DNA of 33,944 bases from Planctomycetota bacterium. Lineage in GTDB: Bacteria; Planctomycetota; Phycisphaerae; Phycisphaerales; SM1A02. Below the pieces are notes generated by a model, which was given only the letters and a program-made list of their open reading frames with translations, did no database searches and was not told the origin of the DNA. The stretch covers positions 1-33,944 of the forward strand of contig VGYB01000023.1 in assembly GCA_016873115.1 (NCBI GenBank), in the 5' to 3' direction. Shown one piece after another: positions 1 to 33,944 of the stretch; the stretch's first letter is position 1; each line of letters starts with the position of its first letter. Made by a program: the position numbers and the translations under genes.

Positions 1-70
1 GGCCGTTCATGGCGACGAGCGCCACGCACCCCAGGCAAGCCAGCAAGAACGCCCACCGAAGAAAGTACAT
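1..70 (-). CDS. Partial cassette gene, signal-peptide-like N-terminus
   Basis: The minus strand opens with ATG at 70-68 and reads MYFLRWAFLLACLGCVALVA then MNG before leaving the window. A basic residue followed by a long hydrophobic run with small residues (ACLGC, ALVA) looks like a secretion signal or a first membrane helix; LACLGC could also be a lipoprotein-like lipobox. The start lies 9 nt after the GTTAGGC box of the attC at 80-207, on the same strand as the cassette reading direction, so this is the first gene of the next integron cassette. Function cannot be told from 23 residues. Confidence 0.6.
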   Translation of the reverse strand, partial: MYFLRWAFLLACLGCVALVAMNG

Positions 71-79
71 TTTTGTTTA

Positions 80-207
80 GCCTAACGTAAAGCTAACCGG
101 CACGACGCGGAAGGGCAGCCAGGCCCGGTCGGCGAAAATGCACCGGGTGCCGCCGACCGGGCCTGGCTGCCCTGCCGTGGCGTGTCCGGTTGAGCGCCAT
201 GTTAGGC
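80..207 (-). other. attC: Integron attC recombination site (59-be type, about 128 bp)
   Basis: The outer boxes are GCCTAAC (80-86) and GTTAGGC (201-207), matching RYYYAAC and GTTRRRY. Inside them, gct-aaccgg-cacg (92-104) pairs with cgtg-ccggtt-agc (181-195), leaving only T185 and G192 unpaired. These are the expected T and G extrahelical bases, and they identify the plus strand as the recombinogenic bottom strand, so cassettes are read on the minus strand. The centre is a perfect 22-bp stem (113-134 with 151-172) around a 16-base loop that itself holds GCACC-g-GGTGC. Size and structure resemble long attC sites of chromosomal integrons. Confidence 0.92.
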
Positions 208-857
208 GACGATTCGGCGATGAGCCCAAGATCAATTGCGGCCAGGGGGCGAAAGCTGCTCATACTGCGTCTTCAAACCGTCCATCTCTCGAACTTGCTT
301 CGCCGTCAGCCGAATGGACCAACCTTCGTCCGTGCTTGCGGCCGTCTTGAGGACGACTTTTGCGACGTTGCTGTAGTCAGGTGGGTAGACGTACGCCGGC
401 CCTCTCGACGTGTGCGCCGCGTACACGGCATGCGAAACGCCTCGCCAGACGCTCCTTCGTTCGACGCCAGTGATTGCATGGATCCTTGGGGCTGGAGGCC
501 ACTCGCCCTTGCTGATTGCGAGCAGCTGACGATTGCATAGGGTCGCCCCAACATGCTCAGAGATCTTGAGGAGTCGTACTCCTCGCGGACCCAGATGCTG
601 CTGCTCAAGGGAACTCTCAACTTCTGGCGACGAGCGCCTCAAGCGACCCGAAATTTCTTGGTCCTCCCCGTCTCGATCGCAAACCCATTCAATTAGGCGC
701 CTCGTGCTGAATGTGTCCGTTAATGAGGTGCAGGAGAGATCGTCCGTTGAACAGAACTTCCACCTTCCTGCACCGAGGAAGCAAACGGATTCGGTCCAAC
801 GTCCTTCGTACAGGATGTACCAATCGGAGGGTGTGCGAGTTGCCATTCGTCGCCTAA
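86..857 (-). mobile_element. Integron gene cassette, about 772 bp
   Basis: This is one complete cassette, delimited by the G/TT cleavage points of the GTTAGGC box at 858-852 and that of the attC at 86-80, read on the minus strand. The only gene starts 5 nt after the upstream box and stops 24 nt before the attC, the compact layout usual for cassettes. By eye its base composition is less GC-rich than the core genes to the right. No promoter is obvious inside it. Confidence 0.85.
232..846 (-). CDS. Orphan integron-cassette protein, 204 aa
   Basis: I do not recognise this protein. The frame is open further upstream to an ATG at 879, but that start lies beyond the cassette junction. The ATG at 846 (MATRTPSDWYILYEGRW) sits 5 nt after GTTAGGC and is the natural cassette start. 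No signal peptide or membrane segment is visible. The protein is rich in Trp, Arg and Ser, with a Cys-containing N-terminal part (SVCFLGAGRWKFCSTDDLSC, about residues 20-39) and a polar, probably helical C-terminus (RLTAKQVREMDGLKTQYEQL). It is soluble and probably cytoplasmic. Orphan cassette proteins are often accessory or phage-defence factors, but nothing here shows that directly. Confidence 0.65.
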   Translation of the reverse strand: MATRTPSDWYILYEGRWTESVCFLGAGRWKFCSTDDLSCTSLTDTFSTRRLIEWVCDRDGEDQEISGRLRRSSPEVESSLEQQHLGPRGVRLLKISEHVGATLCNRQLLAISKGEWPPAPRIHAITGVERRSVWRGVSHAVYAAHTSRGPAYVYPPDYSNVAKVVLKTAASTDEGWSIRLTAKQVREMDGLKTQYEQLSPPGRN

Positions 858-918
858 CAGGTGAATCTGCGGTTTTCACGAGAACCGCCTGCCTGCGTCA
901 GGATACCCGTTCCGCAGA
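852..918 (-). other. Upstream cassette junction: GTTAGGC box with adjacent inverted repeat
   Basis: On the minus strand GTTAGGC (858-852) precedes the cassette gene. The DNA to its right does not contain a matching second simple-site box, so this is not a complete attC. It may be an attI site, a truncated attC, or a secondary (non-attI) insertion point. A 7-bp inverted repeat, TCTGCGG (866-872) with CCGCAGA (912-918), and a smaller GCGGTTTTC/GAGAACCGC pairing lie in the flank. An integrase gene, which would normally be near attI, is not found on either strand of this window. Confidence 0.55.
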
Positions 919-1006
919 ACAGTCAAGAGTCTTGTGTTCTCCCGTCCAGTTCCCGCCTCGCCCATCCAAACGGAGACGGGCGAGGGAGGCCGACGCATCG
1001 AGAGTC

Positions 1007-1108
1007 GCGTGACGCCGCGAGGTAGGACCGCATCGCATCTCGGACGGCCTCGGGTGCATCGGAGTTGGGAACATGACCCGCATCGGGGAGCGAAACCACC
1101 GTGGGCCT
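1007..1108 (-). pseudogene. Remnant: duplicated C-terminal end of an alpha/beta hydrolase
   Basis: The minus strand encodes RPTVVSLPDAGHVPNSDAPE and continues AVRDAMRSYLAASR. This is closely similar to the last part of the intact hydrolase at 1411-2385 (STVVVVPDAGHVPFSDAPEA, then VRDAMQSFLDAPR), including the catalytic His block DAGHVP. At DNA level about 1025-1105 aligns with about 1456-1541 with most bases shared. No hydrolase fold is encoded upstream of the fragment, so it is a broken paralogue. It lies between the integron boundary and a zinc-ribbon fragment. Confidence 0.7.
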
Positions 1109-1170
1109 CCTCTCGGCCTTGCCGCGGACGATCTTGCGGCCGAAGTTGATCGCGGCCAAACGACTCGCCC

Positions 1171-1410
1171 GTGCGCTGCTGGTCATGTCAATACGATCTC
1201 AGCGAGCTCGCCGAGCATCGATGCCCGGAGTGCGGCCGGGACTTCGATCCGAACGATCCCGCGACCTTCGACGCCGGTGGCATGCGGCCTGGAGAGAGCA
1301 AGGCCTTCCGCATCGCGGTTTGGCTCTTCGTGATCCTGGCCATCCTCGCAGGGATCGTGTCGGATCGCGTCGGATTGCGTCTACTGGGCGCTTTCAACCG
1401 GCCTAGGCAA
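1171..1410 (+). pseudogene. Zinc-ribbon membrane protein, 3'-truncated
   Basis: From a GTG start the frame reads MRCWSCQYDLSELAEHRCPE then CGRDFDPNDPATF. It has paired CxxC knuckles (Cys3, Cys6, Cys18, Cys21) and the FDPNDPATF tail of a zinc-ribbon family I associate with Planctomycetota. A single membrane helix follows (about residues 45-64, AFRIAVWLFVILAILAG). After about residue 78 the frame stays open to 1968 but only as antisense of the intact hydrolase, so the true 3' part appears lost at the junction near 1400-1410. Homologues usually continue with further membrane segments (family knowledge). Confidence 0.55.
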
Positions 1411-2385
1411 CTACAAACCCCGACGATTCGCGGCAGGGCGTGGCGCATCAAGGAAAGACTGCATCGCATCGCGAACAGCCTCGGGTGCATCGGAGAAGGG
1501 GACATGCCCGGCATCGGGGACCACGACCACCGTGCTCAAGCGGATCCCATCGCCGAAGACGTGGGCCATGCTCGGATCGGTCACGCGGTCCTCGGCGCCG
1601 TAGAGCACGAGTGTCGGCGCAAGCACGCCGCCAAGCTGGCCATCGAGCCCGCCCGTGAGGAATGGTCGCAGCGCCGCCAGGATCCGCAAGGTCGATGGTC
1701 GCAAGCGCTGCGCACGATCGACCATGGCCCTCATCAGGGGTTCGGGGACCGGTGGGGGATGCTCGAACACCAGCCCCATGATCCGCACCAGATCATCACG
1801 CGACTGGATGTCGAGCGGATTGGCACCAGTGTCGGCGAGCTTCATGAAGTCGTTGAGCACCGGCGGCGTCACACCGGCCGGGGCGAGCAGCACCAGCCGG
1901 TCCACACGCTCAGGGTGCGCGATGGCGTAGGCGGTCGCGAGCGCGCCGCCCATGCTCGTGCCGCCTAGATCCATGTGCTCGATCCCCAACGCCGCGCGCA
2001 ACAGGTCGACCTGCTCGACATACCACGCCACATCCGGTGTGACACCATCGGGCAGCGGATGGTCGCCAAACCCAGGCAGATCCGGCGCAATCACGCGTTG
2101 CCCCGGACGCATGGCGGCAAGAAGCGTCATCGCTTCCTTGCTCGTGCCGAAGCCGTGCAACAAGAGCAGCGGGGGAAGACCCGGCGAACTGCCGTCGGCG
2201 CCGCGTTCCATCACGGGCCAGTTCTGCTCGCCAACGACGATCGAAGTCGTCGACAGGCCAAACGCCAGGCCACTGAGCCGCCGCACGGTCCACTCGAACC
2301 CCGCAGGCCAATTCCAGAGCGCCACGAGTCCGACGACGATGGCCACGATGGGTGCGAGCAACGCGACCAGGATCTTGCGACGCAT
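1411..2385 (-). CDS. Alpha/beta-fold hydrolase, membrane-anchored
   Basis: 324 aa. An N-terminal hydrophobic helix (residues 5-24) probably anchors the protein, with the catalytic domain outside the cytoplasmic membrane. The alpha/beta hydrolase core is clear: oxyanion segment LLLLHGFG (73-80), nucleophile elbow GGTSMGG with Ser144, acid in YGAEDRVTD (Asp266 or Asp270) and DAGHVP with His294. The substrate cannot be predicted; the family includes esterases, lipases and C-C hydrolases. The ATG is preceded by TAGGAT six bases upstream, suggesting a leaderless transcript that starts inside the end of the preceding rluA-like gene. A broken copy of its C-terminus lies at 1007-1108. Confidence 0.85.
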   Translation of the reverse strand: MRRKILVALLAPIVAIVVGLVALWNWPAGFEWTVRRLSGLAFGLSTTSIVVGEQNWPVMERGADGSSPGLPPLLLLHGFGTSKEAMTLLAAMRPGQRVIAPDLPGFGDHPLPDGVTPDVAWYVEQVDLLRAALGIEHMDLGGTSMGGALATAYAIAHPERVDRLVLLAPAGVTPPVLNDFMKLADTGANPLDIQSRDDLVRIMGLVFEHPPPVPEPLMRAMVDRAQRLRPSTLRILAALRPFLTGGLDGQLGGVLAPTLVLYGAEDRVTDPSMAHVFGDGIRLSTVVVVPDAGHVPFSDAPEAVRDAMQSFLDAPRPAANRRGL

Positions 2386-2397
2386 GACGAGATCCTA
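2386..2397 (-). promoter_or_regulatory. -10 box (TAGGAT) abutting the hydrolase start
   Basis: On the minus strand TAGGAT (2397-2392) is followed by ctcgtc and the hydrolase ATG at 2385. The TAG of the hexamer is also the stop codon of the upstream pseudouridine synthase gene. With 6 nt between hexamer and ATG, transcription would start at or next to the A of ATG. Confidence 0.5.
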
Positions 2398-3165
2398 GGG
2401 GCGTGATGCGGGGGGAGTTCGTTCGAGCCACCCTGATCCCACGAGCTCGTCCGCGCGCTCACGGAATCGCTCCGGTACGGGCATGGTCACCCTCGCACGT
2501 TCACCGGTCACGGGGTGATCGAACGCGATCGAGTGCGCGTGCAGGAAGAGCGTGACCGCCTTGTCCCGAAGGGCACTCGTGTTGGGTGGCAGGAGGCTTC
2601 GATACACACGGTCCCCGAGCACCGGCGCGCCGAGCCATGCGAGATGGGCGCGGATCTGGTGCAGGCGACCAGTCTCGATCGAGATCGAGAGCACCGCATG
2701 CTCGCCCTTGGCGGCCAGCGTCGTCCAGTGCGTGATCGCCGGCTCGCCCGCCGTCGCGATCACGCTGACCTTCGTGCCACCGCGCAGCGTTTCGGCGAGC
2801 GGTTGCCGGCATGTGCCGTCCTTGTGGGGGAGCCGACCCTGCACGACGGCCAGGTACGACTTGTCGATCGTGCGCCGCTCGAACTGCCTTCGGATCCCGT
2901 CGTATGCGGCAGCCGTGCGCGCCACGATCACGCATCCGCTTGTCTCTCGATCAAGCCGATGCAAGAGACCCCAGTCGCGGTCGTGCCCAAGTCGCTCGAG
3001 CGAGCGCCCATCGTGAGCGAAGAGCGCATTCATGAGCGTGTCGCGCTGGTGACCCATCCCGGGCTGCGTCGGCATGCCGGCAAGCTTCGCGGCGACCATC
3101 ACATGCTCGTCCTGCATGAGCAGTTGCAGGTCGAGTGCCGGATTGGCGACCGGGGGTGGTGGCAT
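2395..3165 (-). CDS. RluA-family pseudouridine synthase
   Basis: 256 aa from the ATG at 3165 (MPPPPVANPALDLQLLMQDE). A longer open frame runs upstream but would overlap the divergent aminotransferase. The catalytic signature HRLDRETSG is at 69-77, with Asp72 the expected nucleophile; KSYLAVVQG and the TGRLHQIRAHLAWLGAPVLGD block are also RluA hallmarks. It isomerises uridine to pseudouridine in rRNA or tRNA; the exact target (23S rRNA or tRNA) cannot be assigned. There is no N-terminal S4 domain. Divergent from the aminotransferase with a 43-bp gap; its stop overlaps the hydrolase -10 box. Confidence 0.88.
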   Translation of the reverse strand: MPPPPVANPALDLQLLMQDEHVMVAAKLAGMPTQPGMGHQRDTLMNALFAHDGRSLERLGHDRDWGLLHRLDRETSGCVIVARTAAAYDGIRRQFERRTIDKSYLAVVQGRLPHKDGTCRQPLAETLRGGTKVSVIATAGEPAITHWTTLAAKGEHAVLSISIETGRLHQIRAHLAWLGAPVLGDRVYRSLLPPNTSALRDKAVTLFLHAHSIAFDHPVTGERARVTMPVPERFRERADELVGSGWLERTPPASRP

Positions 3166-3208
3166 GCCGCTATCTTCGCGCAAAGCGCGCACTCGCGCAC
3201 GACCCGCC

Positions 3209-4387
3209 ATGCCGCACACGATCCATCCTCGGCTCGCCGCCTTCGGCGAGAGCATCTTCACGACCATGAGCCGGATGGCTGCCGAGCGCAAGGCCGTGAA
3301 CCTCGGGCAAGGGTTTCCTGACTTCGACGCACCCGAGATCGTGAAGAAGGCCGCCATCGACGCCATCACCGCCGGTCACAGCCAGTACGCGCGCGGGGCG
3401 GGCCTGCCGCACACCGTCGAGCGCATCAGCGAGCGCATGCGCACGACGCATGGCTTCGCGCCCGACCCGATGGCTGAGATCACGCTCTGCGCAGGCTGCT
3501 GCGAGGCACTCACAGCCACGATCCTCGGCCTGTGTGGCATCGGCGACGAGGTCATCCTGCTCGATCCGTGCTACGACTCGTACGCCGCAGCGGTGGCGAT
3601 GGCCGGTGCGACGGCCGTGCGCGTGCCGATGCAGGCTCCGGGGTTCCGCATCGAGCGCGATGCGCTTGCCGGTGCCATCACGCCACGCACCAAGCTCATC
3701 CTGCTGAATTCGCCGCACAATCCGACCGGTCGCATCGCGACGGATGAGGAGCTGCGCATCGTGGCCGAGCTCGCCATCGCACACGACCTGGTGGTGATGA
3801 GCGACGAGGTCTACGAAGAGATCCGTTTCACCGCGCCGCATCGATCCATCGCGTGCCTGCCGGGCATGCGCGAACGCACCGTGATCGTGACCAGCATGGG
3901 CAAGACCTTCTCGGTCACCGGTTGGCGCCTGGGCTGGGCGGTGGCGCCCGCTCCGCTGACAGCCGCCGTGCGCGCCACGCACCAATTCCTGACCTTCTGT
4001 GCGCCAACGCCCTTCGTGCACGCTGCCGCAGTTGCCATCGACACGCTGAGTGATCCCAACGGATACGCCGCAGCGTTGCGGCGCCTCTACACCGCGCGCC
4101 GAGCGATCATGCACCGTGAGCTCTCGAGCGCAGGGCTCGATCCGCTCTGGCCAGAGGGCGCGTATTTCATGCTCGCCAGTGTGGAGCCTTGGGGGTTCAC
4201 CGACGATGTCGAGGCTGCGACCACACTGGTCCGCGAGGCTGGCGTGGCAGCGATTCCCTGCTCAGCGTTCTACGACACCGCGCATGCCGAGCGCCGCTAT
4301 CTGCGCTTTGCCTTCTGCAAGCAGGAGTCGACCATGCTCGAGGCCGGCCGTCGGCTCCGGGCCTGGGCATCCCGGCGCAAGCGTTGA
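3209..4387 (+). CDS. Class I/II PLP-dependent aminotransferase
   Basis: 392 aa from the ATG at 3209 (MPHTIHPRLAAFGESIFTTM), chosen because homology-like sequence begins here. NLGQGFPDFDAPE (31-43) is typical of the aspartate aminotransferase fold subgroup that includes kynurenine and methionine (YbdL-like) aminotransferases. PLP-binding features are NSPHNPTGR with Asn171, SDEVYEEI with Asp199 and Tyr202, and the Schiff-base lysine Lys232 in SMGKTFSVTGWRLGW. RYLRFAFC near the C-terminus supplies the carboxylate-binding Arg. It transfers amino groups between amino and 2-oxo acids in the cytoplasm; the donor is not determinable. TATCTT at 3171-3176 in the divergent spacer may be its -10. Confidence 0.88.
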   Translation: MPHTIHPRLAAFGESIFTTMSRMAAERKAVNLGQGFPDFDAPEIVKKAAIDAITAGHSQYARGAGLPHTVERISERMRTTHGFAPDPMAEITLCAGCCEALTATILGLCGIGDEVILLDPCYDSYAAAVAMAGATAVRVPMQAPGFRIERDALAGAITPRTKLILLNSPHNPTGRIATDEELRIVAELAIAHDLVVMSDEVYEEIRFTAPHRSIACLPGMRERTVIVTSMGKTFSVTGWRLGWAVAPAPLTAAVRATHQFLTFCAPTPFVHAAAVAIDTLSDPNGYAAALRRLYTARRAIMHRELSSAGLDPLWPEGAYFMLASVEPWGFTDDVEAATTLVREAGVAAIPCSAFYDTAHAERRYLRFAFCKQESTMLEAGRRLRAWASRRKR

Positions 4388-4462
4388 GTCGGTTATTGCG
4401 CCAGAATCAGCACGCGCCGCAGCCATCAGCGCGTGACCCGGGGGCATGACGCCGGCGGGGGC

Positions 4463-4490
4463 TTGCACCGTGCTTCGGAATCGATATGCT
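4463..4490 (+). promoter_or_regulatory. rplU promoter, TTGCAC-16-TATGCT
   Basis: TTGCAC at 4463-4468 and TATGCT at 4485-4490 are separated by 16 bp. Transcription would start near 4497, leaving a leader of about 28 nt that carries the GAGGA ribosome site of rplU. This is one of the few places in the window with both recognisable -35 and -10 boxes. Confidence 0.55.
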
Positions 4491-4524
4491 TGCCGATTCC
4501 CCACTCCTGACCGAGGATTTCACC

Positions 4525-4839
4525 GTGTACGCGATCATCGAAGACAGCGGAACCCAGATCAAGGTTGCCAAGGGCGATGTGGTGCAGATCGATCTGCGCG
4601 AACTCGCCTCGGGCGGCAAGGAACTCACCTTTGACCGCGTGCTCGCGGTCAACGCCGGCGGCAAGGCCATCATCGGCGCCCCGTACGTGAAGGGGGCTTC
4701 GGTCGTCGCGACCGTGCTTGGCGAAGAGAAGGGCGACAAGACCATCGCCGTGAAGTACAGCCGCCGCAAGGGCTACCGCAAGAAGATCGGCCACCGCCAG
4801 GGCTTTCTGAGCGTGCGGATCGAAGACATCAAGGCCTGA
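4525..4839 (+). CDS. rplU: Ribosomal protein bL21
   Basis: 104 aa. The GTG at 4525 was chosen because L21 proteins begin with a short (M)YAVI-type strand (here YAIIEDSGTQIKV), and GAGGA at 4513-4517 provides a ribosome site at good spacing. An upstream in-frame ATG at 4486 would add 13 unlikely residues and lies inside the promoter. The C-terminal KYSRRKGYRKKIGHRQGFL is the diagnostic L21 signature. It binds 23S rRNA in the large subunit. The usual partner rpmA (L27) is not next to it; the RNase P RNA gene follows instead. Confidence 0.95.
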   Translation: MYAIIEDSGTQIKVAKGDVVQIDLRELASGGKELTFDRVLAVNAGGKAIIGAPYVKGASVVATVLGEEKGDKTIAVKYSRRKGYRKKIGHRQGFLSVRIEDIKA

Positions 4840-4894
4840 TCTGGCACCGTGGGTGCCGCGGCAGCGATCGGTCCTGAATCCATCGAAAATCCTC

Positions 4895-4930
4895 GCGCCC
4901 CGTCGCACTTCTGCGGCGGGGCGCTACTCT
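4895..4930 (+). terminator. Hairpin after rplU overlapping the rnpB promoter
   Basis: GCGCCCCGTCGC (4895-4906) pairs over all 12 bases, with one G-U, with GCGGCGGGGCGC (4913-4924) around a 6-base loop. It is followed by TACTCTTTG, a weak T-rich tail. TACTCT (4925-4930) is also a good -10 hexamer for the RNase P RNA, whose 5' end is expected about 6-7 nt later. Termination and initiation elements therefore share the same bases. The tail is poor for an intrinsic terminator, so the termination role is tentative. Confidence 0.5.
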
Positions 4931-4936
4931 TTGCAC

Positions 4937-5290
<354 letters not shown>

Positions 5291-5744
5291 CTGCGCCGCA
5301 TGGGCCAACGCCCATGCCATGGTGACGACGCGTGCACGCGCGGTCGGAAGCCGGGCTGGTCATGGTTCTCCGGATGCCGGGCAGGTGGCCGCGAGAGCCC
5401 TGCAGGGCCACCATCGGCATCCACGGGCCGTGTGCAGGTCCATTCAAGGACAACGCGTGGGGACCCGCCCTCCTAAGTTTTTCCCTGAACTGAACTTGCA
5501 AGAAGGGGTCGGCGTACAAACCCCGTCACCAAGTTCCGTGTGATGTGCGCGGGCTGGTGTGCCGAGTACCACATGTTGTGGACGGTGTCCGAGAATGACG
5601 CAACAGATGGGCTGAAATCAGCAGAATTGTGTTGAGTCTGGTGCCAGACTCGGAAACAATCTCCCCTCAATCCAAGGGCGATCAGCATGCGGTGGCTAGC
5701 CTCGCCCTCGGGTGCCCGAACTTGGGCTGTACGACGGAACTCCC
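5291..5744 (+). other. Intergenic region with hairpins, no gene recognised
   Basis: No convincing coding frame or tRNA is seen. Hairpins present are CATGGGC-caac-GCCCATG (5299-5316) just after rnpB, without a T-run; GGTGGCC (5384-5390) with GGCCACC (5406-5412); and a nearly loopless palindrome GAGTCTGG-tg-CCAGACTC (5634-5651). TAGCCT at 5697-5702 is a plausible -10 for the DUF2617 gene: it ends 9 nt before an in-frame GTG at 5712, or gives a leader of about 35 nt to the ATG at 5745. Confidence 0.5.
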
Positions 5745-6308
5745 ATGAGCATCACCCCCAAGACCAACAGCATCCAGACCTACACCTCGCTGCTGTACCG
5801 CAAGGCGATCCACCCTGAGTTCTTCGGCATCGAAGGGCGCAACCGGATCGAGCACTGCGGCATCGAGGTCGAGGGCTGGATCTTCAGGGGCGGCCACTGC
5901 GCCCGTTTCGCCTTCGGCAATGCGGTCCTCGTTGAGGCTGTCGTCGAGAACCCGCAGACCATGCCTGAGCGCGGCCTGATGGCCTCGCTGCTCTGCAACG
6001 GCGAGCGCGACCATGAGGAGCGCCTCTCGGATGACGCCATGTTCATGACGACGATCCAGACCGAGACGCTGAGCGAGCATCTTTACCTTGGGACCTACAA
6101 GGAAATGGTCGCTCACGCCCGCGAGAACGATTCGCTGGCCAGCATGTGGACCGACGAGGCCGGCAAGCCGAACCTTTCACTGCTTGATATGCAGCGTCTG
6201 GGCAGTGAGTTGCACATCCAGGGTTACCACCTGCGCTCGGACTGCTCCATGGTGCTGCGCACGCAGTCCATGTTCCAGGTCGCGCTCAACGGCAAGAAGC
6301 TCGGCTGA
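5745..6308 (+). CDS. DUF2617 family protein
   Basis: 187 aa from ATG 5745; a GTG at 5712 would add 11 residues and has TAGCCT 9 nt before it, so the start is uncertain. The segments SLLYRKAIHPEFFGI, RIEHCGIEVEGWIFRGGH, and HIQGYHLRSDCSMVLRTQSM then FQV match my recollection of planctomycetal DUF2617 proteins (LHPELF near the start, AFHTF..TQS.FE near the end). Cytoplasmic, no signal or membrane helix, function unknown. Its TGA overlaps the ATG of the uracil-DNA glycosylase (TGATG at 6306-6310), so the two are translationally coupled and probably co-transcribed. Confidence 0.6.
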   Translation: MSITPKTNSIQTYTSLLYRKAIHPEFFGIEGRNRIEHCGIEVEGWIFRGGHCARFAFGNAVLVEAVVENPQTMPERGLMASLLCNGERDHEERLSDDAMFMTTIQTETLSEHLYLGTYKEMVAHARENDSLASMWTDEAGKPNLSLLDMQRLGSELHIQGYHLRSDCSMVLRTQSMFQVALNGKKLG

Positions 6309-7174
6309 TGCACGGATCCCGGCTCGCGGCGCAGCAGCGCGCCATGGACCGGGCATTCGGCGTCGATTTGCTTGATCACGCGCAGACCGTCCAGGCGATC
6401 GCAGCGCCGGGGCCCAGCGCCGGTGGCCAGGGCGCTCCATCCTTGCCCAAGCCTCGCCCCCTTGCTCCGCTTGGCTCACCCACCAGCGGTGCGGCGGCCG
6501 CTCCTCGAACGCGCCCCGGCTTGGCCGCATCCATTGACGCCGTCGGCATCGGGGGTACCGGCCGCCGTGTCGAGTTGCAGGGTGAGCGCCCGGCACTCCT
6601 GGACGCGCTGCGCGAACGGCATGCCCGGGAGTGCCCGCACTGCACCCAGGCGACTGGCCACACCAACCTCGTCTTCGGCGAGGGGGCACCCGATGCCTCG
6701 CTGGTCTTCGTTGGTGAGGCTCCAGGCGAGACCGAGGACCAGACCGGCCGGCCCTTTGTCGGCAAGGCGGGGCAGAAACTCGACGAGATGATCGCGGCCA
6801 TGAAGCTCCGGCGGGAGCAGGTCTATATCGCCAATGTGCTCAAGAGCCGACCGCCCAACAACCGCACGCCGCTGCAGAGTGAGGTCGATGGCTGTGGTCC
6901 GTACCTCATCGAGCAGTTGTGCATCCTCCGCCCCAGGGTGATCGTGACGCTTGGCGGGCCGGCCGCCAAGCTCCTTCTGGGTACCGATGTGGGCATCACC
7001 CGCCTTCGGGGTGCCTGGGGTACCTGGCAGGCTCCGGCATGGACCGGGCTCGACCTTGCGGTGCCGGTGATGCCGACATACCACCCCGCGTACCTGCTGC
7101 GGAACTACACCGCGCAAACCCGTGGCGAAGTCTGGGCCGACCTTCAGGCCGTCATGGCCCGAGGCTGCACCTAG
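6308..7174 (+). CDS. Uracil-DNA glycosylase, family 4-like, iron-sulfur type
   Basis: 288 aa: a Pro/Ala-rich low-complexity N-terminus (1-95), then the glycosylase domain. Motif A, GEAPGETEDQTGRPFVGKAG (136-155), is diagnostic for family 4. NVLKSRPPNNRTP (176-188) and MPTYHPAYLLR (255-265) complete the active site. It excises uracil from DNA in base-excision repair. Family 4 enzymes hold a 4Fe-4S cluster through four Cys; here Cys109 and Cys112 (ECPHC) and Cys196 are present, but the Cys of the usual KCRPP motif is Ser180. Cys205 might substitute. The start overlaps the DUF2617 stop. Confidence 0.88.
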   Translation: MHGSRLAAQQRAMDRAFGVDLLDHAQTVQAIAAPGPSAGGQGAPSLPKPRPLAPLGSPTSGAAAAPRTRPGLAASIDAVGIGGTGRRVELQGERPALLDALRERHARECPHCTQATGHTNLVFGEGAPDASLVFVGEAPGETEDQTGRPFVGKAGQKLDEMIAAMKLRREQVYIANVLKSRPPNNRTPLQSEVDGCGPYLIEQLCILRPRVIVTLGGPAAKLLLGTDVGITRLRGAWGTWQAPAWTGLDLAVPVMPTYHPAYLLRNYTAQTRGEVWADLQAVMARGCT

Positions 7175-7568
7175 AACCGGGGGCTCAGGCAACTCCAAGA
7201 CGGCCGATGCAATGGCCTGCCATGGCCCGGGTTGTGGCTGATTTTTAATCAAGACGGAACCGAACTGGCGGATGCGGCGGATAGGCCACATGGAGGGATG
7301 GAAAAGGGAGCGGCACCAGTCCTTGAGGGAGGACCGCCGCGTCGGGAGAAGTCTTCGTTTGGGTCGTGTTCCTCAAGCTCACGACCCACGGCTTGACGCC
7401 ACTCAAGCCCCCCACGAGGAGCCTGTCGATGCTTCGCGCTCGATAGGCTCTTTTCCTTTTTGGTCGCTCATCCAACCTGACACGCGTTCGGCCAGGCAGC
7501 GGGGGCTGGCCGAGCCCGAAGGGCGGGGCCGCGGGGCAAACCCGCGGGTCAAGCCCGCAGGTTGATCC
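7175..7568 (+). other. Intergenic region with three consecutive stem-loops
   Basis: No gene is supported. Perfect stems occur in series: GGGTCGTG (7361-7368) with CACGACCC (7380-7387), GGCTTGA (7390-7396) with TCAAGCC (7403-7409), then the U-tailed terminator at 7419-7461. A short AT-rich palindrome TGATT-ttt-AATCA sits at 7239-7251. CCGCGGG (7529-7535) with CCCGCGG (7541-7547) lies just past the end of the minus-strand Memo-like gene and may serve as its transcription end. Short open frames here look like chance. Confidence 0.5.
7419..7461 (+). terminator. Rho-independent terminator
   Basis: GAGCCTGTCGA (7419-7429) pairs with TCGATAGGCTC (7440-7450), 11 pairs with one G-U, around a 10-base loop. 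The tail TTTTCCTTTTT (7451-7461) follows directly. It points in the plus direction and could end the DUF2617-glycosylase transcript, or a separate structured RNA formed by the two preceding hairpins. Confidence 0.75.
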
Positions 7569-8774
7569 TCACTCGCAGCACGCGAGCACGGCGTGGCTCA
7601 CGAGCATCTGGCGCTTGTCATCGGTGACTTGTCGGTAGTCGAGCAGTTCCAGGCCACCCTCGCAGGATGCACGCATTGCCGACAACGCGCCGACGATCAT
7701 CCAACGCTGGGCGTTGTCCCGCCGCAGGGCTTCGATCAGTTCCTTGCCGCCTCGGTCACCGCGGATGAAGAGCGCCAGAAGATCGCGGTCGCGCTTCTCG
7801 ATGGCATCCTGGTGCTGCTCGTCGATCGGCGCGGGAGGATCACCGAACTGGGCGCCCACATGGCTCAGGTCGCCGCTGGCGACGATGAGCGTGCGTCCGC
7901 TCCAATCGCCAACGAGATCGGTGAGCGCCGAGCAGAATTCGGCATGCGACACACGCGCCCCGTCGTCGGAAAGCAGGGGATTCAGCGGGTTCGGCAGGAG
8001 CACTGCGACCACCGGCACATCACCGAGCACCAACTGCAACCAAGGCAATTGGACTTGAACGGTGGCATCGGTGAAGAAGTCGAGTTCATCCTTCAGGAGC
8101 CGCTCGCCCAGCCGCGAAACAAGGCTGTTGATCGCCGATGCATCCGTGCGCACCACGCCAAGCGGCGTTTCGAAGCCATGGCGGCTCATGACGACGCCGT
8201 CACCGAGGCCAGAGAGGTTGCTGCCGAGGATGACGATGCGATCAGGCCTGGGACCCTTGGCGACTGACTTCCACGCCATCGCGTAACTCTCCGATGCCTG
8301 TCCGTAGGCCATGCTCGGGACCACGAGCCCGGTGATCGGGGACTCGAGTTCTGGATCCTCCACCTCGCTGAGTGCTCGCTCAAGGTTGGCCTTGGCTTCA
8401 GCCGCATCCTTGCCCGCCATCGCTGAGGCGCCGATCGGGAAGTGGCCCGCCGCGGCCACGCGCTCGAGCACCTGCTGTTCGAACCGCTCGGAGGTCGGTC
8501 CCCACAGAAGTCCGGAGTCGTCCAATCGCTGCACCAGTTCCTGGAGGAACTGCTTGGGGGCCTTGGTCTGCTCCGAGATTTCGTCGAGCGTGCGCTCGCC
8601 CTGGAAGAGCCCCAGCAGGGGAAAGACCTGCGCCGGGATGACCAGCATCTGCTCGGTCATCGGGACGAGGTTGCGTAGCGCCACCATCTGCTGCCCTTCC
8701 TGAGTGCCGGCAAGGGGCTGGAACGGGCGGATATGCGGACGTTGGAGGTGGTCCGGGGTGGCGGGGGCGCTCAT
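7569..8774 (-). CDS. Memo-like protein (AmmeMemoRadiSam system protein B), degenerate metal site
   Basis: 401 aa. The N-terminal part (about 35-95, with VPMTEQMLVIPAQVFPLLGL and ERTLDEISEQTKAPKQFLQE) looks like the small winged-helix-like domain often preceding bacterial Memo homologues. The Memo domain runs from about 145 to the end: GLVVPSMAYGQASES, RIVILGSNLSGLGDG, VQLPWLQLVLG, LIVASGDLSHVG. In the family the first two blocks carry metal-binding histidines (PHAGY and GPNH types); here they read PSMAY and GSNLS, and EHSxE before LPFLQ is lost, while His305 of DLSHVG remains. No AmmeMemoRadiSam A or radical-SAM partner is nearby. Metal-dependent chemistry is doubtful. Confidence 0.75.
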   Translation of the reverse strand: MSAPATPDHLQRPHIRPFQPLAGTQEGQQMVALRNLVPMTEQMLVIPAQVFPLLGLFQGERTLDEISEQTKAPKQFLQELVQRLDDSGLLWGPTSERFEQQVLERVAAAGHFPIGASAMAGKDAAEAKANLERALSEVEDPELESPITGLVVPSMAYGQASESYAMAWKSVAKGPRPDRIVILGSNLSGLGDGVVMSRHGFETPLGVVRTDASAINSLVSRLGERLLKDELDFFTDATVQVQLPWLQLVLGDVPVVAVLLPNPLNPLLSDDGARVSHAEFCSALTDLVGDWSGRTLIVASGDLSHVGAQFGDPPAPIDEQHQDAIEKRDRDLLALFIRGDRGGKELIEALRRDNAQRWMIVGALSAMRASCEGGLELLDYRQVTDDKRQMLVSHAVLACCE

Positions 8775-8783
8775 GGGGGGTGG

Positions 8784-8789
8784 AGCATA
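8784..8789 (-). promoter_or_regulatory. -10 box (TATGCT) of the Memo-like gene
   Basis: On the minus strand TATGCT (8789-8784) is followed by nine bases, ccacccccc, and the ATG at 8774. There is no purine-rich ribosome site, so the mRNA would be leaderless or have a 2-3 nt leader. Confidence 0.5.
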
Positions 8790-8868
8790 CTGCGCCCTCG
8801 CTCAATTCTCTTGAACTCAGTTCGCTCCGTGCCGATAGTCAATGGTCGCCGCGGACACCCCGGGCGGG

Positions 8869-8874
8869 TAGAGT
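8869..8874 (+). promoter_or_regulatory. -10 box (TAGAGT) of the DUF1573-ankyrin gene
   Basis: TAGAGT at 8869-8874 lies 34 nt before the ATG at 8909. The leader of roughly 28 nt carries AGGAGA (8897-8902), so this gene uses a Shine-Dalgarno site, unlike several neighbours. Confidence 0.45.
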
Positions 8875-8908
8875 GTGCGATTCCCACGACGGATTCAGGA
8901 GACCATCC

Positions 8909-10537
8909 ATGAAGTTTGCCTTACCAGTCTTGTTGGCCGCAGCGTTGGCTGCCGTCGCGCTTGGCCAGGTACCCGAGACAACCAAGCCCGTTCCACAGCC
9001 GCCGCCAGCCGACGCGCCCAGCTTGGATACATCGCCGCAGGCGTTACCGTCGGACCTGTTGAACACCACCCGCAGGGTGCAGGGCACAGCGATCAAGCCC
9101 ACCGAGGGCGCGCTCACCGGTCCGCCGCCGATCCGCTTTGAGCCCGAAGTGCTCAATCTTGGCGAAATGCAGGCTGAGGTCCCCAAGACCGGGAAGATCA
9201 AGATTTGGAACATCACTGACAAGCCGATCAAGATCACCCGCGCCATCCCCGGGTGCGGCTGCACCACGGCGCAGGCACCGACCGATCCGATCGAGCCAGG
9301 CAAGTTCGCGGAGATGGACATCACCCTGAAGCCCGCCTCCAAGCAGGGCATCAAGCTGAGCAAGAAGGTCACCTTCCAAATCGAGGGTCATGCGCCTGTC
9401 GTGTTGACCGTCGAGGGTGATGTTGCTGCCTATGTCACCATCTCGCCCGACATCATCGACGCCCCCAAGGACGAGGCGCTCCAGTCCACTGACACCCAGA
9501 TCCGTCTTGCGTCCGCTGATGGTACGGCGTTCAAAGTGACCTCGGTCAATCCGCCGATCATCAAGAATGTGCCCGAGGCTGCGGGCACCGAGGCCCTGCT
9601 CAAGGTGGACTGGCAGAAGTGGCAAGAGATGGGTCGCACGATCAAGCTCACCTTCACGACCGATCACCCCAAGGCGCAGACGTTGAGCGTGATGGTGAAG
9701 CGCCCGTTCAACGCCGCCGATGCTGCAATCGCCAAGGCCCCGTTGGCCGCGAAGCCCATGAGTTCGCTCATCATGGCTGCGCGTGACGGCGATGCAGCCA
9801 GGATCAACGCGGAACTTGCCAAGGGCGGTGCGCTGGTCGACGAACTTGACACGGGCAGCGGCCGCACTGCGCTGATGTGGGCTGCCAAGGGCAACAAGGT
9901 CGATGCCGTCAACGCTTTGATTGCGGGCCACGCGAATGTCAACGCCAAGGACCGCACCGGCAAGACGGCGCTGACCATCGCTGCAGAGAGCAAGTCACTC
10001 GATGCAACCATGCTCCTGCTCGGCAACGGCGCCGATGTCGCCGCGCGTGACCAGATCGGTGGAACGCCGCTGACCTGGGCAGCGGGCTTGGGCTCGGTCG
10101 AGACGGTCGCCGTGCTCGTCGATGCAGGTGCCGACATCAATGTCATCGATGCCAACGGGCTCAGCCCGCTGCTCTGGGCCGCTGGCATTGGCAGCTCCGA
10201 GACCGTCAAGTTCCTGCTCGACCGCAAGGCGAACATCGCGGTCGCCGACAACATCACCGGTGATACTCCGCTCATGCGTGCCGCTCGCAGCGGCAAGCCC
10301 GACAGCCTCAGGCTCCTGATCGGCGCCGGCGCCGACGTGAATGTGGTCAACAAGCAGGGCCTCACGCCGCTGCTCGTGGCTGCACAAAGCGGCACGCCGG
10401 AGAAGGTCCGCATGCTGCTGGACGCCAAGGCTGACAGCGCTGCCAAGGGGCCGCTCGGCAAGACGGCGCTCGAGGTCGCCAAGGCGCGGTCGGATGACAA
10501 CGGCAAGGCCATTGCGGCCATGCTCGAAGCCAAGTGA
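8909..10537 (+). CDS. Secreted DUF1573 plus ankyrin-repeat protein
   Basis: 542 aa from ATG 8909, which has AGGAGA 6 nt upstream; earlier in-frame starts lie inside the promoter. Signal peptide about residues 1-19 (MKFALPVLLAAALAAVALG), so the protein is exported. A Pro-rich linker follows. A DUF1573 domain (about 74-172) has PIRFEPEVLNLGEM and the hallmark PGCGCTT (115-120). A second beta-rich stretch runs about 173-265. About seven ankyrin repeats follow from 285 to the end (for example GRTALMWAAKGNKVDAVNAL and GGTPLTWAAGLGSVETVAVL), the last partial. DUF1573 domains are Ig-like and common in secreted proteins; ankyrins bind proteins. A periplasmic interaction scaffold is an inference. A strong terminator follows. 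Confidence 0.82.
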   Translation: MKFALPVLLAAALAAVALGQVPETTKPVPQPPPADAPSLDTSPQALPSDLLNTTRRVQGTAIKPTEGALTGPPPIRFEPEVLNLGEMQAEVPKTGKIKIWNITDKPIKITRAIPGCGCTTAQAPTDPIEPGKFAEMDITLKPASKQGIKLSKKVTFQIEGHAPVVLTVEGDVAAYVTISPDIIDAPKDEALQSTDTQIRLASADGTAFKVTSVNPPIIKNVPEAAGTEALLKVDWQKWQEMGRTIKLTFTTDHPKAQTLSVMVKRPFNAADAAIAKAPLAAKPMSSLIMAARDGDAARINAELAKGGALVDELDTGSGRTALMWAAKGNKVDAVNALIAGHANVNAKDRTGKTALTIAAESKSLDATMLLLGNGADVAARDQIGGTPLTWAAGLGSVETVAVLVDAGADINVIDANGLSPLLWAAGIGSSETVKFLLDRKANIAVADNITGDTPLMRAARSGKPDSLRLLIGAGADVNVVNKQGLTPLLVAAQSGTPEKVRMLLDAKADSAAKGPLGKTALEVAKARSDDNGKAIAAMLEAK

Positions 10538-10588
10538 CGCCCGTGGGCTGAGTCGGCCAAGGGGCCACCTCGCCAAGGATCGAACCCA

Positions 10589-10620
10589 GAGGCCGCCCTG
10601 TACGGGCGGCCTCCTTTCGT
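10589..10620 (+). terminator. Intrinsic terminator after the ankyrin gene
   Basis: GAGGCCGCCC (10589-10598) pairs perfectly with GGGCGGCCTC (10604-10613) around TGTAC, followed by CTTTCGT. The stem is strong and the T-tract modest. It lies 51 bp after the DUF1573-ankyrin stop and before the carboxypeptidase promoter. Confidence 0.75.
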
Positions 10621-10678
10621 TCCGGCGATGCACCGCCCGGCAAGCCACCGCACGCCGCAATGACGCCGCTGCATTCCC

Positions 10679-10684
10679 TAGACT
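10679..10684 (+). promoter_or_regulatory. -10 box (TAGACT) of the M32 peptidase gene
   Basis: TAGACT is followed by seven bases (cgggggc) and the ATG at 10692. No ribosome site or clear -35 is visible. A leaderless start is inferred. Confidence 0.5.
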
Positions 10685-10691
10685 CGGGGGC

Positions 10692-12194
10692 ATGAGCACT
10701 GCACTTGAGCGCGTGATCGATGCCTCCCGCGAAGCGTCCCTCCTGGAGTCGACCTCCAGCATCCTGGGCTGGGACCAGGAGACCATGATGCCCGTCGGCG
10801 GCATCGAGCTTCGCTCGAAGCAATTGGCCCAACTGGCCCGCATGCGCCATGAGCTCTTCACCTCCAAGGCGATGGGGGACATGATCGGCTCGGCCGAAGG
10901 CACGGTCGGCAAGGGATCTGCCGAGGCCGCGCTCGTCCGTGAACTGCGTCGCGACTACGACCGGGATACGAAGCTCCCGGCCACGCTGGTCGAGGAGCTC
11001 GCCAGCGTGAGCAGCAGCGCGCAGCACGAATGGGCCGAGGCCCGCAAGGCAAGCGACTTCAACCGCTTCCGCCCCTGGCTCGAGCGGCTCGTGCACCTGA
11101 ACCGCGAGAAGGCTCGTTGCTACGGCGTCCCCGCTGGGGGCGAGACATGGGATGCCCTGGCTGATGGCTACGAGCCCGGGTGCCGCGCTGCCGACGTGGA
11201 GCGCGTCTTCCGCCCGCTGCGCGACGAACTCACGGGGTTCATCGACCGGCTGATGGCGAGCCCGACCAAACCGAGCAACCGCTTCAACGAGACGGCGATC
11301 CCGATCGATCGGCAGGAGCGTTTCGTTCGCTTGGTGGCCGAGGCGATTGGCTTCGAGTTCTCGCGTGGGCGGCTCGATCGCAGCACGCATCCCTTTTGCG
11401 GCGGCAGCCATTGCAACGATGTTCGCATGACCACGCGCTACCTCGAGACCTGCGTGAACGACGCGCTCGGCAGCACGATGCATGAGGCCGGCCACGGCAT
11501 GTACGAGCAGGGCCTTCCGGCGTCGTGGATCGGCACGCCGCTCGGACAGGCCGTGTCGCTCGGGATCCACGAGAGCCAGAGCCGACTCTGGGAGAACCAG
11601 GTCGGGCGCAGCCATGCCTTCTGGTCCTGGGTAGCTCCGAAGTTGCCTGAGCTGCTTGGCGATGCGGCCCGCGGCTTCTCGCTCGACGAGCTCTACGGTG
11701 CCGCCAACATCGTCGAGCGGGGCTTCATCCGGGTCGAGGCCGACGAGGCGACCTACAACCTCCATGTGATGGTGCGCTTCGAGATCGAGCGCAAGCTGAT
11801 CGGGGGGCAGATGGAGGTCGCCGACCTGCCGTCAACCTGGAACCGGCTCTACCGGGAGATCGTCGGCGTCGAGGTGCCTGATGACCGACGCGGCTGCCTG
11901 CAGGATGTGCACTGGTCGATGGGTGCGTTCGGGTACTTCCCGACCTACACGCTCGGCACGCTGTATGCCGCCCAGTTCTTCGAGGCGGCAACCAAGGCGA
12001 TGCCGGGGCTCGAAGCGGGGATCGTCCGCGGCGAGTTCAAGCCGCTGCTGGCGTGGCTCAAGACGAACATCCACGCACACGGCCGCAGATACCTGCCAGG
12101 GGAGCTCTGCGAGCGCGCGACGGGCAAGCCGCTCTCGAGCGAGCCGTACCTGGCGTACCTCAAGGGCAAGCTCTCGCCGCTCTACGGGCTCTGA
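10692..12194 (+). CDS. M32 family metallocarboxypeptidase (Taq type)
   Basis: 500 aa, close to the usual length for M32. The zinc motif HEAGH is at 264-268 (MHEAGHGMYEQGL) and the downstream HES at 293-295 (GIHESQSRLWENQVG) is the second family signature. DVRMTTRY supplies the conserved DxRxT, and SILGWDQETMMP near the N-terminus is also typical. It removes C-terminal residues from peptides in the cytoplasm using a catalytic metal; no signal peptide is present. The ATG lies 7 nt after a -10 box. Convergent with the small membrane protein gene, 12 bp apart. Confidence 0.92.
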   Translation: MSTALERVIDASREASLLESTSSILGWDQETMMPVGGIELRSKQLAQLARMRHELFTSKAMGDMIGSAEGTVGKGSAEAALVRELRRDYDRDTKLPATLVEELASVSSSAQHEWAEARKASDFNRFRPWLERLVHLNREKARCYGVPAGGETWDALADGYEPGCRAADVERVFRPLRDELTGFIDRLMASPTKPSNRFNETAIPIDRQERFVRLVAEAIGFEFSRGRLDRSTHPFCGGSHCNDVRMTTRYLETCVNDALGSTMHEAGHGMYEQGLPASWIGTPLGQAVSLGIHESQSRLWENQVGRSHAFWSWVAPKLPELLGDAARGFSLDELYGAANIVERGFIRVEADEATYNLHVMVRFEIERKLIGGQMEVADLPSTWNRLYREIVGVEVPDDRRGCLQDVHWSMGAFGYFPTYTLGTLYAAQFFEAATKAMPGLEAGIVRGEFKPLLAWLKTNIHAHGRRYLPGELCERATGKPLSSEPYLAYLKGKLSPLYGL

Positions 12195-12206
12195 GCAGCA
12201 GCGTGA

Positions 12207-12566
12207 TCAGGGGAGCTTCGGCGGGCTTGGTGGCGGGGTGGTACCACCCGATGCGACCGGCTCCCCGACCCGACCCCGGCCCGGAATGCGGCCGAAGAAG
12301 GCGAGCCCACAGGCAACCAGTGTCCAGAAGGGCACGCTGCCCACGATGGGCAGCGCTTCGGCGATGAAGACCGGCAGCAGCACCATGGGCCGGCCGAGCA
12401 CCAGCCACAGCAGGACGGCCGTGACGATGTCAATCCCGATCACGATGGGTGGTGCCCAGGTGAAGATCGCGTTCACGATGTCACTGACGACGGCGATCGC
12501 GATCGCGGCGATGCGCCGTGGCCACGAATAGGGCACCGAGAGTGGGGTGTTCGCTCCATCGTCCAT
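12207..12566 (-). CDS. Small conserved-looking membrane protein
   Basis: 119 aa from ATG 12566 (MDDGANTPLSVPYSWPRRIA). About three hydrophobic segments: 18-36, roughly 40-62 (WAPPIVIGIDIVTAVLLWLV) and about 65-92 (PMVLLPVFIAEALPIVGSVP, then FWTLVACGLAFFG), followed by a Pro/Gly-rich tail. I do not recognise the family. A longer frame to 12656 exists but runs through the typA promoter and start. It is divergent from typA; on the minus strand TAGGCT (12615-12610) could be its -10. The coding call rests on hydrophobic pattern and position. Confidence 0.5.
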   Translation of the reverse strand: MDDGANTPLSVPYSWPRRIAAIAIAVVSDIVNAIFTWAPPIVIGIDIVTAVLLWLVLGRPMVLLPVFIAEALPIVGSVPFWTLVACGLAFFGRIPGRGRVGEPVASGGTTPPPSPPKLP

Positions 12567-12572
12567 TTCGGA

Positions 12573-12600
12573 TAGCCTCGCCGGACTCGGCACTGCCGAG
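12573..12600 (+). promoter_or_regulatory. typA -10 box and leader hairpin
   Basis: TAGCCT (12573-12578) is a -10 candidate 40 nt before the typA ATG. The predicted transcript begins with a perfect hairpin CTCGGC-act-GCCGAG (12586-12600), which could affect mRNA stability or translation. No Shine-Dalgarno is seen before the ATG at 12619. Confidence 0.4.
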
Positions 12601-12618
12601 CCCGGACCAAGCCTACCA

Positions 12619-14481
<1,863 letters not shown>

Positions 14482-14573
14482 GCCGGTCGGCTCGTTCGGC
14501 CAGTCGCAGGTTCGTCGGACCACGGTGGTTCAGTCCGCTCTGCCCATGGGTCTTCCAGGACGCCCAAGCCCGG

Positions 14574-14579
14574 TAACAT
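14574..14579 (+). promoter_or_regulatory. -10 box (TAACAT) of lysC
   Basis: TAACAT ends ten bases before the lysC ATG at 14590. This predicts a leader of 0-4 nt; no ribosome site is seen. It is the loosest fit in the set of start-proximal -10 boxes. Confidence 0.4.
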
Positions 14580-14589
14580 CGGCCATCCC

Positions 14590-15867
14590 ATGGCTCGCGT
14601 CGTGATGAAGTTCGGTGGCACCTCGGTGTCGGATCCCGATCGGATCCGCCGATGCGCCGTGCGCGTGGCGGACCGCCGCGGCGAGGGACATCAGGTAGCC
14701 GTCGTCGTGAGTGCCATGGGGCAGACCACCGACGAACTCATTGCGCTCGCGCGGCGACTGAGCCCGGCACCCAATCGCCGTGAACTGGACATGCTCATGG
14801 CGACCGGGGAGCAGGTTTCGGTCGCGCTCATGGCGATCGCCCTGCAGGAGATGGGGCTCGATGCGGAGAGCTTCACCGGCGACCAGGCGGGAATCGTGAC
14901 CGATGGCCACTACGGCCGGGCGAAGATCACGACCATCGATCGCACGCCGCTCGAGGCGTGCCTGGCCAAGGGCGCGATCCCGATCGTGGCGGGCTTCCAG
15001 GGCCGCAGCCCGCGTGGCGCCATCACCACGCTCGGTCGCGGCGGCAGCGATACGACGGCGGTGGCCGTGGCTGCAGCGATCGAGGTCGGCCGCTTTGACG
15101 GTCACTGCGAGATCTTCACGGATGTCGATGGCGTCTATACCGCCGACCCCCGTGTCGTCCGCAACGCCCACAAGCTTGAGCGCATCTCGTACGAGGAAAT
15201 GCTCGAGCTCGCCGCGCTCGGGGCAGGCGTGATGCATGTCCGCGCGGTCGTCTTCGGCGAACGCTACGGCGTGCCGATCCACGTACGCCACAGCCAGAAG
15301 CCCGACCGGGGCACCGTCATCTGCAAGGAGACACCAGACATGGAAGAGATCGCCGTCGTCGGTTGTGCGTTGAAGGAGGAGCTCGGCCGTCTCACGGTAC
15401 GCCGCGTACCCAACGCGGTGGGCCTGCAGGCGCGGATGTTCGAGCGTGTGGCGGCCGCGGGGGTGGTCGTCGATGACATCGTGCAGACGGAGTTTGGCGA
15501 CATGACCAGCCTGGCCTTCACGGTCGAGCACGATGACCTGGCTGAAACGCAGGACATCGTGGCGCGGCTGCTTGGGGAGCTCGGCCATGGCGAACTCGAG
15601 ATCGATGTCGGCCTCAGCAAGGTCAGCGCGGTGGGGATCGGCATGAAGAGCCACGCGGGCGTCGCCAGCCGCATGTTCCAGGCGCTCGCACGGGAGGGGA
15701 TCGCGATCCACAACATCTCGACCAGCGAGATCAAGATCTCGTGCATCGTGGCTCGGCTCGATGGCCAGCGGGCGCTGCAGGTGGTCCACGACGAGTTCAG
15801 GCTCGGCACCGGCGGGGATGCGCCCATGCGGGTCGAGGGTCAGCCGGGGGTGGTCTACTCGCCCTGA
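14590..15867 (+). CDS. lysC: Aspartate kinase
   Basis: 425 aa, monofunctional length. The N-terminal amino-acid-kinase domain has KFGGTS (7-12), VSAMGQTTDELI, GRGGSDTTA and FTDVDGVYTADPRVV. The C-terminal third holds two ACT-type regulatory domains (VGCALKEELGRLTVRRVPN and VSAVGIGMKSHAGVASRMFQ regions), so feedback by lysine and/or threonine is likely. It phosphorylates aspartate at the entry to the lysine, threonine and methionine pathway. It stands alone here with no asd or dap gene beside it. A GC-rich tandem repeat lies 33 bp after its stop. Confidence 0.95.
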   Translation: MARVVMKFGGTSVSDPDRIRRCAVRVADRRGEGHQVAVVVSAMGQTTDELIALARRLSPAPNRRELDMLMATGEQVSVALMAIALQEMGLDAESFTGDQAGIVTDGHYGRAKITTIDRTPLEACLAKGAIPIVAGFQGRSPRGAITTLGRGGSDTTAVAVAAAIEVGRFDGHCEIFTDVDGVYTADPRVVRNAHKLERISYEEMLELAALGAGVMHVRAVVFGERYGVPIHVRHSQKPDRGTVICKETPDMEEIAVVGCALKEELGRLTVRRVPNAVGLQARMFERVAAAGVVVDDIVQTEFGDMTSLAFTVEHDDLAETQDIVARLLGELGHGELEIDVGLSKVSAVGIGMKSHAGVASRMFQALAREGIAIHNISTSEIKISCIVARLDGQRALQVVHDEFRLGTGGDAPMRVEGQPGVVYSP

Positions 15868-15900
15868 CGGTCTGATCGGCCCGGGGCCCGTCAGGTCAAG

Positions 15901-15998
15901 CCCGTCACGGTCGGGTCGTCGCGGCCGGGTCGTCACGGTCGGGTCGTCACGGTCGGGTCGTCACGGTCGGGTCGTCACGGTCGGGTCGTCACGGTCCA
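15901..15998 (+). repeat. Tandem repeat, seven copies of a 14-bp unit
   Basis: The unit is GTCGTCACGGTCGG. Four copies are perfect (15929-15984), flanked by variants at 15901-15914, 15915-15928 (gcggcc) and 15985-15998 (ends cca). It lies between lysC and the SIMPL-domain gene, upstream of that gene's predicted promoter. The unit length is not a multiple of three and the region is not coding. It is probably length-variable by slippage. Confidence 0.9.
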
Positions 15999-16101
15999 AT
16001 CGGTCGAGGCGGGGTCGCGCCACGGAAGTCGGCGATGAGGGCGGCGGACACGACGCCGGTGACTCATTCAAAGCCCTGATCGAAAATCACGCGAATTGCC
16101 A

Positions 16102-16129
16102 TTGACAGGTGTTCGGGCTGTCCTAGCCT
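16102..16129 (+). promoter_or_regulatory. Promoter TTGACA-16-TAGCCT for the SIMPL gene
   Basis: A perfect TTGACA (16102-16107) and TAGCCT (16124-16129) are spaced by 16 bp, with A/T-rich sequence just upstream. Transcription would start near 16136, giving a leader of about 125 nt before the ATG at 16261. It is the clearest sigma-70-like promoter in the window. Confidence 0.65.
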
Positions 16130-16260
16130 GCGTGAGCCTGATCGGTCACGGTCAGGCACGCACAAAAACAACGGTTTGGCAAGGGCTTTTCGGGCCGCGT
16201 CGCGCGTGCGATCGCTGCGCGGATCGCGCCGACTGCCGGCCGCATGGCACGGAGGCCAGC

Positions 16261-17166
16261 ATGGATCACCACCCGCATAGTGGCTCGGACGGTGGCTCGG
16301 ACGGTAGCTCGGAGGGTGGTGCGCAGGATGCGCACCGCAGCGATGAAGCCTGGTCGTCGTCGCGCGATGGCCGCATCGGTTCGCCCCGCCCGCACAGCGC
16401 ATGGTCTGCGCGTTGGGCATCGTGGTCCCGATGGTCGCGCACCCCAGGGGCGGGCATGTTCCTTCTGGGTGCAGCGCTCGCCTTCGGGGTCATCGCCGCA
16501 AGCGGCGAGGTCTCGGGTGCCGTGCGCAGCATGCGCCAGGCCAATGTGATCCGCGTCAAGGGTGTGGGGATGGCGCCCGTCACCGCCGACCAGGCGTGGT
16601 GGACCGGCACCGTCACGGCCCGCGCCGGTTCGCTGCCCGAAGCCTTCCAGAAGCTCGACGCAAGCACCCTGGCACTCAGGGGTTTCGTGCTGGGCGAGGG
16701 CATCACTTCGTCCGATATCGAGGTCGACAGTGTGCGAACCAGCATCGAGAACCGCCGCGATGCCGAGGGCAACCTGACCAACGAGATCGAGGTCTACACG
16801 CTGCGGCGCTCGGTCACGATCTGGTCGAAGGATGTCCGCCGGGTCGAGCGGATCGCCATGCGCTCGACCGATCTCATTCGCGAGGGGCACGAGGTGGGCA
16901 GTGCCCTCCCACGCTACCTCGTGAGCACCATCGAGTCGCTCAAGCTCCAGTTGATCGAGCAGGGCACGGCCAACGCCCGTGAGCGTGCACAACTGCTGGT
17001 GGATGGATCGGGGGGGCGCCTTGGTCGGCTCATCAGCGCCTCGCAGGGTGCATTCGACATCGTCTGTGCCGGCAGCGCTGAGTACGACGGCATGGGGTCC
17101 TATGACACCTCCTGCATCAACAAGGAGGCTCGGGTGGTCGTCACGCTCGAGTACGCCGTGGAGTGA
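16261..17166 (+). CDS. SIMPL-domain (DUF541) protein, membrane-anchored
   Basis: 301 aa from ATG 16261, which has GGAGG at 5 nt spacing; upstream in-frame starts lie in the leader. A short Gly/Ser/Asp-rich N-terminus comes from an imperfect 12-bp DNA repeat (16282-16317). One membrane helix follows (about 65-84, GMFLLGAALAFGVIAASGEV), then the SIMPL domain (about 95-301): VIRVKGVGMAPVTADQAWWT, AFQKLDASTLALRGFVLGEG, ITSSDIEVDSVRTSIE, ANARERAQLLVDGSGGRLGR. The domain would sit outside the cytoplasmic membrane. SIMPL proteins (Omp28/YggE relatives) have no firm molecular function. Confidence 0.85.
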   Translation: MDHHPHSGSDGGSDGSSEGGAQDAHRSDEAWSSSRDGRIGSPRPHSAWSARWASWSRWSRTPGAGMFLLGAALAFGVIAASGEVSGAVRSMRQANVIRVKGVGMAPVTADQAWWTGTVTARAGSLPEAFQKLDASTLALRGFVLGEGITSSDIEVDSVRTSIENRRDAEGNLTNEIEVYTLRRSVTIWSKDVRRVERIAMRSTDLIREGHEVGSALPRYLVSTIESLKLQLIEQGTANARERAQLLVDGSGGRLGRLISASQGAFDIVCAGSAEYDGMGSYDTSCINKEARVVVTLEYAVE

Positions 17167-17669
17167 ACCAACATCGCGATCATCGCCGCGCGAAGGTGAG
17201 CGCGCAGGCGGCATCGCCAGGGGGCTGCCGAGTCGGAGCCGGCAGCCCCCCCCGAACATCGGGGGGGAGGAGGGGGAGATGGAGCGTGGAGATGAGGAAG
17301 CGGGGGGAGTTGGAGCGGGGAGAAGATGACCGGCTGGGGAGGTGAGTGCTTGGTGTGATGCAGGGTGGGTGAGCGCGTTGCGTGGGCAGATGGGGAGAGT
17401 TGGTTGGGCAGATGAATGGGGTGATGGATCACGGAGTGATCGGGGGATCGATGGGGAGATCGATCGAGCCGCAAACGGGTTCCTCGTGGGATGCCCAAGG
17501 TCGTCTGGGGCACTGTGGTGAGCGGTGACGCGAACAGGTCCGGCGCGGCGTGCGGAGGGGCATGCCGCGTCGGACCCGTCGTCCTGCGTCCTGGAACCAA
17601 GGCCGCACGATCCCCCGGGGCGTTTCCCGGGCGTGCGTCCTCACGCCGTGCGTACGAGTGCGAGCGCAC
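17167..17669 (+). other. Intergenic region: adjoining hairpins and a G/purine-rich tract
   Basis: GGGGGCTGCC (17220-17229) pairs with GGCAGCCCCC (17241-17250). The adjoining CCCCCCCG (17247-17254) pairs with CGGGGGGG (17260-17267), so the two stems compete for the same Cs. From about 17260 to 17470 the plus strand is strongly G/A-rich with recurring GATGGGG-like words and a GATCAC-gga-GTGATC palindrome. This lies between the convergent SIMPL and addA genes. A minus-strand open frame across it is Pro/His-rich and looks non-coding. Confidence 0.55.
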
Positions 17670-20600
17670 TCATGCCGCGATCACATCGCCGCGGTCGATC
17701 ATCAAGAGGGTGACCGAGATGCTGGCTGGCGGGAGCCCGGTGAGTTCGGCCAACGCAGCTCGATAGTCGCTCATCTGGTCCTGGTAGTGCTCGAGCACCT
17801 CTTCCCGGGGTTGACCGATCGAGCCGGTCTTGAAGTCAATCACCTGGGCGTGCGTGACGCGCGAACCATCGGTGCAAAGGACCACGCGGTCCATGCGACC
17901 ACCCAACCGACCACCCTCGCGGCCGCGTCGCAAGCGCTGGAAGGGCAGCTCGCCGTGCACTGACCATCGCCCCGAGCCCTTGGGCTTCGCCAGCGCAGTG
18001 CCGACGGGGCCGGCCAGGGAGCGCCGTGCGAGCTCGACGGCTGCCGCGAGTTCAGTCGCAGGGACCGGCGAGCGCAGCTCGGCCTGCACGAGTTCGTGAG
18101 CCCGGGCGATGGCTGCGTCATCAAGGCCAGGGGCCCGAGTCGGATCAGCAGCCTCGTTGGACCAGGTGACCTGCCGCAGCAGCGCGTGCACGATGGTGCC
18201 GCGCCGCATGGCGATCGGATCGCTGCCAGCCTCAGGAAGCACGACCCGAACTGCTTGCGCAGCCGGATCGGACGGTCCGTGTGTGACGGTTGGAATCGTT
18301 CGCGTGGTTGCGGTGGCACCTTCCTGCTGGCCTCCGTCAGGCTGCCGGCCGGAGGCACCGCCACTGGCCTCAACCAACGCGGCGGCAACCTGTGCGGAGG
18401 TGGTGCCGTTGCCCCAGAAGGGCTTGGTACGGTCTCCACCGACAGCGAATGCACCCCTGTAGGCATCTCCGAATCCGTCGATCGACACGCGCAACAACCA
18501 GAGTGGCGTGAGCTTGGGTTCATCGGACTGCGTTGGCTCAGTACAGACCAAGTGCACCCCGGACTTGGCTCGGGTGAGCGCGACATAGAACGCCGAGAGG
18601 CCGTCGAAGAGTTCGATGACGCGAGACTCGGTGTTGATGGCGGACAGCAGTGGACTGCGCTCGGCAAGGTCCTTGCGCACGACCGGCCCGATGACCAGCG
18701 GCGCACCGCCCGGGCCATCGTTGATGGAGGCCCACGCACCGCTGGTCGCCGTGACCTCGTCGAGCGCATCATCGAGGGTGGGCAGGACCACTTCGTCGAA
18801 CTCGAGTCCCTTGCTCGCGTGCACCGTCATCACACGGATGCGATCGCCACTGACGGTGCGAGAGCCCGTGGACCGAACCAGGCGGACGAAGCGCTCTGGC
18901 CGGCTTGCCATGTCGGCTGGTGCCGTGGCCGCCAGCGCAAGGACCTGCTTCACGCGCACGCGGTCGCGTGCGCTCGAGAGCGGCGAGAGTGCGTGGGCGA
19001 TCTCTTCCAGCCACGGCATCAGACCGCGCTCATGCAGGGCTTGACGAATGGACGCACCAAGGCGCTCACACGCGAAGGCCGAGCTGTACTCGGGAATCTT
19101 CACGATGCCGTCGAGCGCCGTGCGGGCAGCCTCCTGCGTGACCATCAGCAGTGCGGCCTTGTCGAGCGGCTGCTCGGCAATCCGCAGCAAGGCCATGATC
19201 ACGAGCACAGCCATCGAATCCATGAGCGAGCCACGACCCTCGTCGCTGGAACCCACGCCGAGCTGGCGCAGCGCTTGCACCACTTCCCCGATCTGCTTGT
19301 TGGTGTTCACGAGGATGGCGATCGTGTCCTGCGGGCGCTGCTGGCTGGCAGCCACGGCCACGCGTGCGGCTGTTGCCGACCACGACTCCTCGGGCAGTGT
19401 TCCCCAGGCCGAGATCGCCGATGGCTTGCCCTGCAGGCGCGGTGCACTCTCATGCGGCACGAAGGTCCAGTCAGCCACGACCCGGTCGATGGGGAAGCTC
19501 GCCACGGTGCCGGGGGCGTCGATCCCTGCCGCCTGCAGCGCCGCGTGGTGCTGACCTGGATCGATCGCGGCACGGTCGATCGACTGCAAGCGATCGGCCA
19601 GCGTGAGCGTGGCGGAGGAGCCAAAGACCGCGTTGACGAGCGCCATGACTTCCGGATGCGAGCGCTGGCTCACCGCAAGCTGCACATCCGAATCGAGTCT
19701 GCTGGCGCGCTGCTCGCGGATCCCACCGATGAGTGCTGGCGTACCCCCGCGCCAACCATAGATCGACTGCTTGGGATCACCCACCATGATGAACCGGCGC
19801 TCGTTCTCGCTGGCGAAGATCTCGTCCATGAAGGGCGCGAGCACGCTGTACTGGTTTGGGCTCGTGTCCTGGCATTCGTCGATGGCCAGGTCCTGGATCG
19901 CGCAGTCAAGGCGGTATCGCATCTCGTTGAGGCCATCGCTGCCTGCGCCCCCCAGCCAGTGGGCACGGGCAATCGCAGCCCCGATCTCTTCGAAGGAGTA
20001 GCGCCCCTCGGCGTGACGGATGGCAGCGGCGTGCTCGTTGAAGCCGCGCGCGAGCTCGACGCAGCCGGCGATGCGCTGCTTGATGAGCTTGGTTTCGATG
20101 GCCAGCGCATGATTCATGAGCCGCTGCACGCACCGGACGAGTTCGGGATCGGGATCGATCTTGGAGTACGGCCCGCCAGCGGCAATCGATGCTGCAAAGT
20201 TGATCCCAGGCACCTTGCGCCAATGGCCGCGGGTGGCCTCGGTCATGAGGTTGTTGCGGCCCTTGACCCAGTTCTTGTTCGGGGAACCGCTCTTGGTCAT
20301 GGGCAGGGGCGCGGCAGCAAGATCGCGCAGGGTGGCCTCGATCTCGGCCGCGGTCAGCAGTGTTGCGCCCTCGAAGAACTCGATGTGATCTGCCGTCAAG
20401 ACTCGCCACGGGGCATCACCAACGCCATGTCGCTCACCAAGATCGAGCAACGAGAGCGGCGTACGGATCGAGGTGAGCAAGGCATCGTGCAGCCGTGCCT
20501 TCGGTGCGCCGTCCGTGACCATGCGGACGAGCTCCCAGACCGCATCGGGCTTGGCTTCAAGGAGCTGCGAGAGCGCGAGCGCGCGTTGGGCGTGGTCCTG

Positions 20601-21044
20601 GTCCTCGCTGGCGATCGTCCATTCCGCCGGCAGGCCAAGTTCAGCGGCGTAGGCCCGGCCCAAGCGTGAGAAGAACCCATCGATCGTGCCGACTGAGAGC
20701 CGGTCGAGGTGTTCAAGCACCTGCGCCAGCACGGCGGTGTATTCAGCCTCGGTTGCGGGGCCGATCATGCCCGGTGTCTCGAACTGCTTGCGGCTGTCTG
20801 CGCTCGTGGCACCAAGGGCCAAGTGCCGCAGCACACGATCCAGGATCTCGCCGGAGGCCTTGCGCGTGAAGGTGATGGCGAGGATCGACTCTGCGCTGCA
20901 TGAGCCATCGGCGTTTCGCCGCAAGTTCTCGATCATCCACCGGATGAGGCGATTGGCCAGGAGATAGGTCTTCCCGGAGCCGGCGTTGGCCGTCACGATG
21001 GAACGGTGGCTGGAGTCAGGCGAGTGCATGGGATGCGAAGTCAT
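17670..21044 (-). CDS. addA: ATP-dependent helicase/nuclease AddA
   Basis: 1124 aa. UvrD/RecB superfamily 1 helicase plus nuclease. Walker A TANAGSGKTYLLANRLI is near residues 18-34; ITFTRKASGEI is motif Ia; Walker B reads IDECQDTSPNQ (about 390; usually DEFQDT); VGDPKQSIYGWRGG (about 421) is motif III; VMTVHASKGLEFDEVVLP (about 738) and AFYVALTRAK follow. The C-terminal PD-(D/E)XK nuclease has GRMDRVV (about 1047) and VIDFKTG (about 1067). With AddB it processes double-strand breaks for RecA-dependent repair. Its ATG overlaps the addB stop (ATGA at 21044-21041), so it is translationally coupled. Confidence 0.93.
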   Translation of the reverse strand: MTSHPMHSPDSSHRSIVTANAGSGKTYLLANRLIRWMIENLRRNADGSCSAESILAITFTRKASGEILDRVLRHLALGATSADSRKQFETPGMIGPATEAEYTAVLAQVLEHLDRLSVGTIDGFFSRLGRAYAAELGLPAEWTIASEDQDHAQRALALSQLLEAKPDAVWELVRMVTDGAPKARLHDALLTSIRTPLSLLDLGERHGVGDAPWRVLTADHIEFFEGATLLTAAEIEATLRDLAAAPLPMTKSGSPNKNWVKGRNNLMTEATRGHWRKVPGINFAASIAAGGPYSKIDPDPELVRCVQRLMNHALAIETKLIKQRIAGCVELARGFNEHAAAIRHAEGRYSFEEIGAAIARAHWLGGAGSDGLNEMRYRLDCAIQDLAIDECQDTSPNQYSVLAPFMDEIFASENERRFIMVGDPKQSIYGWRGGTPALIGGIREQRASRLDSDVQLAVSQRSHPEVMALVNAVFGSSATLTLADRLQSIDRAAIDPGQHHAALQAAGIDAPGTVASFPIDRVVADWTFVPHESAPRLQGKPSAISAWGTLPEESWSATAARVAVAASQQRPQDTIAILVNTNKQIGEVVQALRQLGVGSSDEGRGSLMDSMAVLVIMALLRIAEQPLDKAALLMVTQEAARTALDGIVKIPEYSSAFACERLGASIRQALHERGLMPWLEEIAHALSPLSSARDRVRVKQVLALAATAPADMASRPERFVRLVRSTGSRTVSGDRIRVMTVHASKGLEFDEVVLPTLDDALDEVTATSGAWASINDGPGGAPLVIGPVVRKDLAERSPLLSAINTESRVIELFDGLSAFYVALTRAKSGVHLVCTEPTQSDEPKLTPLWLLRVSIDGFGDAYRGAFAVGGDRTKPFWGNGTTSAQVAAALVEASGGASGRQPDGGQQEGATATTRTIPTVTHGPSDPAAQAVRVVLPEAGSDPIAMRRGTIVHALLRQVTWSNEAADPTRAPGLDDAAIARAHELVQAELRSPVPATELAAAVELARRSLAGPVGTALAKPKGSGRWSVHGELPFQRLRRGREGGRLGGRMDRVVLCTDGSRVTHAQVIDFKTGSIGQPREEVLEHYQDQMSDYRAALAELTGLPPASISVTLLMIDRGDVIAA

Positions 21045-23959
21045 GCCGCACCCCCGATCATGGTGGCATCCTGCGTGGCTGCCGCTGCGTCCGGCGCAGC
21101 GGGCGCCAACCCGCGAACCCCGATGCCATGCATCGCTTGGACGAGAGGATCGTCGCTCAGGGGCGGCTTGCCGCTGGGGACAAAGTCATCCGCGCTTTGT
21201 GCAGCCTTCACCTTGGCAACGATGGTCGCCGCCATGTCGACGGCTTCCGCGAGCTGGTCCTCGGACCACTCCGCCAAGTTGATTTGTGCCAAATCCGGCT
21301 GCGCGGGCAAGGCGACCAGGCCCAGCAGCAGTGTGTCGCGAGGTATGTCGATCGTGGCCAGCAGTTCGCGATAGAGCGGCAACTGCAGGTCGGTCCAACC
21401 GGACCTCGTGCGATGCTTCGACGGATCCGCTGGCTCGGAGCTGGTCTTGTAGTCGAGCGCGGCCCATTGACCGGTGCGGATGTTCTGATCCACGCGATCG
21501 ATGCGGCCGGTGAGGTGCAGGCCATCCTGATCGGGGAACATGGGTGCCGCGTGCTGACGCGATCCGAGCGATGCGGCCCCATCATCACCGATCGGCTCAA
21601 GAGCCATGGTTTCAGGATCGACCTCCGTCCTGCTCTCATGGGGCCCTGTCTGCACGGCGCGGGGTGCCGTAAAGGCCAACTCGACATGCTTGATCGCCCA
21701 ACCTTCCTGGGCCCATTCAGCCTGAACCCGCGCGAAGGCGGCCAGCCGCTCGCGAGCCATGCGCACCTGCACGACCACGGTGCCGTGCACGGATGCAGGG
21801 AGCCGCTGCGCGAGCACACGATCAAGCGCTGCATCAAGTTCACAGGCGATGATCTTGGGATCGGTCGTTGGTGTCGTGCGTGCCGCCTCAAGGTGACCCC
21901 ACTCCTGAAGTGCACTGTGCACCAGCGTCCCGAACGCCATCGCATCGAGCTCAAGCTGAAGATCATCGCGACGATCGGCCTTGAGGACCCCGGTGCGCAG
22001 GTACTCGTAGGGGCACCGAAGGTAGGTGGCGAACTGCGTGACCGACATGCGGGTGATGGCTGGCAGTACAGGTACCGAAGGGTGCGCAGAGAACCCCGAT
22101 ACGGCCTTCGACTCAAGCGGCCATGCAGCCAGCGATGAACGGCCATGATCCCCGGTCAGGGCCAGGGTGCGCCGAGCTTGGTCCGTGGAGCCGATCAGGA
22201 ACCGTGAAGGTCGCAGCGGCTCGCCATCGGCGTTCGTGGCCGGCACCCCGAACCACACCGATGTCTTGCGCTTGAGGAGACCATCCAGGATCCACGCATC
22301 GCGCGCACGCCGGGCGCGTGCACACGGCAGGCCGAGCGACTGGCGAAGCGAATCCGGCAACCACGGATCGACCGCGGCGGCTTCGGGAAGCAGGCCGTCG
22401 TTGGCTGAGAGGACGATCACATGCGGCGCATCGCACACACCCGCCTCGAGCCAACCCATGCATTCGATGCCCGTGCGTTCAGTGCTGGGCACATCCACTG
22501 CGCGTGCACTGGCCATGATCACCTCCACGAGCGTGCCAAGTGAGCAGGCAGAGAGCAGGGAAGCGGGCAGCTCGGCGAGCGTGAGGAGTGATCGGGCGAC
22601 TGCGACCGAAGCCGTGGCATCTCCCAGGGGAGCGTGTGGAGGCTGCAGCGTGATGAGGGCCGCATGCAGGGCGAGCAGACGCTCGCGGCCTGTCGAGGCA
22701 GCGACGATGGTCGCCAGCAGGGGCTGCATGGCCCCCAAGACTGGCTCCACGGCGCCATCGTGGTCTGGCTTGGGGAAGGTGACCAGCGGCTCATCGAGCC
22801 GGCGGACACCGGTCGAGGCGACATACAGCGTGAGTTGACGCAAGGCTGCATGGAGCCCAAGGCCGTGCAGGTGACGCTCGACCCAAGGATGACGAACCAG
22901 CGTGCCGAGGTTGAAGGCGGTTGGTTCTGCGAGCCACGCACTGATGGCACAGAGCACGAGTGCAGCCGACCCCTGGTCAGCCGTGCGTGTGGGCGGCAGT
23001 GCCACGGGGATCCCGACCGGCGACAGCGTGCGCGAGACGATGGCAGGATCCGTGGGGCTGAGTGCAGCGATTGCGACGGATCCTGCAGGGACGGGTTGCT
23101 CAAGGGCATTGAGCGCCTGAAGCACGACCGCAGGCTGGTCATCAAGACCGCCGACCCGGACGATGCGTTCAAGGCTGATCGGAGGACGCATGGCGCTCCA
23201 TGCCGCATGATCCGGGAAGCCGCCGTCAAGATTCGGAAGATCGGCATCGTGCACCACGATCTCGACCGTGATGCCACGATCAGCAAGCGCTGCCAGCAGC
23301 CGTCGCTCCATGGGATCGGGATCGGCAAGCAGGACGACCACACGCTCAAGGCCAGTCGTGGCGAGGTGCCCGCCATCGATGGCGCGTGCAGCGATCGCGT
23401 GCGGCAGGTCGAGCCCGTGGCGGGCAAGTTCAGCCATGGCTCGATCCATGACGGTCGCCAGAGCTGACCAGATTGATGAGGGGAAGAACTCGCCGAGTTC
23501 ACCCGCTTCGCCGCGGTCGCGGATCTGAGCACAGGTGAGCCCCGCGCGCGAGAGTTCCTGCGCCACGGCACTGATCCGCGTGGCCAGTGCAAGTGCGTTC
23601 GATTCGGGTGCAGCACTGCCCACGAGCGGTGCCACGACTTGGGGCGACTCCACGGTGAGTGAGCGAAGCGCTCCCAGGCACGCGAGCGTGATCGCCGCGT
23701 CGCTTGCAGCGGTTCGATCGGGCACGATGAGTTGGGCGATGGATCGGCCCGGTGTCAGGATCGTGGGCAGGAGCACCGGGCGGCCGGCACCCTCTTGAAG
23801 ATGGTGGGCCAGCGCCGACTGGGCACGCGAAGCCGGCACGATGACGATGGTCTGGGTGAGATCAAGGAACGCACCACCGGGCGCACCCGTGATGAGGTGA
23901 CGCGCCAGCGCGCGCGTGAGCGATGGGTCGGATGGCAGGGGAGTGACCTGGACAGGCAT
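21041..23959 (-). CDS. addB: AddB-like nuclease subunit
   Basis: 972 aa from ATG 23959 (MPVQVTPLPSDPSLTRALAR). The longer upstream frame is antisense to the DUF4126 gene and lacks homology-like sequence. The N-terminal part is an inactivated helicase-like domain, as in AddB (for example TIVIVPASRAQSALAHHLQE). Late features are SVTQFATYLRCPYEYLRTGV (about 647) and the nuclease motifs GRIDRVD (about 816) and ALDYKTS (about 833). AddB recognises Chi-like sequences and cuts one strand in known systems. I see only the CPYEYL Cys of the expected iron-sulfur set near the nuclease. AGGAG lies 14 nt upstream of the start. Confidence 0.87.
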   Translation of the reverse strand: MPVQVTPLPSDPSLTRALARHLITGAPGGAFLDLTQTIVIVPASRAQSALAHHLQEGAGRPVLLPTILTPGRSIAQLIVPDRTAASDAAITLACLGALRSLTVESPQVVAPLVGSAAPESNALALATRISAVAQELSRAGLTCAQIRDRGEAGELGEFFPSSIWSALATVMDRAMAELARHGLDLPHAIAARAIDGGHLATTGLERVVVLLADPDPMERRLLAALADRGITVEIVVHDADLPNLDGGFPDHAAWSAMRPPISLERIVRVGGLDDQPAVVLQALNALEQPVPAGSVAIAALSPTDPAIVSRTLSPVGIPVALPPTRTADQGSAALVLCAISAWLAEPTAFNLGTLVRHPWVERHLHGLGLHAALRQLTLYVASTGVRRLDEPLVTFPKPDHDGAVEPVLGAMQPLLATIVAASTGRERLLALHAALITLQPPHAPLGDATASVAVARSLLTLAELPASLLSACSLGTLVEVIMASARAVDVPSTERTGIECMGWLEAGVCDAPHVIVLSANDGLLPEAAAVDPWLPDSLRQSLGLPCARARRARDAWILDGLLKRKTSVWFGVPATNADGEPLRPSRFLIGSTDQARRTLALTGDHGRSSLAAWPLESKAVSGFSAHPSVPVLPAITRMSVTQFATYLRCPYEYLRTGVLKADRRDDLQLELDAMAFGTLVHSALQEWGHLEAARTTPTTDPKIIACELDAALDRVLAQRLPASVHGTVVVQVRMARERLAAFARVQAEWAQEGWAIKHVELAFTAPRAVQTGPHESRTEVDPETMALEPIGDDGAASLGSRQHAAPMFPDQDGLHLTGRIDRVDQNIRTGQWAALDYKTSSEPADPSKHRTRSGWTDLQLPLYRELLATIDIPRDTLLLGLVALPAQPDLAQINLAEWSEDQLAEAVDMAATIVAKVKAAQSADDFVPSGKPPLSDDPLVQAMHGIGVRGLAPAAPDAAAATQDATMIGGAA

Positions 23960-24019
23960 GGGGAAGCCGGAATCTCCTGAACGCGCGTGAACCCGATCCG
24001 TGACTGGGCCGGGGCACCG

Positions 24020-24025
24020 TACATT
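24020..24025 (+). promoter_or_regulatory. -10 box (TACATT) of the DUF4126 gene
   Basis: TACATT is followed by six bases (cctgct) and GTG at 24032. It supports a leaderless GTG start. On the minus strand TACGGT (24021-24016) overlaps it and could be the addB -10. Confidence 0.45.
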
Positions 24026-24031
24026 CCTGCT

Positions 24032-24718
24032 GTGGATTCCGATTCGGTCAGCATCCTGTCGCTTGTGGTCGCCGCCGTCCTGGGGGTGGGCCTCAGTGCC
24101 GCTGCGGGATTTCGGGTCTTCGTTCCCCTCCTTGGGGCAGGGGTCGCCGTTCGGGTGGGGTGGCTGTCGCCCGGCGAGTCCCTGGAGTGGATCGGCTCCA
24201 CGCCGGCTCTGGTTGCCTTTGGCCTGGCGTGCTTGGTCGAGTTGACAGGCAGCCTGATTCCAGCGGTTGATCACGCCATCGATGCCATCGCGGCACCCAT
24301 GTCGGCTGCTGCCGGCAGCATCCTCATGGCCGTCCAGATGTGCGACCAACTGGGGCTGGGTGTGAGCGAGCAGCTGGCCGGCATGGAGGGCGTCCGTGAA
24401 CTCAGTCCACTCGTGCTCTGGTCGGTCGCCATCATCGTTGGTGGCGGCTTGGCGCTGGGCACGCATGCTGCCGCCGCCGTGGGGCGAGCAGGTTCGACGG
24501 TCTCGACGGCAGGGCTTGCCAATCCGATCTATGCCGCTGCGGAGTCGTTCACCTCGGTCGTCGCGACGGCCTTGGCGATCACGCTCCCTGCATGTTGCGT
24601 GATCATGGTGCTCCCGCTGGCGATCGTCCTCGTGCTCATCGTGCTGCGCCGACGCAAGGCCAGGCGTGCGGCCGCAGCGGCAGCCGTCACGGCACCGACA
24701 TCCACACCGAACTCATGA
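24032..24718 (+). CDS. DUF4126 family membrane protein
   Basis: 228 aa from GTG 24032; a GTG at 23987 in the same frame would add 15 residues that include the proposed -10 box. The family signature LGVGLSAAAGFRVFVPLLGA opens the protein, with several hydrophobic segments (LSLVVAAVLGVGL, PALVAFGLACLVELTG, LVLWSVAIIVGGGLALGTHA, ALAITLPACCVIMVLPLAIV then LVLIVL) and a basic, Ala-rich tail. Inner-membrane protein of unknown function. Convergent with the DUF3553 gene, 9 bp apart; divergent from addB. Confidence 0.8.
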   Translation: MDSDSVSILSLVVAAVLGVGLSAAAGFRVFVPLLGAGVAVRVGWLSPGESLEWIGSTPALVAFGLACLVELTGSLIPAVDHAIDAIAAPMSAAAGSILMAVQMCDQLGLGVSEQLAGMEGVRELSPLVLWSVAIIVGGGLALGTHAAAAVGRAGSTVSTAGLANPIYAAAESFTSVVATALAITLPACCVIMVLPLAIVLVLIVLRRRKARRAAAAAAVTAPTSTPNS

Positions 24719-24727
24719 TCCTCTACC

Positions 24728-25360
24728 TCAGCGCATGCGCGAACGCAAGCGCTGCACGGTCTGCTGGCCCAGGGGTGGGGCATCCTTGGCCGTGGTCTCG
24801 ATGAGCGGGCCCTCGTGACGGGCCTCCTGCATCAGACGCACCAAGTGGGCATCAAGATTGAAGAGCCATCGTTTGTGGAAGACCTCAAGCTCCTGGCGAT
24901 TGAAGCGTGTCAGCGGATCGTCCAAGCCACTCTGGGCCACGGCCCAATCCACCAGGCGTGCCGCCGAACCATCGAAGCGATAGAGGTTGAGCGTGCGCTC
25001 GAGCCGGGTCTTGATCGGCGCAAAGGGATCCGTCGCATCGAGCGGCAGGCTCGTCATCAGGTCTTCGGGCCTGCGGAAGGCGGTGTCGGCGGCGAGTCCG
25101 CCCTTGGCGGCATCGACCTCCGTGATCGTGGGGCGGGCATAGACCGAGGGTGTCTCCTCGCCGGCAACCTCGACCAACTCGAGCTTGGCGACGCTGGCGA
25201 TGAGCGTGCGTACGCCGATCGATGGGAACTTGACCCAGAGCCGTTGGTCGGCCCCGCCGTCACTGGTGAAGACTTCCGTGCGCGTGATGATGCCGACGCC
25301 CCAATCGGGGCGGGCTGGGTGGCGAACCTTGTCGCCGGTCTTGGTGGAAACGCAGGTCAT
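24728..25360 (-). CDS. DUF3553 domain protein
   Basis: 210 aa. The N-terminal domain (about 8-62) reads GDKVRHPARPDWGVGIITRT and QRLWVKFPSIGVRTLIASVA then KLELVE. This is the DUF3553 pattern (KVRHP..PEWGVG.V), a small beta-barrel resembling CarD/UvrD-associated Tudor-like folds. The remainder (63-210) is a helical region I do not recognise (FAPIKTRLERTLNLYRFDGS, FNRQELEVFHKRWLFNLDAH). Such domains often touch RNA polymerase or nucleic acid, so a regulatory or repair-coupling role is an inference only. A weak ATGACA-17-CACTGT promoter may precede it on the minus strand. Confidence 0.68.
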   Translation of the reverse strand: MTCVSTKTGDKVRHPARPDWGVGIITRTEVFTSDGGADQRLWVKFPSIGVRTLIASVAKLELVEVAGEETPSVYARPTITEVDAAKGGLAADTAFRRPEDLMTSLPLDATDPFAPIKTRLERTLNLYRFDGSAARLVDWAVAQSGLDDPLTRFNRQELEVFHKRWLFNLDAHLVRLMQEARHEGPLIETTAKDAPPLGQQTVQRLRSRMR

Positions 25361-25431
25361 GGAGGCCGAACCGCCGCACAGTGCCCGGCGGGGCCGGGCC
25401 TGTCATCCCACAGGGACGAAAGCGGTACAGG

Positions 25432-25437
25432 TAGAGT
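25432..25437 (+). promoter_or_regulatory. -10 box (TAGAGT) of the YmdB-type gene
   Basis: TAGAGT is followed by seven bases (gtaaccc) and the ATG at 25445. No Shine-Dalgarno is present. The leaderless model favours this ATG over the ATG four codons later. Confidence 0.5.
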
Positions 25438-25444
25438 GTAACCC

Positions 25445-26251
25445 ATGTTGAGCCCGATGCGAATCGCCTTTCTGGGAGATGTCGTGGGGCAACCGGGAAA
25501 GCGAGCGGCGATTGCGGCTGCCAAGGACCTTCGTACGGGCTGGGGCGAAGCCGGCGGTGTGATCGTGGCCAATGGCGAGAACATCCGAAACGGATCGGGC
25601 ATCACCCCGGAACTGCTCGGCCAGCTCGTCCAGGGGGGCATCGATGCCGTGACGCTTGGCGATCATGCCCTGCGCGAAACCAAGATCGTGCCTGCTCTGG
25701 AGCGAGCGGACGAGCCGATCTGCCGACCCGCCAACATGCCCTTCCGCGCCCCCGGCAAGCGATCGGTCCGCATCGATCGCGGCGCAGGTCGTCGCGGGGT
25801 GACGATCTTCACCGTGCTCGGCCGGACCTTCATGCCAATCCCCGGCGGTGATCCCTTCGAGTGTTGCGAACGCATGCTCGTCGAGCGATCCCACCCTGAT
25901 GACATCGTCATCGTCGAGGCGCACATGGAAGCCACGAGCGAGAAGATCGCGCTCGCCTGTTTCCTCGATGGACGCGTGGCTGCCGTGGTCGGGACGCACA
26001 CGCATGTGCCCACGGCCGATGCCCGGATCCTCAAGGGAGGCACGGCCTTCATGACCGACCTGGGCATGTGCGGGCCGTACGACTCGATCATCGGCCGATC
26101 GACCGAGGCCGTCCTGCGCCACCTCACCACCGGCCTGCCGACGCAATTCGATGTCGCCGAGGGCGGCACGCTCGCGTGTGGTGCAGTGATCGAGGTCAGC
26201 GAGGACACTGGCCTCGCTCGCTCGATCGAGCGCTACGAAATGTCGTTCTGA
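25445..26251 (+). CDS. YmdB-family (TIGR00282) metallophosphoesterase
   Basis: 268 aa (264 if it starts at the second ATG, MRIAFLGDVVGQPG). Metal-site blocks are in order: GDVVG (11-15), ANGENIRNGSGIT, TLGDHALRE, VEAHMEATSEK, VGTHTHVPTAD and FMTDLGMCGP. The family is a binuclear-metal phosphodiesterase acting on 2',3'-cyclic nucleotides, and in Bacillus YmdB affects biofilm and sporulation. Here GDH replaces the usual GNH and EAH replaces the usual DxHAE-type block. It is often linked to rny (RNase Y), which is not next to it here. It overlaps the convergent hydantoinase gene by 19 bp. Confidence 0.85.
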   Translation: MLSPMRIAFLGDVVGQPGKRAAIAAAKDLRTGWGEAGGVIVANGENIRNGSGITPELLGQLVQGGIDAVTLGDHALRETKIVPALERADEPICRPANMPFRAPGKRSVRIDRGAGRRGVTIFTVLGRTFMPIPGGDPFECCERMLVERSHPDDIVIVEAHMEATSEKIALACFLDGRVAAVVGTHTHVPTADARILKGGTAFMTDLGMCGPYDSIIGRSTEAVLRHLTTGLPTQFDVAEGGTLACGAVIEVSEDTGLARSIERYEMSF

Positions 26252-29200
26252 TCGTCGCTGCGCGCGTCCGCGTCGAGCGATCCCCAGCCACCGCCGCCCG
26301 GCGTCGAGATCTGCACTCGGTCTCCCGCCTTCAGTGCTGTGGTGCCCACGCCTGCGAGCGGCATGCGAACCGTGCCACGCACGAGCCACTGCTCGCCGAC
26401 GGCACCCGCCCGGCCACCAGCCATGCCATAGGGCCCGCTGGCCCGGTGCTGGCCGATGATGCTGCAGGTCACTGGCTCGAGGAAGAGCAGTTCGCGCTCG
26501 ATGCCCTCGCCGCCATCATGGATCCCTGCGCCACCGCTGCCATGGCGCAGAGCAAAGCGCATGAGCCGCACCGGATACCGCGACTCGAGCACCTCGGCAT
26601 CCGTGATGCGCGTGTTGGTCATGTGCGTGTGCACGCCGCTCTCGCCCGGGCCGAGGAAACTTGCGCCTGAACCACCGGCGATCGTTTCGTAGAAGCCAAA
26701 GTGTGCTGCACCGAAGATGAGGTTGTTCATCGTGCCTTGGCTGCAGGCCGAGGCACCGAGCAGGCGCAACAAGGCATCGACCACACGCTGGCTGGTCTCG
26801 GTGTTGCCCGCACCGACCGCGGGGCAGGCTGCAGGATCGGCATGGAACGGTGGGTTCAGGAGTCCCGGCGGCACGATGAGCTCGACTGCATCGAGGAAGC
26901 CCTCGTTCAGGGGCAGGACGCCCGCCCGGATCGGATCGTGTGCGCCGGCCATCACCCGGAGCGCGTAGAGCGTGGCGCTGCGGATCACGGCCATCGGAGC
27001 GTTGAAGTTGCCTGCATGGATCGCACCTGACCCCGTGAAGTCGATCGTCACGCGCTGCTGCGCCTGGTGGACGGCAAGCGGTCCGTCGGATGCACCATGC
27101 GGGCGTCGCGAGAGCCGCACGCAGATGGGTGTGCCATCATCGAGCAGCTCGGTCACGGTTCCCTCCGGCACCTGGGCGAGGGCACCGAACGCGGCGTGGC
27201 GGGATCGCGAGCGCAGGAGTTCGAGGGCCGGCTGGAATCGATCACCGAACCGCGTGGCCGTCGCGCGCATGCGCTCGACACCCGTGTGGTTGGCGGCAAT
27301 CTGGGCCCGCAGGTCATCGAGGTTCTGCTGCAGGGCGCGGGTGGGATGGGGCGCATGGCGCAGGAGCCCGGTCACCGCATCAAGGCAGTCGACGCCGCCG
27401 CGCACGACATGGGTTGGTGGAAGGACGACCGCCTCCTCCGCGAGGGACCGTGCGAAGGGCGGCATGCTGCCCGGTTCGATGCCGCCGAGCTCCGCGTGGT
27501 GCGCTCTCGTGGCCGCGTAGCCAAGCAGGGTGCCGCCGTCCGAACGCTCGAAGATCGGCGTGACGACCGTGACATCGGGCAAGTGGCTGCCGCCGAAGGC
27601 CGGGTGATTGGTGACGGCGACATCGCCGGGACCGAGTTCGAGCGTGGAGGCGATCGCCCGCACGCACGCACCGAGTGCACCCAAGTGCACCGGCAGGTGC
27701 GGGGCATTCACGATGAGTGCACCGTCGGCATCCAGGAGTCCGCACGAGTAATCGAGCCGGTCGCGCACATTCACGCTGACGGCGGTCGCACGCAAGGCTT
27801 CACCCATCGATTCTGCGGCGCCATGCAGGGCAGCGGCGACCAGGGCTTCAGTCGCGATCGCTGGTGCAGCGTGGGTCAGTGGCGTGGAGCGTTCAAGGAC
27901 GACGCCACCATCGAGCGTGCGAGCGGTCCATCCCTCCGGCACGACCACCGTGCAGTGGTCGAGCGCCAGACCATGCGTGGTTGCGGTCGTGGTCACCGAT
28001 GCCTCATTGGGCAGCGTCCAGGCATCGTCGGCCAGGTCTTGGTGGCGCACCCACTCGATCGTCTCGTTGCCATGCGGCGGTTCGAAGCCGAAGATGGATC
28101 GGTACTGCGCACGGAACGCTCCACGCAATTCAGGCAGGCTGGTGGTCGAGGCCGGGATGTCGATGATCGCTTCCTGATTCGCGGGGCGAACGCCGAGCGA
28201 GTCGCCGGGCGCCCGGTCTGCCGTGGCAGCCCACTCGGCGAGTCCCATGCGCAGTGAGCGCACCTCGATCGTGCCGGTACGGCTGGCACCGATCCCTTGC
28301 GCACTCAGGAGCCCGGCGCGCGCAGGGACCAGCACGCGACGCATGCCCAGGAGTTCGGCGAGTGCGCAGGCATGCATGCCACCAGCGCCACCGAAGGCGA
28401 CCAGCGTGTGCGTCGATGGATCAAGTCCTCGCCGCGCGCTGACCCGGCGGATGGCTTCGGCCATGCGCGCATCGGCCACGGTGAGGAACGCCCGCAGCAT
28501 CGTGGGCACATCCATCGATTCCCGGCGATCCACGCGCCACCGTTCGCAGAGTTCCTGCGCGCGGGCGTTGGCCGCATCGCGGTCGAGTGCGAACGGGAAG
28601 CGTGCGCCGTCCAGATGACCGAGGACCAGATGCGCATCGGTGATCGTGAGCGGACCACCCATGCCGTAGCAGGCCGGTCCTGGTGAACTGCCCGCGCTGC
28701 GCGGACCGACGCACACCTGGCCATCGATCAGATCGAGCACGCTTCCGCCGCCGGCGGCCACGCTCTCCACGGCCACGCTCGGGCTGGCGAGTTGCGCGGT
28801 CCCGAGCCTCGTGGTGGGGTTGAGCTCAAGATCATCAATCAGCCGGGCCACATCCGTGCTCGTGCCGCCCATGTCGAAGGCGATCGCCGGCAGGAGCCCG
28901 GCCGCACGCCCGGCAGCGCGCGCGCCAGCGACGCCACCGGCTGGTCCGCTGAAGAGACTGTCCTTGGGGGTGAAGAGATCGGCAGGGGCAAGGGCACCGG
29001 CGCTCGTCATGACGCGCAGCGGTGCGCCATGGAGCTCCTCACGGACCTGGTGCAGGTACTCGGCTACGGGACGCGAGAGCTGCGCATTCACGCAGGTCAC
29101 GCGCGCGCGTGCTTCGAACCCGATGGTTCGACTGAGTTCGTGGCTGAGGCTGATGGACTCGATGCCCTCTTCGACCAGGAGCTTCCGGATGCGCAGTTCA

Positions 29201-29943
29201 TGGATCGGATTGCGCCAGGCGTGCAGCAGGCAGACCGCCACGGCACCCACACCGGTCTCGCGAGCGAACCGAGCGCAGTCCTTGATCTGGTCATGATCGA
29301 TCGGTTCGAGTTCGTTGCCGGCGGCGTCCATGCGACCACGCATGCCCATGACGAAGGCATGCGGTGGTGGATCGCGTACGACCCGCAGGGCGAAGAGGTC
29401 CGGCCGGCGCTGATCGCCGATGCGCAGCAGATCCTCGTGCCCTTCGTTGGTCACGAAGAGGACCGGGGTGATGGCACCTTCGAGCAGGGCATTGGTGCCG
29501 CGGGTCGTGCCGAGCCGAACCTCCATCGCTGGCAGTCGCTTCCAGAGGGGCGTGCGGGTCAGGAGGTGCGCGGCCAGGGCGGGGGAGCTGCGTCGTGGAT
29601 CGATGACGGCTTGGCAGGGGGTACCGCGCGGCCATTCCGGTGGGATCGCTTGCGCGAGGCGGAGCATGCGGCGACCATCGGCTGCAGGTTCGTCACGATC
29701 GATGAGCAGGGCATCGGTGGTCGCCCCATGCAGCACGCTGATCGTGGTGCGGCTGAGGAAGCGTGCGATCGGAGGAAGCGTCGGCAGTTCCGCCACCACG
29801 CCGCGGTCCTCGACCGTGATGGTGGTCCGGATCAAGCCGCTCGACAGCACCTTCGCCGAGCGCGTGGATCCATCCGGTGCAACCGCCACGGCATCCGTGA
29901 AGGTGCCTCCGACATCGAGCGCAATCTGCCAGGGACGGGTCAT
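26233..29943 (-). CDS. Fused hydantoinase A/B protein (5-oxoprolinase-like)
   Basis: 1236 aa from ATG 29943 ([20 protein letters not shown]); upstream codons lack homology-like sequence. The HyuA half (about 1-640) has the ATPase-fold motifs GGTFTD (12-17), [22 protein letters not shown] and [13 protein letters not shown]. The HyuB half (about 690-1230) has [55 protein letters not shown] and a C-terminal GGGGWGS. Fusion of both halves is the arrangement of eukaryotic 5-oxoprolinase and many bacterial homologues; it cleaves cyclic amides such as 5-oxoproline with ATP. The substrate is unproven. No transporter or racemase gene adjoins it. Confidence 0.88.
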
Positions 29944-29970
29944 GGGGATCACGCCATGCTGCGGATCGGG

Positions 29971-29976
29971 AGTGTA
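29971..29976 (-). promoter_or_regulatory. -10 candidate (TACACT) of the hydantoinase gene
   Basis: On the minus strand TACACT (29976-29971) lies 27 nt before the ATG at 29943. A leader of about 20 nt without a ribosome site would result. Weak support. Confidence 0.3.
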
Positions 29977-30028
29977 CGAGCACCATCCGTGGGCGAGCGT
30001 ACAGCCCATTCCTCCTGCCGCAACGCCG

Positions 30029-30034
30029 TAGACT
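30029..30034 (+). promoter_or_regulatory. -10 box (TAGACT) of waaA
   Basis: TAGACT is followed by six bases (ctcccc) and the ATG at 30041. It is the same hexamer as in front of the M32 peptidase. No Shine-Dalgarno is present; a leaderless mRNA for the waaA-thiL operon is inferred. Confidence 0.5.
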
Positions 30035-30040
30035 CTCCCC

Positions 30041-31318
30041 ATGGGCCTTGGACTGGACCTGATCTACGGAGGGGCGGCGCTCCTCAGCAGCCCGGTCTGG
30101 GTCGCGACGATGGCGGCGCGGGGCAAGCTGCGCACGGACTGGCTGGCGCGGCTGGGCCGGTGCGAAGCATGGCCCCGAACCCGCCGTGATGGCCAGGTCG
30201 TGCCGCGGGTCCTGATCCACGCCGTCAGCGTGGGCGAGGTCAACGCGGTGCGCGAACTGGTCGCGGACCTCGCCCGGGACCACGAGATCGCCGTCAGCGT
30301 GACCACCGACACCGGCATCGCCCGAGCCCGCAGCGTCTTTGCCGCGCCCGTGCGTGTGGTGCGGTACCCCTTTGATGTCTCGTGTGCCGTCCGCAGCGTG
30401 CTCGATGCCGTGCAGCCCGACGCGGTGGCCCTGGCCGAGCTCGAACTCTGGCCGAACTTCACCCAGGCGTGCGAGCGCCGCGGCATCCCGATGGCGATCG
30501 TGAACGGTCGGCTCTCGGAGCGCTCGTTCCTCCGGTCCCTCAGGATCCTGCCGCTGTTGTCACCGATGTTCCGCTGCGTGGCTGCTGTCGGGGCGCAGAC
30601 CGATGACTACGCCGAACGATTCCGTGCGATGGGCGTGGCGCACGACCGTGTGCAGGTCGTGGGCACGATGAAGTGGGATACTGCCCGGATTGCCGACACC
30701 GTCGACGGTGCCGATGCCCTCGCCGCCGCCATGGGCGTTGATCGCTCGAAGCCGCTCGTCGTGGCGGGCTCGACCGAGCCGCTGGAGCACGCGCTCCTTC
30801 GCGATGCCGTCCCCGCCGGGGTGCAACTCCTGTGCGCCCCGCGCAAGCCGGAGTGGTTCGACGATGCCGCGCGCGAACTTGCCGGGTGCGCGCGCCGTTC
30901 GACCGGTGCATGCGGCAGTTCGACGGGGCGTTTCCTCCTCGACACGATCGGTGAGTTGCGTATGGCGTATGCGTTGGCTGATGTCGTGGTGGTTGGGCGC
31001 AGTTTCGGCGAGCTCCACGGCAGCGACATGATCGAACCGGTCGCCTTGGGCAAGGCCACGATCATCGGTCCGCGCTGGGGCGATTTCGCCGAACCGGCGC
31101 AGGCGCTGCTGGCGGCCGGCGGTCTGAAGCAGGTCGAGCGGGGCGAACTTGCCGCGGCGCTCTCGGGCCTGCTCAACGATCCAGCGCATCGTGAGCGCAT
31201 GGCAGGGGCGGGGCGCACCGTGATCCGCGCGCGCCAGGGGGCCACCGCGCGCAACGCGGCGCTGGTCCGGGCGGTGCTGGCTGCACGGCAGGGGAGCACC
31301 ACCCATGCGCGAGGGTGA
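30041..31318 (+). CDS. waaA: 3-deoxy-D-manno-octulosonic acid (Kdo) transferase
   Basis: 425 aa. An N-terminal membrane-associating segment (about 1-25) precedes the GT30 catalytic domain: HAVSVGEV (60-67, containing the family's catalytic Glu), ALAELELWPNF, IVNGRLSERS, VVGTMKWD, VVAGSTEPLEH, then the C-terminal ALADVVVVGRSFGELHGSDM and IEPVALGKATIIGP. It adds Kdo to lipid A precursor at the inner face of the cytoplasmic membrane, so this organism makes Kdo-containing lipopolysaccharide. First gene of a probable waaA-thiL-tsaE run; thiL starts 14 bp before its stop. Confidence 0.9.
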   Translation: MGLGLDLIYGGAALLSSPVWVATMAARGKLRTDWLARLGRCEAWPRTRRDGQVVPRVLIHAVSVGEVNAVRELVADLARDHEIAVSVTTDTGIARARSVFAAPVRVVRYPFDVSCAVRSVLDAVQPDAVALAELELWPNFTQACERRGIPMAIVNGRLSERSFLRSLRILPLLSPMFRCVAAVGAQTDDYAERFRAMGVAHDRVQVVGTMKWDTARIADTVDGADALAAAMGVDRSKPLVVAGSTEPLEHALLRDAVPAGVQLLCAPRKPEWFDDAARELAGCARRSTGACGSSTGRFLLDTIGELRMAYALADVVVVGRSFGELHGSDMIEPVALGKATIIGPRWGDFAEPAQALLAAGGLKQVERGELAAALSGLLNDPAHRERMAGAGRTVIRARQGATARNAALVRAVLAARQGSTTHARG

Positions 31319-32243
31319 CCTGCATGCGCTGATCGCGGCCGCGAATGCGCGCCTTCCGAAGGGGGTCATGATTCCCCCCGGCGATGACATGGCGCAGGTT
31401 GCGATTGCGGGCGGCAGCGTGCTCATCGCGTGCGATCAGGTGATCGAAGGCCGGCACTTCGTCCCGAACACGCCGATCGAGCTCATCGCGCGCAAGGCGA
31501 TCGCGCGCAATGTGAGCGATGTCGCGGCGATGGCCGGTCGGCCGCTCGCGTGCCTGTGCGCAGCCACCTTGCCGAGCGACCTGCCCGAGTCAGCCGTGCG
31601 TGCGCTCACGGCGGCCTTGCAGCGTCATGCCGAGGACTTCGGTTGTCCGCTTGTGGGTGGTGACACGAGCTGGCACGGCGAGCCAGGTCATCCCTTGCAG
31701 CTCTCGATCACGATCCTGGCGCTGCCGCATGCAAGCGGTCGCGTGGTGCGTCGGGACCAAGCCAAGGATGGTGACGCGGTGATGGTCTCGGGTGCGCTCG
31801 GTGGATCCTTCGGTGCCGATGGCCTTGGGCGGCACCTGCGCTTCGAGCCGCGGGTCCGGCTGGCGCGCGAACTCGTCGATCGGTTCGGGGACGAGCTCGG
31901 TGCGATGATCGATGTGAGCGATGGTCTGGGTCGCGATCTGGACCGCATGGCGTGCGCGAGCGGGGTGGCCATCCACATCGAGGGTGATCGGATCCCGCTT
32001 CACGAAGGCTGCTCGATCGATCAGGCGCTGCGCGATGGCGAGGACCATGAATTGGCCTTCACGCTCCGTGCCGACGCGGCCAAGGGCCTTCCGGCCACCA
32101 TGGCCGGCGTGCCGCTCAGCGTGATCGGCGGGGTGCGTGCAGCGAGCGATGTGCATCCTGCGGGCGCACGCGTCTTCCTGGCGGGCGCCTGGCATGCGAT
32201 GGGATCGATGGGCTGGGAGCACGGGCCGAGTGTGGGCGCGTAG
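31305..32243 (+). CDS. thiL: Thiamine-monophosphate kinase
   Basis: 312 aa. Family blocks: PGDDMAQV (25-32), DQVIEGRHF (usually TDxxVEGVHF), ARKAIARNVSDVAAMAGRPL, LVGGDTSWHG, VSGALGGSFGADGL, MIDVSDGLGRDL and GEDHELAF. It phosphorylates thiamine monophosphate to the pyrophosphate with ATP in the cytoplasm. No other thiamine genes are nearby, as is common for thiL. It overlaps waaA by 14 bp, which implies coupling. Its TAG stop forms the first three bases of the predicted tsaE -10 box. Confidence 0.9.
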   Translation: MREGDLHALIAAANARLPKGVMIPPGDDMAQVAIAGGSVLIACDQVIEGRHFVPNTPIELIARKAIARNVSDVAAMAGRPLACLCAATLPSDLPESAVRALTAALQRHAEDFGCPLVGGDTSWHGEPGHPLQLSITILALPHASGRVVRRDQAKDGDAVMVSGALGGSFGADGLGRHLRFEPRVRLARELVDRFGDELGAMIDVSDGLGRDLDRMACASGVAIHIEGDRIPLHEGCSIDQALRDGEDHELAFTLRADAAKGLPATMAGVPLSVIGGVRAASDVHPAGARVFLAGAWHAMGSMGWEHGPSVGA

Positions 32244-32246
32244 CCT
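32241..32246 (+). promoter_or_regulatory. -10 box (TAGCCT) of tsaE overlapping the thiL stop
   Basis: TAGCCT starts with the thiL stop codon and is followed by six bases (ttcgcc) and the tsaE ATG at 32253. This could give tsaE its own leaderless transcript inside the operon. Confidence 0.45.
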
Positions 32247-32252
32247 TTCGCC

Positions 32253-32843
32253 ATGACCAGCGTGCAGGACAGGACCGTCTCGACCGCCGAGGAAACCGAG
32301 CGTGTGGCCGCCGACTTGGCGCGCACGCTGCGCCCGGGTGATGTCGTGGCGCTCGATGGTGAACTTGGCAGCGGCAAGACGAGCTTCGTACGCGGGCTGG
32401 CCGGAGGGCTGGGCTGCGAGGGCGTGGTGACCAGCCCGACCTTCGTGCGCATGCAGCGCTACACCGGCGATGGCGGCGAGTTCGTGCACATCGATGCGTA
32501 CCGCTTCGAGGGCGATGCGGATTTGGCCCAGCTCGGCTGGGATGAGCTCGTCGATGACCGTAGGGCGGTGATCGCGATCGAGTGGGCGGTCCGCGTGGCG
32601 CATGCGCTGCCGGAGCGCCGGGTCGATGTGACGCTGGCCTACGCCGAGGGCGATGCCAGGATCATCCGCATCAGGGACCGGCGGCAGGAGTTCGCGACCA
32701 AGGTGTGCGGTGTGTGCGGTCAGTCGATGCCGGCCCGCGCGGAGGGTGCCTTCTGCAGCGAGCGATGCCGCGGTGCCGATCTGCGGCGTTGGCTCGACGG
32801 CGTCTATGCCATCGGCAGCATCCCCGAAGACCAGGACGAGTGA
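32253..32843 (+). CDS. tsaE: TsaE ATPase fused to a YacG-like zinc domain
   Basis: 196 aa. Residues 1-145 are TsaE: Walker A DGELGSGKTSFVRGL (35-49), VTSPTFVR (59-66), HIDAYR (79-84) and AIEW (108-111). TsaE is the ATPase that supports TsaB-TsaD in making the t6A37 modification of tRNA. The last 46 residues carry CGVC (152-155), FCSERCRGADLRRWLDGVYA (167-186) and an acidic tail. The four Cys and the SERCRxxDLxxWLDGxY signature are those of YacG (DUF329), a small zinc protein that inhibits DNA gyrase in E. coli. Both are normally separate proteins. It is convergent with the Fur-family gene, 7 bp apart. Confidence 0.88.
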   Translation: MTSVQDRTVSTAEETERVAADLARTLRPGDVVALDGELGSGKTSFVRGLAGGLGCEGVVTSPTFVRMQRYTGDGGEFVHIDAYRFEGDADLAQLGWDELVDDRRAVIAIEWAVRVAHALPERRVDVTLAYAEGDARIIRIRDRRQEFATKVCGVCGQSMPARAEGAFCSERCRGADLRRWLDGVYAIGSIPEDQDE

Positions 32844-32850
32844 GGCAGGC

Positions 32851-33378
32851 TCAGGCCGTCGGTTCGTTGGGCTGGCGCTGGCCTTCGGGACTGACGGCGT
32901 AGATCTGGAACTTGTGGCCCACGGGTGACCAGCCGAGCTGGCGGCAGATGCGGTCGCGCAGCGCGGTGAGTTCCGCGCTCTGGAATTCGACGAGCCGGCC
33001 GGTCTTCATGCAGACCATGTAGTCGCGCGGTTCCTTGCCGTAGATGAGCTGGTAGTGGGCCTGCTTCGAATCAAAGAGCGCCTGCGTGATGATGCCGGCA
33101 TCCTGCAAGAGCTTGATCGTGCGGTAGAGCGTGGCCTTGCTCACGCGGTGGCCGCGCTGGCGCATGGACAGCAGGAGTTCCTCGACCTCGAAGAGCCCAT
33201 CGCGCGCGATGATCGCGTCGAGCACATCGGCGCGTTCGACCGTGTACTTCAGGCCCTTGGTGCGCAGGAAGCGCCGGAAGACGCTGCACAAGGGTGCCAT
33301 GACCGGGCCGCTGGCCGCTGCACCAGGCAACGATGCCGGCGTGGCGACGGTGGGCGTGGATGGGCTCGAGCGAGGCAT
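32851..33378 (-). CDS. Fur-family transcriptional regulator, atypical metal sites
   Basis: 175 aa. A low-complexity N-terminus (1-26) precedes a Fur winged helix: FRRFLRTKGLKYTVERADVL, FEVEELLLSMRQRGHRVSKA and the recognition helix TLYRTIKLLQDAGII. The C-terminal dimerisation part is recognisable (HYQLIYGKEPRDYMVCMKTG, RLVEF) but the canonical HHDHxxC reads PRDYMVC and the CxxC pair is Cys123-Thr126. The family normally binds iron, zinc or manganese, or senses peroxide; sensing here must differ or be lost. The ATG at 33378 has TACGAT 6 nt upstream on the minus strand. Confidence 0.85.
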   Translation of the reverse strand: MPRSSPSTPTVATPASLPGAAASGPVMAPLCSVFRRFLRTKGLKYTVERADVLDAIIARDGLFEVEELLLSMRQRGHRVSKATLYRTIKLLQDAGIITQALFDSKQAHYQLIYGKEPRDYMVCMKTGRLVEFQSAELTALRDRICRQLGWSPVGHKFQIYAVSPEGQRQPNEPTA

Positions 33379-33384
33379 GGAGTC

Positions 33385-33390
33385 ATCGTA
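33385..33390 (-). promoter_or_regulatory. -10 box (TACGAT) of the Fur-family gene
   Basis: On the minus strand TACGAT (33390-33385) is followed by gactcc and the ATG at 33378, the same 6-nt spacing as waaA, tsaE, the hydrolase and DUF4126. No ribosome site is present. Confidence 0.5.
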
Positions 33391-33502
33391 GGACTCGGTC
33401 CCAGCGTGTCACGGTGTGGTGCTGCGGGCAGGGTGACGGCGTTCGAGGAGTGGCGCCCGTGGATCGCGGCGGAGGCCTTGGATTGAGGGATTCAGGTCCC
33501 CG

Positions 33503-33530
33503 ACCGCCGATAATATGTGTTATGTAAAAT
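33503..33530 (+). other. dif: dif site (XerC/XerD recombination site)
   Basis: The 28 bases split as ACCGCCGATAA (XerC-type arm, 33503-33513), TATGTG (central hexamer, 33514-33519) and TTATGTAAAAT (XerD-type arm, 33520-33530). The XerD arm matches 10 of 11 bases of E. coli dif (TTATGTTAAAT); the XerC arm keeps the inner ATAA; overall 19 of 28 match. Such an A/T-rich motif is striking in this high-GC DNA. It is where XerCD resolves chromosome dimers, normally at the replication terminus, and a known target for Xer-using mobile elements. Confidence 0.82.
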
Positions 33531-33777
33531 CGCATGGGGAGTGCGGGTTCGCCGAAATGATCCAACGCATCGACTCCGACGGAGCTGATGGGAATGCGCC
33601 GTTGAAACGCCTTTCGACGCGCCCGCCTTGGGTGCGGCGCTACGAGTCTTCACTGCTGTTGACTGATCGTGGCGCAGCGCATGTTGAAAGCGGCCTACCA
33701 ACTATCCTCACCTCTGGGCAGGACAGTCACTCCTGGTTCCCGCAGGTCCCCCTGTGAACCCGGTAGGCCGAACGACC
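33531..33777 (+). other. Spacer between dif and the methylase gene
   Basis: About 250 bp of visibly less GC-biased sequence than the core genes to the left. A 60-80-residue open frame from 33515 has no recognisable features and starts inside the dif site, so I do not call it a gene. TTGACT (33659-33664) and TATCCT (33703-33708) occur, but not at standard spacing. No clear promoter or terminator is identified. Confidence 0.4.
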
Positions 33778-33944
33778 ATGCTCACCTCGGAAACCAAGAA
33801 CCGAATCAACGCCTGCCGCAACATTCTCGTCGGCAAGCTCCCACTGCCCACCGACCAGGTCGAGCTCATCACCCTCGCGCTCATCTACAAGTTCATGGAC
33901 GACCTCGACGAGGAATCCGTGACGATGGGCGGCAAGCGCAGCTT
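33778..33944 (+). CDS. hsdM: Type I restriction-modification methylase (HsdM-like), partial
   Basis: ATG 33778 begins MLTSETKNRINACRNILVGK and continues LPLPTDQVELITLALIYKFM then DDLDEESVTMGGKRS before the window ends. This matches the N-terminal helical domain of N6-adenine methylases of type I systems (TSETKxxIDxARDILVGKxP, ALIYKFMDDMD). The SAM-binding motifs lie beyond the window. The gene starts 248 bp after the dif site, in compositionally different DNA, and probably belongs to a mobile or recently gained R-M locus. Confidence 0.82.
   Translation, partial: MLTSETKNRINACRNILVGKLPLPTDQVELITLALIYKFMDDLDEESVTMGGKRS

Follow-up and report, generated by a model that had tools for sequence, protein, structure and literature searches.

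A probable chromosomal dif site beside a Fur-family gene in a Phycisphaerales bacterium and its relatives

The closest described counterparts of the locus studied here are the XerCD/dif systems of E. coli and B. subtilis. Like them, it combines a 28-bp site of 11-6-11 layout and near-identical XerD arm with two Xer genes and an FtsK gamma domain in the same genome, and in relatives the site lies near a change in GC skew with G-rich octamers polarised toward it. In XerS/difSL and XerH/difH, as described in a 2017 review of Xer systems (PMC5357621), a single tyrosine recombinase acts at the terminus, whereas here two Xer genes accompany a classical XerCD-type site. The same review is the source of the FtsK/KOPS model applied below, and the passages on dif, XerC and KOPS in PMC10591338 give the general model. 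With IMEX and the dif modules of plasmids, the locus shares the accessory genes that lie directly beside dif in this genus. Unlike in IMEX, the genome holds no second dif copy and thus element boundaries cannot be drawn.

According to Kono et al. 2011 (PMC3025954), the one large dif survey that the literature search returned, dif was predicted for 641 organisms from 16 phyla, and prediction failed in Planctomycetes (0/1 genome) and Cyanobacteria (0/5). PMC7901474 names planctomycetes solely in a reference, and the search, which had sparse coverage of subscription journals, returned no paper that by its title, opening abstract lines or inspected passages reports a planctomycete dif. The present site is very likely a dif of an ordinary kind, the same as those predicted by Kono et al., and is notable for its phylum, in which that genome-wide survey found none.

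Sequence of the 28-bp site

Positions 33503-33530 of the window (the whole stretch of DNA that was analysed, 33,944 nucleotides) read ACCGCCGATAA-TATGTG-TTATGTAAAAT, 28 bp in an 11-6-11 arrangement (Table 1). The first-pass annotation had proposed a dif site of this layout, with a near-perfect XerD arm and the inner ATAA of the XerC arm, and its coordinates and arm descriptions proved exact on direct reading. The XerD arm of E. coli is TTATGTTAAAT, from which the right arm differs by one base (10/11 identical). The left arm is less like its E. coli counterpart, with 6/11 bases identical, the inner ATAA included. In a profile built from 28 dif sequences, the C at position 5 of the left arm and the ATAAT were invariant or nearly so. 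The central TATGTG was unchanged in all four same-genus genomes carrying dif; outside the genus the centre was variable except for its first T.

The 28-mer has a GC content of 32%, compared to 66% for the window. The + strand of the window has a single copy of ATAAN6TTAT, a motif identical to its reverse complement. With up to three mismatches, the pattern ATAAN6TTATGTNAAAT matched the window once, whilst shuffled windows searched with the same pattern and tolerance gave a mean of 0.02 matches (two of 100 shuffles held one). Within the whole genome (2,355,203 bases, or 2.36 Mb, in 87 contigs; 95.9% complete), the core pattern gave a single match at up to two mismatches and the reversed pattern gave none.

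Table 1. Positions of dif, neighbouring genes and polar octamers in the window
Feature	Coordinates	Strand	Remark
XerC-side (left) dif arm, ACCGCCGATAA	33503..33513	+	direct reading
dif central region, 6 bp, TATGTG	33514..33519	+	direct reading
XerD-side (right) dif arm, TTATGTAAAAT	33520..33530	+	direct reading; conserved among relatives
Fur-family regulator gene	32851..33378	-	conserved left neighbour of dif; Pfam FUR 4.4e-23
Type I restriction methylase (HsdM-like) gene start	33778..33942	+	accessory right neighbour; cut by contig end
GGCAGGGG, KOPS-like candidate 1/7	20302..20309	+	points toward dif
GGCAGGGG, KOPS-like candidate 2/7	23934..23941	+	
GGCAGGGG, KOPS-like candidate 3/7	24136..24143	+	
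GGCAGGGG, KOPS-like candidate 4/7	28981..28988	+	
GGCAGGGG, KOPS-like candidate 5/7	29613..29620	+	
GGCAGGGG, KOPS-like candidate 6/7	31201..31208	+	
GGCAGGGG, KOPS-like candidate 7/7	31287..31294	+	

Conservation among relatives and across the phylum

When this genome and 60 relatives were searched, 42/61 matched ATAAN6TTATGTNAAAT with at most one mismatch, against 3/61 for the reversed pattern. Exactly one site was present in 37 of the 42, and this short pattern found more than one in the remaining five. In the single-contig genome G056 there were three matches, of which the exact one was taken as dif. Within the genus, four of the eight other genomes carried the site, with an identical 21-mer in all four; those without a match were G001 (74% complete), G002 (81%), G005 (95%) and G008 (93%). 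The first-pass annotation had held that absence from close relatives would count against a dif site. Such absence was observed in part, in these four and in 19/60 relatives overall at the one-mismatch tolerance, though these are drafts.

A longer consensus, with up to three mismatches, matched 54/111 family genomes (this one included) at one site each, and its reversed form matched 0/111. The other 57 family genomes had no match at this stringency; 54/111 is a lower bound, as the longer consensus misses genomes that the short pattern recognises, such as G003, G006 and G007. Certain clades carry the right-arm variants TTCTGT and TTACGT. When the phylum was searched with the short motif at one mismatch, reversed matches equalled forward ones in number in several A/T-rich genomes, and a longer consensus was therefore used instead. 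This phylum consensus, AMGTCCGATAATN5TTATGTTAAAT, was derived from the sites found here and searched with up to three mismatches. It matched 143/392 Planctomycetota genomes, the members of the order counted in, whilst its reversed form matched 2/392. Eight of the 143 had more than one site on a count made by eye.

Second dif-like sites were seen at G016:C92:81824 and in G333, G208, G177 and G289. They may represent second replicons, elements, mixed bins or chance matches. Two genomes carried pairs of same-strand dif-like sites, 14.2 kb apart in G127 (C1:3561729 and 3575899) and 8.7 kb apart in G345 (C1:2849513 and 2840802), and the second site of each pair has the same altered left arm, ACGTCTGATCA. 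These pairs are candidate Xer-integrated elements in one genus of another planctomycete family.

GC skew, polar octamers and partner genes

As the genome itself is in 87 contigs, the skew evidence comes from contigs of relatives, and by terminus we mean a zone of converging skew and polar motifs, not a proven meeting point of forks. GC skew was positive to the left and negative to the right of dif in 8/10 sampled family contigs. No change of sign across dif was seen in G015 (0.047, 0.042) or G010 (-0.022, -0.016). Eight of the ten relatives are consistent with the earlier placement of the window at the terminus, and these two are not. On G023:C3, 8/9 stretches left of dif were positive and 10/11 to the right were negative. 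The cumulative-skew maximum lay within 25 kb of dif in 7/10 contigs, where random placement would give 3.1/10 (P 0.009). The distances were at most ~0.1 kb in G029, 5.1 kb in G016, 7.8 kb in G020, 11.4 kb in G026, 20.5 kb in G010, 24.4 kb in G003 and 24.6 kb in G023, and 32-58 kb in G015, G034 and G033, with shallow maxima in several (G010, G026, G033) and a maximum at the contig end in G015.

We also examined single-contig genomes. In G056 (5,710,378 bp), skew was negative in 9/9 stretches from 0.30 to 2.44 Mb and positive in 7/8 from 2.46 to 5.22 Mb. The stretch that opens this record departs from the pattern in being positive. The two stretches flanking dif (5.42 Mb) were negative, placing the skew turn 20-200 kb before dif, between 5.22 and 5.40 Mb. 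The best DnaA match, at 2.44 Mb, lies near the other skew turn. With DnaA genes taken as origin markers and partly rounded lengths used for chromosome fractions, the distance from dif to the best DnaA match within the order was 0.485 of the chromosome in G017 (a single-contig genome of the same family), 0.478 in G056, 0.408 in G395 and 0.203 in G046. The global skew of G046, also a single contig, is irregular, yet its sign changes locally at dif. Outside the order, the distance was at least 0.40 in 6/22 single-contig genomes, and DnaA position thus gives no support to the phylum-wide sites as termini; either the DnaA genes are not origin markers there or many sites lie off the terminus. Each of the 38 genomes searched held two or more DnaA-family matches. 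Many single-contig records of one family open with a DnaA paralogue that is shorter and scores lower, and have the full-length match elsewhere.

Octamers were then ranked by strand bias toward dif in a discovery set of two genomes, G003 and G023. The top-ranked octamer, GGCAGGGG, occurred 47 times toward dif and never away. When validated on the window together with eight additional genomes, it pointed toward dif 51 times and away five times, whereas other permutations of its letters were split 1837 to 1159 (Fisher P 1e-6; 1e-5 without the window). Among the 23,578 octamers of the eight validation genomes it ranked 4th (44 to 5), indicating that GGCAGGGG is not unique and that further G-rich words are skewed too. 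The E. coli-type octamer GGGNAGGG was also skewed in validation (85 to 36), less cleanly than GGCAGGGG; the best octamer thus differs from that of E. coli. All seven copies in the window point toward dif with no reverse copy, a 7 to 0 count that covers the left side of dif only and is not significant alone (P 0.19). No polarity was seen near dif in G046 (2 to 4), and sampled stretches of G056 gave 13 to 1 on one arm and 7 to 6 on the other. By analogy with KOPS, GGCAGGGG is a candidate FtsK-orienting sequence.

The first-pass annotation had suggested looking for xerC and xerD, and four tyrosine-recombinase genes were found in the genome. The gene on C45 best matched TIGR02224 XerC at 332.4 bits, just under the NCBIfam cut-off of 335.15. 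That on C54, cut by the contig end, best matched TIGR02225 XerD at 232 bits against a cut-off of 329.6. A XerC and a truncated XerD are thus present, both scoring below their cut-offs, and an FtsK gamma domain is encoded on C1 (PF09397, 89 bits). The C21 gene is weakly Xer-like (50 bits). An integron integrase (G000:C47, L003:1435-2421; TIGR02249, 363 bits, cut-off 265) lies near a contig end.

On the E. coli model, the left arm would be the binding site of XerC and the right arm that of XerD. In a dimer of sister chromosomes, polar G-rich octamers, probably similar to GGCAGGGG, would serve as loading sites for FtsK, which would move toward dif from either side. Contact of its gamma domain with XerD would then activate strand exchange, and recombination between the two dif copies would resolve the dimer to two monomers.

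Fur neighbour, flanking genes and alternative readings

A search of genome contigs with the adjacent Fur-family protein returned 33 loci in other records. Planctomycete names on 31/33 of these records agree with the affiliation to Planctomycetota that had been read from the window. Using a relaxed pattern with at most one mismatch, 25/33 loci had a dif-like site, always upstream of Fur and in constant relative orientation, as the first-pass annotation had anticipated in proposing a search for the motif beside this gene. These counts are not independent of those from the 61 genomes because contigs overlap (e.g. L035, L037, L038, L039). No dif-like site was found at L036, L040, L049, L051, L057, L060, L061 and L067 (8/33). 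The L040 and L067 contigs begin inside Fur and hence have no upstream DNA to judge, whilst L051 and L061 showed no such site in 4.5-5.0 kb upstream of Fur. L036, L040 and L067 belong to the same-genus group, with no dif on those contigs. The L036 contig, filed under a Bacteroidia MAG, is probably mis-binned, since its Fur locus is that of this planctomycete genus (94% protein identity).

The flanks of dif were compared between the window and four sister loci. Against L035, L039 and L038, the alignment runs through Fur, breaks, and resumes for 61, 47 and 32 bp around dif, respectively. Against L037 it is unbroken from Fur to 5 bp beyond dif. To the right of dif nothing aligned past 15 bp between the window and L035, L037, L038 or L039, and no pair of sister loci had a right flank in common; L035 and L039 share 0.7 kb to the left. 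In these alignments dif stays constant while its surroundings turn over, the pattern to be expected if selection acts on the site itself. The right neighbour in the window is the start of an HsdM-like gene, a 55-aa piece 65.5% identical over its full length to N-6 DNA methylases of E. coli plasmids (56 records) and with no Pfam match. A search of the PDB with this piece returned two armadillo-type, designed-looking chains (E ~0.004), which were taken as chance matches. A Schlafen-type helicase and Cse1 lie to the right of dif in L038, and L039 has an ORF without a Pfam match on that side. On the left, L039 carries a Fic/DOC gene and L035 an ORF that resembles it by eye.

Other explanations of the site were considered. 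Lying in the promoter region of a Fur-family gene, the A/T-rich inverted repeat could be the autoregulatory operator of that regulator, in line with its partly palindromic sequence and its position upstream of Fur in all 25 linked loci, 43-92 bp away in several. Fur operators occur several per genome and close to the genes they regulate. This site is instead single copy with no regulon, and its distance from Fur ranges from about 0 to 3417 bp, with 1.2-3.4 kb and an intact site in 13/25 loci. Loci of other families (L006-L010, L033, L034), with flanks of at most 1.5 kb, had no detectable Fur homologue. An operator would also leave the 11-6-11 layout, skew change and converging octamers unexplained. 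With one site at a variable distance from Fur, the operator was set aside as highly improbable. Resemblance by chance in an A/T-rich intergenic spot would fit the absence of a match from about half of the family genomes at the chosen stringency, but the reversed controls (3/61, 0/111 and 2/392, against 42, 54 and 143 forward) make it the least credible of the explanations considered.

The site could also belong to a plasmid or mobile element, as a pdif or the attachment site of an Xer-using element, instead of being the host dif. In favour of this are its accessory neighbours: HsdM in the window, Fic/Doc in L039 with a similar ORF in L035, and the Schlafen-type helicase with Cse1 in L038. In 4/5 site-bearing loci of the genus (window, L035, L037, L038, L039) the contig also breaks off on the right of dif, 0.3-1.6 kb from it. 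The site is however the only one in its genome at up to two core mismatches, leaving no flanking pair. Neither the window nor the 33 Fur loci held a second dif-like site above a score of 12 on the 28-column profile; the main sites score highly there partly by construction, since many of the 28 sequences in the profile come from the same loci. Conservation across an order, the frequent chromosomal Fur neighbour and a position near the skew change likewise argue against an element. As two bounding dif-like sites were not found, we set this reading aside and consider it even less probable than the operator. We thus conclude, with a probability of about 0.94, that 33503-33530 is the chromosomal dif of this Phycisphaerales bacterium, as the first-pass annotation had proposed. 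The conclusion draws on the single copy and conservation of the site, its Fur linkage, the skew and octamers of relatives, and the Xer and FtsK genes.

The useful output is a dif profile for the order, a consensus that provides a lead for the phylum (143/392) and a candidate FtsK-orienting octamer. In work on draft genomes, these could aid the orientation of contigs and the marking of termini. Many planctomycetes divide without FtsZ, and the sites could help test whether they use ordinary Xer-FtsK dimer resolution.

Judging from the alignments, the right side of dif in this genus appears to be a hot spot of turnover. We regard as rather unlikely, though conceivable, an account in which dif serves here as a docking point. 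Xer-mediated or terminus-associated exchange would repeatedly swap defence and toxin-antitoxin genes (HsdM, Schlafen-type helicase with Cse1, Fic/Doc) beside it, leaving the dif sequence unchanged and regenerating one dif each time. In L039, the Fic/DOC reading frame (1621-2070) enters dif and stops at the TAA of the left arm.
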